From: Thermococcus cleftensis
GTDB lineage: Archaea > Methanobacteriota_B > Thermococci > Thermococcales > Thermococcaceae
DNA: 64,000 nt
Direction of reading: 5' to 3'
Assembly (NCBI RefSeq): GCF_000265525.1
Contig: NC_018015.1
Coordinates: forward strand, 558,001-622,000
The notes under the pieces were generated by a model. It did not search any database, was not told where the DNA came from, and saw only the letters and a list, made by a program, of their open reading frames with translations. Of this stretch, positions 1 through 64,000 are shown in pieces. Within the stretch, counting starts at the first letter, position 1; each line of letters starts with the position of its first letter. The position numbers and the translations under genes were made by a program.

Positions 1-433
1 CGACGGCGAACGGAATCGAGTGTGGTCTCCTGCACCTGCACTCCCAGGAACCGCAGCCACGCTTTATCTCGATGATGTTCATCTTGGCGTAGTTGATGGC
101 CTTCCTGATGGCTATTCCAACCTCCTTCCCGTGGCCGATGCCAAGGCCGACGTAGCCGTCCCTGTTGCCAACTGCCGCGAGAACGCGGAAGCGGATCCTC
201 CTGCCGCTGTCGGTCATTCTGACGGTTAGGGCTATGTCAAGAACCTCCTGGTTCTCCCTGAGGTTCACCTCGGGAAGGAGCACATCAACTATCTCCGGCT
301 CCTTGATCTGGTATCCCTTGCGGAATATCTCGTGAATGTCAGTTATCTGGCCCTCCTTGACGAGCATACCGAGCTTGGTCCTCGGCTCCCACTCCTCAAG
401 GACGCGCTGGGCTATCTCTCTCGGGTCGCTCAT
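1..433 (-). CDS. rps5: Ribosomal protein uS5, partial (C-terminal end outside the window)
   Basis: Small-subunit protein that helps shape the decoding site. The minus-strand frame begins [15 protein letters not shown] and continues through the S5 double-stranded RNA-binding region and the [16 protein letters not shown] segment typical of the family, then leaves the window at position 1. About 144 residues are present. The start ATG overlaps the uL18 stop in an ATGA arrangement, which implies translational coupling. Last gene seen of the minus-strand ribosomal operon. Confidence 0.96.
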
Positions 434-1035
434 TCTCTCGCCCCCTCAAACTTCTCGATTATCTTAGCCTTAACCTCCTCAAAGTGCTCGGGGAGCTTCT
501 CGGGCTCAAGGCCCTTGACGAGGTAACCGGAGAACTGCTTCCTATAGCGCGCCTCGTCCTCCTCCTTGAGGGCCTTGGCGTAGCTGGCTATGTGCTCACC
601 GTTTATCCTGTAGTCCTCCGGGTAGATCTCCTCGCTGTGCGGGACGTTGAGGCCAGCATCAACGGCACCCTTGAGGACGGCGAATATGCTGGAACCCCTG
701 GTCGGCGGGTGGAGGCCTATGTCCAGTATGGCCTCCTCAACGCCGGCCTTCTTGGCCTTGTAGCCGATGAGGAGACCGAGCAGGTAAGCAGATGGAGTGT
801 TTCCTCCGTGGCCTTTCCAGCCGAAGTCCCTCATGAGCTCTCTGGTGTGAGCCGAAACTATCGTCTTGTCACCCTTTGGGTCGTAAACCACTATCTGGGC
901 AATGTGGTGGTTGAGGGTCTTCCTCACCACAAGCCTAGGCTTTCCAGACTTGAGGAGGGCTAGCCTCTTGTGATAGTTAGTCTTACCCTCTCTCCTCCTC
1001 CTGAACGGAACCCTATACCTCGGTCCGTGTGCCAT
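430..1035 (-). CDS. rpl18: Ribosomal protein uL18
   Basis: 5S rRNA-binding protein of the large subunit. The product begins [21 protein letters not shown], the archaeal/eukaryotic L18 (L5e-like) signature, and is about 201 residues. The frame is open three codons further upstream, but the internal ATG at 1035 has the better spacing to the preceding GAGGTGAGA ribosome binding site. It lies 10 nt after eL19 and overlaps uS5 by 4 nt. Confidence 0.95.
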
Positions 1036-1045
1036 CTCTCTCACC

Positions 1046-1492
1046 TCACTCCTTCAAGATACCGTGCTCCTGCATGAACAGGTAGAGCTGCCTCTTGTTC
1101 TTGAACTGGCCGCCCTTGGCCCTGATGTAGAGCCTCCTGTAGGTGTGCTCGTCGATCTTGCCCTCGGCCTTGAGCTTCCTGAGCTCCTTCCTGAGGGCGC
1201 GAATGGTCATTATCCAGCGCTCCTTCTTGCCCATTCTGGCGGTCTTCTTACCCTTCTTGCTTCCAGGCCCCCTGTGACGGCCCTTCTTCCTGGCCTCCTG
1301 GAAAGCCCTCGCCCTTGCCCTGCTCTGGCCCTTGACGGGCTTCTTCCTGATGACACCGTCGTTAATAAGCCTTCTCACGTCCTCCCTGGTGATGGCAGCC
1401 GCAACGTCGTCAATCCTCTCGGGGTCGATCCAGACCCTGTTCTCACCGCACTTCAACAAATCAGCGGCAATCCTTCTCTGCATCTTGAGCAT
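1046..1492 (-). CDS. rpl19e: Ribosomal protein eL19
   Basis: Archaeal/eukaryotic-specific large-subunit protein. The sequence [20 protein letters not shown] at the N-terminus, the basic [13 protein letters not shown] segment in the middle and [11 protein letters not shown] near the end are all diagnostic. The start at 1492 follows a GAGGTGA box by 5 nt and matches the usual family start; the frame extends three codons upstream. 148 residues. Confidence 0.95.
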
Positions 1493-1502
1493 GAGCCTCA
1501 CC

Positions 1503-1883
1503 TCACGGGTTGAGTACCTTCACTCCAAGCTCCCTCGCCCTGGCGAGTATTGCCTCCCTCTTCCTGGCGCCAACGGTTCTCGCGATCCTTGCGGCCTGCC
1601 TGGTCGGGTCGATGGCCTCAAGCTCCTTGACGTTGTGGACGAGAACTTCCTCGTAGCCGCTCGGGTGGAGCCCGCGAACGGCCTTCGGTGAACTCCAGCC
1701 TATGCTGGGTGAGCGGGGCTTGCCCTTCTTCTTGAGCCTCATCTTGCTGTCGATTCCCTTCGGCCTGCGCCACTTCGGGTCGTTCTTGAACTTCGGATAG
1801 CGCCACCACTCCTGGCGGAGGAAGCGGGGCTTCTTCCTCTTGATCCTGGCCCTTATCTTAAGGAGTCTCGCCTTCTCGTTCAT
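1503..1883 (-). CDS. rpl32e: Ribosomal protein eL32
   Basis: Large-subunit protein found in archaea and eukaryotes. The 126-residue product contains [33 protein letters not shown] and [19 protein letters not shown], the conserved eL32 core. It is highly basic at the N-terminus. It lies 10 nt downstream of uL6 and 10 nt upstream of eL19 in the same operon. Confidence 0.96.
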
Positions 1884-1893
1884 TTCTCACACC

Positions 1894-2448
1894 TCAGAAC
1901 TTTATCGGCTTACCAGCCTTCTCAACGATGTAAATTCCGTCCTGGAAGACGCGCCTGTCCCACTTGGTTATCCTCGTTGCCTGTTCGATGTTGGCAGCGG
2001 TCTGGCCGACCGCCTCCTTGTCGATGCCCTCCACGATGACCTCCTGACCGCGAACCTTGACGGTGACGCCCGGTAGTATCTTGGCCCTCCTCGGGTTCTT
2101 CTCACCGAGGAAGTTCTCGATGACGACTTCATCGCCCTGAACTTTGACGGTCATGGGGAAGTGGCTGTAGACAACCTTAAGCTTGTAGGTAAAGCCCTCG
2201 GTGACACCCCTGATCATGTTGGCTATGTGGGCCTTGAAGGTTCTCGCTATGGCTATATCGCGCTTCCTCGGGAACTCCTTGAAGACGACAACCTTGCCGT
2301 CCTCGGTGAAAATCTGAACGCCAGGGTACCTGAGCTCCCTCTCGAGCTCGCCCTTGGGACCCCTGACCTTGACGACGTTGTTCTCAACGGTGACCTCGAC
2401 TCCCTCTGGAATCTCAACCTCTTCCCTTACCCACGCGTCTATCGGCAT
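1894..2448 (-). CDS. rpl6: Ribosomal protein uL6
   Basis: Binds 23S rRNA near the sarcin-ricin loop. The product has the two-fold repeat of L6: an N-terminal half around [20 protein letters not shown] and a C-terminal half ending in [18 protein letters not shown]. The start at 2448 ([10 protein letters not shown]) is preceded by GAGGTGA; the frame is open three codons further. 184 residues, the normal archaeal size. Confidence 0.95.
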
Positions 2449-2458
2449 TGCTCTCACC

Positions 2459-2851
2459 TCAGTAGACGTAGGCTATCAGCCTTCCGCCGATTCCCTTCTC
2501 GATGGCTTCCTTGTGGGTCATGACGCCCTGGGAGGTCGAGACGATAAGGATACCGAACTCGAAGGCCGGAAGGAACCTCTTCTCCCAGGCCTCGAACTCC
2601 CTGGCCTTGACCGGGAAGCGTGGCTTTATTGCGCCAGCCTTGTTGATCTTGCCTATGAGCTGCACCCTGTAGATGCCTGCCCTTCCGTCGTCTATGAACT
2701 CAAACTCGCCGATGTAGCCGTTCTCCTGCATAACCCTGAGAACCTCTCCCATGAGCTTGGAGGCCGGCTTGAGGTAGACCTCCTTCTTCCCGACCCTCTC
2801 GCTGTTGGTTATGTGGGAGAGAGCGTTCGCCAGCGGATCAAGTAGAGTCAT
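2459..2851 (-). CDS. rps8: Ribosomal protein uS8
   Basis: 16S rRNA central-domain binding protein. The N-terminus [17 protein letters not shown] and the C-terminal [19 protein letters not shown] motif identify the S8 family. 130 residues, the standard archaeal length. It follows uS14 after 11 nt and precedes uL6. Confidence 0.96.
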
Positions 2852-2862
2852 CTCCTCTCACC

Positions 2863-3033
2863 TCACTCGTACTTCTTAAAGCCCAGCTTGGGGGCTATCT
2901 CTCTAAAGCAGTGCCTGCAGAGCATAAGGCCGTGTATCCTGATTATCGGCCCGTACTGGCCGCAGCGCACGCACCTTCTCGCGCCCTTCCCAAACTTTCT
3001 GGGCTTCCTCTTGTTGTAGTCAGCCTTCGCCAT
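2863..3033 (-). CDS. rps14: Ribosomal protein uS14 (zinc-binding)
   Basis: 56-residue protein read directly from the gap between uL5 and uS8. It starts [17 protein letters not shown] and ends LGFKKYE. It carries the zinc-ribbon cysteines CVRCGQYG and CRHCF, as expected for the short zinc-binding archaeal uS14. Its place between uL5 and uS8 is the universal spc-operon order. ATG at 3033 lies 2 nt from the uL5 stop. Confidence 0.95.
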
Positions 3034-3034
3034 C

Positions 3035-3586
3035 TCACAATCCCTCCACGGTGACCTTAAACTCCTCCATAGCGAAGACGATACCCTCCTCCTTGGTCAG
3101 CTTGTGCCTGTTCGGTATCTTCTTCCTCTGCCTCTTCCTCTTGGCGACCCTGAATCCGGGCCTCTCGAGGGTGACGCAGACGTCCATACCGAAGATGCCT
3201 ATCTCCGGGTCGTACTCGACGCCGGGTATGTTGATATGCTCCTGGATTCCGAAGCAGAAGTTGCCGTGCTCGTCGAAGTTGCTGGCTTTGAGCTTCCTGT
3301 CTACGGCCTCAAGGAGTCTGTCGAGCATCTCCTCGGCCTTCTTGCCGCGGAGGGTGACCTTGACCGCTATCGGCTCGCCGCGCCTGATGCCGAAGTCCTT
3401 GTTGGTCTGCTTGGCCCTTCTCCTTATCGGCTTCTGGCCGACGAGTCCCTCCAGCATGGTCTCGGCCTTGGTAAGCCTCTCACCGCTCTCGCCGACACCA
3501 ATGTTTATGGTGACCTTCGCAATCCTGGGCCTTCTCATCGGGTGAGCTTCCCAGTCCGCCAGGATGGCCTCTCTGTTGATCTGCAT
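3035..3586 (-). CDS. rpl5: Ribosomal protein uL5
   Basis: 5S rRNA-binding protein that contacts P-site tRNA. The product contains [19 protein letters not shown] near the N-terminus and the [10 protein letters not shown]-like basic segment plus [13 protein letters not shown] at the C-terminus. 183 residues. Standard position between eS4 and uS14. Confidence 0.96.
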
Positions 3587-3597
3587 CTCATCTCACC

Positions 3598-4329
3598 TCA
3601 CGGAAGGGAAATCTCCGGCTTGTCCTTACCAACGACGAAGGCGTACTCCTTCAGGGTATCGAAGAGCTCGCCGTTCTCGTCCTCGATGGTGACGACGTCC
3701 GGCCAGCCCATCGGGAACTGCCTGACCTCGACGACCTTACCCTTCCTCGCGACGTTCTTACCCTGGGTAACGAAGACGTAGGCACCGACCTCGAACGGGA
3801 GAACTTCGATGACCTCCCTGTCGGGGACCTTCATGAGGACGGTGTAGGCGGTCATGTACTTGTCCTTCTCGTCGATGGTGACCAGGTGGTTGCTTCCGTC
3901 GTGGAGGTTGAGCTGAACCTTGGCTCCCTTGACCATGCGCTTGTTGCTTATCCTGAGCGGCTTGATGTTGGCTTCCTTCTCGCTTATCGGGTGGAGTATG
4001 AGCTTACCGATCCTGTTCGGAAGAACCCTGTAGTGCTCGCCGGTCTCGGGAATAGAGATGACGTCCATGATTCCGACCGGGAACTTGTAGTCCTTCCTAA
4101 CCCTGCCATCAACGAGTATCTTGCCCTCGTTGAGTATCTTCCTAGCCTCGCGGGCGGTCCTGGCGTAGCCGAGGTAGTCCCTCACGATGTAGAGCAGGGG
4201 TATCGAGGTCTTCATACTGTGCGGACCCGGCCTCGGCCTGACCGCCCACTTGTAGGCCTTCCTGTGTATATACCACTGATTGGGAGCGGCAAGCCTCTTA
4301 AGGTGCCTCTTGGCTCCTTTCCTCGCCAT
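3598..4329 (-). CDS. rps4e: Ribosomal protein eS4
   Basis: Archaeal/eukaryotic small-subunit protein with an S4-type RNA-binding motif ([20 protein letters not shown]) followed by a KOW-like segment near the C-terminus ([15 protein letters not shown]). ATG 4329 overlaps the uL24 stop as ATGA. A TTG one codon upstream is possible but has no separate support. 243 residues. Confidence 0.95.
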
Positions 4330-4694
4330 CAACCAGCCCTCCTATTAATTATCTTCTCTCTCCTCTCATCGTCGAGGTTGAGCTCGATTATCATAACGTT
4401 CGACGGGTGGAGCGGGTAGAACACCTCGGTCCCGTCGGTCCTCTTCTGGGTGACGCCCTCAACGTGTATCCTGTACCTCTTGAGGTCAACCTCAACGACC
4501 TTTCCTTCCTTGCCCTTGAAGTCGCCGCGCATAACGCGAACCTTGTCGCCCTCCCTAATGGGCATGCTCCTGATGCCGTACTTGTTCCTGAGCTCCTTGC
4601 TCAGGGTAGCGGCCATTATCTTGCTCCTAAGGTGAAGGGGAGCGTTGTAGAGGAACTTCCTCTGCTTCCTCGGCTGCCTGGTCTTCAACTCCAT
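4329..4694 (-). CDS. rpl24: Ribosomal protein uL24
   Basis: Assembly-initiating large-subunit protein. The KOW motif ([21 protein letters not shown]) and the N-terminal [16 protein letters not shown] segment of archaeal L24 are both present. Start 4694 (MELKTRQ) is 5 nt after GAGGTGA; the frame opens three codons earlier. 121 residues. Confidence 0.95.
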
Positions 4695-4704
4695 CTTTCT
4701 CACC

Positions 4705-5130
4705 TCACAACACTATGCTCGCTATGCTGCCGAGCCTGACCCAGCGCTCGGCGGCCTCCCTGGCTATGGCACCTCTAATCTCGGTTCCCCTCGGAACACC
4801 CTCAGGGGTAACTATCGCTGCCGCGTTGTCCTCGAACTTGACGCGCATGCCGTCAAGGCGCCTGTATTCCTTCCTCTGCCTGACAATAACCGCCCTGACG
4901 ACCTGGTGCCTGATGTCGGGCCTTCCCTTCTTGACGGTGGCGACGACCATGTCGCCGACTCCAGCGCTAGCGAGCCTCCTCCTGGTGCCCTTGTAGCCGA
5001 CGACGCCGATTATCTGGATGACCTTGGCGCCGCTGTTGTCGGCAACCTTGAGGTAAGCACCTATTGGGAGAGCGCGGGTCGGCCTGACTGGACTAATTCC
5101 TCTCGTAGCACCTGCACCCTTCTTCGCCAT
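4705..5130 (-). CDS. rpl14: Ribosomal protein uL14
   Basis: Large-subunit protein at the subunit interface. The conserved [16 protein letters not shown] motif lies near residue 30 and [15 protein letters not shown] near residue 100. 141 residues, as in other archaea. It lies between uS17 and uL24 in the canonical order. Confidence 0.97.
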
Positions 5131-5135
5131 TCATA

Positions 5136-5471
5136 TCACCTCTCGCCAGCCCTCTTGGTAACGGCAACGACGACCCAGCTCTTGGTCTTGCTTATCGGCC
5201 TGGTCTCGGCTATGAGGACCCTGTCACCGACCCTGGCGTTTATGCACTCGGGGTTGTGAGCGTGAACCTTGCTCCTCCTGAGCTCATACCTCTCGTACTT
5301 CTTGAGGTAGTGGTAGTGCTGCCTCTCGACGACGACGGTCTTCTTGCCCTTGTCGCTGACGACTATTCCCTCGAAGTACCTGCCGTGTATCTTGAGGTGC
5401 CCGTGCCAGGGGCAGTGGGGATCGTCACACTTCTCAGCGGGAGGCTGAACCTTCAATCCAATCTCTCTCAT
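5136..5471 (-). CDS. rps17: Ribosomal protein uS17
   Basis: Primary 16S rRNA-binding protein. [20 protein letters not shown] and the [22 protein letters not shown]-fold segment identify archaeal S17. The ATG at 5471 overlaps the rnp1 stop (ATGA) and follows GAGGTGGCGAAA; a GTG three codons upstream (5480) is an alternative. 111 residues from 5471. Confidence 0.94.
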
Positions 5472-5845
5472 TTTCGCCACCTCTTCTTCAATCTCATCTC
5501 GGGTCTTCCAATCAGCTCTTTTCCGTTGATCCGGATTCTCTTATCGCCAACCTCAAACTCGAGCTCCACCACGTCCTTCGGGATAACCCAGACCCTCTCA
5601 CCGCCGATGGTGAGGGTGTTCCTAGTCTCGTCAAGGACGTAGCCCTCGATGCCAACCAGCTCTGGATGAGATGCCCTTATAATTTTTGCTTTCAGCCCTA
5701 TAAGCTCGCTCCAGATTATGTTTTTCTGGTTCACTCGACCTCTATGAGCTCCTCTGAAAACCCAAGGTCTGCGAGCAATTTCTTGACCCTTTCTCTGTGG
5801 TCGCCCTGGAGTTCTATCCTTCCCTTCTTTACAGTCCCACCGCAT
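5468..5845 (-). CDS. rnp1: RNase P protein component 1 (Rpp29/Pop4)
   Basis: Protein subunit of archaeal RNase P, which trims tRNA 5' leaders; it binds the Rpp21 subunit and the catalytic RNA. The core [30 protein letters not shown] and the C-terminal [13 protein letters not shown] are family hallmarks. Two starts are credible. The long frame from 5845 (125 residues) overlaps aIF1 by 115 nt and resembles the N-terminus annotated for Pyrococcus homologues as I recall them. A GTG at 5734 overlaps the aIF1 stop (GTGA), sits next to a GAGGTC box and gives an 88-residue core. The coordinates give the longer form. Confidence 0.9.
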
Positions 5846-6027
5846 GCCAGCTTCGCCTTCAGCTTCTTTGCTATGTCCTCGAGGTCAAACTCCTTCTCGT
5901 CTATGCCCTCGATTATGGTTTTAAGCTTTCCGTATCTGGCCTTCTCGATGTAGACCCTAATCCTCTGTTGCTCCTTCAGGACCTCCTTAAAGAGCATCTC
6001 ATCCAGAGGGTTAACAATCCTTGGCAC
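5731..6027 (-). CDS. Translation initiation factor aIF1 (SUI1)
   Basis: Small factor that monitors start-codon selection on the 30S subunit. The 98-residue product has the SUI1 fold signature: [20 protein letters not shown], the basic [20 protein letters not shown] loop and a final LLADLGF helix. It lies 6 nt downstream of uL29 and overlaps the rnp1 reading frame. Confidence 0.94.
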
Positions 6028-6033
6028 CGAACC

Positions 6034-6234
6034 TCACCTTTTCTCCCTAAGCTTCTCCTTCTTTATGGTAAGCAGGCGCGCTATGTCGCGCCTGAGGTTC
6101 CTTATGACCATGGGGTTCTCGATGGAGGCCCCCATGGTGAGCACACCCCTCTCCTTGGCAAGCTCGAGGCGGAGCTCCCTGAGCTTCTTGTCTATCTCCT
6201 CAATGCTCATCTCCCTAATCTCACTCGGCTTCAT
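6034..6234 (-). CDS. rpl29: Ribosomal protein uL29
   Basis: Helical-hairpin protein at the polypeptide exit tunnel. The 66-residue product [20 protein letters not shown] ... [18 protein letters not shown] is typical. It overlaps the 3' end of uS3 by 14 nt. Confidence 0.96.
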
Positions 6235-6853
6235 TGGTGCTCACCTCTTCCTCCTGAACCTTCTCAAGGACCTCAATCTCGTCCGGGAGCTTGGCGTCGG
6301 GCGGCATGATGGAGACCTTGACACCTATGACACCGAGCTTGAGCTTGGCCTGGGCGTAGCCCTTGCTGACGAGGGTCTCGGCCGGGTTGCCAACCTTGGC
6401 GAGGTAGCCCTGGTAGAAGCGGACGCTCTTTGCCCTCTCTCCGGTGAGCTTTCCGCTCAGGCGAATCTCAACGCCCCTTGCACCGTTCCTCATGATGGCC
6501 CTGATTGCTGAATAGGCAGCCCTCCTGAAGTGGACGCCCCTCTCGAGGGCCTGAGCCAAGCGAACCGCCTGAACTTTGGCGTTGAGGTAGGGGTTCTTTA
6601 TTTCCTCAACCTCAATCTGCGGGTTCTCAAGGCCGAACTGCCTCTCAAGGATCCTGGTGAGCTCCCTGATGCGCCTTCCACCTCTGCCTATGACGTAGCC
6701 GGGGTTGGCGGCGAAGATGGTGACCTTGGTTCCAAGGGGAGTCTTCTTGATGTCTATTCCACCGTAGCCCGCCCTGCGGAGCTCCTTCTCAAGGTACTCG
6801 TCGATGAGCATCTCCTTAACGCCTTCCTTGATGAAGTATCTCTCGATCGCCAA
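6221..6853 (-). CDS. rps3: Ribosomal protein uS3
   Basis: Forms part of the mRNA entry channel. It has a KH domain with the conserved [17 protein letters not shown] loop (about residues 50-65) and the C-terminal S3 domain ([18 protein letters not shown]). The likely start is a TTG at 6853 (encoded [11 protein letters not shown], read as [11 protein letters not shown]), 5 nt after a strong GGAGGTGA; a GTG at 6862 lies inside that box. About 210 residues. Confidence 0.95.
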
Positions 6854-6858
6854 AAGTC

Positions 6859-7329
6859 TCACCTCCTAACTTCCTCAACGACTATCTCGATGTGGGTGGT
6901 CTGCTCGTTGAACGGCGTGGCTCTGCCGAAGGCCCTCGGTATGTAACCCCTGAGGACGGGCCCCCTGTGTGCCGCGGCGTGGATTATCCTGAGCCTGTCC
7001 GGGTCGAGGCCCTTCTGCTCGGCGTTGTTCTTGGCGTTGAGGAGGACCTTCTTAACGGCCTTGGCGACCTTGACCGGGTAGCGTCCCGGACCGAAGCCCT
7101 TGCCCGGCTTGTGGCCCTGGCTGTCGTTGAAGCGCCTCATCGGAACCGGCCTTCTAAGGTTTATGACGTCGTCGAGGTAGCGGAGAGCGTCGTTGAGCAT
7201 CATGCCCCTTATCTCCCTGAGGAGCTCGACGCTGTGCTTGGGGGATATCCTGAGATCCCTTCCGCTGGCGCGAGCCATTCTATCTGGGTCAAAATTTTGG
7301 AATGAGTAGGAAAACCTGCCCCTGCTCAT
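6859..7329 (-). CDS. rpl22: Ribosomal protein uL22
   Basis: Lines the polypeptide exit tunnel. It begins [20 protein letters not shown] and contains [20 protein letters not shown] and the [17 protein letters not shown] beta-hairpin region of archaeal L22. 156 residues. Position between uS19 and uS3 is canonical. Confidence 0.96.
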
Positions 7330-7339
7330 CTAAACCACC

Positions 7340-7741
7340 TCACTTGACCGCCACGAACATCGATGACCTGGTCGCACCGACACCCGGCGAGCCGTGCTGG
7401 ACGATCTTCCTCGTGAGGGCGAACTCGCCGAGGTAGTGGCCTATCATCTCCTCCTTGATCTCAATCGGGACGAACTCCTTTCCATTGTAGACGTGTATGG
7501 TAATGCCGACCATCTCGGGGAGTATGACCATGTCCCTGCTGTGGGTCCTTATGGGCTTCTTGTACTTGCCCTTCTTGGCGAGCCTTATCTTCCTCAGGAG
7601 CTTCTTCTGCTCCGGGGAAAGACCGCGCTTGAGGCTTCTCCTCTGCCTGGCCGGGAGGAGCTTGGCGAAGTCCTCCAGTGACATGTTGAGCAGTTCCTCG
7701 AAGGTGTAACCCCTATACCTGAACTCCTTCTTTCTCGCCAT
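7340..7741 (-). CDS. rps19: Ribosomal protein uS19
   Basis: Head protein of the small subunit. Contains [18 protein letters not shown] and [20 protein letters not shown], the S19 signature. Start 7741 ([12 protein letters not shown]) is chosen over upstream in-frame ATG and GTG codons that lie within the ribosome-binding region. 133 residues. Confidence 0.95.
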
Positions 7742-7746
7742 CTTCA

Positions 7747-8466
7747 TCACTTCCTCCTACCCGTTCTTCTCGCGGCTATGTGACCGACCTTCCTTCCGGG
7801 CGGAGCGCGCCTCGAAACGGTGCTCGGCCTTCCTATGTGGTGCTCCTTACCACCGTGCGGGTGGTTCACCGCGTTCATCTTGACACCCCTCGGCTTCGGC
7901 CAGAACCTGTTCCTGGCCTTGGCTATGTAGTAGGCCTTGCCCGCCTTGACGATTGGCTTCTCGAGCCTTCCACCGCCGGCGACGACACCTATGGTGGCCC
8001 TGCACTCGGGCTTGAACTGCTTGAGCTCACCGCTCGGAAGCTGGACTATGACCTTGTCCTTCTCCCTGCTGACGACGAGCGCGTAGGCACCTCCAGCGCG
8101 GACGTACTTGCCGCCATCGCCCGGAACACCCTCGATGTCGTAGACGTAGCTTCCCTCAGGTATCATCGCGAGCGGAAGGGTGTTGCCTATCTTTATCGGG
8201 GCGTTCGGGCCTATCGCTATCTCCTCGCCAACGAGGAGTCCCTCGGGGGCGATGATGAGCTTCTCCATACCGTTCTCGAACTTGACGCGGGCGACCGGAG
8301 CGGTCCTGCCCGGGTCGTGGAGTATCTCGACGACCTTGCCGACGAGGGTCTTCTCCTTGGTAATGTTGAGTGGAACGTACCTGACGGCACCCCTGTATCT
8401 ATGGGAAGGGGCCCTAAAGGTCGTGGTTCCCTTACCTCTCCTCTGCTGGATCAAACTCTTTCCCAT
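7747..8466 (-). CDS. rpl2: Ribosomal protein uL2
   Basis: Needed for peptidyl-transferase centre assembly. The signature [19 protein letters not shown] is present near the C-terminus, with the SH3-like [15 protein letters not shown] segment before it. Start 8466 ([13 protein letters not shown]) is preceded by GGGGTGAG. 239 residues. Confidence 0.96.
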
Positions 8467-8479
8467 CTCACTCACCCCG

Positions 8480-8740
8480 TCAGAACAATCCTATCCTTGC
8501 GGCAACCTCACTTGCGCTGTACTCAGGCTTGAGCTTCACGTAGGCCTTCTTCTCTCCCCTCATGGTTATGAGGGTGTTGACCTTCTCGACCTTGACCTCG
8601 AACATCTCTTCCACGGCCCTCTTGATGTCCTGCTTGGTGGCTCTCCTGTCAACTATGAAGGTGAGCTTGTTCTCGTTCTCTATCATCGCCACGGCCTTCT
8701 CCGTGACGACCGGCTTGATGATGACCTTGTACGGATCCAT
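8480..8740 (-). CDS. rpl23: Ribosomal protein uL23
   Basis: Exit-tunnel protein and docking site for SRP. The 86-residue product [20 protein letters not shown] ... [24 protein letters not shown] matches the archaeal L23 core without extensions. Confidence 0.96.
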
Positions 8741-8746
8741 CTCTCA

Positions 8747-9514
8747 TCACCCGTAAATCTCCCTAAGCCTCTCTATGGCTCCCTTCGTCCATATGGTGAG
8801 CCTTCCGGGGTGGGTTCCCGGGGCGAGGAGCTCGGCACTGAGGTTCTCAACGGTGACCACGTCAACGCCGGGGTGGTTCCTCGCGCCCTGGACGATGCCC
8901 TCGTTCTTGGCAACGACGATGAGCGGGCCCTTGGCCTTCTTGTAGCGCCTTCCGCGCATCTTACCCTTACCGGCCCTTATCTTGGTGTTCCTCTTGGCCC
9001 TCTCGATGTCGTCCCAGACGCCGAGCTTCTTGAATATCTCCCTGGTCTGGGCGGTCTTGAAGACCTTCTCGAGGTCGTCGGTGACCACTATCGGAACCTG
9101 CGGGACGTTGTCAACGATGTGACCCCTGGCCCTGACGAGGTCGTAGTTGGCCGTAGCCGCTATCGCGCTCATTATGGCGAGCCTGCGCTCCTTCTTGTTG
9201 ATGTCCTCCCAGATGATCTTCTCGACCTTGGGCGGGTGGGTTCTCCTTCCACCCCTCGCGAACGGCACGAAGGCGGCAAACCTCGGGGAGGTCTTTATCC
9301 TCTCAACCCTGGCCATTCCGTGGCCCTTGCCTATGTTCTCGGTGACCCTTCTCTTGCCGGCCATCGGGTCCCTGCCCTGGGGCTGTATCCTGTGGGTCCA
9401 GGAAGCGATGACGGCACGCCTGATGAGGTCGGGCCTGTAAGGAGTGCTGAAGACCTTTGGAAGCTCTATCTCCTCCACCGGCTCGCCTTCGAGATTGAAA
9501 ACCTTAACCTTCAT
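8747..9514 (-). CDS. rpl4: Ribosomal protein uL4
   Basis: Exit-tunnel protein. The 255-residue product contains the archaeal/eukaryotic L4e segments [20 protein letters not shown] and [20 protein letters not shown]. The start [19 protein letters not shown] at 9514 follows GAGGTGAGATAG. It lies between uL3 and uL23. Confidence 0.96.
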
Positions 9515-9524
9515 CTATCTCACC

Positions 9525-10568
9525 TCACTGCTTGGACTCCCTACTGACGTAGGTTATCTGCGGCCTCTCAACGGGCGGCTTCTTCTTCGGCGGCCTTATG
9601 GCAGGCCTGACCCTGATGATCCTCTTGAAGGAACCAGGCACGGTGCCCTGTATCATGAGGAAGTCGCTCCTTATTATTCCGTAGTGCGGGAAGCCTCCCT
9701 TCGGGGTGATCTCGATCTCGTTCTTCTCGTCGAGCTTGAGCTTGCCGTTCTCGCCTATGGCTATGAGTCTCTTGTTGAACTCGGTCCTGTGGTGGAAGCC
9801 CATCTGGCCCGCCTGCGGGACGGTCCACATGACCCTGGTCGGGTGCCACGGGCCGAGGTTACCGATGTGCCTGCCCTTTCCAGCGCGCTGGGCCTTGTGG
9901 AACTGTATCTTGACACCCCAGCGCTTGACCGGGCCCTGGGTTCCCTTGCCCTTGGTCACCGCTATGACGTCGAGTAGCTCGCCCTCGTGGAGAACCTCGC
10001 TCGCGCGGAGCTCCTTGCCGATCTTCTCCTTGGCGTAGTCGAACTTGGCCCTGACGTCGTCGCCACCGATGGCGTACTCCATGACCTCGGGCTTCTTCTT
10101 GAGCTTGATGAGCCACGGCTGGGTGTGGACGAGAAGGCGGACGTCAACTATCTCGCCGTCGTTGACGAGATCCTCAAGCTGGCCGAGCTTGGCCTTGAAA
10201 GCCTCCTCGTCGTAGTTCTTCGGCAGGGTCTTTATGCGCCTCCTAACGTAATCGTTGAGCTCGTGGAACCAGACCTCGGTGGCCGTTTCAAGTCCGAGGT
10301 AGCCCTGCCTGTAGGCCCTGATGCCGTAGACGAAGAGCGGCGGGACCTCGACTACCGTGACCGGCATGAATATCTCCTTGCCCTTGGTGAGTCCTGGTCT
10401 GTCGTCTATCATAAGGACGTGGGTCATGCCGGCCTTGTAGCCGGCGAAACCAAGCATCCTGACCTCACTGTCCTGCGGCCACTTTCTGATTCTCGGGACT
10501 ATGCTCTTGGCCCTCTTTCTTGGGGAGTAAGCCAGTGAACCTCTCCTTGGCCTGTGTATTTTTCCCAT
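9525..10568 (-). CDS. rpl3: Ribosomal protein uL3
   Basis: Organises the peptidyl-transferase centre. The product starts [20 protein letters not shown] and contains the central extension region [20 protein letters not shown] and a C-terminal [19 protein letters not shown]. 347 residues, the usual archaeal size. First ribosomal protein of the operon, 1 nt after the upstream methyltransferase stop codon region. Confidence 0.96.
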
Positions 10569-10569
10569 C

Positions 10570-11340
10570 TCAATCCCTCCTTATGAGATTAAACACCGCG
10601 AGTGTAGCGAGGAGTGCCTCCTCGGTGCGGACTGTTTTAGTCCGCTGATTTGGAACGGTGTTGAGGATTAGATCAAAGTCATATTCCTCCTCGCCGAGGA
10701 GCTCCATCACGCCCTTCCTCGGTGAGCCGAAGACGAATCCGACCTCCCCCTCGAGCGGGGGAAGCTTCACCTCCCTGACGTCGCGACCCCTCCTTGAGGT
10801 CGCGATGGTCAGATCCAGCCTGGCCTTTTTAAGTGTTTTTGCCAGTGACTTCCTCGTGAGATGCACCCTGTATCCCCAGTACTTCTCTGGCTTCGCGGGC
10901 ACTACCCTGAGCGGCCTTACCGAGACGATTCTGAAGGTTGTGCGCCCTTCAACGTCCCCCTCCACCAGGGCGAGCTCGTCGAGGCCGATGTCCGCGTAGA
11001 CCCTTCTGCCCTTCCGGAAGGCGAAGCCCTCGCGGATTTCCCCAACCCTGGGCTTGCCTTTGAGCTTGTGGTGGGGCGTCCTCAGCGGCGGGATAACGCC
11101 GACGTACCTGAGCTCGGGCATCAGCGGGAACAGCCTCTTCCTGAGGTACTGGGGCGTTTCCGCGTACTCCAGGATCGTCTTGATGAACCTCCCGTCCCTG
11201 CCGCCCGCCCTGTATATCCAGACGTGCTCGACGCCGAATATCGCGCAGCTCCTGGCTATCTGTCCAACCTTGTACGTCCTGATTTTTGGGTCGTCGGTTT
11301 CCTCGAGGAGCGAATCGGGAATGAAGACGTGCCAGGCCAT
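10570..11340 (-). CDS. Putative SPOUT-class RNA methyltransferase
   Basis: Predicted SAM-dependent RNA methyltransferase of the archaeal/eukaryotic group related to human C9orf114/SPOUT1 (PF02598 type), commonly encoded next to rpl3 in archaea. Visible segments are [20 protein letters not shown] at the N-terminus, [40 protein letters not shown] and, near the C-terminus, a knot-like FVFGSPRKG loop followed by [22 protein letters not shown]. The frame is open to 11424, but a TATA box at 11397-11406 lies inside that extension, so ATG 11340 (about 256 residues) is the likely start. It appears to be the first gene of the ribosomal operon. The RNA target is not visible from sequence. Confidence 0.85.
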
Positions 11341-11365
11341 TTTTCCGTCATCCTTCGCTGTGCTA

Positions 11366-11406
11366 ACTTCAACGCTGAAGTGGGGTCTATGGAGACTATT
11401 TAAAAG
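11366..11406 (-). promoter_or_regulatory. Promoter of the ribosomal-protein operon
   Basis: On the minus strand a TATA box CTTTTAAATA occupies 11397-11406, preceded by a purine-rich BRE-like CGAAAGC. The expected transcription start, about 26 nt downstream, falls near 11375. That position is the centre of a small inverted repeat, ACTTCA-acgc-TGAAGT (11366-11381). This is the only clear promoter seen upstream of the ribosomal genes in this window. Confidence 0.65.
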
Positions 11407-11675
11407 GCTTTCGAACCCTTCCACCCTTTTTTGGTGTTGATGGTGTGAAACTTTTTTGCAAAGCAGACTTCACGTTGTGAAGAGCCACAGGCTTTTGGCG
11501 GAATTTACAGAAGCAACCGTTGTCCCAACAGCTCCCCTGCCAGGAAGATGTTTCAAAGCTTATAATATGGGGCAAAAATGTGTAAACTCAACTTGTATCC
11601 CCACGAGTAGCTTGCGGGGGTACAAGTTAAAATAAAGATTATCTTCCCCGGGATAATCTTCACTCAGATAATATC
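11407..11675. other. Intergenic region with two inverted repeats
   Basis: No gene was recognised here. It lies between the RNA ligase stop and the ribosomal-operon promoter. The first inverted repeat (11590-11602 with 11616-11628) pairs AACTTGTA-CCCC over 13 positions with one G-T pair. The second (11635-11643 with 11652-11660) pairs AAGATTATC with GATAATCTT. A near-palindrome AGATAATATCT follows at the ligase stop. On the plus strand a TATA-like CTTATAATAT (about 11559-11568) lies about 25 nt before the first repeat. The structures could be minus-strand termination/processing signals for the ligase mRNA or a small RNA. Confidence 0.5.
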
Positions 11676-12818
11676 TCAGTCCACAAACGCCAAACCATTC
11701 CACAGCTCCCTCATCTCCCGCGTGGCGTCGGGATAAACGCGCTTGAAGGTTATCTTCCAGTAGCCGTTCTTCAGGTCCTCGATGTCCTCGATGTGTATCC
11801 TGACCCCAAGCCTCTCGAAGTGGGTCACCATCTTATGTGCGGTGCTGATGCTCTTCACCCGCACCGTGAAGACCTCCTCGACCTCGCCGCCGCTGGCAAC
11901 CTCGTGGATGCTCTCGACGAAGGGCCCTAGGAGGGCCTTTCCAAGGGCCCTGGCGTACCCGTCGAACTCCTCCCCCTTCACCTTCCTCTCGGCCAGGTAA
12001 AAGGCGAGGCGTTTAATCCTCCCCATGAAGTAACCATGAGGAAGGTCAAAGAATATGTGGGAGCCTATCCTGATGTCGTTTATGTTGGCGTAGGGGGTGA
12101 CGTATTTCGCGATTCTCTTCATGTCGGGTGTTTTCATGACGATGCCCTCCCTCCTCTCGCGGCTGAGCCTCTCGATTAGCTCGTACAGCTCGTCGATTTT
12201 CGAGCGGTCGTAGACGCCGAAGGTCTCAACGTGCTCGATACCGTACTCCTCAGCCAACTTGAGCCTCTCCTCCACTGGAAGGCTCCGCCCCGTTCCCTTC
12301 TCCTGTATGTCAAAGAGGAAGAACCGGATGTCCTCCTTAACGTATGGGGGTCCCTCGACAATGTACGGACTCTCCGGTCCGGCCATCTCTCCCGCCAGGA
12401 CGAGGTTCGGGTAGTCCCTGAAGAACTCCTCGTTCACGAAGTCGAGTATTCTCTCCGTCGTGAAGGGGCAGACAAAACCACCCCTCGTGAGGGCAAGAAT
12501 CTTATCCTTCACCTTCACGACGCGCACGTTGTAGCCGTCCACCTTCTCTTCGACGTAGAAGGGTCTGCCCTTGAAGACTCGCCTTATTCCGTTCTCCAGC
12601 TGAACGATGCGCTTTATGTGGGGGAAGCCCAAAACAACGTCGCCGTTCTCAAAGACCACCGTCCCGCGCCGGAAGCCCCTGGCGGAGTCGCGGAAGCGAA
12701 CGTACCTGATGCCCCCAAATTCGTCCTCAACTATGCCGCCCTTGCCCTCCAGAACGTTAAGGCGCTCCTCCGGGACGCCGAGCTTGAGGAGCATGGCCTT
12801 AAAGTCGGAACTTACCAT
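11676..12818 (-). CDS. ATP-dependent RNA ligase (Rnl3 / Pab1020 family)
   Basis: 380-residue nucleotidyltransferase-fold ligase that seals RNA 5'-phosphate and 3'-hydroxyl ends, with circularisation activity known in this archaeal family. Motif I is EEKVDGYNVR with adenylated Lys about residue 92. Later motifs include LAGEMAG and FLFDI (motif III/IIIa region), REGIVMKTP (motif IV) and AKYVTPYAN (motif V). The C-terminal 130 residues match the dimerisation/C-terminal domain of the Pyrococcus enzyme. ATG 12818 follows GGTGGGACG. It is a single gene with its own upstream region. Confidence 0.9.
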   Translation of the reverse strand: MVSSDFKAMLLKLGVPEERLNVLEGKGGIVEDEFGGIRYVRFRDSARGFRRGTVVFENGDVVLGFPHIKRIVQLENGIRRVFKGRPFYVEEKVDGYNVRVVKVKDKILALTRGGFVCPFTTERILDFVNEEFFRDYPNLVLAGEMAGPESPYIVEGPPYVKEDIRFFLFDIQEKGTGRSLPVEERLKLAEEYGIEHVETFGVYDRSKIDELYELIERLSRERREGIVMKTPDMKRIAKYVTPYANINDIRIGSHIFFDLPHGYFMGRIKRLAFYLAERKVKGEEFDGYARALGKALLGPFVESIHEVASGGEVEEVFTVRVKSISTAHKMVTHFERLGVRIHIEDIEDLKNGYWKITFKRVYPDATREMRELWNGLAFVD

Positions 12819-12934
12819 CGTCCCACCGACCTAATTTGGACGGCATCGTTAATAATCATTATGAGTATATGACAAACGCACACCAATCCTGGAATCACAA
12901 CAGAGAAAAGGGCAAGATAATAGGGAAAAATGAT

Positions 12935-13483
12935 TCAGCGCTTCATCGTGGAGAGGACCTTGGTGGTGACGTCGTTGCCTTCCTTGTCGTATATCCTGAA
13001 GTAAGCGCTGTAGGGGAGCTTCATCTTGGCCCTGTGCATGGCACCGAGGGCAAACTTGAGGTGGTTCTCGTTCACCCAGACGGTGAGTATCTTCTGGTCC
13101 TTCTTGACGCGGGCGGCAAGGCCAATCGGCTTTCCGAAGGGCCTGCGCATACCGTTTCCGTAACGGTCGGCCTTTCTTCCGGTTGCCATAGGGTTCTCCC
13201 TAAGCACCTGGAACGGGTAAACGCGGATCTTGAAGTGGTAGTTGCTCCTTCCGACGTTCTTCTGGAGGTACCTGTTCACCTGGATACGAATGGCCTCAAG
13301 GGCGTTCTGCCTTATCTGCATGGCCTGCTCGGCGTGAAGGCTGACCTCGTATTCAAACTCGGCTGAGAGGTTGCCCATGTCGAAGATCGTTATCTTCGGT
13401 CCGGGCGCGCCGCGTATGTACTCCCTCCTCGTGTAAGCGGGCTTATCAACGTCCCTATCAATCTTGGCTGGTCTCAGTCCCAT
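12935..13483 (-). CDS. rpl10e: Ribosomal protein uL16 (L10e)
   Basis: Large-subunit protein near the A-site tRNA elbow. [32 protein letters not shown], the basic loop [20 protein letters not shown] and [14 protein letters not shown] are characteristic. 182 residues. It stands outside the main operon with its own strong promoter and a GGAGGTGAGATA ribosome binding site. Confidence 0.96.
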
Positions 13484-13505
13484 TATCTCACCTCCAAATG
13501 AGCGT

Positions 13506-13546
13506 AAGCTAAGCCTAAACTTAGCTTGACCTCGCTTTTATAAAAG
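13506..13546 (-). promoter_or_regulatory. uL16 promoter with inverted repeat at the start site
   Basis: A textbook TATA box CTTTTATAAAAGC (minus strand) lies at 13534-13546. Transcription should begin near 13514. There a perfect 8-bp inverted repeat, AAGCTAAG-cctaaa-CTTAGCTT (13506-13513 and 13520-13527), spans the start. It could be a repressor operator or a 5'-end RNA hairpin. Confidence 0.65.
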
Positions 13547-13573
13547 TTTTGGAGCGCTTGCTCTCATCAGGGA

Positions 13574-14740
13574 TTATTTGCCACGACCTTTAAGCTTAAC
13601 GCTCTGCCAGAGCAGTGCCACTGACACCGGAAGAAACGCCAGCAGGGCGAGGTTGAGCGTTACAGCACCGTGGAGCTCGCCGAGGGAATAGGCAAAGCCG
13701 AAGAGCATGCCGCCTAGGAAGGTCGATAGGTTCTGAACCGCGTTTACCCCTCCTATCGCGAGGGAGGAGCGGTGGTAGGAAGCGAGAACCTTTCTCGATA
13801 TCGGCCTGAAGCTCTGGAAGGCAAAGAGAGCAAGGAATATCCCCAGGAAAACCGTAGGAGCTGTCTTCACGGCCGCCAGAAGCGGAGAAACCGCCGCCAT
13901 AATGGAGGTGAGCAGGACCATTCTCCTCTCGCTCCTGACGTCGGCGAGCCAGGAAGCGAAGTAGCTCAGCATCGCGGAGAGAAAGCCAGCCCAGCCGATG
14001 AGCGTGGCCGTCCTTGCCTTCTCCAGCCCGAGGGCCTCGGAGACGTAGACGTAGGTTATCTCGCCGGAGGTGAAGGCAACTATTACCGCCATCAGCGATG
14101 CGATTATCAAAATCCTCTTCGGGTCGAGGCTCGGCCCCTCTCCACCGGGGGTTTCCTTTCTCCTCGGCGTTATCAGCCCGTAGAGGAGAGCGTAGCTGGC
14201 AACCATTATCAGGCCAGTGAGGACAAAGAAGACCGAGGAAATCCACATCTGGCCTCCAAGTCCCAGGTCTATGGTGTAGGCGTAGACGTAGTTCCCGAGG
14301 AGGGAGGCTATGCTCCCGAAGAAGAAATACACGGCAGTTACCCTCGCCCTTATCTCCTTGGGTGTGGCAACGGCTATTACAAACTGCGCCATCGGCCAGC
14401 TCAGACCGTTGAGGAAGCCGTTCAGGAGCTTTATCCCGGCGACCTGAAGCCAGCTCGAGGTGAGGGGGTAGAGCTGAACGGCTATTGCATTTCCCATCAT
14501 GGCAATGGCCCCTATGTAGACGAGCCTTTTCCCCCTCTCGAGGAACCATCCCCCGAATATCGACGAAAATGCCCTCGCGAGCACGAAGGACATCGAGACT
14601 ATCGAGATTGAGAGCATGGAAGCCTGGAGCACGTCACGGGTGTAGAAGGCTATCGCAGGCGTTGCCAGGCGGAAGGCTATCGTCCCCGTGAAGGCCGAAA
14701 TGATGAGCAGGACTATCCCAGCCAGGCGTCTCCGTTCCAT
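13574..14740 (-). CDS. MFS-type transporter
   Basis: 388-residue polytopic membrane protein with about 12 hydrophobic segments and the major-facilitator motif-A-like loop GGWFLERGKRLVYIGAI between early helices; a second cytoplasmic loop carries LADVRSERRMVLLTS. The central loop TPRRKETPGGEGPSLDPKR separates the two six-helix halves. Substrate cannot be told. ATG 14740 follows AAGGTGGTCTG, and a TATA box GACTTTTAAAAGC lies at 14772-14784. Confidence 0.85.
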   Translation of the reverse strand: MERRRLAGIVLLIISAFTGTIAFRLATPAIAFYTRDVLQASMLSISIVSMSFVLARAFSSIFGGWFLERGKRLVYIGAIAMMGNAIAVQLYPLTSSWLQVAGIKLLNGFLNGLSWPMAQFVIAVATPKEIRARVTAVYFFFGSIASLLGNYVYAYTIDLGLGGQMWISSVFFVLTGLIMVASYALLYGLITPRRKETPGGEGPSLDPKRILIIASLMAVIVAFTSGEITYVYVSEALGLEKARTATLIGWAGFLSAMLSYFASWLADVRSERRMVLLTSIMAAVSPLLAAVKTAPTVFLGIFLALFAFQSFRPISRKVLASYHRSSLAIGGVNAVQNLSTFLGGMLFGFAYSLGELHGAVTLNLALLAFLPVSVALLWQSVKLKGRGK

Positions 14741-14860
14741 CAGACCACCTTCTAAGCGTTAGGGCGTAGCTTTTAAAAGTCTTAGTAGGGTTGAAAACTT
14801 TTCATTTATGTTCACGGGCAACGGAAAAAGCTTCAGAAACCCCCCGCAAAGCCTGGGAGA

Positions 14861-14901
14861 ACCCTTTTATAGATCCCGGCTCAACTCCCGCCGAGGTGAT
14901 G
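14861..14901 (+). promoter_or_regulatory. Aminotransferase promoter and ribosome binding site
   Basis: TATA-like CCTTTTATAG at about 14862-14872, expected transcription start near 14892, then GAGGTGAT at 14894-14901 and ATG at 14905. This layout excludes the longer in-frame start at 14791. Confidence 0.6.
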
Positions 14902-14904
14902 TTG

Positions 14905-16059
14905 ATGGAACTCAGGTTCGAAATGGAGTATGAAGAAGCCTACAGGGAGCTGTACGAGCTCGTCAAGCCAAAGTACAAGCTCTTCACCGCCGGACCCGTT
15001 GCCTGCTTCCCCGAGGTTCTCGCGATAATGAGCGTCCAGATGTTCAGCCACCGCTCTGCTGAGGCAAAGGCCGTTCACGTTGACACCCTTGAGAGGCTCA
15101 GGAAGTTCCTTGAAGCTGAGAAAGGCGAGATAATACTCTTCCCCAGCTCCGGTACAGGCTTCATGGAGGCCGCGGTCAGGAACACGGTTCCTCACGGCGG
15201 AAAAGTTCTCGTCACCGTCATTGGCGCCTTCGGAAAACGCTTTGCAGACGTCGTCGAGGCCAATGGAAGGAGAGCGATAATCCTCGAGAAGGAGCCGGGA
15301 AAAGCTATCAAGCCGGAGGAGCTCGACGAGGCTTTGAGAAAGAACCCCGACGTCGTTGCGGTAACCATAACCTACAACGAGACCTCGACCGGCGTGCTGA
15401 ACCCGCTCCCCGAGCTGGCAAAGGTCGTCCACGAGCACGACAAGCTGCTCTTCGTCGACGCTGTTTCCGCGATGGGCGGTGCAGACATAAAGTTTGACGA
15501 GTGGGGCCTCGACATGATATTCGCCAGCTCGCAGAAGGCCTTCGGCGTCCCGCCGGGGTTAGCTGTTGCTGCCGTCAGCGAGAGGGTCTTTGAGATAGCG
15601 GAGAAGATGCCCGAGCGCGGCTGGTACTTCGACCTTCCGCTCTACAAGAAGTTCAACGAGAAAAAGAAGGGAACGCCCTCAACTCCGCCGCTCCCGCAGG
15701 TGTTTGGTCTCAACGTCGTGCTCCGCATTGTTGAGAAGATGGGCGGCAAAGAGGCTTGGCTCGACATGTACAGGAAGAGGAGCGAGATGATACGCGAGGG
15801 AGTCAAGGAGATGGGGCTTGGGATACTCGCCGAGCCCGGCTACGAGAGCCCGACCATTACAGCCGTCGTCGTCCCCGAAGGAATGAAGGGTGTCGACGTC
15901 TACAACGCGATGCGCGAGCGCGGCTTCGAGCTGGCCAAGGGCTACGGAAGCGTCGCCGAAAGAACCTTCCGCATTGGAAACATGGGCTACATGACCTTCG
16001 AGGACATCGAGGAAATGCTCGCCAACCTCCGCGAGGTCATAGAAAAGCTTAAGGGCTGA
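14905..16059 (+). CDS. Class V PLP-dependent aminotransferase (serine/alanine-glyoxylate aminotransferase type)
   Basis: 384-residue cytosolic transaminase of the SPT/AGT group, which exchanges amino groups between alanine, serine or aspartate and a 2-oxo acid. KLFTAGPVACFPEVLAIMS is the conserved N-terminal motif. SSGTGFMEAAVRNTVPHGGK forms the phosphate-binding region. LFVDAVSAMGG contains the Asp that holds the pyridine nitrogen, and SSQKAFGVPPGLA contains the Schiff-base Lys. Start 14905 is set by GGTGAT 4 nt upstream and by the promoter. A GC-rich hairpin follows at 16051-16066. Confidence 0.88.
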   Translation: MELRFEMEYEEAYRELYELVKPKYKLFTAGPVACFPEVLAIMSVQMFSHRSAEAKAVHVDTLERLRKFLEAEKGEIILFPSSGTGFMEAAVRNTVPHGGKVLVTVIGAFGKRFADVVEANGRRAIILEKEPGKAIKPEELDEALRKNPDVVAVTITYNETSTGVLNPLPELAKVVHEHDKLLFVDAVSAMGGADIKFDEWGLDMIFASSQKAFGVPPGLAVAAVSERVFEIAEKMPERGWYFDLPLYKKFNEKKKGTPSTPPLPQVFGLNVVLRIVEKMGGKEAWLDMYRKRSEMIREGVKEMGLGILAEPGYESPTITAVVVPEGMKGVDVYNAMRERGFELAKGYGSVAERTFRIGNMGYMTFEDIEEMLANLREVIEKLKG

Positions 16060-16080
16060 GCCCCTTTCCCTTTATTCCAG
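16051..16080 (+). terminator. Possible terminator after the aminotransferase gene
   Basis: AAGGGC-tga-GCCCCTT can fold with a mismatch next to the stop codon and is followed by a pyrimidine-rich TTTCCCTTTATT. Archaeal terminators mainly need T-tracts, so this is only suggestive. Confidence 0.3.
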
Positions 16081-16088
16081 TGAGGGGC

Positions 16089-16874
16089 ATGATATCGAAG
16101 AGATGGATAACCACGTGGCTCGTTCTCAACTTCCTCATATTCTGGTTCGTCGGCTTAGCTTCGAGCGGCTACTCCATGGAGGGCTACCTGCCCGGAGAAA
16201 GCGACAAGGTAGATCAGTACACCCCCGTTGTCTACACCGCCCCGGACGACAAGCCCGTCGGAATCCTCTACATGGTGGACTACGACGGCGTCATCTACTA
16301 TTACATCGTCTGGGAGGACGAGTACTTCAGCAACTCGCTCATAGACAAGCTCTACCGCTTCTTCCGCGGCCTCGTCTACGGCGGGGCGACGCAGGACATA
16401 GAGGTAGTAAAGGTGAACCCGGACAATGGAACCTTCTACTTCCAGACCTACGGACACACCAACGTCAACGGACAGCTCCTCGATAATGGCAGCTGCCTCT
16501 GGATCGAGGAGAACACGGTCGTCCCCGACTGCGCCGTCAACGGAACGCACGTGAAGGTCTACGTGGTTACCTGGAACCACATGCTGTCCCTCCTGCCCGA
16601 AAACGGGACGGAGAGGGTCGTGCTCCCCATGAGGCACATGACCCCGGACGACTACGTTGCCCTCGGAATGTTCAGGAGAACCCAGTACTCGATGGCCGGC
16701 ATAACCTTCGACTCCCTCTTCCTGGCCATAGTGGCGACCCTGGCATTCAACGGGGTGATGTTCGCGGCCTGGAGGAAGGGCTACTTTACAAGAGAACGGC
16801 AGAGGAAGGTCAGAAACGAAATCCATAACGGCTGGGGAAAGGTAAAGGAGTGGCTGAAAGGACGCTCTAAATAA
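16089..16874 (+). CDS. Membrane protein of unknown function with large external domain
   Basis: About 261 residues. There is an N-terminal hydrophobic segment (WITTWLVLNFLIFWFVGLAS) and a second one near residue 210 (LFLAIVATLAFNGVMFAAW). The roughly 170 residues between carry several N-x-S/T sites (DNGTF, DNGSC, VNGTH, ENGTE) and should face outside. A basic tail RERQRKVRNEIHNGWGKVKEW would be cytoplasmic. I do not recognise a family. GTG 16080 is an alternative start. The 3' end overlaps the convergent ATPase gene by 8 nt. Confidence 0.7.
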   Translation: MISKRWITTWLVLNFLIFWFVGLASSGYSMEGYLPGESDKVDQYTPVVYTAPDDKPVGILYMVDYDGVIYYYIVWEDEYFSNSLIDKLYRFFRGLVYGGATQDIEVVKVNPDNGTFYFQTYGHTNVNGQLLDNGSCLWIEENTVVPDCAVNGTHVKVYVVTWNHMLSLLPENGTERVVLPMRHMTPDDYVALGMFRRTQYSMAGITFDSLFLAIVATLAFNGVMFAAWRKGYFTRERQRKVRNEIHNGWGKVKEWLKGRSK

Positions 16875-17448
16875 CGGGCCTGAGCTCCCCGTTCTTTACC
16901 TCATAGATGCGGTTTATGCTCTTTCTGCCTGTCCTGAAGTCCCTCTTGAGCTCGACGACTATGTCGAACTTGTCAAAGGTCTCGTCGTCTATGCGGAGCC
17001 AGTGCTTAACCTCGCCCTTTATGTCGTCGGTCAGCGCAAGGGAGGTCACTATGAATGCGTAGTCGTCTATAAGCTCGCGGAATATCCTCGCGACATCTAC
17101 CGTGTGAAGGGTGTCTATGACCACGTAGTCCGGGTTCAGTGCCTTGATTTTTGAGATGACCTTTGATGTGCGCCTCTCCAGGGGCTGGCTGTCGAACTGA
17201 GTATCCACCACAACGATGTTCGGTTTGAAGGGCTTGAACTCCCCGTAGGCGGTTATAACGGCCACCTTCCAGTCGCCGGGTATGAAGTGCATCAGCGCCT
17301 CAACCAGCTTGGTCTTTCCGGAGCGGCTGGAACCAACCACGAGGATGTCCTTCTTGGAGAGAATCGCGTTCTTCAGAACCTCAAACTGCTCCTCTGTTGC
17401 GGCGCCGTAGCGGATCAGGTCCTCAGGTGTGAATATGTACACTCCCAT
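16867..17448 (-). CDS. P-loop ATPase of unknown role (VirB11/PilT-like core)
   Basis: 193-residue single-domain ATPase. Walker A is GSSRSGKT (residues about 39-46), followed by a helix of the secretion-ATPase type. A Walker-B-like LNPDYVVIDTLHTVDVARIF occurs about residue 105-125, where secretion ATPases have a similar DE/His box. It lacks the N-terminal domains of true type II/IV secretion ATPases. No partner gene is adjacent, so function is open. A TATA-like CGTTATAACG lies at about 17480-17490 and GGTGGTAAAGC precedes ATG. Confidence 0.7.
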   Translation of the reverse strand: MGVYIFTPEDLIRYGAATEEQFEVLKNAILSKKDILVVGSSRSGKTKLVEALMHFIPGDWKVAVITAYGEFKPFKPNIVVVDTQFDSQPLERRTSKVISKIKALNPDYVVIDTLHTVDVARIFRELIDDYAFIVTSLALTDDIKGEVKHWLRIDDETFDKFDIVVELKRDFRTGRKSINRIYEVKNGELRPVI

Positions 17449-17647
17449 GCTTTACCACCATACAGGGTTCTCAGCGGGCGTTATAACGCTATCGCCGCAG
17501 GGCTTTGATGAACGTCAAACAAAGCCCAGTATACTGTCATATATCCAAAAAGGGCCGGAATTAAATGTCATATCTTGCCCAAAATCCAAAAGTTTTTGCA
17601 CAAAGGCCATAAAGGAAAAAGTCAGTGACAGAAATCAGGTGATAAAC
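17449..17647. promoter_or_regulatory. Divergent intergenic region with an 8-bp inverted repeat
   Basis: The region separates the ATPase (minus) from the asparagine synthetase (plus). It contains a minus-strand TATA-like box at 17480-17490 and, just upstream of it, GGGCTTTG (17500-17507) paired with CAAAGCCC (17520-17527). An alternative shorter pairing TTTGA/TCAAA lies inside. Plus-strand TATA-like CATATATCC lies near 17538-17547. Confidence 0.4.
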
Positions 17648-18550
17648 ATGAACGCTCTCCAAATTGTGACCAGAAAAATTGAACCAGTTATGGAAGTTCA
17701 GACGAGAATGGTTGACTATATGACAAGATACATGGTGAGCCAGGGCTTCAAGTGGCTCCTTCCGGTCATGCTCAGCTCCATAACCGACCCCCTCTGGCCG
17801 GATCCAGCGGCGGAAGAGGCGCTGAAGCCGCCCGAAGTCGAGGTCTATGGTTCCAGGCTGAGGCTGACCCACAGCATGATACTCCACAAGCAGATGGCAG
17901 TTGCGATGGGCATCGATAGGCTCTTCGTCCTCTCGCCCAACATCAGGCTTGAAGGTCGCTCGGCAGACGACGGCAGGCACGCCTACGAGTTCACCCAGCT
18001 GGACTTTGAGATGGCCTATGCAAGTATGGACGATGTGATGGGGCTCATCGAGGGTCTTATAAGCGGACTGTTCAAGGAGGCCAGGGGCTGGGGCCTCGAG
18101 AGGGAGGTGCCCAGGGTCAGGCCGCCCTTCAAGCGCTTCACGCTGGAGGAGATAAAGGCGGAGTTCGGAGATGAGGACGAGGCCAGCAGGGTTATGAAGG
18201 AACCTTTCTGGGTCACGGACATCGAAAGGGAGTTCTACGACAGGGAGGACCCGGAAAGACCCGGCCACTTCAGGAACTACGACCTCTACCTGCCGGAGGG
18301 CTACGGTGAAGTTTCGAGCGGCGGCGAGAGGGAGTGGGAGTACGAGGTCATCGTCAGGAAGATGAAGAGAGCCGGCATAAGCCTCGATGCTTTCAGACCC
18401 TACCTGGAGGTGGCCAAAGCCGGCCTGCTGAGGCCGAGCGCCGGGGCAGGAATTGGCGTCGAGAGGCTGATCCGCTACATGGTGGGGGCAAAGCACATAG
18501 CCGAGGTTCAGCCGTTCCCGAGGATTCCGGGCGTTCCGGCGGTGATCTGA
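17648..18550 (+). CDS. Archaeal asparagine synthetase related to asparaginyl-tRNA synthetase (AS-AR)
   Basis: 300-residue class II aminoacyl-tRNA-synthetase-type catalytic domain without an anticodon-binding domain. This is the architecture of the Pyrococcus abyssi AsnRS paralogue that makes asparagine from aspartate and ammonia. Class II motif 2 is seen at RLFVLSPNIRLEGRSADDGRHAYEFTQ (split here as RLFVLSPNIRLE and YEFTQLDFEMA), and motif 3 at SAGAGIGVERLIRYMVG. Start ATG 17648 follows CAGGTGAT by 4 nt. The longer open frame from 17429 crosses the intergenic region and is not supported. Confidence 0.85.
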   Translation: MNALQIVTRKIEPVMEVQTRMVDYMTRYMVSQGFKWLLPVMLSSITDPLWPDPAAEEALKPPEVEVYGSRLRLTHSMILHKQMAVAMGIDRLFVLSPNIRLEGRSADDGRHAYEFTQLDFEMAYASMDDVMGLIEGLISGLFKEARGWGLEREVPRVRPPFKRFTLEEIKAEFGDEDEASRVMKEPFWVTDIEREFYDREDPERPGHFRNYDLYLPEGYGEVSSGGEREWEYEVIVRKMKRAGISLDAFRPYLEVAKAGLLRPSAGAGIGVERLIRYMVGAKHIAEVQPFPRIPGVPAVI

Positions 18551-18570
18551 GGGGCAAACGTTTCGAAAAC

Positions 18571-19953
18571 TCAGAGCCCCTCCGCCCCTTTCAGCCTTTC
18601 GAAGTCCCCCAAATCCCAGGCGAAGTAGCCATCTTCCCTCAGCTTCTCTTTGTCTTTAATCCTCCTCGCCACCAAGCCATAGTTCTTCTCCCACCCATCA
18701 AGACCCACAAGCCCAGCCTTTCTTTCAAGGTCCTTCAAAATCCCACGTGCTTCCCTCTCCCTCAGGCTTTTCCACTTCACCTCCACAAACAGCGCCTTCC
18801 TCTCCCTCTCGTTCAGAGCCACTAAATCGATTTCTTCTCCTCTGTGCCACCAGCGGCCTATTTTGGTGAACCTGAACGGTAACTTTCCGGCCCTGTTCAT
18901 CTCCAGGAGGAACTCCCTGGCGATGCCCTCGAAGGTGAAGCCGAGGTAGCGGTTGAAGCTCCGCTCGAAATGTTCAATAGCCACATCCGGAATGCCGAGC
19001 TCGATTTCCTCCTTGAATGGGTGGACGAAGGTGTAGTAGAAGGCAAAGTAGTTGTCCTTTATGAAGTAGCGGGAGTTCCTCCGCCTCTTCTTTGCCGTGG
19101 CCGTGACCGGCAGTTCCCTCCCAACGATGCCGAGGTTTATCAGTATGCTCAGGTAGCGGGTCAGCTTCGAGCCGTCAATTTCCGTCGCGGTCTTCAGCTC
19201 GTTGAATGAGCGGTAGCCGTAGCTTATTGCCTCAAGTATCGTGTTGTAGGTGCTCAAATCCCTGAGCTCGTAGCGGAGCAGGTACTCAGCTTCCTCGTAG
19301 AGAAAACCCCTGCCAAAGAACTCTCTCCGTACGTTCTCTTCAGGCGGAAGCGAGGGGTCGAGGCGGAGGAGGTACTCCGGAACACCGCCCACCGCGCCGT
19401 AAACCTTGACGTCATCTTCGAGGCTGTAACCCGGGAAGAACTCCCCCACGTGGCGGAACTTTAAGGGCTGAACCTTCAGGGAGAGCGTCCTCCTGCCGTA
19501 GATCGGGCTCCCGTAGGAGGTCAGCTCCTCCATCATCGAGACGCTTGAGCCGCAGAGGACAAGGCTGCCCTTCCCCCCGAAGTCCCAGTACTCCTGCAGG
19601 ACGCCGAGGATTCTCGGGTGGTTCCTGACCAGCACCTGAAACTCGTCGAATATCACCACGACTCCTTCGGGAAGCCGCTCAAAAAACTCCTCGAAGGAGC
19701 TGACCGGGTGTCTGAGGAGAGAGTCATCCCCCGTCAGCGAGAAGAGCTTTGCGTTGAGGGACTTTAAGGTTTCCCTCGGCTCTTCCTCCTTGCACAGGTG
19801 GTAGAGGGTTTCGAAGCCCTTCGAGGCCTCGATGAGAAGCCGCGTCTTCCCGACTCGCCTCCTTCCGTAGACCACAATGAGGGCGCCCCTTTCAAATGCC
19901 CTCCGCAGGGTCGCGATTTCCTCCTCCCTGTCAACGAACTTTTGCGTAATCAT
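18571..19953 (-). CDS. Archaeal ATPase with C-terminal DUF234 domain
   Basis: 460-residue member of the archaeal-type ATPase family (STAND-related). The N-terminal motif FVDREEEIATLRRA is followed by Walker A YGRRRVGKTRLLIEA (about residues 29-43). Walker B is VVVIFDEFQVLVRN, with sensor-type LVLCGSSVSMM after it. A winged-helix region (SYGYRSFNELKTATEIDGSK) precedes the C-terminal domain, which has a PD-(D/E)XK-like core (GEEIDLVALNERERKALFVE VK). The family is common and multi-copy in Thermococcales; its role is unknown. Start ATG 19953 lies close to the expected transcription start. Confidence 0.85.
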   Translation of the reverse strand: MITQKFVDREEEIATLRRAFERGALIVVYGRRRVGKTRLLIEASKGFETLYHLCKEEEPRETLKSLNAKLFSLTGDDSLLRHPVSSFEEFFERLPEGVVVIFDEFQVLVRNHPRILGVLQEYWDFGGKGSLVLCGSSVSMMEELTSYGSPIYGRRTLSLKVQPLKFRHVGEFFPGYSLEDDVKVYGAVGGVPEYLLRLDPSLPPEENVRREFFGRGFLYEEAEYLLRYELRDLSTYNTILEAISYGYRSFNELKTATEIDGSKLTRYLSILINLGIVGRELPVTATAKKRRRNSRYFIKDNYFAFYYTFVHPFKEEIELGIPDVAIEHFERSFNRYLGFTFEGIAREFLLEMNRAGKLPFRFTKIGRWWHRGEEIDLVALNERERKALFVEVKWKSLREREARGILKDLERKAGLVGLDGWEKNYGLVARRIKDKEKLREDGYFAWDLGDFERLKGAEGL

Positions 19954-19986
19954 GATTATATAATCGTCATTATGCTATTTAAAAAC
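19951..19986 (-). promoter_or_regulatory. DUF234 ATPase promoter with palindrome
   Basis: TATA-like GTTTTTAAATAG on the minus strand at 19975-19986. A perfect 12-bp palindrome GATTATATAATC at 19954-19965 lies between the TATA box and the ATG (19951-19953), over the expected start of transcription near 19956. The mRNA would be almost leaderless. Confidence 0.5.
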
Positions 19987-20088
19987 TTCGGAGAGCATTT
20001 CCAACTTCCAGACGGGTTCCAGAGGACTAAGCCAGAACCTACCTATCCCGGAAAGGTCCGGAAGAAAGTGGAGGGGTAAAGACAAAAA

Positions 20089-22947
20089 TCACTCAAAAAG
20101 GCCCAGCGGCGAGTAGCCCTCCCTCGCACTCTCCATTTTCAGCTCCATTCCGAGGGCGTTCGTTACCGTTCCGCTCTTCTCCGCCCACACTCCGGCCGGA
20201 ATCACGAGGACGTCACCAGGTAGCTCCTTCCCCGGCCTGCCTATGACCACGTAAGCTTCACTCTCCGGGATTCCCTTAACGCCGGCCTTCAGCAGTCCGG
20301 CCGCGTTGACGCCTTCGTGCAGGATCAGTGTTGGCACTTCGAGCGGCTCCGCCGGGCCCTCGAGCACAGCCAGATCATAGTTCTCCTCAACGATTTCCTT
20401 CCCCCTCAGCAGTATCTTGAGGAGCGGGAACTTCTCCGGGTCGGCCTTCAGGAGAACCCTCTTGGCGTTTCTGACGTCCTCCAGCGTAGCCGTCGAGGGG
20501 CTTCCACTCGCTGTTGAGCCTATGGTAACCCCCTTCCGCTCGGCGAAGGCCTTCAGGAAGGCAATCTCCTCGTTGGTTAAGTCGGGACTCAGGATAAGGG
20601 CGTAGCTCCTCTCAGCTATGAAGCGCTTTGCCTCCTCCCAGCTTACGGGCTTTCCGTTGAGGAGCGGCTGGGTTAAATCCTCGGCCCAGGGCCTGTCAAA
20701 CCTGCAGTGGTCGCAGATATGCCTGTTCCATGAGTCAGCTATGCTCGATGCCCTGACGAGCATGCCGTCGTAGACCTCCACGTTCATCTCGCAGGCGAAG
20801 GAGCAGCCGTTGCAGACGGTCTTTACCGGCTTCGTCTTCCACGGGCCGGGCTTGACGAAGGGGAGCTTCTCGGTTATAGCCCCTACCGGACAGACGTCGG
20901 CAAGCTCACCGATGAAGCTCCCCCTTAGGTCGGCCATCTTATCGCCGAGCGGAGGCCCGATTCTCGTGGCAAAGCCCCTGAACAGGTAGTCAAGGACGCC
21001 CTCTCCAGCGACCTCATGGGTAAAGCGGACGCACTGGCCGCAGAGGACGCACTTGTTGTTGTCGAGCGTCACCCACTGATGGCTCTCGTCTATTTCGAAC
21101 TTGTTCCCCTCGCCCTCAAAGGCGTGCTGTTCGGCACCGTAGAGCGTGGCATACTCCCTCAGCTTGCAGCGGAAGACCTCCATACAGCCGCAGCTCATAC
21201 AGCGCTGGGCTTCCTTCAGAACCTCCTCCTCACTCAAGGCCGGCTCGACCTCATCGAAGGTCTTCTTCCTCCTTTCCGGTTCAAGGAGCTTCACCTTCGC
21301 CCTCGGCTTTCTTTCAACACCCTCGTAGTCCTTCTCCGTGACCCTCTTCCAGTGGTTGTAGGGCCTGAGGTCAAAGAGAACCCTATACAGGTCGTCGTCG
21401 CTGAGGACCTCCTCTATGTGCTTCTCAGGCTCGGTAAGCACGGCCTTAGCCTTGTCAAGCTTGCCCTTGAGGTAGAGGTCTATCATTATCGCGGCCCTTC
21501 TTCCGGTTGCGATACTCTCGATAACCGTTGAGGGTCCGAGAACGAGATCGCCGCCGGCGAAGACCCCAGGAATACTCGTCTGAAGTGTCACCTCATCAAC
21601 TACAGCCTTTCCGCGCTTCGCCTCAATGCCAAGGCTATTCAGGAACCCCTCGTCGCAGTACTGACCTATGGCGAGGATAACGTTGTCGGCCTTAACGCGG
21701 AACTCCGAACCCTCTATCGGTATCGGCCTCCTCCTGCCGCTCGAATCCGGCTCGCCGAGCTTCATCTTCACCAGCTCGACTTCCTCGACTCTGCCGTCCC
21801 CAAGGATTCTGACCGGGTTGGTGAGGAACATGAACTCAACGCCTTCCTCCATCGCCTCCTCGACTTCCCTCTCGTTGGCGGGCATCTCGGCCTTTGAGCG
21901 CCTGTAGACGACGGTAACCTTTGCACCGAGCCTTAAAGCCGTCCTCGCCACGTCCATCGCGGTGTTTCCGCCTCCGACAACTATGACGCGCTCGCCGAGC
22001 TCGACCTTTTCGCCCATGTTGACCTTCCGGAGGAACTCTATGCCGTGCATGACGCCTTCAAGCTCCTCGCCCGGAATTCCCATCTTTCTGCTTCTCCAGG
22101 CACCGACGCCGAGGAAGACGGCATCATAGCTCTCGCGGAGCTCTTCGAGGGTAACGTCCCTTCCGAGGGCGGTGTTTGTTTTCACCTCGATGCCCGTGTT
22201 CATCACCGTCGCAATGTCTCTGTCGAGAACGTCCCTCGGGAGCCTGTAGGGCGGAATCCCGTAGCGCATCATTCCGCCGAGCTCGGGCATGGCCTCGATT
22301 ATCGTAACCTCGTGCCCCATGGTCCTGAGGTAATAGGCGCAGGCGAGGCCAGCTGGTCCCCCGCCGACGACGGCTATCCTCTTTCCAGTCGAGGGCGGTA
22401 TCTCCGGCATCCACGGGCCGTGCTCGAGGTCGTAGTCGGCGGCAAAACGTTTGAGCTGCCTTATCGCCAGGGGTTCATCCACGAGGTTCCTCCGGCAGGC
22501 CTCCTCACAGAAGGCAGGGCAGACCCTTCCAAGAACCGCCGGAAGGATGTACTTCTCCTTCATCAGCTTAACAGCCTCGTGGTATTTGCCCATCGCTATG
22601 AGCGCCAGATAGCCCTGAACATCGCTGTGCGCCGGACAGCCGTCCTGACATGGGCCGATGCAGTCGCCGTAGTGATCCGAGAGGATGAGCTCCAGCGCGG
22701 TCTTTCTCATTGAAACGACTTCATCGCTGAGGGTCTCTATCTTCAGCCCCTCCATTGGTTTGAGCGTGCACGAGGTTGTCACTCCTCTGGGCGTTGAAAC
22801 GAGACAGAGCCTGCACGAGCCGTAGGGGTCGAGTTCGTTCGTGTAGCAGAAGCCCGGGATGTGCTCCCCGATTTCACGCAGGAAGTCTATGAGCGGCTTT
22901 CCCTCGGGAGCTTCAAGCTCTTTACCGTTGACTATGATTTTGACCAT
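20089..22947 (-). CDS. NuoG-like / GltD-like fused iron-sulfur flavoprotein (NADPH oxidoreductase subunit)
   Basis: 952-residue cytosolic electron-transfer subunit with several domains in order. (1) N-terminal [2Fe-2S] ferredoxin domain (FCYTNELDPYGSCRLCLVST, residues about 33-60). (2) NuoG-type/GltD-type cysteine region (DCIGPCQDGCPAH; VCPAFCEEACRRN). (3) GltD/NfnB-like FAD domain (IAVVGGGPAGLACAYYL) and NAD(P) domain (VIVVGGGNTAMDVARTALRL). (4) CMSCGC cluster. (5) NuoG-like [4Fe-4S] region (NKCVLCGQCVRFTHEVAG; DVCPVGAI). (6) Molybdopterin-oxidoreductase N-terminal cluster (VCNGCSFACEM ... CDHC) with a short degenerate tail, so molybdenum catalysis is unlikely. Start 22947 follows GGTGAGTGAG and overlaps the end of the nuoF-like gene by a few bases. 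Inferred role: exchange of electrons between NAD(P)H, ferredoxin and the adjacent hydrogenase. Confidence 0.82.
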   Translation of the reverse strand: MVKIIVNGKELEAPEGKPLIDFLREIGEHIPGFCYTNELDPYGSCRLCLVSTPRGVTTSCTLKPMEGLKIETLSDEVVSMRKTALELILSDHYGDCIGPCQDGCPAHSDVQGYLALIAMGKYHEAVKLMKEKYILPAVLGRVCPAFCEEACRRNLVDEPLAIRQLKRFAADYDLEHGPWMPEIPPSTGKRIAVVGGGPAGLACAYYLRTMGHEVTIIEAMPELGGMMRYGIPPYRLPRDVLDRDIATVMNTGIEVKTNTALGRDVTLEELRESYDAVFLGVGAWRSRKMGIPGEELEGVMHGIEFLRKVNMGEKVELGERVIVVGGGNTAMDVARTALRLGAKVTVVYRRSKAEMPANEREVEEAMEEGVEFMFLTNPVRILGDGRVEEVELVKMKLGEPDSSGRRRPIPIEGSEFRVKADNVILAIGQYCDEGFLNSLGIEAKRGKAVVDEVTLQTSIPGVFAGGDLVLGPSTVIESIATGRRAAIMIDLYLKGKLDKAKAVLTEPEKHIEEVLSDDDLYRVLFDLRPYNHWKRVTEKDYEGVERKPRAKVKLLEPERRKKTFDEVEPALSEEEVLKEAQRCMSCGCMEVFRCKLREYATLYGAEQHAFEGEGNKFEIDESHQWVTLDNNKCVLCGQCVRFTHEVAGEGVLDYLFRGFATRIGPPLGDKMADLRGSFIGELADVCPVGAITEKLPFVKPGPWKTKPVKTVCNGCSFACEMNVEVYDGMLVRASSIADSWNRHICDHCRFDRPWAEDLTQPLLNGKPVSWEEAKRFIAERSYALILSPDLTNEEIAFLKAFAERKGVTIGSTASGSPSTATLEDVRNAKRVLLKADPEKFPLLKILLRGKEIVEENYDLAVLEGPAEPLEVPTLILHEGVNAAGLLKAGVKGIPESEAYVVIGRPGKELPGDVLVIPAGVWAEKSGTVTNALGMELKMESAREGYSPLGLFE

Positions 22948-22948
22948 C

Positions 22949-24751
22949 TCACTCACCCCCCGCATCGACTATCTCGATGGCGTTGAACCGGCACACCTCG
23001 TAGCAGGTCCCGCACTTGATGCACTCGTCCTGGTTGATGACGTGGGGCTTGAGCCTCTCGCCGCTTATCGCCTTCACCGGGCAGAAGATCGCACATGCCG
23101 TACAGCCGGTGCACCTGTCGGCGATTATGACGTACCTGATGAGCGGCTTGCAGACCTTGGCCGGGCATTTTCCTTCGATGTGCGCTAAGTACTCGTCCCT
23201 GAAGTAGCGGAGCGTTGTTAGAACTGGATTTGGTGCCGTCTGGCCGAGGCCGCAGAGAGAGCCGGCCTTGACCTGGTAGGCGAGCCTTTCGAGCTTCTCA
23301 AGGTCTTCCCCGGTGGCCTTGCCCTGGGTGAACTTGTCGAGGATTTCCCACATCCTCTTTGTTCCGAGGCGGCAGAAGGTGCACTTCCCGCAGGACTCTT
23401 TCACTGTAAAGTCCAGGAAGAACTTGGCGACATCGACCATACAGGTGTCCTCGTCCATGACCACCATTCCGCCGCTCCCCATTATTGCACCGGTTGCGTT
23501 GACGCTCTCGTAATCAACGGGAGTGTCAAAGAGGTACTCCGGGATACAGCCACCTGAAGGACCGCCGAGCTGGACGGCTTTGATTTTCTTGCCAGTCTTC
23601 GTCCCGCCGCCGATATCGTAGAGTATCTCCCTCAGGGTCATGCCCATCGGAACCTCGACGTTTCCGCCGTGCTTTATCTTGCCTGAGAGGGCGAAAACCT
23701 TCGTTCCTTTGCTCTTCTCCGTTCCGATTGAGGCGTAGGCCTCCCAGCCGTGCTTTATTATCCACGGCACGTTTGCCCACGTCTCGACGTTGTTGATGTT
23801 CGTGGGCTTGCCCCAGAGGCCTTTTTGAGCCGGGTACGGCGGCCTCGGCCTCGGCATTCCGCGCCTGCCCTCTATCGAGGCTATCAGAGCGGTTTCCTCA
23901 CCGCAGACAAAGGCCCCGGCACCTTCCTTGATGACGATGTCGAAGGAGAACCCCGAGCCAAGGATGTTCTCGCCGAGGAATCCCCTCTCGCGGGCCTGCT
24001 TCAGCGCTATCTTCAATCTCCTTATCGCGAGCGGGTACTCGGCGCGGACGTAGATGAAGCCCTTCGTCGCTCCGATCGCGTAGGCTCCAATTATCATGCC
24101 CTCTATTACCCTGTGCGGGTCGCCCTCAAGGACGTTCCTGTCCATGAAGGCTCCGGGGTCACCTTCGTCGGCGTTGCAGACGATGTACTTGACGTCCCCT
24201 TTAGCCTCGCGGGCGAACTTCCACTTCAGTCCCGTCGGGAAGCCCGCTCCGCCCCTTCCCCTAAGGCCTGACTTCATGATTACGTCTATGATCTCCTCGG
24301 GCTCCATCTTGAGGGCCTTTTTGAGGGCCTCGTAGCCGCCAGCAGCTATGTACTCATCGATGTTCTCGGGGTCAATGTATCCCGAATTCTCGAGCACTAT
24401 CTTCTTCTGCTTGGCAAAGTAGCCGTCAACGTCCCACGTCTTTCTTTCCCCGTTCTCCCACCAGTCGCGCTTGACCACCCACTCCTCTACTGGTTTTCCA
24501 TTAATGACGTGCTCCTCTATAATCCTCGGAACCTTCTTCGGGTCGACGTGGCCGTAGGTGATTATCTCGTCCTCGGTGATGATGTCCACGAGAGGCTCGC
24601 GGTAGCACATGCCAACGCAGCCGACTATCTTGAGCTTCACATCAAGGTCTCTCCTCTCAAGCTCGGCCTTTATCGCCTCGTACGTCTCTTTGGCTCCAGC
24701 CGCTATACCGCAGGAGTTCATGCCGACCGCTATGGCCCTGATTTCAGACAT
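22949..24751 (-). CDS. NuoF-like NADH/FMN iron-sulfur subunit (HydB type)
   Basis: 600-residue homologue of the NADH-binding subunit of complex I and of bifurcating hydrogenases. The N-terminal thioredoxin-like domain carries CGIAAGAKETYEA and CVGMCYREP for a [2Fe-2S] cluster. The FMN/NADH domain has SGLRGRGGAGFPTGLKWKFA and NADEGDPGAFMDRNVLEGDP. The [4Fe-4S] N3-type site is ESCGKCTFCRLGTKR ... SLCGLGQTAPNP. The C-terminus adds two ferredoxin clusters (CTGCTACAIFCPVKAI; CIKCGTCYEVCRFNAI). This order equals that of HydB in NuoEFG-type hydrogenases. It overlaps the NuoE-like gene by 8 nt. Confidence 0.92.
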   Translation of the reverse strand: MSEIRAIAVGMNSCGIAAGAKETYEAIKAELERRDLDVKLKIVGCVGMCYREPLVDIITEDEIITYGHVDPKKVPRIIEEHVINGKPVEEWVVKRDWWENGERKTWDVDGYFAKQKKIVLENSGYIDPENIDEYIAAGGYEALKKALKMEPEEIIDVIMKSGLRGRGGAGFPTGLKWKFAREAKGDVKYIVCNADEGDPGAFMDRNVLEGDPHRVIEGMIIGAYAIGATKGFIYVRAEYPLAIRRLKIALKQARERGFLGENILGSGFSFDIVIKEGAGAFVCGEETALIASIEGRRGMPRPRPPYPAQKGLWGKPTNINNVETWANVPWIIKHGWEAYASIGTEKSKGTKVFALSGKIKHGGNVEVPMGMTLREILYDIGGGTKTGKKIKAVQLGGPSGGCIPEYLFDTPVDYESVNATGAIMGSGGMVVMDEDTCMVDVAKFFLDFTVKESCGKCTFCRLGTKRMWEILDKFTQGKATGEDLEKLERLAYQVKAGSLCGLGQTAPNPVLTTLRYFRDEYLAHIEGKCPAKVCKPLIRYVIIADRCTGCTACAIFCPVKAISGERLKPHVINQDECIKCGTCYEVCRFNAIEIVDAGGE

Positions 24752-25208
24752 CGAGCTTCCCCTCCCTGAGCTTTCTCATCAGCTTCCTCACCTTGTCAGG
24801 GTTCAGCTTGCCGAAGACCTTCTCGTTTATCATTATCACCGGGGCAAGGCTGCAGCAGCCGAGGCAGGCGACGCGCTCCAGCGTTACAAGGCCGTCCCCG
24901 GTCGTCTGACCCTCCTCAATCCCGAGCTCCTCGGTTATGGCCTGCGCTATGTTGACGGCACCGTTGACGTGACAGGCAGTTCCGTGGCAGATCTTGACGA
25001 CGTACTTCCCGAGGGGCTCGAAGCGGAACTGGGCGTAGAAAGTCGCGACCCCGTAGACCCTGCTGAGGGGAATCCCGAGGTAGTTCGCAATCTCTTCAAG
25101 GGCCTCCCTGGGAAGGTAGCCAAAGCGCTCCTGGGTTCTCTGGAGAAGAGGGATTAGAGAACTCGGCTCCGGCGGATAAGAGCGCATGTAATCGAACGAG
25201 GCTTCCAT
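24744..25208 (-). CDS. NuoE-like [2Fe-2S] thioredoxin-fold subunit
   Basis: 154-residue homologue of the 24-kDa complex I subunit (HydC in bifurcating hydrogenases). Helical N-terminus LIPLLQRTQERFGYLPREAL, then the cluster ligands CHGTACHVNGA and CLGCCSLAPVIMIN, four cysteines in the family pattern. First gene of the minus-strand operon NuoE-NuoF-NuoG/GltD. ATG 25208 follows GTGGTGATGCGAG. The promoter TATA (CTTATAAAC, 25252-25260) is next to a SurR-type site. Confidence 0.93.
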   Translation of the reverse strand: MEASFDYMRSYPPEPSSLIPLLQRTQERFGYLPREALEEIANYLGIPLSRVYGVATFYAQFRFEPLGKYVVKICHGTACHVNGAVNIAQAITEELGIEEGQTTGDGLVTLERVACLGCCSLAPVIMINEKVFGKLNPDKVRKLMRKLREGKLDV

Positions 25209-25251
25209 CTCGCATCACCACGGGATTTCTCAAAAGAGTCTCAACTTCAAT

Positions 25252-25325
25252 GTTTATAAGCGTGCACTAAAGTACAAGTTTGTAACATCTGGTTGGTAAC
25301 CATTCGTTTGAAAAATTCTTAAATC
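25252..25325. promoter_or_regulatory. Divergent promoter with tandem SurR-type binding sites
   Basis: GTTTGTAAC at 25278-25286 and GTTGGTAAC at 25292-25300 are two perfect GTTn3AAC boxes separated by exactly 5 nt, the extended consensus described for the sulfur-response regulator SurR of Pyrococcus furiosus (GTTn3AACn5GTT). The minus-strand TATA box is at 25252-25260 and the plus-strand TATA-like TTCTTAAATC at 25316-25325. The sites therefore lie 16-18 bp upstream of both TATA boxes, an activating position for each operon. Confidence 0.8.
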
Positions 25326-25374
25326 AATTCTTTACAAACTTAAAAATGTAATCCCATTTAAGGCGGTGATGCCC

Positions 25375-26379
25375 TTGAGATATATAAAACTGCCCTCCGA
25401 AAACTTTGGGAAGTTCTTCAAGTCCCTTGAGGCCTGGGGCAGTGTGTATGCCCCGGTCAAAAGAGGGGGTATCTATTCTTTCCAGGAAGTGCACGACCCG
25501 GCGGAGATAGCGCTGGACTACAACAGAACCATGCTTCCGCCGAAGAAGTTTTTCTTCAGACCCAAAGAGGCTATTCTCAGGCTGAAGAACGGCCACTGGG
25601 AAGAAAACCTTGAAGCGGAACCGACGGTTCTCTTCGGGCTCCACTCCTGTGACATTCACGGTCTTAAGATACTCGACAGGGTATACCTCGACGAGCCGGC
25701 CGATCCGTACTACAAGAGCAGGCGCGAGAAGACTTTAGTAATAGGAATAAGCTGTATGCCCGATGAGTACTGCTTCTGCAAGAGCCTCGGAACGCACTTC
25801 GCGATGGACGGCTTCGATCTGTTTCTCCACGAGCTTCCCGACGGCTGGCTGGTCAGAATCGGGAGCGTCCGCGGCCACGAGATAGTCTGGGAGAACGGTG
25901 AGCTGTTCGAGGAGGTGACCGACGAAGACCTCGCCAACTTCAAGGAGTTCGAGGAGAGGCGCGCCAACTCCTTTCAAAAGGAGCTTCCGCAGGAAGGCCT
26001 CGCCGACATGCTCGATTTGGCATACAACAGCCCGGTGTGGAAGAAGTACGCGGACATCTGTCTCGCCTGCGGCAACTGTAACATGGTCTGTCCGACCTGC
26101 CGCTGCTACGAGGTCTGCGACCGCTGGGTCGACGCCTACAGCGCGGTGAGGGAGAGACGCTACGACTCCTGCTTCATGGAGAACCACGGACTCGTTGCTG
26201 GAGGCCATAACTTCAGGCCCACGCGGTTGGACCGCTTCAGGCACCGCTACTACTGCAAGAGCTACTTTGACCCCTCCTCGGGCTACAACTGCGTCGGCTG
26301 CGGTCGCTGCGACGAGTTCTGCCCGGCGAAGATAGAGCACGTTAAAGTCCTCGACGAAATAAGGGGGTCTCTGGAATGA
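25375..26379 (+). CDS. hyhB: Soluble [NiFe]-hydrogenase (group 3b) beta subunit
   Basis: About 334-residue iron-sulfur subunit that relays electrons between the NAD(P)H-binding gamma subunit and the catalytic core. MPDEYCFCKS lies in the N-terminal half. The C-terminal half has two ferredoxin-type sites: CLACGNCNMVCPTCRCYEVC and CVGCGRCDEFCPAKIEH. GHNFRPTRLDRFRHRYYCKS is conserved in the family. The start is probably TTG 25375 (MRYIKLPSENF), 4 nt after GGTGAT and matching Pyrococcus HydB starts. GTG 25366 and ATG 25369 lie within the ribosome binding site. First gene of a four-gene operon with 4-nt overlaps. Confidence 0.92.
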   Translation: MRYIKLPSENFGKFFKSLEAWGSVYAPVKRGGIYSFQEVHDPAEIALDYNRTMLPPKKFFFRPKEAILRLKNGHWEENLEAEPTVLFGLHSCDIHGLKILDRVYLDEPADPYYKSRREKTLVIGISCMPDEYCFCKSLGTHFAMDGFDLFLHELPDGWLVRIGSVRGHEIVWENGELFEEVTDEDLANFKEFEERRANSFQKELPQEGLADMLDLAYNSPVWKKYADICLACGNCNMVCPTCRCYEVCDRWVDAYSAVRERRYDSCFMENHGLVAGGHNFRPTRLDRFRHRYYCKSYFDPSSGYNCVGCGRCDEFCPAKIEHVKVLDEIRGSLE

Positions 26380-27242
26380 ATCCCTACGAAAGCCACCCTG
26401 CGAGAATCCTTGAGGTAAGGGACCTGACACCGCGGGAGAAGCTCTTCACCCTGCGCTTCCTTGACGAAGATCTGAACGAGAGGTTCACATTCAGGCCCGG
26501 GCAGTTCGTCATCGTTGATGTCCCGGGCTTCGGCGAGTTCCCGATAAGTCTGTGCTCGCCCCCAACGAGGAGTCCCATCCAGCTCTGCATAAGGAAAGCG
26601 GGCAGGATGACAAAGTTCATCCACAAGATGAAGGAAGGGGACGTAGTAGGAATCCGCGGGCCCTATGGCAACGGCTTCCCGATGGAGAAGATGGAGGGCT
26701 CGAACCTGGTTCTTGTGGCAGGTGGCCTTGGAATGGCTCCCCTCCGCTCGGTGCTCTGGTATGCCATCGACACCGGCAAATACGAGCACGTCTGGCTCTT
26801 TTACGGAACCAAAGCCTACGAGGACATCCTCTTCCGCGACGAGATAATTCACCTCCTGAAGCACGGTTCCGCAATGGGCTGCACGGTCAAGCTGGCCTAC
26901 GAGGTCGAAAGCCCATCGTGCATCTACCTAGAGCAGGGGTTCTCGGACAGGGTCTGCAGAGGCGTCGTTACCGACCTCTTCAGGGGAGAGGAGTTTGACG
27001 TTAACAGGGCATACGCCCTCATCTGCGGCCCGCCGGTCATGTACCGCTTTGTCATAAGGGAGCTCCTTGACAGGAAGCTCTCACCTGGCAGGATTTACAT
27101 GACCCTTGAAAGGCGCATGCGCTGCGGAGTCGGCAAATGCGGCCACTGCGTCGTCGGAACAAGCGTCTCCATGAAGTACATCTGCCAGGACGGCCCGGTC
27201 TTCACCTACTGGGACGCTCTCTCCACGAGGGGGTTGATATGA
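26376..27242 (+). CDS. hyhG: Soluble [NiFe]-hydrogenase gamma subunit (FAD/NAD(P)-binding)
   Basis: 288-residue ferredoxin-NADP reductase-like subunit where NADP(H) exchanges electrons. FAD-binding RPGQFVIVDVPGFGEFPISL, nucleotide-binding LVAGGLGMAPLRSVLWYA, a CGPPVMYRFV motif, and a [2Fe-2S] site RMRCGVGKCGHCVVG near the C-terminus. ATG overlaps the beta stop (ATGA). Its stop overlaps the next gene. Confidence 0.94.
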   Translation: MNPYESHPARILEVRDLTPREKLFTLRFLDEDLNERFTFRPGQFVIVDVPGFGEFPISLCSPPTRSPIQLCIRKAGRMTKFIHKMKEGDVVGIRGPYGNGFPMEKMEGSNLVLVAGGLGMAPLRSVLWYAIDTGKYEHVWLFYGTKAYEDILFRDEIIHLLKHGSAMGCTVKLAYEVESPSCIYLEQGFSDRVCRGVVTDLFRGEEFDVNRAYALICGPPVMYRFVIRELLDRKLSPGRIYMTLERRMRCGVGKCGHCVVGTSVSMKYICQDGPVFTYWDALSTRGLI

Positions 27243-27979
27243 TGGACAAGCTCAAGCTGGGGGTTTTCGAGCTTACCGACTGCGGCGGCTGTGCCCTGAA
27301 CATGCTCTTCCTCTACGAGAGGCTCTTCGACCTCCTTGAGTTCTACGAGATAACCGAGTTCCACATGGCAACCAGTCTGCGCGAGGGGAACCACTACGAC
27401 GTCGCCCTCGTTACCGGAACGGTCTCGACCCAGCGCGACCTGAACCTGCTCAAGGAGGCGAGGAACCACTCCGATTACCTGATAGCACTCGGAACCTGCG
27501 CAACACACGGCTCAGTTCAGGCCAGCGTTGAACTGCCAATCAGAGAAAAGCTGAAGGCCGTTTACGGAGATGAAGGCAATCCGATGCGTGCCCTCGATTC
27601 AAAGCCGGTGGTGGAGTACGTGGCAGTTGATTTCGCGCTCCCGGGCTGTCCTTACGACAAGAACGAGGTCTATCAAGTGCTCCTGGACATCGCCAAGGGC
27701 ATCGAGCCCGTTAAAAAAGACTATCCTGTCTGCCTCGAGTGCAAGCTCAATGAATACGAGTGCGTGCTGGTGAAGAAGGGCCTTCCCTGCCTCGGCCCGA
27801 TAACCTACGGCGGCTGCAACGCCGTCTGCGTGCGCTCGGGTCTGGGATGCATCGGCTGCCGCGGTCCGCTGCCCGGAGAAGTGAACCCTGCGGGCGAATA
27901 CGAGGTACTCAGGGAGCTCGGCTACGATGACGAATACATCATAAGGAAGTTCAAGACCTTCGCGAGGTGGGAGCCATGA
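27239..27979 (+). CDS. hyhS: Soluble [NiFe]-hydrogenase delta (small) subunit
   Basis: About 246-residue small subunit carrying the cluster chain next to the Ni-Fe site. The proximal-cluster motif ELTDCGGCALNMLF starts at residue about 12. Further cysteines occur at LGTCATHGS, ALPGCPYDKNEV, CLECKLNEYECVLVKKGLPC and GCNAVCVRSGLGCIGCRGP. ATG 27239 and ATG 27242 are both possible; the first overlaps the gamma stop codon. Confidence 0.93.
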   Translation: MMDKLKLGVFELTDCGGCALNMLFLYERLFDLLEFYEITEFHMATSLREGNHYDVALVTGTVSTQRDLNLLKEARNHSDYLIALGTCATHGSVQASVELPIREKLKAVYGDEGNPMRALDSKPVVEYVAVDFALPGCPYDKNEVYQVLLDIAKGIEPVKKDYPVCLECKLNEYECVLVKKGLPCLGPITYGGCNAVCVRSGLGCIGCRGPLPGEVNPAGEYEVLRELGYDDEYIIRKFKTFARWEP

Positions 27980-29223
27980 TCATCGAGACTAGGGAGTTCA
28001 CCCGCGTGGAGGGCAACGGCAAGGCGGAGATCGTCATAGAGGACGGGGAGGTAAAGGACGTCAGGCTTAAGATCATCGAGGGGCCGCGCTTTTTTGAGCT
28101 TCTAACCCTTGGCAGGCATTACTACGACGTGCCCGATCTCGAAGCGAGGATATGTGCCATCTGCTACCTCTCCCACAGCGTCGCCTCGGTTCTGGGCATT
28201 GAGAGGGCTTTCGGCGTGGAGGTTCCGGAGGAGATTCAGCTCATCAGGGAGCTTGGCCTGATAGGAGAGTTCCTTGAGAGCCACTCCCTCCACCTCTACC
28301 TCCTAGTTGCCCCCGACCTGTTCGGCTATCCGGACGCCATAAGAATGGCCACGAAGCACGGAGAGCTTGTAAAGGAAGGCCTGGCCCTCAAGTCCTTCGG
28401 GAACAGGATAAGGGTCATGGTGGGCGGCCGGGAGATACACGGTATAAACGTCAAGCCAGGCGGCTTCGGCAGGTGGCCCCTCCCCGAGGAGCTGGAAGCG
28501 GTAGAAAGGGAAGCGGATGGATTGCTGACAATAGCCAGGCGCTCGGTTCGACTCTTCTCAGAGATAGGGCCCTACGGCGGAAAGGCAGAGCTCTTTGTGG
28601 CGACCGACGGTTACCTCACGGGGGAATCCCTTATCTCAAACATCGAGAAGAACTTCCACTACACCGAGCGGATAGAGGAGCGCCCACTCGTTTACAGCTT
28701 TGCGAAGCAGAGCCTCTACAACGGAAGACCCTTCCTCGTGGGATCGCTCGCAAGGCTCCTCCTGAAGGGGGATTCCCTAACGCCCCTTGCCAGGCGGCTC
28801 TTCGAGGAGCACAGGGAAAAACTGGAGACCGGCTACGTCAGCTACAACAACCTTGCCCAGGCGATAGAGCTGGTTTACTCCCTCGAACGGGCGAAAGAGA
28901 TAGCGAAGACCCTCCTCGATGGGGGCATCGAAAGGGAGAACGTCCCTGTTGAAGCCAGGGAGGGCGAGGGGATAGGCTACGTGGAGGCGCCCAGAGGCGT
29001 GCTCATTCACCACTACAGGATAGACGGAAACGGAAGCATATCCTACTCCAACATAATAACCCCAACCGCGCTGAACCACGCGATGATGGAGCGCGCGCTC
29101 CTCTGGGAGGCGAGGGAGCTTTACGGCGAGGTTCCAGAGGAGGAAATGCTCGGGAGGCTTGAGGAGACGGTAAGGGCCTTTGACCCCTGCATCTCCTGCT
29201 CGGTGCATTTCGCGAAGCTCTGA
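27976..29223 (+). CDS. hyhL: Soluble [NiFe]-hydrogenase alpha (large, catalytic) subunit
   Basis: 415-residue catalytic subunit that oxidises or evolves H2. The Ni ligands are in RICAICYLSHS near residue 55 and DPCISCSVHFAKL at the very C-terminus. The short tail after the second CxxC is the substrate of a maturation protease, which is not encoded nearby. TREFTRVEGNGKAEIVIEDG is the family N-terminus. The start follows GAGGTGGGAGCC and overlaps the delta stop. In known Thermococcales enzymes this four-subunit complex is cytosolic and uses NADPH. Confidence 0.95.
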   Translation: MIIETREFTRVEGNGKAEIVIEDGEVKDVRLKIIEGPRFFELLTLGRHYYDVPDLEARICAICYLSHSVASVLGIERAFGVEVPEEIQLIRELGLIGEFLESHSLHLYLLVAPDLFGYPDAIRMATKHGELVKEGLALKSFGNRIRVMVGGREIHGINVKPGGFGRWPLPEELEAVEREADGLLTIARRSVRLFSEIGPYGGKAELFVATDGYLTGESLISNIEKNFHYTERIEERPLVYSFAKQSLYNGRPFLVGSLARLLLKGDSLTPLARRLFEEHREKLETGYVSYNNLAQAIELVYSLERAKEIAKTLLDGGIERENVPVEAREGEGIGYVEAPRGVLIHHYRIDGNGSISYSNIITPTALNHAMMERALLWEARELYGEVPEEEMLGRLEETVRAFDPCISCSVHFAKL

Positions 29224-29271
29224 GCGGCAAAGCTTTTATCCTCCCGCCCCTCTTTTTTCTGGGGGAGCCCG

Positions 29272-29577
29272 ATGGGGATACTCGACAGGTTCAGAAAGAA
29301 GGGTGAGGTTGAGGTCGTATCCCGCGAGCCGGTGGGAAAGTTCATCGTCGCCGGCGTCACCTACGTCCTCGGAAAGCAGGTTCTCGCGGGGATAGTGAAG
29401 GAGGGACTCATATACCCGGGCTACAAGCTAAAGGGCAAGAACGTGGCGCTCATAAGGGAGATATACATCCAGAACAGGAAGATAGACTTCGCCGTCGGGG
29501 GCGACGAGGTGGCCCTGCTCCTCGAGGGGCATATGGAGGTCAAGACGGGGGAGGTCCTCAACGTCTACCGCTCGTGA
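29272..29577 (+). CDS. Small beta-barrel protein (EF-Tu domain 2-like), function unknown
   Basis: 101 residues. A short helix MGILDRFRKKGEVEVV leads into a beta-rich body with GKFIVAGVTYVLGKQVLAG, VKEGLIYPGYKLKG and a final LLEGHMEVKTGEVLNVY, which resembles the barrel of translational GTPases (domain 2). No GTPase domain is attached. A TATA-like AAGCTTTTATCC lies at about 29227-29238 and GGGGGAGCCCG precedes ATG. It may be cotranscribed with the next gene, 9 nt away. Confidence 0.7.
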   Translation: MGILDRFRKKGEVEVVSREPVGKFIVAGVTYVLGKQVLAGIVKEGLIYPGYKLKGKNVALIREIYIQNRKIDFAVGGDEVALLLEGHMEVKTGEVLNVYRS

Positions 29578-29586
29578 GGTGATTGT

Positions 29587-30432
29587 ATGATAATCCTCGA
29601 CGACCACTTTCATGTTGACCCATTCAAGGGCCTTTTCCTTGAGGCCATCAAGCAGTTCCACAGGGCCGGAGGAACCCACCTGGTGGTTGTCTACAAGACG
29701 GCCCACGACTACGGCTTCCAAGGTCTAAGGGCCGAGGACTTCATCAAGGCGATGGATTTCCATATCGAGCTCGTCGAGAAAATCAACCGAGAAACGCCGG
29801 TTAAAGCCTATGCCGTCGTCGGCGTTCACCCCGCGGAGTTCGTCTACCTGGCCGAGCAGAGGGGCCTAAACTATGCCAAAAACGAGGTCATGAAGGCCCT
29901 CGAATACGTCCAGAGACTTTGCCTGGAAGGGAAGGCCATAGCGATAGGCGAAATAGGCAGGCCCCACTACGAGGTAAGCGAGGAAATCTGGGAGGCAAGC
30001 ATAGAGCTGATGAAGTACGGGATGAGCCTTGCCAAGGAAGCCGACTGCGCGGTCCAGCTCCACACGGAGAGCTTCGACGAGGAGAAGTTCATGGAGCTCG
30101 GCGAGTACGTGAGGGAGGTCGGGATAAAGCCGTACAAGGTGGTAAAGCACTTCTCGCCGCCGCTGGTGAAGGTCGCCGAGGAAGTCGGCGTCTTCCCGAG
30201 CATCATAGCGAGCAGGAAGAACATCGAAGAGGCGATAAAGCAGGGCAACAGGTTCATGATGGAGACCGACTACATAGACGACAAGCGCCGTCCCGGGGCT
30301 GTTCTCGGGCCGAAGACCGTGCCGAAGAGGACTAAGGCCTTCCTTCAGAACGGCCTCTTCACCGAGGAGGACGTCTACAAGATTCACGTCGAGAACCCGG
30401 AGAAGGTCTACGGGGTGGAGCTGGAAGAGTAA
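29587..30432 (+). CDS. TatD-related metal-dependent hydrolase
   Basis: 281-residue TIM-barrel hydrolase of the archaeal TatD-like group. Metal ligands appear as DDHFHVDPF near the N-terminus, GEIGRPHYE about residue 122, QLHTESFD about 157, VKHFSPP about 185 and FMMETDYIDD about 225. VGVHPAEF is also conserved. Substrate unknown; TatD relatives are nucleases or phosphoesterases. ATG 29587 follows GAGGTGATTGT. Confidence 0.85.
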   Translation: MIILDDHFHVDPFKGLFLEAIKQFHRAGGTHLVVVYKTAHDYGFQGLRAEDFIKAMDFHIELVEKINRETPVKAYAVVGVHPAEFVYLAEQRGLNYAKNEVMKALEYVQRLCLEGKAIAIGEIGRPHYEVSEEIWEASIELMKYGMSLAKEADCAVQLHTESFDEEKFMELGEYVREVGIKPYKVVKHFSPPLVKVAEEVGVFPSIIASRKNIEEAIKQGNRFMMETDYIDDKRRPGAVLGPKTVPKRTKAFLQNGLFTEEDVYKIHVENPEKVYGVELEE

Positions 30433-30440
30433 AGAGGAAA

Positions 30441-31508
<1,068 letters not shown>

Positions 31509-31564
31509 CTAAAAACCTGACGAAATTCTTTTAGTGTTGCCGAATAACCTTGGGCGGTGATGGC

Positions 31565-32152
31565 ATGGACGAACTTGAGTTCTGCGTGAAGAGCCTCAGC
31601 TATCCCCTCGGAATGCTCTTAGAGGGGCTTGAGAGAAGGGAGGGCGAGAAGGTCAAGGTGGGAAGGGGCTTCATAATCCTCCCAAAGGTTCCCTTCGCGG
31701 CCCTGTGTTACCTCACCTCCATAGCGCTCTTCGATGCCTTGGACATGGTGGACAGGAAACGGCTGAACGATAACTATGACTCCATCGAGGGCTTCAGGAG
31801 AAAGATGCTCGGCTCGAAGCTGGGGGAGCGCCTCAGGCCATACCTCGAGAGCCCGGGGAGATACGTTAGCCCTGGGGAGAGGCTCACCGTGAACTGGCTG
31901 GAGTTCAAGAGAAGGTCCGAGAGGGTCGAGCCGTATCTGGAGAAGCTGAGGGAACTGCACGAAAGGGCCAAAAGCAGGGAGGAGTTCCTCAGGGGTTCCA
32001 AATTCGTGGAAGAGCTTACGGTGGACGAAGGACTTCTCCTCAGCTATCTCGCAGAGGGAGAACTGAAAGAGCTTGCAAACGCCGCGCTGGGGAAGCACAA
32101 GCCGGAGTTCCGAGAAGCTGTTAAGGCTTACTTCAGGGCTTTGAGGGTCTAA
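31565..32152 (+). CDS. Conserved-looking protein of unknown function
   Basis: 195 residues, mostly helical and charged, with no membrane segment or metal motif. It starts MDELEFCVKSLSYPLGMLLE and has a hydrophobic core segment LCYLTSIALFDALDMVD about residue 50-70. Start 31565 follows GGCGGTGATGGC. Codon use looks normal for the region. Its 3' end overlaps the convergent unknown gene by 20 nt. I do not recognise a family. Confidence 0.65.
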   Translation: MDELEFCVKSLSYPLGMLLEGLERREGEKVKVGRGFIILPKVPFAALCYLTSIALFDALDMVDRKRLNDNYDSIEGFRRKMLGSKLGERLRPYLESPGRYVSPGERLTVNWLEFKRRSERVEPYLEKLRELHERAKSREEFLRGSKFVEELTVDEGLLLSYLAEGELKELANAALGKHKPEFREAVKAYFRALRV

Positions 32153-33017
32153 TCCCGTCGTCCAGCCCCTCGAATTCAGATGGCACAAAGCCGAGATTAA
32201 CAAAGATCGCGGTTTCAAGAGCTTTCTCCTTTTCCATGCCCCTCTTCCTGAGCTTCTCGAAGATTTGGACTATCATCTCAAGGTTCCTGTAGTTGAACAG
32301 CCACTCAGGGTAGTCATCGAGAATCCCCTCATCAACCGGAACCCCTACGAGGTTCTCAAGCTCCCGGGCGAATTCCTGCCTCGACATGGGAGGGATTTTT
32401 ATCCTGGCCCCAAAGGGGACGGTGTAGTACTTGTCCGGCCACACAGTCTCCACGACCACTTGAAACTCTCCCCGCCCCATCTCCCGCAGAACCTCCCCCG
32501 GCGACGGCTCGCGGAGCAGTTTGGCACCTTCAGGAAGGAGGGGTTCGAGGTTTATTCCCCTGAGGTTCACAATGAGGGTGTGAAAGCCGAGCTCGATAGC
32601 GGCCCTGATAGTCAGGGCAAGCCCCCTCTTTTTGGCCTTCTCCGCCTCTTCCTTCCGCCTGAGTTTGAGGTAAAGCTCCTCGCTCACCAGGGTGAACTGG
32701 TAGACCCTGTCAAGGCCCCCGACGTCCAAGACGCCGTTGGAGAGAAGCTTTAACCCCAACCTCGCGAGGGAGGCGCTCAGTTCGGCCTCGCTTCTGGTGG
32801 TTATTGCACCCTTGCCGGAGACGTCTTCCAATCCTCTGCTGACCAGCCGGTAATCGGCAGGAAAGAGCCCCCTGGCACTGAAGAACTCCTCCAGAGCGGC
32901 CCTGGCTTTTTCCTCGTCCACGGCGTAGACCTTGACGAACTCAACGCCCCCCGAGTCGTCCACGCCTATGAACACTACCGCATCGGTTCTTTCCTTTGGA
33001 ACCAGTATGTCGTCCAT
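32133..33017 (-). CDS. Protein of unknown function
   Basis: 294 residues, soluble. MDDILVPKERTDAVVFIGVD opens an alternating beta pattern, followed by a basic helix (LKLRRKEEAEKAKKRGLA) and a C-terminal region with ETVWPDKYYTVPFGARIKIP and DDYPEWLFNYRNLEMIVQIF. No catalytic motif is evident. ATG 33017 follows GGTCGAT. A TATA-like GGTTTTATTC lies upstream at about 33048-33058. Confidence 0.65.
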   Translation of the reverse strand: MDDILVPKERTDAVVFIGVDDSGGVEFVKVYAVDEEKARAALEEFFSARGLFPADYRLVSRGLEDVSGKGAITTRSEAELSASLARLGLKLLSNGVLDVGGLDRVYQFTLVSEELYLKLRRKEEAEKAKKRGLALTIRAAIELGFHTLIVNLRGINLEPLLPEGAKLLREPSPGEVLREMGRGEFQVVVETVWPDKYYTVPFGARIKIPPMSRQEFARELENLVGVPVDEGILDDYPEWLFNYRNLEMIVQIFEKLRKRGMEKEKALETAIFVNLGFVPSEFEGLDDGIRPSKP

Positions 33018-33057
33018 ATCGACCGCCGTTGAAGCGTTGATTGGAGAGAATAAAACC

Positions 33058-33570
33058 TCAAAGACTCATCGCCCCGAGCAGCTCCCCGGTGTCGAGGTTG
33101 ATTATTCTCACTTCCCTCTTCCGCGTGTCGAGCAGGGCCACGCTCTTGACGCCGCTGACGTAGCCGCAGACCTCACCGGGATTGACGAGTATCGTCCTCC
33201 CCTCCTCCCTTATTTCGTAGCGGTGGGTGTGGCCGACGACAACGACATCGTACAGCCTGCTCCTGACGAGGGCCCTCACCAGAACCCCGTTGGTACCGTG
33301 GGTCACCGCTATCTTCATTCCGTCAGCTTCCAGCTCTATCAGCTCGTCGTATATGCCAAGGGCCTCGTAGAGGCCTTTCCTCTCGCCGTCGTTGTTGCCA
33401 AAAACTCCCTTGAGCGGTGCCTTCAGCTTCTTCAGCTCCCGCGCAACGAAAGGCGCAACGTAGTCCCCAGCGTGAATGACAAGCTCGACGTTCTCCCGGT
33501 TGAACAGTTCAACCGCCTTCGCGATCGCCTGGAGGTTGTCGTGGGTGTCACTCATTATGCCTATCAACAT
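33058..33570 (-). CDS. Metallophosphoesterase (YfcE/MJ0936 family)
   Basis: About 170-residue phosphodiesterase with the calcineurin-like metal sites: GIMSDTHDN at the N-terminus, HAGDYV about residue 37, VFGNNDGE about 60, VTHGTNG about 92 and VVGHTHRYE about 115. Family members hydrolyse phosphodiesters such as bis-pNPP in a metal-dependent way; the natural substrate is unknown. Start 33570 follows GGTGA by 6 nt, with two neighbouring alternatives. A TATA-like CTATAAACTTG lies at about 33602-33612. Confidence 0.88.
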   Translation of the reverse strand: MLIGIMSDTHDNLQAIAKAVELFNRENVELVIHAGDYVAPFVARELKKLKAPLKGVFGNNDGERKGLYEALGIYDELIELEADGMKIAVTHGTNGVLVRALVRSRLYDVVVVGHTHRYEIREEGRTILVNPGEVCGYVSGVKSVALLDTRKREVRIINLDTGELLGAMSL

Positions 33571-33745
33571 CACCATTCACCTAAAACGGACTTTCCGTTC
33601 AAGTTTATAGGGTTATCGCGTGTTCGAAGGGACACATGAACACATTCGAATGGAAACGGAACTGGCATAGCCAAGTGCAACGGCGCCCCAGGCTGTTCCA
33701 ACAAGGTTTATTAGCCCTATGGCATAGCGGATTAAAGGTGGTGAG

Positions 33746-34240
33746 ATGTTCACGGGGAGGGCGGTCATAGCTGTCAAGGTGCTAAAGCCCTTCGGCGACT
33801 GGAAGACCGGGGATATAGTGCTCGTGGAGGACTGGAAGGCCAAGGAGCTTTGGGAGTCGGGGATAGTTGAGATAGTGGACGAGACGGACAAGGTGATAGG
33901 CGAGATAGACAAGGCGATAGCCGAGGAGAGGGGGAGCGAACCCATAACCGCCCTTCCCGCAGGACTGTACGAGAGGGCCGAGTTTTACATGTATTACCTC
34001 GAGAACTACGTGAGGCTGAACGCCGGTGAAGGAATAGAAACCATAAACGTCAAGCTCACCAAGCTCGCCAACCTGAAGAAAAAGCTTGAGCATCTCAAAA
34101 CGATACGGTTCAACAAGATTCTCAAGGCGGTCATGCTCAGGCCCAACAGCCTCGAACTCCTCTCCCGCCTTTCGCCGGAGGAGAGGAGGGTTTACCTCCA
34201 GCTCTCAAAGATAAGAAACGAGTGGCTCGGTGAGGACTGA
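33746..34240 (+). CDS. GINS complex subunit (Gins51/GINS15 type)
   Basis: 164-residue subunit of the replicative helicase accessory complex (Cdc45-MCM-GINS). A small beta N-terminal part (VLKPFGDWKTGDIVLVEDW) and a helical A domain with LPAGLYERAEFYMYYLENYV and IRFNKILKAVMLRP are seen. The gene immediately precedes mcm and its stop overlaps the mcm start (TGATG), which supports the call. Start follows AAAGGTGGTGAG; a TATA-like AGGTTTATTAG lies near 33704-33715. Confidence 0.82.
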   Translation: MFTGRAVIAVKVLKPFGDWKTGDIVLVEDWKAKELWESGIVEIVDETDKVIGEIDKAIAEERGSEPITALPAGLYERAEFYMYYLENYVRLNAGEGIETINVKLTKLANLKKKLEHLKTIRFNKILKAVMLRPNSLELLSRLSPEERRVYLQLSKIRNEWLGED

Positions 34241-37200
34241 TGGACAGGGAGGAGATGATCGAGCGGTACGCGAGGTTTCTAAGGGAGTACGTGGACGACG
34301 ACGGAAAGGAGGTCTACCTCAACAAGCTGAAGGATCTGCTAACCGTCACGCCAAAGCGCTCCCTCGCGATAGACTGGACCCACCTCAACTCCTTCGATCC
34401 CGAGCTGGCGGGGGAGCTGATTGAGAACCCCGAGGAGAGCATTCTGGCGGCGGAAGATGCGATACAGATAATTCTCCGCGAGCCTCCGTTGCTCGTCGAG
34501 AGAGAGTTCAAGGTCCACGCGAGGTTTTACAACCTCCCCCACACGCTACTCGTCAAGGAGCTGGGTAGCGAGCACATAAACAGGCTGATTCAGGTCGAGG
34601 GCATCATCACGCGCGTTAGCGAGGTCAAGCCCTTCGTCGAGAAAGCGGTATTCGTCTGCAAGGACTGCGGCAACGAGATGGTCAGGCTCCAAAGGCCCTA
34701 CGAGAACCTCGTCAAGCCTGCCAAGTGCGACGCCTGCGGCTCAAGGAACATAGAGCTCGACGTGGAGAAGAGCCGTTTCATAAACTTCCAGAGCTTCCGC
34801 CTTCAGGACAGGCCCGAGAGCCTCAAAGGGGGCCAGATGCCGCGCTTCGTTGATGCAATCCTGCTCGATGACATGGTGGACACGGCACTGCCGGGCGACA
34901 GGGTTCTTGTCACGGGAATCCTGCGCGTTATCCTGGAGCAGAAGGACAAGAGGCCGATATTCAAGAAGGTTCTCGAGGTGAACCACATCGAGCAGCTCAG
35001 CAAGGAGATAGAGGAGCTTGAGATCTCGCCAGAGGACGAGCAGAAGATACGGGAGCTGGCAAAGAGAAAGGACATCGTCGATGCGATAGTTGACTCAATC
35101 GCCCCGGCAATCTGGGGCCACAGGACTGTGAAGAAGGGCATAGCTTTAGCTCTCTTCGGTGGCGTGCAGAGGACGCTCCCCGATGGAACGAAGCTAAGGG
35201 GAGAGAGCCACGTTCTGCTGGTCGGAGATCCTGGTGTTGCAAAATGTGTGGACTACCACACGAAGGTTCTGCTCGCTGACGGGAGCCTGAGGGAGATTGG
35301 AGATGTAGTGGAGGAGGCCGTGAGGAGGGCAGAAGAAGAGGGAAAGCTCAAAAAGGTAGACGATGGTTTTTATGCCCCAATAGACCTTGAGCTGTACGCT
35401 CTCGACGCGAAAACCCTGAAGGTCAGAAAGGTTAGAGCCAACATCGCCTGGAAGAGGACCGCTCCCGAACGGATGTACCGCATAAGGACGGCGAGCGGAA
35501 GGGAGATAAGGGTAACACCCACCCATCCGTTTTTCACCTTCGAGGACGGGCAGTTCAGGACGAGGAAGGCAGAGGAGCTTAAAGAAGGCTGTTTCATTGC
35601 GGTTCCAAGGGCTATTCCAGCTGGTGGCAGGCCCGTAAAGCTTTCAGAGGTACCCATTGAAAAGCCCAAAACTGCAAAGAGCAGATTACAGCTTCCAGAG
35701 TTTGCCGATGAGGAGTTCTGGTACGTGATTGGGCTCCTGACAGGAGAGGGGTACACCCAGAAAAGAGGAAGTAGTGCAACTGTGTATTTCACGAACAACG
35801 ACGACAGGCTTATCGAAAAGGTCTACGAGTACTTCAAAAAGATCGGATTAAATCCAACCATCAGAGATCCTCACAAAGGAAAAACCGCCAAGGAAGTCTA
35901 TGCGAGCGGAATAGAACTCTACCAACTCATGAAGTGGCTCGGTATCGCACAGAATTTATCAGAGAAAAAAGTACCCCCCCAGTTGTTCGGAGCAAGACTG
36001 GAGGATGTTAAAGCGTTCCTTAGAGGCTACTTCGACGCCGAAGCCACAGTGGACCGGAAAAGACCAAAGATCACCGTTGTTTCTGCCTCAGAAGAGCTTC
36101 TTAAAGGCGTTCAGCATCTGCTCCTCAGGTTTGGCATAAAATCCCAGCTCCACGAAACCAGATCCCGTGCAACAAACGGGAGAATGAAAACCGCCAGAAA
36201 GTATTACCGCCTATTCATTACTGGAGAAGATGCCGTGAGATTTAAGGAACTCATTGGGTTAGAAGTGTCGAGGAAACACAAAATTCTTGAACAGGTTACT
36301 CAGGGCATGAAGCCAAACACCAACGTGGACATTGTTCCCGGAGTTGGCAAGCTTCTGTGGAAGCTTCGGAGTGAAGCAGGATTAACCCAGAAGCAAATGG
36401 GAATTAACCGCTCAACTTACATGCACTACGAGCGCGGTGACAGACTGCCCAGCAGAGAGAAGCTCAAAATAGTAGTAGAAGCCCTTAAACAACACTTATC
36501 GGAGTCCAAAGAGTTAAAAGTTCTTGAACTCTTAGCCAGCTCGGATATCTTCTGGGACAGGGTCGTTGAAATCGAAGAGTACAACCCAGAGCATCCCTGG
36601 GTTTATGATCTCCAGGTTCCAGAGCACCACAACTTCATAGCCAACGACATCTTCGTCCACAACAGCCAGCTCCTCCGCTACGTTGCCAATTTAGCGCCGA
36701 GGGCAATCTACACGAGCGGAAAGAGCAGTTCGGCGGCCGGTTTGACGGCCGCAGCTGTCCGGGACGAGTTCACAGGATCTTGGGTTCTGGAGGCTGGTGT
36801 TCTCGTCTTAGCAGATGGTGGCTTCGCCTGCCTGCACCCCGATTCGAGGGTATTGGCAGATGGGAAGTACGTTCGCATCGAAGACCTCTTCGAGCTTGAG
36901 AAATCCTACAAGGCGCTCTCCGACGGTCAGGTTGTGGACATTCAGGAGAAGGAGATGGGAGTTACCGCGCTAGATTTGGGAAGCATGAGGACGAAGGCTT
37001 CCACGGCCACGATAATCCGCAGGAAGCCCTGGAAAGGCGAGCTACTCAGGCTGAAGTTCCGCTCCGGCAACGAGGTAACCCTAACTCCAGACCACCTCCT
37101 GATAGACGGCCAGACCCTTGAGTGGAAGGAGGCAGAGAAGTTCAGGGTTGGAGACAAGGTAGTTGCCCCGCTAAAGCTTCCCTCGGTGAGAAACAGGGTT

Positions 37201-40200
37201 TACATACTTGACATCTTGCCGTCCACTTGGAAGATCAAACTGACTCCTGAGGAGAAAAGAGAGCTGAAGGCCGAAGTTCTTAAGAGATTTAAGAGCCTCG
37301 CTGAGTTCAACAGGAAGTACAACGTTTCGAGGGATTCCCTCTCCGGAAAGGGCTCTATAAGTGTTGGAAAGTTCAGGAAGATACTTCGTAAGCTGGGAAT
37401 CTATGATGAATGGCGCGAGAGGCCCCTAACGTATGGTCCGAACTATCGCAGGGAGCGCCTTAAAGTCGCGTACATAACCCCCGAACTCGCTTATTTCCTC
37501 GGCTTCCTTTACGGGGACGGGTGGATAAAACGGGACGGCTCGAAGGTTCACGTTCGCATAGTACAGTCAAAGGTACATAACCGGCAGATTGAGAACCTAA
37601 GGCGAGCCTTCAAGAGCTTCTACGATGGACAGCTGAGGGAGTACGAAAGGACCACGAGAAGCGAACTGGCGGGCAACGAGATAGAGAGCAACACGATTAC
37701 GTTCCACGTCAGCTCACCATTGCTCGCGTACCTCTACGAATACATTACCAAAGACAACTTCAGGAATGCATTCTCCTTGGACGACGAGGCCCTGAAGGCC
37801 TTTATCGCTGGGGCCTTGGACTCGGACGGCTGTGTGTCAATCAAGAGTAGCAAGAGGGGAAGTGTTGTTCACGTTGAGTTTCTGCTTTCGAACGACCTGG
37901 AGATGGACAGGGCCTTTGCACTCCTGCTCCGCAGGTTTGACGTATACGCACGCATTGTCCCTGGAAAGGGTGTGAATAGGATTCAGATAACAGGAAGAGA
38001 AGATGTAACAAACCTCCTTAACGCGATTAGGGCGTACAGCGTCAAGATTAAGGAAATACCCGTCAAAAAGCATCTCGTCTCGTCGAAGAGCGATAAAGTT
38101 CCCGCCGAACCCGTGAGTAGAATCGCAAGGGACATCATCGAAAGTGTCCCGGCTAAGCTACTACAGGAGCGGGGACTGTGGAGCACCGTTTATTCCTACG
38201 CCAAGGGCAGGTACCAGCCCAGCAGGATTCAGCTGAAAAAGCTCGTGGAGAAGCTCGGCGATGTTCTGAGTCCAGAAATCAGGATTAAGCTTGAAGTCCT
38301 CGCTACGAGGGATTACTTCCTCGATGAAATCGTCTCCATCGAGCGCATTCCCTACGATGGCTACGTCTACGACCTCTATGTGCCGGGCGAGCACAACTTC
38401 CTGGCCGAGGGAATCATAGTCCACAACTGCATTGACGAGTTCGACAAGATGAGCGACAGGGATAGGAGCGCCATACACGAGGCACTGGAGCAGCAGAGCT
38501 ACCACCACGACTTCGAGCTTCTCTTAGCCGACGGCAGGAAGGTCAAGATAGGCGAGCTGGTCGATTCGCTCATCGAGGCCAACCGCGACCGGGTAATCCT
38601 CGGTAAAGACACCGAGATTCTGCCCGTTGATAACGTTTACGTTTTGGCCTACGACCTTGAGAGGAAGGAAATCGTCAGGGTCAAGGCCGACCGCGTGAGC
38701 AGGCACAAGGCTCCTGAGAAGTTCATAAGGCTGAGGTTCTCCAACGGAAGAGAGATCACTGTGACGCCGGAGCACCCGATAATGGTGTGGGAGAACGGGG
38801 AGATAAAGGAGAAGCCGGCCGCAAAAATTGAAATCCGCGATATCGTCCTCGGCGTTTCGAGGTATCCGCTGGAACTGCCCGAGGTGGAAGGGAGACGGTT
38901 CAGGGAGCGCAAAACCGCTGAGGACCGTCAGGACTACCTCTACTCCCTGGGTAAGGTCTCGAGGGTAAAGCGCGTCGCCGGAAGGCACGTTGTTGAAATC
39001 TCCGAGAGAAGGTTTCCAAAGGAAATAGTGAGCCATCTCAAGAAGGCCGCGAGGGTTCTCGGGGTCGTTCAGCTGCCGGAGGAACGGGCAAAGCTCTCAC
39101 GGCCTCTGGTCGGGGAGAGAGTTCTCAGGCCGTACCTCAACAGGGTCATGGAGAGGATCGCCCTGCTGGAGAGCCTCGCCGAGAGCGACCCGGCGGAGGC
39201 CGTTGAGCTACTGCCCAGGAGCAGGGTTTACGCCCTCACCGGGGTAACCGTTGATCACCTCAAAAAGAGGGCCGTGACGGGCGACAGGTGGGCGGTCTCG
39301 ACCATAAGGCTCCTCGTAAAGAACCTGCTCGAACAGGCTAAGGGGCATCTGGAAAGGTTCATGGAGTACTGGGACGGCAACGTGAACTTCCTGACGGTCA
39401 TCAAGGTCAAGGAGGTTCCAAACGACCGCTGGGAGTGGGTCTACGACGTAACCGTCGAGCCGTACCACCTCTTCGTCTCCCACGGGCTGGTTCTACACAA
39501 CACGATAAGCATCTCCAAGGCCGGAATAACGGCCACCCTGAACTCCAGGACCACCGTCATCGCCGCCGCGAACCCCAAGTACGGCCGCTTCAACCGCCAC
39601 AAGAGCCTCCCCGAGCAGCTCGACCTTCCACCCACACTGTTGAGCCGTTTCGACCTCATCTTCCTCCTCCTGGACGAGCCGGACGAGAAGGTCGACGCGA
39701 GCATAGCGGAGCACATACTCAAGGTCCGCAGGGGAGAGGCTGAGGTCGTGACGCCGAAGATACCCTACGACCTGCTCAAGAAGTACATCGCCTACGCGAG
39801 GAAGAACGTCCACCCCGTGCTGAGCAGGGAAGCTATGGACGAGATAAAGCGCTACTACGTCAGAATGAGGAAGGGCTTCAAGCGCTCCGGCGAGGAGGAG
39901 GGAGTCCAGCCGATACCGGTCACGGCGAGGCAACTGGAGGCTCTGATAAGGCTCAGCGAGGCCCACGCAAGAATGAGGCTGAGCGAGACGGTAACGCGGG
40001 AAGATGCCAGGGCGGCGATTCAGATAATCGAGGAGATGATAAGGAAGATAGCGACCGACGAGGAGGGAACGCTTGACATCTCGATACTCGAGGTCGGAAA
40101 GAGCTCCCGGAAGATAAACAAGATAGACAGACTCATCGACATAATAAAGAACCTCGAGTCGGAGGGCGAGTTCGGAGCGCCGGAGGACAAGGTGATCGAA

Positions 40201-40314
40201 GCGGCGAAGCAGGCGGGCATAGGCTCTGAGAACGAGGTGAAGAAACTCCTGAGCGACCTCAAGCGCGATGCCAGAATTTACGAGCCGAGGGCGGGCTTCT
40301 ACAAGGTCCTCTAA
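34240..40314 (+). CDS. mcm: Replicative MCM helicase containing three inteins
   Basis: 2024-residue precursor; removing the inteins leaves about 683 residues of MCM, which unwinds DNA at the fork. N-terminal domain with zinc site CKDCGNEM ... CDACGSRN (about residues 142-170). Walker A is GDPGVAK/S, Walker B CIDEFDKM, sensor region AAANPKYG, arginine finger SRFDLIF, and a C-terminal winged-helix domain (LDISILEVGKSSRKINKIDR onward). Inteins interrupt Walker A after Lys, the segment before Walker B (GGFA/CIDEF), and EALEQQ/TISIS after Walker B. All insertion points are in catalytic motifs, so the enzyme needs protein splicing to work. ATG overlaps the GINS stop. Confidence 0.97.
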   Translation: MDREEMIERYARFLREYVDDDGKEVYLNKLKDLLTVTPKRSLAIDWTHLNSFDPELAGELIENPEESILAAEDAIQIILREPPLLVEREFKVHARFYNLPHTLLVKELGSEHINRLIQVEGIITRVSEVKPFVEKAVFVCKDCGNEMVRLQRPYENLVKPAKCDACGSRNIELDVEKSRFINFQSFRLQDRPESLKGGQMPRFVDAILLDDMVDTALPGDRVLVTGILRVILEQKDKRPIFKKVLEVNHIEQLSKEIEELEISPEDEQKIRELAKRKDIVDAIVDSIAPAIWGHRTVKKGIALALFGGVQRTLPDGTKLRGESHVLLVGDPGVAKCVDYHTKVLLADGSLREIGDVVEEAVRRAEEEGKLKKVDDGFYAPIDLELYALDAKTLKVRKVRANIAWKRTAPERMYRIRTASGREIRVTPTHPFFTFEDGQFRTRKAEELKEGCFIAVPRAIPAGGRPVKLSEVPIEKPKTAKSRLQLPEFADEEFWYVIGLLTGEGYTQKRGSSATVYFTNNDDRLIEKVYEYFKKIGLNPTIRDPHKGKTAKEVYASGIELYQLMKWLGIAQNLSEKKVPPQLFGARLEDVKAFLRGYFDAEATVDRKRPKITVVSASEELLKGVQHLLLRFGIKSQLHETRSRATNGRMKTARKYYRLFITGEDAVRFKELIGLEVSRKHKILEQVTQGMKPNTNVDIVPGVGKLLWKLRSEAGLTQKQMGINRSTYMHYERGDRLPSREKLKIVVEALKQHLSESKELKVLELLASSDIFWDRVVEIEEYNPEHPWVYDLQVPEHHNFIANDIFVHNSQLLRYVANLAPRAIYTSGKSSSAAGLTAAAVRDEFTGSWVLEAGVLVLADGGFACLHPDSRVLADGKYVRIEDLFELEKSYKALSDGQVVDIQEKEMGVTALDLGSMRTKASTATIIRRKPWKGELLRLKFRSGNEVTLTPDHLLIDGQTLEWKEAEKFRVGDKVVAPLKLPSVRNRVYILDILPSTWKIKLTPEEKRELKAEVLKRFKSLAEFNRKYNVSRDSLSGKGSISVGKFRKILRKLGIYDEWRERPLTYGPNYRRERLKVAYITPELAYFLGFLYGDGWIKRDGSKVHVRIVQSKVHNRQIENLRRAFKSFYDGQLREYERTTRSELAGNEIESNTITFHVSSPLLAYLYEYITKDNFRNAFSLDDEALKAFIAGALDSDGCVSIKSSKRGSVVHVEFLLSNDLEMDRAFALLLRRFDVYARIVPGKGVNRIQITGREDVTNLLNAIRAYSVKIKEIPVKKHLVSSKSDKVPAEPVSRIARDIIESVPAKLLQERGLWSTVYSYAKGRYQPSRIQLKKLVEKLGDVLSPEIRIKLEVLATRDYFLDEIVSIERIPYDGYVYDLYVPGEHNFLAEGIIVHNCIDEFDKMSDRDRSAIHEALEQQSYHHDFELLLADGRKVKIGELVDSLIEANRDRVILGKDTEILPVDNVYVLAYDLERKEIVRVKADRVSRHKAPEKFIRLRFSNGREITVTPEHPIMVWENGEIKEKPAAKIEIRDIVLGVSRYPLELPEVEGRRFRERKTAEDRQDYLYSLGKVSRVKRVAGRHVVEISERRFPKEIVSHLKKAARVLGVVQLPEERAKLSRPLVGERVLRPYLNRVMERIALLESLAESDPAEAVELLPRSRVYALTGVTVDHLKKRAVTGDRWAVSTIRLLVKNLLEQAKGHLERFMEYWDGNVNFLTVIKVKEVPNDRWEWVYDVTVEPYHLFVSHGLVLHNTISISKAGITATLNSRTTVIAAANPKYGRFNRHKSLPEQLDLPPTLLSRFDLIFLLLDEPDEKVDASIAEHILKVRRGEAEVVTPKIPYDLLKKYIAYARKNVHPVLSREAMDEIKRYYVRMRKGFKRSGEEEGVQPIPVTARQLEALIRLSEAHARMRLSETVTREDARAAIQIIEEMIRKIATDEEGTLDISILEVGKSSRKINKIDRLIDIIKNLESEGEFGAPEDKVIEAAKQAGIGSENEVKKLLSDLKRDARIYEPRAGFYKVL
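35245..36663 (+). mobile_element. MCM intein 1 (LAGLIDADG homing-endonuclease type)
   Basis: 473 residues from Cys336 to Asn808 of the precursor, inserted between Lys and Ser of Walker A. Splicing block A is CVDYHTKVLLADGSLREIG; block B VTPTHPFFTF; blocks F/G VYDLQVPEHHNFIANDIFVH followed by N/S. Two dodecapeptide motifs, VIGLLTGEGYT and LRGYFDAEA, mark a homing endonuclease. Near the C-terminal side sits a Cro/C1-like helix-turn-helix segment (LWKLRSEAGLTQKQMGI). The DNA is visibly richer in A and T than the exteins. Confidence 0.93.
36829..38427 (+). mobile_element. MCM intein 2 (LAGLIDADG homing-endonuclease type)
   Basis: 533 residues from Cys864 to Asn1396, inserted between Ala and Cys of GGFA/CIDEF. 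Block A CLHPDSRVLADGKYVRIEDL, block B VTLTPDHLLIDG, endonuclease motifs YFLGFLYGDGWI and FIAGALDSDGCV, C-terminal VYDLYVPGEHNFLAEGIIVH then N/C. All residues needed for class 1 splicing are present. Confidence 0.94.
38497..39501 (+). other. MCM intein 3 (Ser-type, no recognisable LAGLIDADG motif)
   Basis: 335 residues from Ser1420 to Asn1754, inserted in EALEQQ/TISISKAG. Block A begins SYHHDFELLLADGRKVKIGE, block B is ITVTPEHPIMVW, and blocks F/G are WVYDVTVEPYHLFVSHGLVL then HN/T. It starts with Ser and is followed by Thr, so it uses oxygen nucleophiles. The roughly 170 residues between the splicing halves (PLELPEVEGRR to AKGHLERFMEY) show no dodecapeptide motif and may be a degenerate or different linker domain. 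Confidence 0.88.
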
Positions 40315-40334
40315 CCGGCCCGCCGTTTCCAAAA

Positions 40335-40375
40335 GGTTATAAACGCCCCGTGATAGTTAAGATGGAGGTGAGAGC
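40335..40375 (+). promoter_or_regulatory. aIF2-beta promoter and ribosome binding site
   Basis: TATA box AGGTTATAAACG at about 40337-40348, then GGAGGTGA 4 nt before ATG 40376. The gene probably has its own transcript in addition to any read-through from mcm. Confidence 0.6.
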
Positions 40376-40807
40376 ATGAGCGAGAAGAAGGTTGATTTTT
40401 ACGATTTCGAGGGCTTACTCGACAAGGCTTACGATGAGCTGCCCGAGAACGTCAAGCATCACACTTCCCGTTTCGAGGTTCCTCCGGCACAGGTCACGAT
40501 AGCCGGAAACAGGACCATAATCGAGAACTTCGTGGACATAGCAGAGGCGATGAACCGCGATCCAAACCACCTGCTCAAGTTCATTCTGCGCGAGGTCGCA
40601 ACGGCAGGAACCCTCGAGGGCAGGCGTGTCGTCCTCCAGGGACGCTTTACGCCGTACCTCATAGCGAACAAGATGAAGAAGTACCTCAGGGACTACGTCA
40701 TCTGCCCTGTCTGCGGCAGTCCGGACACCAAGATCATCAAGCGCGGCCGCTTCCACTTCCTCAAGTGCGAGGCCTGTGGAGCCGAAACGCCCATACAGCA
40801 CCTTTGA
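40376..40807 (+). CDS. Translation initiation factor aIF2 beta subunit
   Basis: 143-residue subunit of the heterotrimer that brings initiator tRNA to the ribosome. Helical N-terminus that binds the gamma subunit ([17 protein letters not shown]), central alpha-beta domain ([20 protein letters not shown]), and C-terminal zinc ribbon [11 protein letters not shown] ... [11 protein letters not shown]. Length is typical for archaea. Confidence 0.95.
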
Positions 40808-40867
40808 ACCCTCTTTCATTCATTTTCCCTGCACGACTGTGCACATCTTTTCTTTGGAGGCCCTAAC

Positions 40868-40938
40868 GGGTTTGAAAACCCTTTTAAACTTTACAAACTA
40901 CAAGTGCCAGGCACCCAAGTCACCAAGGGGGAGTTCTC
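40868..40938 (+). promoter_or_regulatory. Promoter of the methylmalonyl-CoA decarboxylase operon
   Basis: TATA box CTTTTAAACTT at about 40881-40891. A perfect GGGTTT-ga-AAACCC repeat (40868-40881) abuts it upstream. A GTGCC-A-GGCAC palindrome (40904-40914) covers the expected start near 40911. GGGGGAG stands 5 nt before ATG 40939. Confidence 0.55.
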
Positions 40939-42507
40939 ATGAGCATGGAGGAAAAGGTCAATGAGCTGTATGAGAGGAAGAAGAAGATTCTGGAAATGGG
41001 CGGCGAAAAGGCCGTTGAAAAGCAGCACGCCAAGGGCAAGCTGACGGCGAGGGAGAGGATAGAGAAGCTCCTCGACCCGGGAAGCTTCGTTGAAATAGGA
41101 GCCTTCGTGAGGCACCGCGGAACCGAGTTCGGAATGGACAAGAAGGAACTGCCGGCAGATGGAGTCATCACCGGCTATGGAACCATCGACGGCCGTTTGG
41201 TTTTCGTCTACGCCCAGGACTTCACCGTGATGGGCGGTTCGCTCGGCGAGATGCACGCGGCGAAGATAAAGCGCGTAATGGAGCTGGCACTCGAAGCGGG
41301 AGCACCGATAATCGGCCTCAACGACTCCGGCGGAGCCAGGATTCAGGAGGGCGTCGATTCCCTCAAGGGCTACGGCGAGATTTTCAAGATGAACACGATT
41401 CTCAGCGGTGTGGTTCCGCAGATCACAGCCATCATGGGGCCCTGCGCCGGTGGAGCCGTTTACAGCCCGGCGATAGGAGACTTCATTCTGATGGTGGACA
41501 ACCCGGCGAGCTTCATGTTCATCACCGGCCCGCAGGTCGTTAAAGCCGTTACCGGCGTCGAGGTCACCCCGACCCAGCTCGGCGGTGCCATGGTTCACGC
41601 CCAGCGCGCCGGACAGGCCCACCTCGTGGGCAAGAGCGATGAGGAGGTTCTGGCGCTTATAAGGCGTCTCGTGAGCTACCTGCCCTCAAACAACATGGAG
41701 AAGCCGCCGCGCGTTAAGACGAACGATCTGCCCTTCAGGAAGACAGAGAACCTCTACTCCATAGTTCCCGACGACCCGAACAAGGGCTACGACGTGAGGG
41801 GGGTCATCTACGAGATAGTGGACAGGGACGAGAACGGCAACCCGGACTTCCTGGAAATCCTCCCCTACTTCGCCCCCAACGCCGTGGTTGGCTTCGGCAG
41901 AATGAACGGCCAGACCGTCGGCATAGTGGCCAACAACCCGATACACTTCGCCGGCGTCCTCGACATTGACTCAAGCGACAAGATAGCGAGGTTCGTTAGA
42001 ACCTGCGACGCCTTCAACATTCCGATAGTCACGCTCGTGGACGTTCCGGGCTACCTGCCGGGCACCCAGCAGGAGTACGGCGGAATAATCAGGCACGGCG
42101 CGAAGGTCCTTTACGCCTACGCGGAAGCGACGGTTCCGATGGTCACCGTAATCCTCAGGAAGGCCTACGGAGGTGCCTATCTCGCGATGGGAAGCAAGCA
42201 CCTCGGCGCCGACTTCGTGTTCGCCTGGCCGACGGCCGAGATAGCCGTCATGGGGCCAGAGGGAGCGGCGAACATCATATTCAGGAAGGAAATCGCTGCT
42301 GCCGAGAATCCCGAGGAGGTTCGCCAGCAGAAGATTGCCGAGTACCGCGAGAAGTTCGCCAACCCCTACGTTGCCGCTGCAAGAGGTTACATAGACGACG
42401 TTATAGACCCGGCCGAGACGAGGGCAAAGGTGATTATGGCGCTCGAAGCCCTCGAGAGCAAGCGCGTCAAGCTCCCGCCGAAGAAGCACGGCAACATACC
42501 GCTGTGA
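40939..42507 (+). CDS. mmdA: Methylmalonyl-CoA decarboxylase alpha subunit (carboxyltransferase)
   Basis: 522-residue biotin-dependent carboxyltransferase of the PCC-beta/MmdA family; it moves CO2 from (S)-methylmalonyl-CoA to biotin. N-terminal GKLTARERIEKLLDPGSFVE, oxyanion-hole segments LNDSGGARIQEGVDSLKGYG and MGPCAGGAVYSPAIGDFI, C-terminal VDVPGYLPGTQQEYGGIIRH and RKAYGGAYLAMGSKHLGAD are diagnostic. The neighbouring genes for a small membrane subunit, biotin carrier and Na+-pump beta subunit favour decarboxylase over acyl-CoA carboxylase, although archaeal subunits can serve both. Confidence 0.92.
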   Translation: MSMEEKVNELYERKKKILEMGGEKAVEKQHAKGKLTARERIEKLLDPGSFVEIGAFVRHRGTEFGMDKKELPADGVITGYGTIDGRLVFVYAQDFTVMGGSLGEMHAAKIKRVMELALEAGAPIIGLNDSGGARIQEGVDSLKGYGEIFKMNTILSGVVPQITAIMGPCAGGAVYSPAIGDFILMVDNPASFMFITGPQVVKAVTGVEVTPTQLGGAMVHAQRAGQAHLVGKSDEEVLALIRRLVSYLPSNNMEKPPRVKTNDLPFRKTENLYSIVPDDPNKGYDVRGVIYEIVDRDENGNPDFLEILPYFAPNAVVGFGRMNGQTVGIVANNPIHFAGVLDIDSSDKIARFVRTCDAFNIPIVTLVDVPGYLPGTQQEYGGIIRHGAKVLYAYAEATVPMVTVILRKAYGGAYLAMGSKHLGADFVFAWPTAEIAVMGPEGAANIIFRKEIAAAENPEEVRQQKIAEYREKFANPYVAAARGYIDDVIDPAETRAKVIMALEALESKRVKLPPKKHGNIPL

Positions 42508-42516
42508 GGTGGAAGT

Positions 42517-42885
42517 ATGAGCGAGTTCATGGAAGGGCTTAACCTGACCGTCCTGGGAGTTACGATAGTCTTCATGGTGCTCAGCATACTGGCGGTGGTG
42601 CTCTACGCCGTCGGCTGGATCGAGAGAAGGCTGGTGGAGAGGGAAAAGCCGGCTCCCTCGCCTGCCCCCACTCCCTCTCCAGTGGAGAAGGAGGATAAGC
42701 CAGTCATACCCCCGAGGGACTTGGCCGTTATAACCGCGGCGATACTGGCCTACACGGCGGAGAAGGCTTCACAGCTCAGGCCCCTGCCGTTTAAGAGGAA
42801 GATTTCCGACGCCTGGCGCCTCTACGGCGTCCAGAGCCAGATGGAGGAAGTTGAGGACTTCAATTACGAAATGGGGAAGTGGTGA
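42517..42885 (+). CDS. Sodium-pump decarboxylase delta/gamma-type small membrane subunit
   Basis: 122 residues. One N-terminal transmembrane helix (LTVLGVTIVFMVLSILAVVL), a Pro/Ala-rich linker (PAPSPAPTPSPVEKEDKP) and a helical tail with the RKISDAWRLYGVQSQMEEVE segment. This is the OadG/MmdD layout, a subunit that links the carboxyltransferase to the membrane beta subunit. 9 nt after mmdA. Confidence 0.85.
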   Translation: MSEFMEGLNLTVLGVTIVFMVLSILAVVLYAVGWIERRLVEREKPAPSPAPTPSPVEKEDKPVIPPRDLAVITAAILAYTAEKASQLRPLPFKRKISDAWRLYGVQSQMEEVEDFNYEMGKW

Positions 42886-42887
42886 AG

Positions 42888-43355
42888 ATGGCGAAGGTTA
42901 AGGTCATCGTTGATGGTGTTGAGTACGAGGTGGAAGTTGAGGAACTCGGAGCGGGACGCTTCAAGGTCGCCTTTGAGGACAGGGAGTACACGGTAGAGGC
43001 CAAGGGACTGGGGATAGATGCCAGTGCCCTCAGTTCAGCGAGCGCCGCCGTTCCAGCGGTTCCAAGCGCCCCAACCGCGCCGAGCGTCCCTGCCCCCGCC
43101 CCAGCCCCGGCTCCAGCCGTTTCCGCTCCGGCTCCCCCCGGTGAGGGTGTTGTCACCGCCCCAATGCCGGGCAAGATTCTTAGAATACTCGTCAAGGAGG
43201 GCGAGAAAGTCAAGACCGGCCAGGGATTGGTCGTCCTGGAAGCAATGAAGATGGAGAACGAGATTCCCGCTCCAAAGGACGGAGTGATCAAGAAAATCCT
43301 CGTCAAGGAAGGCGACACCGTCGACACCGGACAAGCACTAATAGAACTCGGGTGA
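42888..43355 (+). CDS. mmdC: Biotin carboxyl carrier protein (decarboxylase gamma subunit)
   Basis: 155 residues: N-terminal beta domain (KVKVIVDGVEYEVEVEEL), an Ala/Pro-rich flexible linker (about residues 50-85) and a C-terminal biotinyl domain with the biotinylated Lys about residue 119 in LEAMKMENEI. It carries CO2 from the carboxyltransferase to the membrane subunit. Start 42888 follows GTGGTGAAG; the stop of the preceding gene overlaps. Confidence 0.93.
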   Translation: MAKVKVIVDGVEYEVEVEELGAGRFKVAFEDREYTVEAKGLGIDASALSSASAAVPAVPSAPTAPSVPAPAPAPAPAVSAPAPPGEGVVTAPMPGKILRILVKEGEKVKTGQGLVVLEAMKMENEIPAPKDGVIKKILVKEGDTVDTGQALIELG

Positions 43356-43361
43356 GGACAG

Positions 43362-44567
43362 ATGGCGGGACTGGTGGAATCGATAATAGCGTTCTTCCAG
43401 GGAATGGGGCTGCTCAACCTCAGCTGGGGCAACGTGGTGATGATAGCCGTCGGTCTGGCGCTCGTCTACTTGGCCATACGCTACGAGATGGAGCCCCTAC
43501 TGCTCCTCCCGATAGGCATAAGCGCCGTGCTGGTGAACATACCCCTCGGCCACCTGGCCAACTGGCCCATAGCCCCGAACCTGCCGGAGAACATAGCGGA
43601 CAACATCTTCGCAACGCTGAGCTATCTCAACCAGCAATACGGGCCTCCTGGCATCTTCGACATAATCTACTACACCCTCATCAGGACGGAAATAGTGCCG
43701 CTCCTGATATTCTTCGGTCTTGGAGCCATGACCGACTTCGGGCCGATGATAGCCGACCCGAAGACGGCGCTCATGGGTGCGGCGGCGCAGATAGGTGTGT
43801 TCATAGCTATGCTCACCGCCCTCGCCTTGGGCTTTAACCTCCACCAGGCTGCTTCGATAGGAATCATCGGCGGCGCCGACGGGCCGACGACGATATACCT
43901 CACCACGAAGCTCGCGCCCGAGATACTGGGAGCGACGGCGGTTGCTGCGTACTCCTACATGAGCCTCGTTCCGCTCATTCAACCGCCCATCATCAGGGCC
44001 CTCACCACCAGGGAGGAGAGAAAAATCAGAATGGAGCAGCTCAGGCCCGTGTCAAAGAGGGAGAAGATAATATTCCCGATAATCAGCATGATCGTCATCA
44101 GCCTTCTCGTTCCGAGCGCCGCCCCGCTCGTTGGAATGCTGATGATAGGCAACCTCTTCCGCGAGAGCGGCGTCGTCGAGAGACTCAGCAAGGCCGCCCA
44201 GGAGGAGCTCATGAACATTGTCACCATCTTCCTCGGCCTCGGCGTCGGTTCGACGATGCGCGCCGACAGCTTCCTTACTCAGGAGACCCTGATGATCCTC
44301 GGCCTTGGAATAGTCGCCTTCGCCAGCGCCACCGCTGGAGGAGTGCTCTTCGGTAAGCTCATGATGAAGCTCTCAGGAGGCAAGATAAACCCGATGATAG
44401 GCGCCGCTGGAGTTTCAGCGGTTCCGATGTCCGCAAGGGTTGTCCAGAGAATGGCCAGCGAGGAGGACCCGGGGAACTTCATACTCATGCACGCGATGGG
44501 TCCGAACGTCGCCGGCGTTATCGGAACGGCCGTGGCCGCGGGAGTTTTCCTGGCGGTTCTCGGGTGA
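43362..44567 (+). CDS. mmdB: Na+-translocating decarboxylase beta subunit
   Basis: 401-residue integral membrane protein of the OadB/MmdB/GcdB family that decarboxylates carboxybiotin and exports Na+. About nine to eleven hydrophobic segments. The ion-pathway signatures GLGAMTDFGPMIADPKTA and GIIGGADGPTTIYLTTKL are intact, as is GVSAVPMSARVVQRMASEED near the C-terminus. Last gene of the four-gene operon, which would couple methylmalonyl-CoA decarboxylation to a sodium gradient. Confidence 0.94.
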   Translation: MAGLVESIIAFFQGMGLLNLSWGNVVMIAVGLALVYLAIRYEMEPLLLLPIGISAVLVNIPLGHLANWPIAPNLPENIADNIFATLSYLNQQYGPPGIFDIIYYTLIRTEIVPLLIFFGLGAMTDFGPMIADPKTALMGAAAQIGVFIAMLTALALGFNLHQAASIGIIGGADGPTTIYLTTKLAPEILGATAVAAYSYMSLVPLIQPPIIRALTTREERKIRMEQLRPVSKREKIIFPIISMIVISLLVPSAAPLVGMLMIGNLFRESGVVERLSKAAQEELMNIVTIFLGLGVGSTMRADSFLTQETLMILGLGIVAFASATAGGVLFGKLMMKLSGGKINPMIGAAGVSAVPMSARVVQRMASEEDPGNFILMHAMGPNVAGVIGTAVAAGVFLAVLG

Positions 44568-44600
44568 CTTTCTACCTTTTTGTCAATTTTTGAATGAAAA

Positions 44601-44648
44601 GCTTAAAATAGGAGAAGGGCGCTTTAACTTAAAGCGGTGGTGAAGAAA
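44601..44648 (+). promoter_or_regulatory. CBS-protein promoter with perfect inverted repeat
   Basis: TATA-like GCTTAAAATAGG at 44601-44612. The expected start near 44632 lies in CGCTTTAA-c-TTAAAGCG (44620-44636), a perfect 8-bp inverted repeat that ends next to the GGTGGTGA ribosome binding site. Confidence 0.6.
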
Positions 44649-45494
44649 ATGCGCGTGAAGACCCTGATGACACCGGATCCGGTCGTCATAGAGCTTCCTG
44701 CCACGAGGGAGTACGCCCTCGATCTGTTCCGAAAGCATAAAGTAAGGTCATTCCCCGTCATCAACAAGAATACCAAGGCCCTCGTCGGAATAATAAGCAT
44801 AAAGCGCGTCCTCCTCCACCCGGACGAGGAGCAGCTGGCGATGCTGGTGAAGAGGGACGTGCCGACCGTCAAGGCCAACGACGACCTCAAAAAGGCCGTC
44901 AGGAAGATGCTCGAAACCGACTACAGGCGCGTCGTGGTGGTCGATGACGAGAACCGCGTTCTGGGCATACTAACCGTCGGCGACATCGTGAGGAGGTACC
45001 TGGCAAAGAACGAGAAGCTGAAGGACATAACCATCGAGAAGTACTACCAGAGGAACGTCGGCGTCGTGTGGCAGGGGACACCGCTTAAAGCCGCCCTGAA
45101 GGCCCTTCTTCTCTGCAACGCGATGGCAATTCCTGTCATAGACGACGAGGGTTCACTCGTTGGAATGGTAGACGAGACGGACATACTGAAGGACAGCGAG
45201 GTTATCCGCGTCATGAAGAGCACCGCCCTCTCCGCCTCGAGCGAGGAGGACTGGATCCTAGAGAGTAACCCCACCCTACTCTTCGAAAAGGCCGAGCTCC
45301 AGCTCCCAAAGAAGCCGGTGAAGGACATAATGAACCGCGAACTCATAGTTGCTACCCCCCACATGAGCGTCTACGACGTTGCCCAGAAGATGGTGCAGTA
45401 TCACATTGAGCAGCTCCCCGTCATCAGGGGAGAGGGCGAGCTGGTCGGCATCGTCAGGGACATGGACATCATCAAGGTTATCCTGAACAAGTGA
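44649..45494 (+). CDS. Protein with four CBS domains
   Basis: 281 residues made of two Bateman modules: CBS 1 (MRVKTLMTPDPVVIELPATR), CBS 2 (KRDVPTVKANDDLKKAVRKM), CBS 3 (YYQRNVGVVWQGTPLKAALK) and CBS 4 (VKDIMNRELIVATPHMSVYD). Such stand-alone proteins sense adenosine nucleotides or SAM; no output domain is attached. ATG 44649 is 5 nt after GGTGGTGA. Confidence 0.9.
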   Translation: MRVKTLMTPDPVVIELPATREYALDLFRKHKVRSFPVINKNTKALVGIISIKRVLLHPDEEQLAMLVKRDVPTVKANDDLKKAVRKMLETDYRRVVVVDDENRVLGILTVGDIVRRYLAKNEKLKDITIEKYYQRNVGVVWQGTPLKAALKALLLCNAMAIPVIDDEGSLVGMVDETDILKDSEVIRVMKSTALSASSEEDWILESNPTLLFEKAELQLPKKPVKDIMNRELIVATPHMSVYDVAQKMVQYHIEQLPVIRGEGELVGIVRDMDIIKVILNK

Positions 45495-45542
45495 GCCGGA
45501 AAGATTTAATCCCCCTTTTCTCCCCTCCCTTTGGTGGTGCGC

Positions 45543-46547
45543 TTGAGGGAGGTCAGACTTTCACTCTTCGGTTTTGGGAACGTTGGAAGGGCCGTGGCGG
45601 AGGTTCTGATTGGGAAGGAGGCCCTTTTCAGGGAGAAATACGGACTCGAGTTTCGCGTTGTGAGCATCTCCGACACGAGCGGAACGGTGTGGCTCCCGGA
45701 GGGCATTGATTTGAGGGAGGCCCTGATGGTGAAGGAGAACTTCGGGAGGCTCTCGGCCTGGACCAACGATTACGAGGTGTACAATTTCACGCCGGAGGAG
45801 GCCGTGAGGGAGATCGATGCTGAGGTAGTCATCGACGTCACCAACGACAGGGACGCCTGGAGGTGGCACCTGGCCGCTCTCAGGGACGGAAAGGGACTCG
45901 TCACGAGCAACAAGCCGCCGCTGGCGTTCCACTACGAGGAACTGGTGGGTGAAGCGGAGAGGAGGAACCTGCCCTACCTCTTTGAAGCAACGGTAATGGC
46001 GGGGACGCCGGTGATAGGCATTCTGCGCGAGAATTTACTCGGCGATTCCGTGAAAAGGATTAAGGCAGTTCTCAACGCGACGACCACCTTCGTACTTAGC
46101 AGAATGGAGCAGGGAATTGACTTTGAGAATGCCGTTAAACAGGCCCAGGAACTGGGCATAGCCGAGAGGGACCCGCGTGGGGACTTACTCGGCACCGATG
46201 CTGGATATAAAGCCACCATACTCCACTGCGTCGCGTTCAAGCCGATAACCTTCGACGAGATCAGCGTGAAGGGGATAGTAGAGGTAACGGCCGACGAGGT
46301 CAAGAGAGCACTGGCCAGGGGAAGGAAGATTAGGCTGGTTGCGACGGTTGAGGAAGGGAATGTCCGGGTCGCTCCAGAAGAGGTGGAAGGTCCGCTCGCG
46401 GTTTCGAGCAACGAGAACGTGGCGGTGATAGAAACAGACCTCCTCGGCGAGCTGGTCATTAGGGGCGCCGGAGCGGGGCCAAAGGAGACCGCGAGCGGTG
46501 TCGTGAGCGACATCGTGAAAGCCTCGCTGGCCCTCAGGGGAGGCTGA
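45543..46547 (+). CDS. hom: Homoserine dehydrogenase
   Basis: About 334 residues. It reduces aspartate semialdehyde to homoserine for threonine and methionine synthesis. Rossmann motif SLFGFGNVGRAVAEVL at the N-terminus, VTSNKPPLAFHYEELVGEA, then the catalytic domain with FEATVMAGTPVIGILRENL, LNATTTFVLSRMEQG and ERDPRGDLLGTDAGYKATIL. No ACT domain, so feedback control by threonine through that domain is not expected. The likely start is TTG 45543, 4 nt after GGTGGT; upstream GTG codons lie in the ribosome binding site. Confidence 0.9.
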   Translation: MREVRLSLFGFGNVGRAVAEVLIGKEALFREKYGLEFRVVSISDTSGTVWLPEGIDLREALMVKENFGRLSAWTNDYEVYNFTPEEAVREIDAEVVIDVTNDRDAWRWHLAALRDGKGLVTSNKPPLAFHYEELVGEAERRNLPYLFEATVMAGTPVIGILRENLLGDSVKRIKAVLNATTTFVLSRMEQGIDFENAVKQAQELGIAERDPRGDLLGTDAGYKATILHCVAFKPITFDEISVKGIVEVTADEVKRALARGRKIRLVATVEEGNVRVAPEEVEGPLAVSSNENVAVIETDLLGELVIRGAGAGPKETASGVVSDIVKASLALRGG

Positions 46548-46690
46548 TTTCCCTTCCCCCAGCCATTATCGAGAGTTCGACCTTCCCAAAGCGGTAAGGG
46601 GTAGCTTTAATGCTGGGCGTTCCACAGGGGTTTTCCAGTTCCCTCTCCTCGAAGAGCGGAAAGAACTCCCTGCAAAGAACCTCCCGTTCC

Positions 46691-46738
46691 GCCTACCCGT
46701 TAATTGTGTGTAGAGCGTTAATCTCGTAACGGGTAGGC
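46691..46738. repeat. Perfect 12-bp inverted repeat at the 3' end of the tnpB remnant
   Basis: GCCTACCCGTTA (46691-46702) is repeated in inverse as TAACGGGTAGGC (46727-46738) with a 24-nt loop. It overlaps the end of the tnpB remnant reading frame. Its position equals the right-end hairpin of IS200/IS605 elements, where the guide (omega) RNA 3' part and transposase recognition hairpin lie. Confidence 0.65.
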
Positions 46739-47095
46739 TTCCACCCTCCCGTCTTCATCGGGTGGCTTTCGGGGGGAACGGAGACTCCCCACATCTTCAA
46801 GGCCCTAACGGAAATATTAAAAGAGCCGACCACATCACGGTCTGCCTCAAACCCGCAGTTTGAACACTTCAAAACCCTGTGCCCATTCGGGCTTAACTTC
46901 TCCCCACATACCGGGCACAGGGAGGAAGTGTAAGCGGGATTCACGAAAACAACCCTAACACCCTTTAGCTTAGCCTTGTATTCGATTATGCTCTGAAGCC
47001 TCCTGAAGCTCCAGCGGTGGAGCCTGCCATTCATTTCAGCAGAATACCTTATCGAACTCCTAATCTCAGTCAAATCCTCCAGAGCAATGCCACTC
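46693..47095 (-). pseudogene. TnpB (IS605 OrfB) C-terminal remnant
   Basis: Only the last roughly 130 codons survive. They contain the RuvC-II Glu in GIALEDLTEIR, the helix RLQSIIEYKAKLKGVRVVFV, the zinc finger CPVCGEKL ... CSNCGFEADRD and the RuvC-III Asp in the same EADRDVVGSFNI motif. The RuvC-I Asp and all N-terminal domains are missing, so it cannot act as an RNA-guided nuclease. No TnpA lies nearby. The 5' junction is near 47080-47100, where the frame passes into host sequence. Confidence 0.8.
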
Positions 47096-47431
47096 CTCAG
47101 GCCTCTCGACGACCAGGGTGGAGGCCGAGTAGTCGGGGACGAGGAGGCGCGTTTCTCCTTCACAGGTTATCCTTACCGCCCTCGAACGGGACGCGAGGAC
47201 GAGGAAAGCCAAGGCGATGAAAACGTTCATCAACGACAGAACCGGCCATCTGCCGATGCTCACCGCGAGAAGAACCAGCGAGATTGCCAGATAGGAAAGG
47301 CCGAGCTTCCAACGTCTTTCGTTCCTTACGTGTGCTTTTCTGCCCTCGGCTTCATCAGAGGGAATGACGCTCAATCCTTTTTAACCCTTTGCCGGGCTTC
47401 TGGATTTTTCTGTGAAAGTTCGACTTGTACC

Positions 47432-47785
47432 TCACGGGAGCAGTCCCACTTCCTCCCCCCGGTAAGTCACTGCCACCTTTCCGCCCCTAACATCAAAGGC
47501 GAAATCACCAAATTCGGAATAGTCCGACACGTTTCCGCGCCACACCCTTTTCTTGCCCTGAAAGACCTCCACCTCAAAGGCGGCTCCCCTTTTCCTGACC
47601 CGAACTCTATAATCTCCAGCGATAACGGTTCGTTCGAAGGAGAGTACCAGAATTATGAATCCAAAGATCAGAAGGAACTGTCCTAAAAACTCAAAACCCC
47701 ACCAATAGGCAGCCACGGAGAGCAGGAGAGATGAAGCGGCCAACGTGAGCCTTCCACGCCCGGAGGACACTTTGACCTGGTCCAT
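47432..47785 (-). CDS. Small membrane protein, paralogue of the split gene
   Basis: 117 residues: N-terminal DQVKVSSGRGRL, two hydrophobic helices (LTLAASSLLLSVAAYWWGF and FLGQFLLIFGFIILVLSF) and a C-terminal beta domain ending GKVAVTYRGEEVGLLP. Function unknown. Start 47785 is 4 nt after GGGGGT. A TATA box GCTTTTAAAACC lies at 47814-47825. It is oriented the same way as the disrupted neighbour. Confidence 0.68.
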   Translation of the reverse strand: MDQVKVSSGRGRLTLAASSLLLSVAAYWWGFEFLGQFLLIFGFIILVLSFERTVIAGDYRVRVRKRGAAFEVEVFQGKKRVWRGNVSDYSEFGDFAFDVRGGKVAVTYRGEEVGLLP

Positions 47786-47854
47786 TGTGACCCCCATCAA
47801 TAGTAATCATCGAAGGTTTTAAAAGCTTATCCGCGAGGGAAGGGCGGTGAAACC

Positions 47855-48379
47855 ATGGAGCACGTGATAGCGCTCCACCAGGTTTACGCGGAACTGATCT
47901 TCCGCGGGCTGAAGACGGTCGAGCTGAGGAAGAGCAGGGCCTTCCAGGAGGGGGACACGGTTTTCCTCTACGTGGCGAGGGGCAACCCCTACGAGCTGAG
48001 GGACACCCTGAGGAGGCTCGGCCTTCACCCCGAGCAAACGATAACGCAGAGGGGAACAATAGCGGGAGGTTTCGAGGTCGGGGAAGTTATCAGGGCGAAC
48101 CTCGATACCCTGTGGGAGCTGACGAAAGACACCAGCGGTCTAACGCTGGTTCACGGAGAAAACGGGAAGCGCTGGCTGGGGGAGTACATTAGGGGAGAGG
48201 GCTACGCCTTCACGATAGAGAGGCCTTTCCTCTTTAAAGAGCCCGTGAGTAGGGAGGAGATGAAGGAGAAGTACGGGGTGCACGTGGAGGGCATAATCCA
48301 CCTCTCCCGGAGGACGAGGAAGGGGTGGGTGAAGAACCTCATAGAGGACCTGCTCACACGGGAAGCTGTGTACATTTAG
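47855..48379 (+). CDS. ASCH-domain protein
   Basis: 174 residues. The N-terminal half has the ASCH/PUA-like pattern HQVYAELIFRGLKTVELRKS with a later GDTVFLYVARG and GGFEVGEVIRA, a fold that binds RNA or modified nucleotides. The C-terminal half (YAFTIERPFLFKEPVSREEM) is family-specific. ATG 47855 follows GGGCGGTGAAACC. Exact function unknown. Confidence 0.75.
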   Translation: MEHVIALHQVYAELIFRGLKTVELRKSRAFQEGDTVFLYVARGNPYELRDTLRRLGLHPEQTITQRGTIAGGFEVGEVIRANLDTLWELTKDTSGLTLVHGENGKRWLGEYIRGEGYAFTIERPFLFKEPVSREEMKEKYGVHVEGIIHLSRRTRKGWVKNLIEDLLTREAVYI

Positions 48380-49044
48380 CCATCATTCTCCCGCTTCTCC
48401 CCTCCGCTTTCCTCCGGCTCGACCTTCACGTAGGGACCGAGGCTGAGAGAGTCTATCTCCTCCTGGGTGAGGAGCCTGCTCTTGACCTTCTCGCCTATGA
48501 GCGCGCTGTTGCCGAGGGGATCCATTATTCTAACGGTGAGCGGTTTCTTTCCTTCCTTGACCTCCTCGATGTAGCCGAGAATCTCGTCGGTCCTCTTCAC
48601 CGCCTCCTCATCGCCCTCCTGCTCCTTGAAGTGCCTGGCCATCAGCAGTGTCTCCCTGACGCGCTCGAGAACGCCCTCGACGTTGGTTATGAAGCCTTCA
48701 GCTGCCGGCCCGGGCTCAATCTTAACGCCAATCTCGTCGAGCTCTATGGTTCCGCTCTTGCTCCTCACAACGCGCGTGAAGAGGTCCTTCTCGTTCTCCA
48801 CCTTGACCGTGTAGAGCTTCGGCGGCCTGTCCTCGAGTATCATGACGTCAGCGTTCCTGTAACCACAGCGCTCGCAGATTATCGTGCTCTCCATGACCTT
48901 GCCAAAGTAGGGAATCTCGTGAACGTGCTGTATGGCCTTGAGTGTCCCCTTTCCACCACAGATTGGGCAGTCCCCAAGGGAGATGACCTGGACGTCCTCG
49001 GGGATCTCGACATCGGTTTTCCTCTTCTCACCCTTCTCAGCCAT
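48376..49044 (-). CDS. ZPR1-family zinc-finger protein
   Basis: 222 residues. One C4 zinc finger, CPICGGKG ... CERCGYRN (about residues 26-61), followed by the ZPR1 beta domain (FTRVVRSKSGTIELDEIGV KIEPGP) and an acidic helical tail. Eukaryotic ZPR1 is a chaperone for eEF1A; the archaeal protein has a single module. The 3' end overlaps the ASCH gene by 4 nt. Confidence 0.87.
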   Translation of the reverse strand: MAEKGEKRKTDVEIPEDVQVISLGDCPICGGKGTLKAIQHVHEIPYFGKVMESTIICERCGYRNADVMILEDRPPKLYTVKVENEKDLFTRVVRSKSGTIELDEIGVKIEPGPAAEGFITNVEGVLERVRETLLMARHFKEQEGDEEAVKRTDEILGYIEEVKEGKKPLTVRIMDPLGNSALIGEKVKSRLLTQEEIDSLSLGPYVKVEPEESGGEKRENDG

Positions 49045-49116
49045 CTCGCACCACCGGAGAAGGGGAGGACGGGGAGCTTATAAAACTACCCGCAGAGAAT
49101 TGAAAAAGCGGGGGAA

Positions 49117-49521
49117 TCACTTGGCTATCTTGATGTCCGAGGGGACAAGGACGAGCTTTATCTCGTGCTTGCAGATTTTAGCGGCCTGTCCGCCGAGGGC
49201 ATTGACCATTCCCTTGAGCTGCTCGGCCACCTTCTCGAGAACCTCGGGCTTGACCTCGAGCGGGCTCAGATCGACGAGAACGATGTTGCCGTTCTGCAAT
49301 TCCTCGGAGATCCTCTCAAGGTCGGCGTAGCTGGTGACGACTATCTTCTTCAGGTAGCGAACCTGGGGCTTGACTATCTCCTTAGCAAGAACATCTTCCT
49401 CGAGAGGGACGACATCGATGTCATGCCTGGGAGCGGGGGTCTCCTTCTTGACCACCGCGGGAGGCTTCCTCTTGGGAGCGGGCTTGGAGTCCTTCTTCTT
49501 AAGGCTGTCAAACAGTCCCAT
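49117..49521 (-). CDS. sepF: Archaeal SepF-like cell-division protein
   Basis: About 134 residues. The N-terminal amphipathic helix MGLFDSLKKK is the membrane-targeting sequence that anchors FtsZ in archaea with SepF. A basic Pro-rich linker follows, then the SepF core: VTSYADLERISEELQNGNIV, LVDLSPLEVKPEVLEKVAEQ and GMVNALGGQAAKICKHEI. The start 49521 is preceded by GGGGGGA. Its promoter holds a 9-bp inverted repeat. Confidence 0.88.
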   Translation of the reverse strand: MGLFDSLKKKDSKPAPKRKPPAVVKKETPAPRHDIDVVPLEEDVLAKEIVKPQVRYLKKIVVTSYADLERISEELQNGNIVLVDLSPLEVKPEVLEKVAEQLKGMVNALGGQAAKICKHEIKLVLVPSDIKIAK

Positions 49522-49531
49522 TGATATTCCC

Positions 49532-49586
49532 CCCAAGTTATCGTAAGGGCTGGAGTAACTTGGGCGTTGGTGTTTATATCTCTTTC
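49532..49586 (-). promoter_or_regulatory. sepF promoter with 9-bp inverted repeat
   Basis: TATA box GAGATATAAACACC on the minus strand at about 49573-49586; expected start near 49554. CCCAAGTTA (49532-49540) and TAACTTGGG (49556-49564) form a perfect inverted repeat with a 15-nt spacer around that start. Confidence 0.6.
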
Positions 49587-49595
49587 TGAAAACCT

Positions 49596-49859
49596 TCAGC
49601 CCTCTCGTCCAAGTTTAAGCAGGCCAAAACCGCTGAGGAGAAAGGTAGCAACGGCGAAGGCAAGTGGCACGTAGGTGTAGAGGTCCCAGCCCCATGTGAA
49701 GGAGGCGTTGTAGATGAGCCAGACACCAAGAAAAAGCGAGAAGAGAGCGAGCGTTAGGTAGAGCTCCTTCCTGGGGCCTCCGCTGACGGCCAGTCTGAAA
49801 AGCTGGAACAGGAACAGGGATAACACAACGATGGCCAGCACATCGATAAAAACGTTCAT
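49596..49859 (-). CDS. Small membrane protein with three hydrophobic segments
   Basis: 87-residue product: FIDVLAIVVLSLFLFQLF, YLTLALFSLFLGVWLIYN and YVPLAFAVATFLLSGFGLL are the membrane segments, with a short basic end. Function unknown. Start 49859 is 4 nt after GGTGGT and 29 nt after the rrp42 stop, so it may be the last gene of the exosome operon. Confidence 0.7.
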   Translation of the reverse strand: MNVFIDVLAIVVLSLFLFQLFRLAVSGGPRKELYLTLALFSLFLGVWLIYNASFTWGWDLYTYVPLAFAVATFLLSGFGLLKLGREG

Positions 49860-49887
49860 AACAACCACCGGTGGGAAAAGAAAAGGT

Positions 49888-50697
49888 TCACTCGGCCTTA
49901 ACGGCCTCAAGAACCTTCTCCCTTATCTCTGCCCCCTTCTTGATGGCGGTATCCACTGCGTAGATGACCTCCTCAAGCTTGAAGCTACCACCCTCGCTTT
50001 TCTGGACGGAGGATATCATTCCGTTCTCGTCGGTGGTTATGATTATCCTGCCGTCCATGACGCGCTCCTCGTCGAGGTTTGGATCGATCAGCAGGCTGGG
50101 ACCTATCTTGGCGAAGGTAACCGGTATGGGGACCCTTCTGACGGGCAGGGGCTCGTACTCGTCGAGAACCTCCACCTCGTCGGTCTCCTCGTTGTAGACG
50201 ACCTTCGGAATCTTGGTGCTGAGCAAGGCGGCTATGGCACCAATTCCGGTGGCGTCGAGCAGGTTGCCGTCGTGGTCGAGGACGTGGACGTCGATGAAGA
50301 CAACCCTCACGAGCTTGCCCGGAACGATGACAAGCTTCTCCAGCTCGACCGCCCCGCTCTCCCTGATCCCCCTGTCCACAACCCTAGCCAACTCGATGGC
50401 GTTCTCGTCCGGCGGTCCTGGCTCGAAGCTCGGGGAAGCGAGGGGGACGAGCTCGACGTTGGTGGTTATAACTCCCCTGTCCGGGAGGTCGGGGAAGGGT
50501 TCACCCATGTCCACCTTTATGCCGACGAGAACCTGGGTGTTGCCGAGCTTGACCCAGGCCGAGCCTTCCGCCTTCTCGATGACGTTCACCCTGATCTCAA
50601 GGTCGCGATAGTCCTCGAGCCCGCGGCCGTCCACGCGCTTGCCCTCCTTGAGGAGCGCCAGGATGTGGTCGCGCATTATGCCGGCCATTATCTCCAT
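49888..50697 (-). CDS. rrp42: Exosome subunit Rrp42
   Basis: 269-residue inactive RNase PH-type subunit that pairs with Rrp41 in the hexameric ring of the archaeal RNA exosome. GIMRDHILALLKEGKRVDGR at the N-terminus, GSAWVKLGNTQVLVGIKVDM, and VVFIDVHVLDHDGNLLDATG are conserved. The start 50697 is 5 nt after GGAGGTGA and overlaps the rrp41 stop region. Confidence 0.95.
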   Translation of the reverse strand: MEIMAGIMRDHILALLKEGKRVDGRGLEDYRDLEIRVNVIEKAEGSAWVKLGNTQVLVGIKVDMGEPFPDLPDRGVITTNVELVPLASPSFEPGPPDENAIELARVVDRGIRESGAVELEKLVIVPGKLVRVVFIDVHVLDHDGNLLDATGIGAIAALLSTKIPKVVYNEETDEVEVLDEYEPLPVRRVPIPVTFAKIGPSLLIDPNLDEERVMDGRIIITTDENGMISSVQKSEGGSFKLEEVIYAVDTAIKKGAEIREKVLEAVKAE

Positions 50698-50698
50698 C

Positions 50699-51445
50699 TC
50701 ACTCACCTCCACCGACCTCCTCTGCTATCTTGAGGTACTTGACCTTCAGCGCCTCGCGCTGCTTCTGGTAGACTGCCTTTGCCCCCTTGATGGCGAGCCT
50801 GACTGCCTCTATGAACTCGTCCCTAGTGAGGTAGCCGTCCATCTGGAGGAGCGTTATGTCGTTCTTGAGGGGCATTATGGCAACGGGAACATCGGCTTCA
50901 CCGTAGTTGTCCTCCTCCTTGTTGAGGTCGAGGACTATCTCGCCCTCTATCTTCCCCGCGGCGCACGCCGCCACCAGGTCCCTCATAGGCACGCCTGCAT
51001 CTGCCAGGGCAAGCGAGGCGGCGGTTATTCCGGCAACGCGCGTTCCTGCATCAGCTTGCAGGACCTCTATGAAGACGTCTATGGCCGTTCTCGGAAACAT
51101 CTCGAGGATTAAAGCCGGCTCAAGGGCACCCCGGATAACCTTGCTTATCTCGACGCTCCTCCTGTCCGGCCCGGGCTTCTTGCGCTCCTCGACGCTGAAG
51201 GGGGCCATGTTGTAGCGGACGCGCAGGATTGCCCTGTCGGGCCTCTGGAGGTGCTTGGGGTGTATCTCCCTCGGGCCGTAGACGGCCGCGAGGATCTTGT
51301 TCTTGCCCCACTCAACGTAGGCAGAACCGTCGGCGTTCTTCAGCACGCCGACCTCCATCTTTATGGGCCTTAGCTCGTACTTCTTTCTCCCGTCTATTCT
51401 CTTTCCGTTCTCATCTATGAGCTTTAAACCCTCTGGCTTGCCCAT
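50699..51445 (-). CDS. rrp41: Exosome catalytic subunit Rrp41
   Basis: 248-residue phosphorolytic 3'-5' exoribonuclease subunit. RNase PH fold: [55 protein letters not shown], and the catalytic-site region [20 protein letters not shown] (with the phosphate-binding loop before DAGV). ATG 51445 overlaps the rrp4 stop. Confidence 0.96.
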
Positions 51446-52215
51446 CATTCTTCCTCACCCTCTCCAGCCTTAGGTTCCTCAACCTGGGGCACCTCGTCTA
51501 TCACTCCCATCTCCTTGAGCTCCTGAAGCCTAGTCATGAGGAGCTCCTTGACCCTGTCGGTCAGTCCCTGGGTGTGGCTCTCGCGGTCCACCTTGAGGAT
51601 TGCCTCTATGGCAAGCTTTTCCAGCTCTTCCTTCTTCCCACTGACCCAGACCCAGCCGTTCTGGCCCACTATTATCCTCGTGCCGGTCAGCTTCTTGATG
51701 AGGTTTATCATCGAACCGCCCTTGCCAATGAGCCTCGGCACCTTGGAGGGGGTTATCTTAACTATCTGCCCTCCCCTGAGCGGGCCTCCCTTGAAGGGCA
51801 TTCCCTTGGTGGTGAGGTCTATCTGGTTCACCTCGTTGTACGCCTTTATCTTGGCGTAGATTATGTCGCCTATGTCGAATATCTTCCTCAGGTCGGTTTT
51901 AGCGAGGTCAATGCGCTCTTCCACGGCGTCCTGAACGCGGAGGCTCGCCTGGTAGGGGGCACCTATATCGACCGTCCAGTTGGAGAACCTGACGTCCACT
52001 ATCTTGCCTATGACGTTGTCGCCGACCTCGGGTATGTAGGGCCCCTCCAGGGGAATGACGCGTATCGTATCTCCCCTTATCTCAACAAGCCCCACGACGG
52101 TCGAGTATATCCTGTTGCCTTCCCTGAAGGTCCCTCTTCCACTCTTAAACGGCCCCTGGGCGAGCAGAGTCCCAGGAACCACAAGCTCCCTACTCTTTAC
52201 AAAAATCCTCCTCAT
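51445..52215 (-). CDS. rrp4: Exosome cap subunit Rrp4
   Basis: 256-residue RNA-binding cap protein with an N-terminal domain ([20 protein letters not shown]), an S1 domain ([19 protein letters not shown]) and a KH domain ([20 protein letters not shown]). An acidic tail ends the protein. It feeds RNA to the Rrp41/42 ring. It overlaps the SBDS gene by 4 nt. Confidence 0.96.
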
Positions 52216-52922
52216 AGTCCCTTCCTCTCTATCAGTTTAGTTACAGCCTCGCCCTTCGTGAGGGCGTTGAGCTTCTCATAAAACTCCTCCTCGACTCCTC
52301 CAGGAATCTCAATTAGGAACATCCACGAGCCGTCGCTGGCCCACTCCTCGCGCTTTATCGTCCCGAACTTCCTGACCTCACCGTAGGCCCTGCCGACGTA
52401 GTCACCGGGTATCTTGACGGCTATGACCTTCATCTCCAGCTTTATCGGGAGAAGAGGCCTTATGGCCTTGATCACTCCTGGAACCTGGGCCTCGGCGTCC
52501 TTGAAGAGGTCTATGTGGACCCCGGCTTCCTCCATCGCCCGGAGGATCCTATCAACGGGGTGCGGGTAGCCGGTCCTCGGGTCCACGGCGTGCCTGTGAA
52601 TAATCGTCGCTATGTAGCGCCTCTTGTCCTCGAGCATCTGCCTCCTCTGCTCCGCGGTGAGCTGAACGTCGCCCTTCCGGAGGATTATCTTGGCCACCTC
52701 GTAGGGGTCGCTGGTGCCGAATATCTTCTCCATCTCATGCTCGCTCGCCTTGTCCCCCTTGTGGGCGTCCTTGAAGACGTAGGGCGTGGCCAGTATCTCC
52801 TCGATGGGGACCTCCTTGCCCTCCTTGAAGTCCCTCGCGAGGTAGGGGTCAACGAGTATCTCGAAGGTCTCGCCGTGCGTCTTCAGACGGGCGATGACTG
52901 CTTTATCAACGCTTATGGGCAT
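52212..52922 (-). CDS. SBDS/Sdo1 ribosome-maturation protein
   Basis: 236-residue homologue of the Shwachman-Bodian-Diamond protein that promotes release of aIF6 from 50S subunits. FYSH domain at the N-terminus ([20 protein letters not shown]), middle helical domain ([20 protein letters not shown]) and C-terminal ferredoxin-like domain ([17 protein letters not shown]). Located between the proteasome alpha and rrp4 genes, the known archaeal superoperon order. Confidence 0.95.
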
Positions 52923-52933
52923 CGCCCGTCACC

Positions 52934-53716
52934 TCAGTAGTTGCTGTCCAGCTCGGAGTAGTCCTCTTCCCTCTCCTCGACTTCCTCCTCCTTGGCCTCC
53001 TCGATTATCTCGCTCAGGTATCTCCTGATGTCCTCAGTGGAGAGCTTCCTCCAGCGCTTGTCGTCCATGGTTATGTAAGCGACCTCAATGCTCTCCGGAC
53101 TCGGCTCCTCAAGGGTCTTCGCTAGGGCCAAGATGGCGAGCTTTACCGCCCCCTCCATGTCGAGGTTCTCGTCGTAGTGCTCCTCAAAGATGGCCATAGC
53201 GGTGTTCCTTCCGCTGCCTATTGCAACGGCCTTCCACTCGAAGTAGGCACCGCTCGGGTCTGTCTCGTAGAGCTCGGGCTTGTCGTTAACGCCCGCCATG
53301 AGCAGGGCGGCACCGAAGGGCCTCACACCGCCGTACTGGGTGTGGGCCTGCTTCAAATCACAAATCTTCTTCACCAGAACGGTGAGCGGAACGGGTTCGC
53401 CGTAGGTCAGGCGGTAAATCTGGGCCTCCAGCCTGGCCCTATCAACGAGAACCCTTGCATCGGCTATTATACCGCTCGGAGCGGCCGCTATGTGGTCGTC
53501 AATCTGGAAAATCTTTTCATAGCTGCTCGGCTCTATGAGCCTGCTGGTTATCCTCTTCTCAACCGCGAGAACAACGCCTTCCTTCCACTTAACTCCTACC
53601 GCGGTGGCTCCCCTTTTCACTGCCTCCCGGGCGTAGTTCACCTGGAAGAGCCTTCCATCAGGGCTGAAAACCGTAATGGCCCTGTCGTAACCTGCCTGTG
53701 GTGGTACAAACGCCAT
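52934..53716 (-). CDS. psmA: Proteasome alpha subunit
   Basis: 260-residue outer-ring subunit of the 20S proteasome. The N-terminal signature [20 protein letters not shown] forms the gate helix, and [15 protein letters not shown] is conserved. An acidic tail ([17 protein letters not shown]) ends it. First gene of the psmA-SBDS-rrp4-rrp41-rrp42 operon. GAGGTGATG lies 4-5 nt before ATG 53716, and the upstream TATA-like AAGCTTAATTAGG is at about 53777-53789. Confidence 0.96.
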
Positions 53717-53792
53717 TTTACATCACCTCTAAGGATTATCGTCACTCCTTCACACTCTTCCCGTAATTCTCGGGCGGCCTAATTAAGCTTTT

Positions 53793-54023
53793 CTATTCAC
53801 TCTTCAGAGCCACGAGGGCCATCTTTCTCGCTATCCTGCGTGCGAACTCCAGCGGCAAAAACGCCACCAGGAAGACTATCACGGCCAGTATCAGCGAGTT
53901 CTGCCTGCCCAGTGGCTGCCATATCATCAGGAGGAACGCGATCAGCATGAGGCCGAGCCCAACGGCCAGGAACCTCTGGTAGCTCTTTCTCATAACCTCC
54001 AGGGTATCGTCCACCGCACTCAC
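53793..54023 (-). CDS. Small membrane protein with two transmembrane helices
   Basis: 76 residues. MSAVDDTLEVMRKSYQRF precedes two helices (LAVGLGLMLIAFLLMIW and NSLILAVIVFLVAFLPLEF) and a basic end RRIARKMALVALKSE. Unknown function. It converges with nothing and is separated from psmA by about 75 bp; its 5' region is shared with the divergent HIT gene. Confidence 0.68.
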   Translation of the reverse strand: MSAVDDTLEVMRKSYQRFLAVGLGLMLIAFLLMIWQPLGRQNSLILAVIVFLVAFLPLEFARRIARKMALVALKSE

Positions 54024-54069
54024 CGGGAGCTTTTTATTCCGAACCGGTTTTAAGCCTTTGGTGTTGGCG

Positions 54070-54528
54070 ATGGAGTGCCCGTTCTGCAGCGCAAGACCCG
54101 GAACAATCCTTTACGAGGACGAGCTGATTAGAATACTCCTCGACTCTTACCCCGCGAGCAGGGGCCACCTACTGGTGGTTCCGAGGAGGCACGTCGAGAG
54201 CTGGTGGGAGTTGAGCGAGGAAGAAAAGGTCGCCCTGATCAGGGGCATGGAGCTGGCGATGGAGAAGCTGGCACAGGTACTGAAGCCAGACGGGTTCAAC
54301 GTCGGAATAAACCTGGGCAGGGCCGCCGGCCAGACCGTTCCGCACCTCCACCTCCACGTGATTCCCCGCCGGGAAGGTGACTGCGCTCACCCCCGGGGAG
54401 GGGTCAGGAAGGCGGTTCTGGACCTGGAGGACGAGAACCTCAGCCTGAAAGAGCGCTGGGTAAAGAACAGGCTGAGCGGGGAAGAGGTCGAGAGGCTGAG
54501 GGAGGCGTTTGAACAACACTTTGAGTGA
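54070..54528 (+). CDS. HIT-family nucleotide hydrolase/transferase
   Basis: 152-residue HIT protein. Zinc-type N-terminus MECPFCSARPGT, core ILLDSYPASRGHLLVVPRRH, and the catalytic triad motif QTVPHLHLHVIPR (His-x-His-x-His). Family members hydrolyse AMP or dinucleoside polyphosphates; the tail VVERLREAF-like helix is specific. ATG 54070 follows GGTGTTGGCG. Confidence 0.88.
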   Translation: MECPFCSARPGTILYEDELIRILLDSYPASRGHLLVVPRRHVESWWELSEEEKVALIRGMELAMEKLAQVLKPDGFNVGINLGRAAGQTVPHLHLHVIPRREGDCAHPRGGVRKAVLDLEDENLSLKERWVKNRLSGEEVERLREAFEQHFE

Positions 54529-54643
54529 TAATTTGATTCGCTCCCGCAATGTTTTTATCTATTAATTACCAAAAGAGATACCCGAGTATTCACGCGTTCC
54601 AGGGAATTGAAGAAAGTCCGAAAGGAAAACATCGGTGGTACTG

Positions 54644-55365
54644 ATGAATAAACTTACTTCCCTGGCCCTCTTACTTTTGCTCCTCCTTCCCCCCGTCACC
54701 GCGGTGAACGTCTGGGAGCACATAAACACCAGCAGGGAAATGTACTTCGTTAAAGTATTGGGCAGATGTAGAAGAGAACCACCACTTGACCCATTGAACA
54801 ACTCCAGAATCGCCTCCGTCAGCATAGGATACACCTACAGTGATACCCAGTACATAATCACTACTACGCCCCCTACGATTCCGAGTACTGTAAGCACACC
54901 GGCCGTTGCGGCTGGTGGGAAGAGTTCCTCCCCAAACAAGAGAACTTAACACCCTTTAACTCCTCCATTTGGAACGTCACCAAGGTTCTAGAAGAGTATC
55001 ATTGGGGCCTGGAGAACTACCTCCCCAACATAACTGGAAAGGTCACGGACGACTTCGAATGGCCCGAAAAATACTGGGTGAGAAGAGCAGACCTGTGGGA
55101 AGTCTGGATAGACGCAAGTGAGTTCCGGGTAACACTGTATTCCTTCGTCTCGGAGATTGGAGGATTGAGCTACGTAGTTTTTGAATGCCAGAACCCGGAG
55201 AACATGACGTGCAACTGGAAAGAGCCAGTAGTAGACATAGAAGTGATGGTACCACCAACGACCACCACAACCACCCCAAAACAAGAAGATAAAGAAACCT
55301 GCGGACCAGGATTGCTGATTGGATTAGTGTTGGTTCCCCTACTCGTAAAACAGAAGAAGAGGTAG
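54644..55365 (+). pseudogene. CGP-CTERM surface protein gene with a frameshift
   Basis: Signal peptide NKLTSLALLLLLLLPPVTA then NVWEHINTSREMYFVKVLG in the first frame up to about position 54859. The remainder (YYAPYDSEYCKHTGRCGWWE ... onward) continues in the next frame to 55365 and ends with a Thr-rich spacer (PPTTTTTTPK) and a CGP-CTERM sorting signal, CGPGLLIGLVLVPLL followed by KQKKR. One missing base near 54856-54864 explains both pieces. The adjacent intact gene is a paralogue and aligns across the break (DTHYKIVSYY versus DTQYII/YY). It may be a real mutation, a sequencing error or a recoding site. Confidence 0.72.
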
Positions 55366-55434
55366 TAAACTAATGAACCGGCAATCCTCAACAATAGTCC
55401 TTGCGCAGGGGTTCTACTTGGAGGTGAGGTCAGA

Positions 55435-56082
55435 TTGAGGCGTCTCCTGATTTCCTTGTTTCTTGGATTCCTCCTAATGTCCTCCACTAGCGTCACCACG
55501 GCACTCAGCCTCTGGGACGTCATAAACAAAAACGAAACCGTAATCGACGTTTTTATATTCGGCTCAGGCCCCAAAATGCCGTGCAACCCATTCAATGACT
55601 CCGGAATCTATGAAATCCAAGTCGTTTATCCATTCAACGACACCCACTACAAGATAGTCAGCTACTATTCGAACGGAAGCATTGAACAGGAATATATTCC
55701 AGCGTATCCGAGATACAATTTCACAATAGCCACCTGGGATCTCGATAGGGTAGTTGGATACTACCAGAATCATATTCAGTCCCCATCTCCCTGCGTTGAT
55801 CCCGAAAACATTACAAGGTGGGTAATCCTCATGGGAGGGCACTCCATCATTATAAGGGCATACCCGACAAAATATGAAGGAGTCTACGACGAAATCGTCT
55901 GCCTAACTCCCCAAAACCCATCATGCAGAGTCTCAGGATCCAAACCACCACAGAAACCGGAAACCTCAAGGACCGAAGACACAACCTCAAACGGAAAAGA
56001 AACCTGCGGTCCAGCTTTGTTAGTTGGATTAACGTTGGCTCCCCTGATCCTGAGATGGAAGGGGCACGTAGATGAAAAGTGA
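55435..56082 (+). CDS. CGP-CTERM surface protein, unknown function
   Basis: 215 residues. Signal peptide LLISLFLGFLLMSSTSVTTA, then ALSLWDVINKNETVIDVFIF and a domain with several possible N-glycosylation sites (KNET, FNDS, FNDTH, YNFT, ENIT). Four cysteines may form disulfides (MPCNPF, SPCVDP, IVCLTP, PSCRVS). The Ser/Thr/Lys spacer is followed by the CGP-CTERM signal CGPALLVGLTLAPLILRW. Such proteins are exported and anchored at the archaeal surface. Start is TTG 55435 after GGAGGTGA (6 nt). Function unknown. Confidence 0.78.
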   Translation: MRRLLISLFLGFLLMSSTSVTTALSLWDVINKNETVIDVFIFGSGPKMPCNPFNDSGIYEIQVVYPFNDTHYKIVSYYSNGSIEQEYIPAYPRYNFTIATWDLDRVVGYYQNHIQSPSPCVDPENITRWVILMGGHSIIIRAYPTKYEGVYDEIVCLTPQNPSCRVSGSKPPQKPETSRTEDTTSNGKETCGPALLVGLTLAPLILRWKGHVDEK

Positions 56083-56094
56083 ACCATTATTTTT

Positions 56095-56415
56095 TCAATA
56101 TTTCTTGGCCGGATACTTCTCCCCGTTCTTCTCCAGCTTCCTCTCAACCGCCTCGTCAAGGTCTATGTCCAGTTCGTGGGCTAGTAACGTTAGGTAAATT
56201 ACGACGTCGGCTATTTCGTCGGCTATGGCTTCCCTCTTGGCCGGGTCTTTCACCGCTTCGAGTATCTCCCCATCGCTCCCCCACTGAAAGTGCTCCAGAA
56301 GCTCGCCCAGCTCGACCGCAGCCGAGATGGCCAGGTTCTTCGGCGTGTGGTACTTAGCCCAGTTCCTCACATCTCGGAAGGCCACGAGCCTTTCCTCAAG
56401 CTCCCGGAAGTCCAT
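56095..56415 (-). CDS. MazG-like nucleotide pyrophosphohydrolase
   Basis: 106 residues, all-alpha NTP-PPase. Metal-binding motifs: AAVELGELLEHFQWG (EExxE-type) and EIADVVIYLTLLAHELDIDL (ExxD). The N-terminus has NWAKYHTPKNLA of the dCTPase-like group. It should remove pyrophosphate from non-canonical or excess nucleoside triphosphates. It is followed on the operon strand by nothing close; the next upstream gene is 15 nt away. Confidence 0.87.
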   Translation of the reverse strand: MDFRELEERLVAFRDVRNWAKYHTPKNLAISAAVELGELLEHFQWGSDGEILEAVKDPAKREAIADEIADVVIYLTLLAHELDIDLDEAVERKLEKNGEKYPAKKY

Positions 56416-56429
56416 ACCACCACCCCGGC

Positions 56430-56717
56430 TTAGAAGGCGTGAGGGTTGGAGCTTCTGAGAAGTTCCAGGAGCTTTAAAAACTCCTCAATTTCTTCCCTGG
56501 AGAAGTGTTCTTCAGCATCGCTCTCGGGATCGAGTTTTGACAGCATCTCTCTCGCCTTCATGAGGTCATCTAAATCTTCCTGGAGCTCAAGGGCGCGCTG
56601 GATAAACTCATAGCTCGTTTGAGGGCTCTCAAAGGCCCGGTTCTGGTTGGCTATTATCGCTATCTTCAGGTTCGCTATGGTCTCATCTACCTGTTCGATA
56701 AGCTCCTTAATCTTCAT
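56430..56717 (-). CDS. Small helical protein, unknown function
   Basis: 95 residues, almost wholly alpha-helical and acidic: MKIKELIEQVDETIANLKIA, QRALELQEDLDDLMKAREML and EEIEEFLKLLELLRSS. Coiled-coil character. Start 56717 after GGTGGAC. It likely shares the MazG transcript. A TATA-like GGCTTAAATACC lies at about 56742-56753. Confidence 0.65.
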   Translation of the reverse strand: MKIKELIEQVDETIANLKIAIIANQNRAFESPQTSYEFIQRALELQEDLDDLMKAREMLSKLDPESDAEEHFSREEIEEFLKLLELLRSSNPHAF

Positions 56718-56807
56718 GTCCACCACATTCTAAGCTACTCACCGGGGTATTTAAGCCTCCCGAAAGGTTTTTACGTTGAATGAGATAAAATTCATACGGT
56801 GGTCCGG

Positions 56808-57056
56808 GTGGACTTCGACCTCTTCATGGAGAGGTACGGGTACAAAATACTGCTTGCCATCTTCGGGATGATAGTCGCGGGCATATTTGCGATCATCGGC
56901 ATCTGGGCATACGTTGCATTAAAATACCTCGGCCTTCTCTTTGGGGGCCTGATAATAGCCCTCGTCGCCGTCCGTAGCCTCATGAACAGGAGAATACTCG
57001 ACGCCCAGGCGAGGGTATTCAGCAAGTACTTCTACGACGATAGGAGACGGAGGTGA
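56808..57056 (+). CDS. Small membrane protein
   Basis: 82 residues with two long hydrophobic helices (ILLAIFGMIVAGIFAIIGIW and YLGLLFGGLIIALVAVRSL) and a basic tail with YFYDDRRRR. Start GTG 56808 is 4 nt after GGTGGT; a GTG three codons upstream is less well placed. Unknown function. Confidence 0.68.
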   Translation: MDFDLFMERYGYKILLAIFGMIVAGIFAIIGIWAYVALKYLGLLFGGLIIALVAVRSLMNRRILDAQARVFSKYFYDDRRRR

Positions 57057-57068
57057 TCAAATAGATAT

Positions 57069-57164
57069 ATGGGCATAGAATGGCGCTCCGAGACCATAAC
57101 GAGAACCTTCTTCAGGACCCACAACGAGGTTCACTACGACAAGAACGAGAGAAAAAGGCCATAG
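57069..57164 (+). CDS. Candidate 31-residue protein
   Basis: Frame MGIEWRSETITRTFFRTHNE ending NERKRP. A full GGAGGTGATC box overlaps the stop of the preceding membrane-protein gene, 13 nt upstream of this ATG, so spacing is longer than usual. Composition looks coding but proof is weak. Confidence 0.4.
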   Translation: MGIEWRSETITRTFFRTHNEVHYDKNERKRP

Positions 57165-57166
57165 TT

Positions 57167-57220
57167 TCGAAAATTTTTCGATTTTCGACGGGGCTTTTCT
57201 GAAGGCAGAGTTTTAACCCT
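57167..57220 (+). promoter_or_regulatory. iorA upstream region with inverted repeat and TATA box
   Basis: TCGAAAAT (57167-57174) and ATTTTCGA (57181-57188) form a perfect 8-bp inverted repeat. A TATA-like AGTTTTAACC follows at about 57210-57219. The repeat may be a regulator site or a weak end signal of the preceding transcript. Confidence 0.45.
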
Positions 57221-57246
57221 AACTGCGAAGGAACTACGGTGGTGAC

Positions 57247-59154
57247 ATGGAGGTGGTCAAGGCTTACCCTTCTGATTCGGCCGAAGTAAAGGGCGAAAAG
57301 CGCGAGAAGAAGCTTCTCATGGGTAACGAGGCCATAGCCTACGGCGCCCTCGAGAGCGGCATCGCCTTCGCCACAGGCTACCCGGGAACCCCATCAACAG
57401 AGGTCATCGAGACCATCGCGAGGCTCAAGCCAGAGGTCTTCGCCGAGTGGGCGCCCAACGAGAAGGTTGCCCTCGAGGAGGCCGCGGGAGTTGCCTACAC
57501 CGGATTAAGAGCCCTCGTGACTATGAAGTGCGTCGGCCTGAACGTTGCCGCCGACCCGCTGATGAGCTTAGCCTATTCTGGCGTCGAAGGTGGCCTGGTA
57601 ATCCTCGTTGCCGACGACCCGGGGCCACATACAAGCCAGACGGAGCAGGACGACCGCTACTACGGCAAGCTCTCGCTCCTGCCTGTTCTCGAACCTGCAG
57701 ATCCACAGGAGGCCCACGACCTGATAATCTACGCCTACGAGCTGAGCGAGCGCTATAAGGTTCCGGTAATATTCCGCACGACAACGAGGGTGAACCACAC
57801 GACGGCCGACGTCGAGGTCGGCGAGTTCATCGAGCTAAACCGGAAGCCGGTCTTCAAGAAGGACATAGAGCGCTACGTCAGGGCCAGCATGGAGGGCAAC
57901 AGGAAGAGGCACAGGTGGCTCAACGAAACTCTGAGAAAGATCGAGGAGGAGTTCAACTCGATGCCCTTCAACCGGGTCGAGGGGAGCGGCAGGATTGGAA
58001 TAATCGTCGAGGGGGCGCCCTACAACTACGTGCGCGAGGTTCTGCCCAAGCTCGACGGCGACTTCAGGGTTCTCAAGCTCTCAACGCCCCACCCACTCCC
58101 GAGGAAGCTCGTCGTGGAGTTCCTTAAGGGTGTGGACTTCGCGATAGTTATCGAGGACGGTGCGCCCTTCCTTGAGGAGGAAGTCAAGATTGCCGCATAC
58201 GAGGCCGGGCTCAACGTGCCGATATACGGCAAGAGGACCGGCCATCTGCCCCTTGAGGGGGAGCTGACGCCTTCACTGGTCAGGAACGCCCTGCTGGGGC
58301 TTATCGGTGAAAGTGAGGAGACCTACGAGAAGCCCGAGGAGGTAAAGCTCGCCGAAAGCCTTGCCCCGAAGAGGCCTCCTGTTATGTGCCCGGGCTGTCC
58401 CCACAGGGGGAGCTACCGCGCCGCGTTGGACGCGCTGAGGGATTTAAAGCTCGGTCGCTACTCGGTTCCGATACACGGGGACATAGGCTGCTACGCCCTC
58501 TCGCTCCTCCCGCCGCTTGAAGCGATATGGACCGAGTTCGTCATGGGCGCGAGCATAAGCCTTGCCAACGGCCAGAGCGTCGTGATGGACAAGAAGATAA
58601 TCGCCACGATTGGTGACTCGACCTTCTTCCACAACGGAATCCAGCCGCTCATCGATGCCGTCTACAAGAACCTGAACGTTCTCGTCATGATACTCGACAA
58701 CAGGACAACGGCCATGACCGGCCACCAGCCGCACCCAGGAACGGGGGGAAGCGAAACCGGCAGGAAGTTCAACGAGATTGACATCGAGGCTCTGGTCAAG
58801 GCGTTGGGAGTCAGGTACGCCAAGACAGTTGACCCCTACGACCTCAAGGCAACGAGGGAGGCAATAAAGGAGGCCATGCAGGTTGAAGGGCCGGCGGTGA
58901 TAATAGCAAAGCAGGAGTGCGTCATTCCGGTCATAAGGCGCGGTGAGATAGGCGAGATACCGCTCGTCATCGAGGACAAGTGCACAGGCTGCAAGGCGTG
59001 CATACTCCTCACCGGCTGTCCCGCCCTAGTCTACGACCCGGAGACGAACAAGGTCCGGATAGACAGCCTGCTCTGTACGGGCTGTGGCGTCTGCAACCAG
59101 ACGTGTCCGTTCGATGCGATTAAGTTCCCGAGCGAGCTGGAGAAGGGGGCTTAA
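57247..59154 (+). CDS. iorA: Indolepyruvate:ferredoxin oxidoreductase alpha subunit
   Basis: 635-residue subunit with both thiamine-pyrophosphate domains; it oxidises aryl pyruvates from Trp, Phe and Tyr to aryl-acetyl-CoA and reduces ferredoxin. GIAFATGYPGTPSTEVIETI near residue 38, MCPGCPHRGSYRAALDALRD, GDIGCYALSLLPPL, and TIGDSTFFHNGIQPLIDAVY for TPP/Mg2+ binding. The C-terminal ferredoxin domain has CTGCKACILLTGCPAL and CTGCGVCNQTCPFDAI. ATG 57247 follows GGTGGTGAC. The usual beta-subunit gene (iorB) does not follow; the downstream genes are on the other strand. Confidence 0.95.
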   Translation: MEVVKAYPSDSAEVKGEKREKKLLMGNEAIAYGALESGIAFATGYPGTPSTEVIETIARLKPEVFAEWAPNEKVALEEAAGVAYTGLRALVTMKCVGLNVAADPLMSLAYSGVEGGLVILVADDPGPHTSQTEQDDRYYGKLSLLPVLEPADPQEAHDLIIYAYELSERYKVPVIFRTTTRVNHTTADVEVGEFIELNRKPVFKKDIERYVRASMEGNRKRHRWLNETLRKIEEEFNSMPFNRVEGSGRIGIIVEGAPYNYVREVLPKLDGDFRVLKLSTPHPLPRKLVVEFLKGVDFAIVIEDGAPFLEEEVKIAAYEAGLNVPIYGKRTGHLPLEGELTPSLVRNALLGLIGESEETYEKPEEVKLAESLAPKRPPVMCPGCPHRGSYRAALDALRDLKLGRYSVPIHGDIGCYALSLLPPLEAIWTEFVMGASISLANGQSVVMDKKIIATIGDSTFFHNGIQPLIDAVYKNLNVLVMILDNRTTAMTGHQPHPGTGGSETGRKFNEIDIEALVKALGVRYAKTVDPYDLKATREAIKEAMQVEGPAVIIAKQECVIPVIRRGEIGEIPLVIEDKCTGCKACILLTGCPALVYDPETNKVRIDSLLCTGCGVCNQTCPFDAIKFPSELEKGA

Positions 59155-59241
59155 CCTGCCTTCTCTTTTTCTATACTCACCCGCAAATATTACCCGTTCA
59201 GTAATATACTCCGCGAGTAATAGCTGTACATGAGGTTCGCA

Positions 59242-59458
59242 TCAATCTAAATCACCGAACTCAGCCTCCAGCTTGCATGCCTTCAGCTCCTCAAACTCTG
59301 CCTTTCCTAAAATCCCCCTGAGCTTTCCTGAAATCACCCTTTGGCAGTTTCCGCTCCTTCACGAGCTCTCTTCGAATCAGCTCAAGCTCTAAGAGCCTCT
59401 TCAGCTCTTCGGGGTCAGCGTTCTCAGGAACGTTTACCCAGATGGTAATGACTGGCAT
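59242..59458 (-). pseudogene. Frameshifted small protein gene (antitoxin-like)
   Basis: Start ATG 59458 follows GGTGGTCAC. The first frame reads MPVITIWVNVPENADPEELK, RLLELELIRRELVKERKLPK and then goes out of frame. After one extra G in an AAAGGG run (about position 59335-59345) the other frame reads on as VISGKLRGILGKAEFEELKA to EAEFGDLD and a stop at 59242. The total length is one base more than a multiple of three. The charged helical composition resembles VapB-type antitoxins, but no toxin gene is adjacent and the family is not certain. Confidence 0.45.
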
Positions 59459-59497
59459 GTGACCACCAATAAAAATTTGGATAATGATGTTAACCCA

Positions 59498-60181
59498 TCA
59501 CTCCCGCCAAACCTCAAGAACCATATAGCGCCTCACGAGAGGATTGGGGTACAGCTCCCAGCCGATTCCCTCTGTTTCCGCTTCAATCTCACCGAATAGG
59601 CCGCCCTCGCGGGGGTCCAAGCTTTCCCCGTAGATTTTTCCCGGCCTTATCTCCACCCGCATGTACCTTGGCAGTCCGACCCTTACCTTACCTTCTTCCT
59701 TCGCACGCTCAATCGCCCATTTGGCTGTGTAGATTCCGGAGTATATCTCCGCTATCCTCACCGGGACGCTCCACTTTCCGATGGCGATTATCTCAATTCC
59801 AGTCTCCTCCCAGAGCTTTTTGGCCAGAGGCTGTAATTCCTTGGCCAAATCCTTCCAGACCTCCTTGCCCCTGTCTGTTATCGTCAGGGCGTCTATGGTC
59901 GGCTCGTCGAGCTTCCTGACCTCTATTCCTCCTATCGTCGAGTCGAGGTGAACGACGTCGGGCTTGACTTTTCGAGCAAGCTCAACCGCAAGGAGTGCTT
60001 CATCTCTAATCGCCTGCCTGCCGCTCATGTCGTAGTCGAAGGGGTCGGCGTAGCGAACCACGCTCAGCGTCGCCGTCCTGTAAGGCCTCTCAACCAGCAC
60101 GGCGGCCGTCGCTATAAGCCCAACCGGCTCGTAGTCCTCGGTCAGCAAAGCCCCACCGGTGTCGGCCGAAACGATCCTCAT
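59498..60181 (-). CDS. DUF4152-like protein (RNase H-fold, PF2046 type)
   Basis: 227 residues. It begins MRIVSADTGGALLTEDYEPV, with acidic residues in SADTGG, HLDSTIGGIEV and TITDRGKEVW that could form an RNase H-like active site; the last third contains PRYMRVEIRPGKIYGESLDP. The family is seen in Thermococcales, and a Pyrococcus member has been described as a single-strand DNA exonuclease; I recall this only from general knowledge. Start 60181 is 4 nt after GGTGGT. The longer frame upstream is not supported. Confidence 0.65.
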   Translation of the reverse strand: MRIVSADTGGALLTEDYEPVGLIATAAVLVERPYRTATLSVVRYADPFDYDMSGRQAIRDEALLAVELARKVKPDVVHLDSTIGGIEVRKLDEPTIDALTITDRGKEVWKDLAKELQPLAKKLWEETGIEIIAIGKWSVPVRIAEIYSGIYTAKWAIERAKEEGKVRVGLPRYMRVEIRPGKIYGESLDPREGGLFGEIEAETEGIGWELYPNPLVRRYMVLEVWRE

Positions 60182-60246
60182 GGAAACCACCGTTAATGGG
60201 CAATTACCAATAAACTTCCCCGCCGTATCAAGGTTAGGTGATAGCG

Positions 60247-60660
60247 TTGAGTGAGTCAGCCAATCCAGTTTATGAAGCTTTGGGTAGTTATATCGATGGC
60301 CTGTGCGGTTCGATATACCTTGGCACGGCGAGGGGAAAAGCAGTTTTCTACGGGGAGATGGTCCACCCCCTGACGCCAACGGAAGAACCGCTACCTTTCA
60401 TGAACATCTTTTACTCCAAGGGGACCGTGGAGGTCATAAGTGTATGGGGACGGGTGGATAAAGGGTCGTTTACGGTGAAGATGGTCCCCTCAGATATGAG
60501 CTACGACAGGCTCAGCGGTACGATAGAGCTGGTCTTCCACCCAGAGGGTGGCGGTTCGATAGTGGTCACTCTCCACGGAAACACGAAGCTGGCACGAACG
60601 CTCAAGAGCGCAGCCAGGGCATGCAAAGGAGAAGAAGCAAGAAATAGGGTCAGCCGCTGA
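60247..60660 (+). CDS. Protein of unknown function
   Basis: 137 residues, soluble, mostly beta: GSYIDGLCGSIYLGTARGKA, FMNIFYSKGTVEVISVWGRV, LSGTIELVFHPEGGGSIVVT. A basic helical tail ends it. Start TTG 60247 is 4 nt after GGTGAT; GTG 60238 overlaps that box. No family recognised. Confidence 0.6.
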   Translation: MSESANPVYEALGSYIDGLCGSIYLGTARGKAVFYGEMVHPLTPTEEPLPFMNIFYSKGTVEVISVWGRVDKGSFTVKMVPSDMSYDRLSGTIELVFHPEGGGSIVVTLHGNTKLARTLKSAARACKGEEARNRVSR

Positions 60661-60666
60661 ACCTCA

Positions 60667-60990
60667 TCACAGCTCAGGACTCGGCAAAGTCATCATTCCC
60701 AGCAGCGTTTTGAGTTCTTCCCTTAAAGCGGTTACCGTTTCCTCGTCCGGATCCGTTATTCCTCCGTACCGCCTGATGACTTCATAGACCTCCGGATATC
60801 TGCTCCCAAGCATTCCCTCCAGTCCTCCCGCAGGGAGGAGCATTCCAGTATCCCGGTACACGAGATAAGCTCCGAGGGTGTAGAGGGCGTCCATAAGTGC
60901 CATGTGCGCCATCTCAAAGCGCCCCTCCGAGAGATAGTAGTTGCCGCGCTCGAGGTAGGCCCAAACCTTATCGAGAAGCTCCCTTTCCAC
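60667..60990 (-). CDS. Small helical protein (possibly HEPN/DUF357-like)
   Basis: About 107 residues from GTG 60990. Helical pattern ERELLDKVWAYLERGNYYLS, EGRFEMAHMALMDALYTLGA with YRDTGMLLPAGGLEGMLGSR, then a C-terminal segment DPDEETVTALREELKTLLGM. The YLERGNYYLSEGRFEMA pattern is reminiscent of DUF357/HEPN helical proteins. Exact start uncertain (GTG 60990, TTG 60996, GTG 60999), because the TATA box at 61008-61016 leaves almost no leader. Confidence 0.6.
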   Translation of the reverse strand: MERELLDKVWAYLERGNYYLSEGRFEMAHMALMDALYTLGAYLVYRDTGMLLPAGGLEGMLGSRYPEVYEVIRRYGGITDPDEETVTALREELKTLLGMMTLPSPEL

Positions 60991-61007
60991 TCTCAACACC
61001 GCACAGG

Positions 61008-61031
61008 GTTTATAAGGGGTTTCTAATAAAT
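61008..61031. promoter_or_regulatory. Compact divergent promoter
   Basis: GGTTTATAAGG (61008-61018) reads as a TATA box on both strands. It serves the minus-strand helical protein (start about 60990) and could serve the plus-strand transporter (start 61045), although TTCTAATAAATC at 61020-61031 is another plus-strand candidate that is too close to the ATG. Confidence 0.45.
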
Positions 61032-61044
61032 CTGTCGGGGGAAG

Positions 61045-62091
61045 ATGAGGGCTGAAGTCATCGCCTGGACGGTCGCGGTTCTCACGATTGTGTACCTCGC
61101 GTGGAGGACGGTTAGCCCATTGGTTACCCCGATATTCTTCGGCCTGGTTCTCGCCTACGCCGCCTACCCAATCCACCGCCGGCTGAAAGGGCGTATAGGC
61201 AAGAGGAAATCCGCGGCACTCCTGACGGCGGGAACCGTGGGGCTAGGGGGAGTGATAACCTTCGAGCTCCTTATGATTTCCGTCCGTGTTGCCGCGTCGT
61301 TCTACGACAGCATCGTCGAGTTCTTCAACTGGCTGATGATCCAGCCCCTCCCTCCGGAAGTTCTAGACTTCCTACAGAGGTTTTCGGACCAGCTGATTCC
61401 GCGCCTCTCGGATTACATATCCCGTGGGACCCTCTCGATCCCCCTCTACCTCCTCCAGCTCTTCGTTTTCCTCCTAACGTTCTACTACTCCCTTGCCTAC
61501 GCTGAAGACATCTCAAGGCAGATACACCTTTCACTTCCGCGGAAGAACCGCGAGCTCGGCGAGAGAATACTAGAGAGCCTCAACAGGACCCTTGGAGCCC
61601 TAGTCCGGGCCTGGTTGGTGCTCAACGTGGTCAAAGGGATCCTCATGACCTTTGGCTTCATAATATTCGGCGTCTCCGACATCTACACGGCCATAGTTGC
61701 CGGCTTCCTAACGTTTCTGTTCTCCTTCGTCCCGCTCTTCGAGGGCTGGATGATATGGGCCATAGCGGCCGCCTACTTCGCCATGAACGGCTCTTATCTC
61801 CACGCCGCGGGAATAGCGCTCTACGGCTTCCTCCTCGTCTCGCCGATTCCAGACTACACGATAAGGCCCATGATGGTGGCGAAAGACGCTGACCTCGATG
61901 AGACGCTGGTGTTCATCGGTATGATAGGCGGAACCTGGGCCATGGGAGTGAAGGGACTCATAATCGGCCCGATAGTCCTCAACCTCCTCCTCGTCCTGCT
62001 GAAAGAGTGGAAAAGGATCATAAACGAGAGAGAACCTTCACACCGGCACCCTCAAGCTCCTTCAAAGCCCGCCCCTCGTCCTCAGGGTTGA
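61045..62091 (+). CDS. AI-2E family (PerM-type) membrane transporter
   Basis: 348 residues with about seven to eight transmembrane segments. N-terminal pair (VIAWTVAVLTIVYLAWR and LVTPIFFGLVLAYAAYPIH), a cytoplasmic or external helix region with FFNWLMIQPLPPEVLDF, then the conserved GILMTFGFIIFGVSDIYTAI, FLFSFVPLFEGWMIWAIAAA and the C-terminal SPIPDYTIRPMMVAKDADL and GMIGGTWAMGVKGLIIGPIV. Substrate unknown. ATG 61045 follows GGGGGAAG. The 3' end overlaps the nicotinamidase gene by 74 nt. Confidence 0.86.
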   Translation: MRAEVIAWTVAVLTIVYLAWRTVSPLVTPIFFGLVLAYAAYPIHRRLKGRIGKRKSAALLTAGTVGLGGVITFELLMISVRVAASFYDSIVEFFNWLMIQPLPPEVLDFLQRFSDQLIPRLSDYISRGTLSIPLYLLQLFVFLLTFYYSLAYAEDISRQIHLSLPRKNRELGERILESLNRTLGALVRAWLVLNVVKGILMTFGFIIFGVSDIYTAIVAGFLTFLFSFVPLFEGWMIWAIAAAYFAMNGSYLHAAGIALYGFLLVSPIPDYTIRPMMVAKDADLDETLVFIGMIGGTWAMGVKGLIIGPIVLNLLLVLLKEWKRIINEREPSHRHPQAPSKPAPRPQG

Positions 62092-62563
62092 TTCCCTTCA
62101 CGGCATCGCGGAGGAGATATGTTTCAAAGCCGTGCTTTACCGCATCTAGGGCTGTGGCCTTTACGCAGTACTCGGTCGCCACCCCACAGATGTAGACCCT
62201 TTTTACGCCGTTTCTCTTCAGAATCTCCGCCAGTTCAGTTCCCTCGAAGCCTGAATAGGCCTCCTTGTCCGGCTCCGTCGCCTTCGAGATTATAACAGCG
62301 TCAGCTGGAAGCTCCACGACGAACTCTGCCCCCGGCGTGTTCTGGACGCAGTGCCTCGGCCAGGGGCCGCCGTTCTCCCTGAAGCTGATGTGGTTCTCCG
62401 GGTGCCAGTCGCGGGTGGCAACTATCAAAGCCCCCCTCCTCCGGAACTCCTCGATGTACCGGTTGCACCGGGGTATTATCCTGTCCCCCTCCGGAACGGG
62501 CAAAGCCCCGCCGGGCATGAAGTCCCTCTGCATGTCCACAACTATGAGCGCCTCCTCTGGCAT
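62018..62563 (-). CDS. pncA: Nicotinamidase (isochorismatase-like hydrolase)
   Basis: 181 residues; hydrolyses nicotinamide to nicotinate in NAD salvage. Catalytic Asp in VVDMQRDFMPGGALPVPEGD, metal-binding DWHPENHISF, Lys in ISKATEPDKEAYSGFEG and the nucleophile Cys in YICGVATEYCVKATALDA. Start 62563 follows GGGGTGATACC. The neighbouring gene shares 4 nt at its other end region. Confidence 0.93.
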   Translation of the reverse strand: MPEEALIVVDMQRDFMPGGALPVPEGDRIIPRCNRYIEEFRRRGALIVATRDWHPENHISFRENGGPWPRHCVQNTPGAEFVVELPADAVIISKATEPDKEAYSGFEGTELAEILKRNGVKRVYICGVATEYCVKATALDAVKHGFETYLLRDAVKGINPEDEGRALKELEGAGVKVLSRL

Positions 62564-62619
62564 GGTATCACCCCAAAATAATTTCCTCAGAACCGTTAAA
62601 ACGGTTTGCGGAGGTGCTT

Positions 62620-63018
62620 TCACAGCTCGAGCCGGTCCTTAAAGCGAGACATATCAACGCCCTTCTCCATACCGAAGAGGTACGCCAGAATTCTCTCGTC
62701 GAGGTCGCCGTAGCGCTCGCGCATTGCCTTTATTCCCTCCATAACCTCAATCTCCGTCCAGCCGAGGGTCCTGGCGATGTGAACCACCATCTCGCCGAGC
62801 ATGTTCTGAGGTTGCTCGCTCTCCTCCAGAAGCTCAGTCCTCACGATGAGTTTTCCGTTCCGCTCCTCGATGACGCCCCCCTCAATGCCCTCCGCTATGA
62901 GCTTCTTCGCGGCCTTCACGTCCATAAGGCGGAGGCTGAAGGCGAGGATTCCCACCAGCTCGGCCCTCGAAAACTCCGCCGAGCCCTTGTACTCAACGGC
63001 GCGCTTTAGAGGGTTCAC
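62620..63018 (-). CDS. DUF2240-like protein
   Basis: 132 residues starting at GTG 63018, which follows GGTGGTCGC. Helix-rich: NPLKRAVEYKGSAEFSRAEL, a winged-helix-like stretch LRLMDVKAAKKLIAEGIEGG V with IEERNGKLIVRTELL, then a charged C-terminal helix pair around EVMEGIKAMRERYGDLDERI. This resembles the archaeal DUF2240 group. Function unknown. Confidence 0.7.
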   Translation of the reverse strand: MNPLKRAVEYKGSAEFSRAELVGILAFSLRLMDVKAAKKLIAEGIEGGVIEERNGKLIVRTELLEESEQPQNMLGEMVVHIARTLGWTEIEVMEGIKAMRERYGDLDERILAYLFGMEKGVDMSRFKDRLEL

Positions 63019-63097
63019 GCGACCACCCAACCTTTTTAGGCATCGAGATAGATAAACCTTTGCCCGTTGGCGGATTTCACAGACGCGGGTGATGGAG

Positions 63098-63481
63098 ATG
63101 GAGCAGAGGACGCACAGGCTGACCTCGGAAAGGCTCGTGGGTAGGCCGCTGAGAATAGAACCTGGAAGGGCTGAGGTGGAGCTTCTAACCACCGAGGAGA
63201 TGGCCGTTGACGAGCACGGCCTCGTTCATGGCGGCTTCACCTTTGGTTTAGCGGACTACGCGGCGATGCTGGCTGTAAACGAGCCCACCGTTGTGCTCGG
63301 AAAGGCCGAGGTGAGGTTCCTGAAGCCGGTGAGGGTCGGTGATAGGCTCGTGGCGAGGGCGGAGGTTGTTGAGGACCTCGGACGTAAGAAGGTGGCGGAG
63401 GTTGGTGTTTTTAGGGGAAAGGAGAAGGTCTTCGAGGGCACCTTCCACTGCTACGTTCTGGAGAAGCACGTGCTCGAATGA
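63098..63481 (+). CDS. Hotdog-fold thioesterase (PaaI-like)
   Basis: 127 residues. The hotdog core carries DEHGLVHGGFTFGLADYAAM (HGG with a catalytic Asp/Asn region), VVLGKAEVRFLKPVRVGDRL and EVGVFRGKEKVFEGTFHCYV. It probably hydrolyses acyl-CoA thioesters. Start 63098 is 4 nt after GGTGAT. Confidence 0.85.
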   Translation: MEQRTHRLTSERLVGRPLRIEPGRAEVELLTTEEMAVDEHGLVHGGFTFGLADYAAMLAVNEPTVVLGKAEVRFLKPVRVGDRLVARAEVVEDLGRKKVAEVGVFRGKEKVFEGTFHCYVLEKHVLE

Positions 63482-63484
63482 GCC

Positions 63485-63537
63485 AAAATTTTTTAAGCTT
63501 CAGTATCGAATTTCGATATCGGTGTTCGATATGAAAT
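63485..63537 (+). promoter_or_regulatory. PadR gene promoter with overlapping palindromes
   Basis: TATA-like TTTTTTAAGC at about 63489-63498, expected start near 63520. Between it and ATG 63531 lie ATCGAA-t-TTCGAT and, overlapping it, ATATCG-gtgtt-CGATAT, that is three copies of TATCGA in alternating orientation. Likely the operator through which PadR represses itself. Confidence 0.6.
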
Positions 63538-63821
63538 ACCGGGACTTTCTGGCCCTGCACATACTCCACCACGCGAGCGAAGAGCCGGTCACAGGTTCGT
63601 TTCTGATGAAAGAGCTTGAGAGACACGGCTACCACATCAGCCCCGGTACGATGTACCCCCTTCTTCACTCCCTGGAAGAGGAGGGCCTTCTGAAGAGTCA
63701 GTGGAAGGTCAAGAACGGAAGACGCGTGAGAGTCTACGAGATAACGGAAATCGGCCGGAGAACCCTCGACGAGGGCAAAGAGAAGCTGAGGGAGCTCTGC
63801 CTCGAACTGCTGGGGGAATGA
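63531..63821 (+). CDS. PadR-family transcriptional regulator
   Basis: 96-residue winged-helix repressor: FLALHILHHASEEPVTGSFL, helix ELERHGYHISPGTMYPLLHS and wing EEGLLKSQWKVKNGRRVRVY, with a C-terminal dimerisation helix (LDEGKEKLRELCLELL). The start ATG lies inside the palindromic region. It precedes the MFS transporter by 3 nt and most likely controls it; PadR proteins often sense the transported compound. Confidence 0.9.
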   Translation: MKYRDFLALHILHHASEEPVTGSFLMKELERHGYHISPGTMYPLLHSLEEEGLLKSQWKVKNGRRVRVYEITEIGRRTLDEGKEKLRELCLELLGE

Positions 63822-63824
63822 GGA

Positions 63825-64000
63825 ATGGAGGAAAAGGAGAGGAGGATATTCGGAATAAGCTGGAACGTCTTTCTGCTCGGCATCGTCAGCTTCCTCAACG
63901 ACATGAGCAGCGAGATGATAATCCCGATAATGCCGAGCTACCTGATGGAGGTTCTCGATGCCGGAAAGCTGCTCAGCGGTTCGGTCATGGGCGCGATAGA
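63825..64000 (+). CDS. MFS-type transporter, partial (C-terminus outside the window)
   Basis: First about 58 residues, MEEKERRIFGISWNVFLLGI then VSFLNDMSSEMIIPIMPSYL, with the first transmembrane segment and a drug-exporter-like SFLNDMSSEMIIPI motif. The rest lies beyond position 64000. Coexpression with padR suggests a regulated exporter. Confidence 0.8.
   Translation, partial: MEEKERRIFGISWNVFLLGIVSFLNDMSSEMIIPIMPSYLMEVLDAGKLLSGSVMGAI

Follow-up and report, generated by a model that had tools for sequence, protein, structure and literature searches.

Reduced SurR binds DNA and activates transcription from upstream of the BRE/TATA box, and sulfur oxidises its CxxC motif, releasing SurR (PMC8595942, PMC12162507). 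The short consensus is GTTn3AAC, and GTTn3AACn5GTT is the published extended motif, called the long motif below (PMC8595942, PMC12162507). The closest described sites are those of sulfhydrogenase II (SHII). Like T. cleftensis SHII, the SHII operon of T. piezophilus has a long motif upstream, in T. piezophilus 69 bp from the start codon; T. piezophilus NfnI, the locus tag of which neighbours SHII, has its own long motif at 72 bp, and the same study groups Nfn under negative control by SurR (PMC8595942). The T. barophilus shII operon carries canonical SurR motifs (PMC12162507), another likeness to the SHII promoter of T. cleftensis. In T. onnurineus, SHII, of which the gamma subunit was detected, was seen only without sulfur; SudA (TON_0057), a subunit of NfnI, was seen only when sulfur was present (PMC4463584). 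TON_0057 is three locus tags past the SHII cluster, TON_0052-0055.

The T. cleftensis locus differs from those of T. piezophilus and T. barophilus in that the divergent partner of SHII is Nfn-Bfu, and in having a three-box array with a fixed near-motif that faces the left TATA box. The type of site and the type of place were already known; the partner operon is new, and the array is unusually rigid.

Results

The SurR box array

The window is the whole 64-kb stretch of T. cleftensis DNA that was analysed. Direct reading locates GTTTGTAACATCTGGTTGGTAAC at 25278-25300, halfway between two divergent promoters. The site reads GTTTGTAAC-ATCTG-GTTGGTAAC, an exact double box with the two GTTn3AAC units 5 nt apart, as an earlier note on this DNA had claimed, and a pattern search finds this single match within the window. 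The note had equated GTTn3AACn5GTT with the published SurR consensus, which agrees with both papers cited above, and the divergent TATA boxes are where it had put them. The two boxes that it described are exact; a third, GTTTGAAAA, which it missed, makes the array one of three boxes. These begin at 25278, 25292 and 25306, a period of 14 bp. The exact long motif occurs three times in the 157-bp spacer, twice pointing right and once left. The elements of the spacer are as follows.

25252..25260, minus strand: TATA box CTTATAAAC of the nfnCBA operon; core TTATAA in all Nfn-Bfu-type loci
25270..25286, minus strand: near-SurR long motif GTTACAAACTTGTACTT (GTTn3AACn5CTT), one mismatch; nfnC TATA core at 10 nt
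25278..25294, plus strand: SurR long motif GTTTGTAACATCTGGTT, box 1 and the first triplet of box 2; exact match, kept in the genus alignment
25284..25300, minus strand: SurR long motif GTTACCAACCAGATGTT, facing the left operon (read 25300-25284); TATA core at 24 nt
25292..25308, plus strand: SurR long motif GTTGGTAACCATTCGTT, box 2 and the first triplet of box 3; shyB TATA core 10 nt downstream
25306..25314, plus strand: third box; GTT invariant in 30 distinct sequences
about 25318..25325, plus strand: TATA box CTTAAATC of the shyBCDA operon, preceded by an A-rich BRE; near-invariant in the family

The first triplet of the third box completes a long motif and its A-rich end runs into the shy BRE; 25292-25314 matches the double box with one mismatch. 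On the 3' side of the shy TATA box, CTTTACAAAC might have been a SurR half-site that represses from downstream, a reading rejected because its AAC is AAT in some relatives; it is taken as part of the core promoter. Also 3' of this TATA box, CTTTACAAACTTAAA at 25330-25344 is strongly conserved in the genus and is perhaps the initiator region. Elsewhere in the window, a 2024-aa ORF (34240-40314) is an MCM replicative helicase with inteins (Intein_splicing and LAGLIDADG_3 in three stretches each).

The flanking operons

The right operon encodes SHII, and all four subunits exceed the curated equivalog cut-offs.

25375..26379, plus strand: shyB, SHII beta subunit; NF040829, 694.9 bits (cut-off 690)
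26376..27242, plus strand: shyC, SHII gamma subunit; NF040830, 630.6 bits (cut-off 600)
27251..27979, plus strand: shyD, SHII delta subunit; NF040831, 493.1 bits (cut-off 460)
27967..29223, plus strand: shyA, SHII alpha subunit ([NiFe] catalytic subunit); NF040828, 772.7 bits (cut-off 700)

The listed ORF for shyB begins at GTG 25366. However, the match to the ShyB profile starts from residue 4, GGTGAT lies upstream (25365-25370, 5' of TTG 25375), and this TTG is kept in relatives; together these suggest that the start codon is probably TTG 25375. For shyD, the listed ORF is 27137-27979, and the profile match starts from its residue 39.

The left operon was described in the earlier note as NuoEFG-like. 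A NuoEFG complex-I module was rejected for it, since the 958-aa subunit scores 170.6 bits against TIGR01973, where the NuoG cut-off is 470, and has an NfnL/GltD domain. Its products instead match, over nearly their full lengths, the NfnC, NfnB and NfnA chains (C, B and A) of PDB 9n5u.

24744..25208, minus strand: nfnC (bfuC), NuoE-like, 2Fe-2S thioredoxin fold; PF01257; PDB 9n5u_C NfnC, 282.8 bits
22949..24751, minus strand: nfnB (bfuB), NuoF-like with extra ferredoxin domains; PDB 9n5u_B NfnB, 1268 bits
20089..22965, minus strand: nfnA (bfuA), 958 aa; PDB 9n5u_A NfnA, 1783 bits, residues 2-951

NfnA combines a 2Fe-2S domain, an NfnL/GltD-like flavin domain and a NuoG-like Fe-S part. With a BfuB/BfuC core and a BfuA that has an NfnL-like flavin domain, the operon is, as judged by these matches, that of the electron-bifurcating transhydrogenase Nfn-Bfu (NfnABC). 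The T. sibiricus Nfn-Bfu (PMC9304861) and the Sporomusa StnABC (PDB 8oh5) likewise have three subunits with the same domain order, and the T. sibiricus enzyme couples NADPH oxidation to the reduction of ferredoxin and NAD (PMC9304861). PDB 9n5u is presumably this enzyme. By analogy, the T. cleftensis NfnABC would exchange electrons between NADPH and the ferredoxin and NAD pools. Downstream of the nfnABC operon, on the same strand, a gene at 18571-19953 encodes a DUF234/archaeal ATPase_2 protein.

The regulator and its motifs in the genome

A search for surR elsewhere in the genome, proposed in the earlier note as a check, finds the gene (NF047699, E = 5e-120; structure match to 2qlz, PF0095, E 4e-93), and its product carries CTEC as the CxxC motif. 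It is located in the 353 kb region (L009), divergent from the gene for protein disulfide oxidoreductase (PDO). The surR/pdo spacer resembles the spacer studied here in that a long motif lies between divergent genes, in T. cleftensis as well; one long motif was found there, whereas the shy/nfn spacer has a 14-bp periodic array that faces both ways. Among the 94 family genomes, every one has a SurR match at E≤0.001, and 91 have one over the curated cut-off.

The predicted site at 25278-25300 agrees with both the short and the long consensus. The exact double box occurs at two places in the genome and its reversed control pattern at one; given this one control match, the rarity of the pattern alone was rejected as proof. 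The only other exact double box (L002, G000:C1:1201624-1201646) lies 5' of a gene whose 231-aa product has no NCBIfam match. Genome-wide, the long motif is enriched about 3.7-fold, with 37 matches against 10 for the reversed control, and when the 157-bp spacer was shuffled 20,000 times with dinucleotides preserved, no shuffle contained three long motifs. Elsewhere in the genome, non-coding long motifs stand before SurR-type targets: they precede surR/pdo, hypF, a CbiM-type transporter, the formate dehydrogenase alpha subunit, an F420-hydrogenase-like alpha subunit and CoA-disulfide reductase. The SHI promoter has long motifs only when one mismatch is allowed.

Distance to the TATA box

TATA-like hexamers downstream of the 27 oriented non-coding motifs cluster at offsets 9-12 (10 cases, with 3 elsewhere in the range 0-49). 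The shy promoter has its TATA box at offset 10, and it is one of six genome matches to GTTn3AACn5GTT-n10-WTWWA, a pattern for which the control has none. When H (any base but G) is put at the first base of CTT, the n10 pattern has two genome matches and, again, none in the control. Because of this spacing, 25292-25308 was taken as the shy element and 25270-25286, with help from 25284-25300, as that of nfnABC.

The earlier note had the site upstream of both promoters, and it does lie upstream of both TATA boxes, where activation would be expected. The expected position upstream of BRE/TATA holds for shy at n10; on the left, n10 is found only with one mismatch, and the exact motif is at n24. What stands at the usual distance from the left TATA box is 25270-25286, with CTT for GTT, and not the perfect pair named in the note. 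Its spacing makes this near-motif a probable activator element of the left operon.

Conservation in related genomes

The family set comprises 60 SHII loci for which the start was found, and the long motif was sought within 260 bp. At least one long motif is kept in 59 of these 60 loci, the exception being L098; this count, like the others in this section, comes from related genomes, so the samples are not independent. Nfn-Bfu is divergent from SHII in 37 loci, in three genera, in which nuoE was seen, and in L051, where the contig ends. NfnI is divergent from SHII in 20 loci; the type rests on identified NfnS and NfnL in L073 and L075, and on similarity to an NfnL-like domain in the others.

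The left half of the array follows this division. A 42-bp block, TTATAA-n10-[AG]AG-n5-GTTn3AACn5GTT, is present without an indel in 37/37 Nfn-Bfu loci with nuoE adjacent (36 by pattern, L061 by reading), by pattern also in L051, and in 0/20 loci of the NfnI type. In all 37, GTTn3AACn5CTT faces the nfnABC TATA box at 10 nt, with AAG (plus strand) kept. Because the search itself required some of these positions, independent evidence comes from the fixed spacing, from the fact that no locus was missed, and from columns that the search left free. In 30 distinct sequences, such columns do not vary at the second and third AAC bases of box 2 or at the GTT of box 3, while the n3 and n5 bases mostly have 0.3-1.0 bit. 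Boxes two and three persist in NfnI-type genomes of the genus.

Another genus has four loci (L072, L078, L081 and L082) in which NfnI lies beside SHII and GTTn3AACn5CTT is still present; these lack a TATA box at n10, as though a swap of the neighbour had been followed by decay of the left promoter. SHII-type homologues of archaea and bacteria outside the Thermococcales (e.g. L125, L126, L129 and L142-L144) have no long motif upstream, and in four such genomes no SurR match exceeds the cut-off.

Discussion

At the level of sequence, the array at 25278-25300 is confirmed as a real, conserved candidate SurR site. The array, its conservation in the family and the absence of the motif outside the Thermococcales make it very likely that SurR controls the shy operon, and activation would agree with the fall of SHII on sulfur in T. 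onnurineus (PMC4463584). SurR probably also activates nfnABC without sulfur; that the sign is the same as for shy, and that SurR binds and activates at this site, we infer. The reading that we consider probable, and that the earlier note had predicted, is a bidirectional SurR switch that activates shyBCDA and nfnABC when sulfur is absent. The spacer would then be a bidirectional promoter region with a 14-bp-period array of SurR boxes. Without elemental sulfur, reduced SurR dimers would occupy the array immediately 5' of each BRE/TATA box, and the transcription machinery would be recruited or stabilised by them at both promoters. Rightward, this would turn on shyBCDA (H2 recycling by the NADP-linked sulfhydrogenase II), and leftward nfnABC (electrons between NADPH and the ferredoxin and NAD pools). 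Once sulfur is present, SurR would be oxidised at its CxxC and would leave the DNA, and both promoters would fall.

Against co-activation, GTT is replaced by CTT in the element that stands at the usual distance from the nfn TATA box, and the exact motif that faces left is 24 nt away instead of 10 nt. A site between divergent promoters need not give both the same sign. SurR may activate shyBCDA only, with nfnABC unactivated or repressed and the operons independent or opposite, as SHII gamma and SudA (TON_0057) of T. onnurineus appear to be (PMC4463584); the placing of Nfn under negative control (PMC8595942) points the same way. NsoC of T. litoralis, named as an NADPH-dependent sulfur oxidoreductase, is listed in PMC10482914 as closely homologous to the 958-aa subunit, which would fit expression of nfnABC with sulfur. 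This alternative is nevertheless unlikely. GTTn3AACn5CTT-n10-TATA is fixed in every Nfn-Bfu locus and occurs in none of the NfnI type, which makes NfnI geometry a poor guide; with NfnI promoters arranged differently, the T. onnurineus NfnI case does not decide that of nfnABC. Nor, by eye, is there an obvious GTTn3AAC 3' of the nfn TATA box, where repression would be expected.

It is improbable that the conservation reflects two strong core promoters and the site of another regulator, and that SurR does not truly act on the left. Next to the nfn TATA box, the high conservation of GTGCACTAAAGTACA extends past the SurR triplets, and the conserved GTGCACTAAAG there could serve another factor, but the consensus triplets are invariant while the spacers vary, boxes two and three are retained in NfnI-type genomes of the genus, and homologues outside the Thermococcales lack the motif. 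EnfR was rejected as this regulator, its 36-bp site in T. onnurineus being unlike the array. A chance match is hardly credible: the genome counts of the 23-base double box and its reversed control would allow one, but the shuffles argue against it and the retention of the motif in 59/60 SHII loci refutes it.

The bidirectional switch would bring an electron-bifurcating transhydrogenase under a sulfur switch that is already known. A text search of Nfn-Bfu and StnABC papers, e.g. PMC9304861, found no statement on SurR control of Nfn-Bfu, and no regulation of this enzyme was found in the portion of the literature searched. The placement suggests a testable rule for the position of SurR: first the motif, then 10 nt, then the TATA box. 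With NfnI exchanged for Nfn-Bfu next to a hydrogenase promoter that stays constant, these loci offer a natural experiment in how a divergent archaeal promoter is rewired. More tentatively, adjacent SurR dimers on the 14-bp array may set SHII and Nfn-Bfu in a fixed proportion, the SurR element having been rebuilt when Nfn-Bfu replaced NfnI; this is possible, though less likely than not. If true, SurR would control the balance of NADPH, NADH and ferredoxin besides H2 metabolism.
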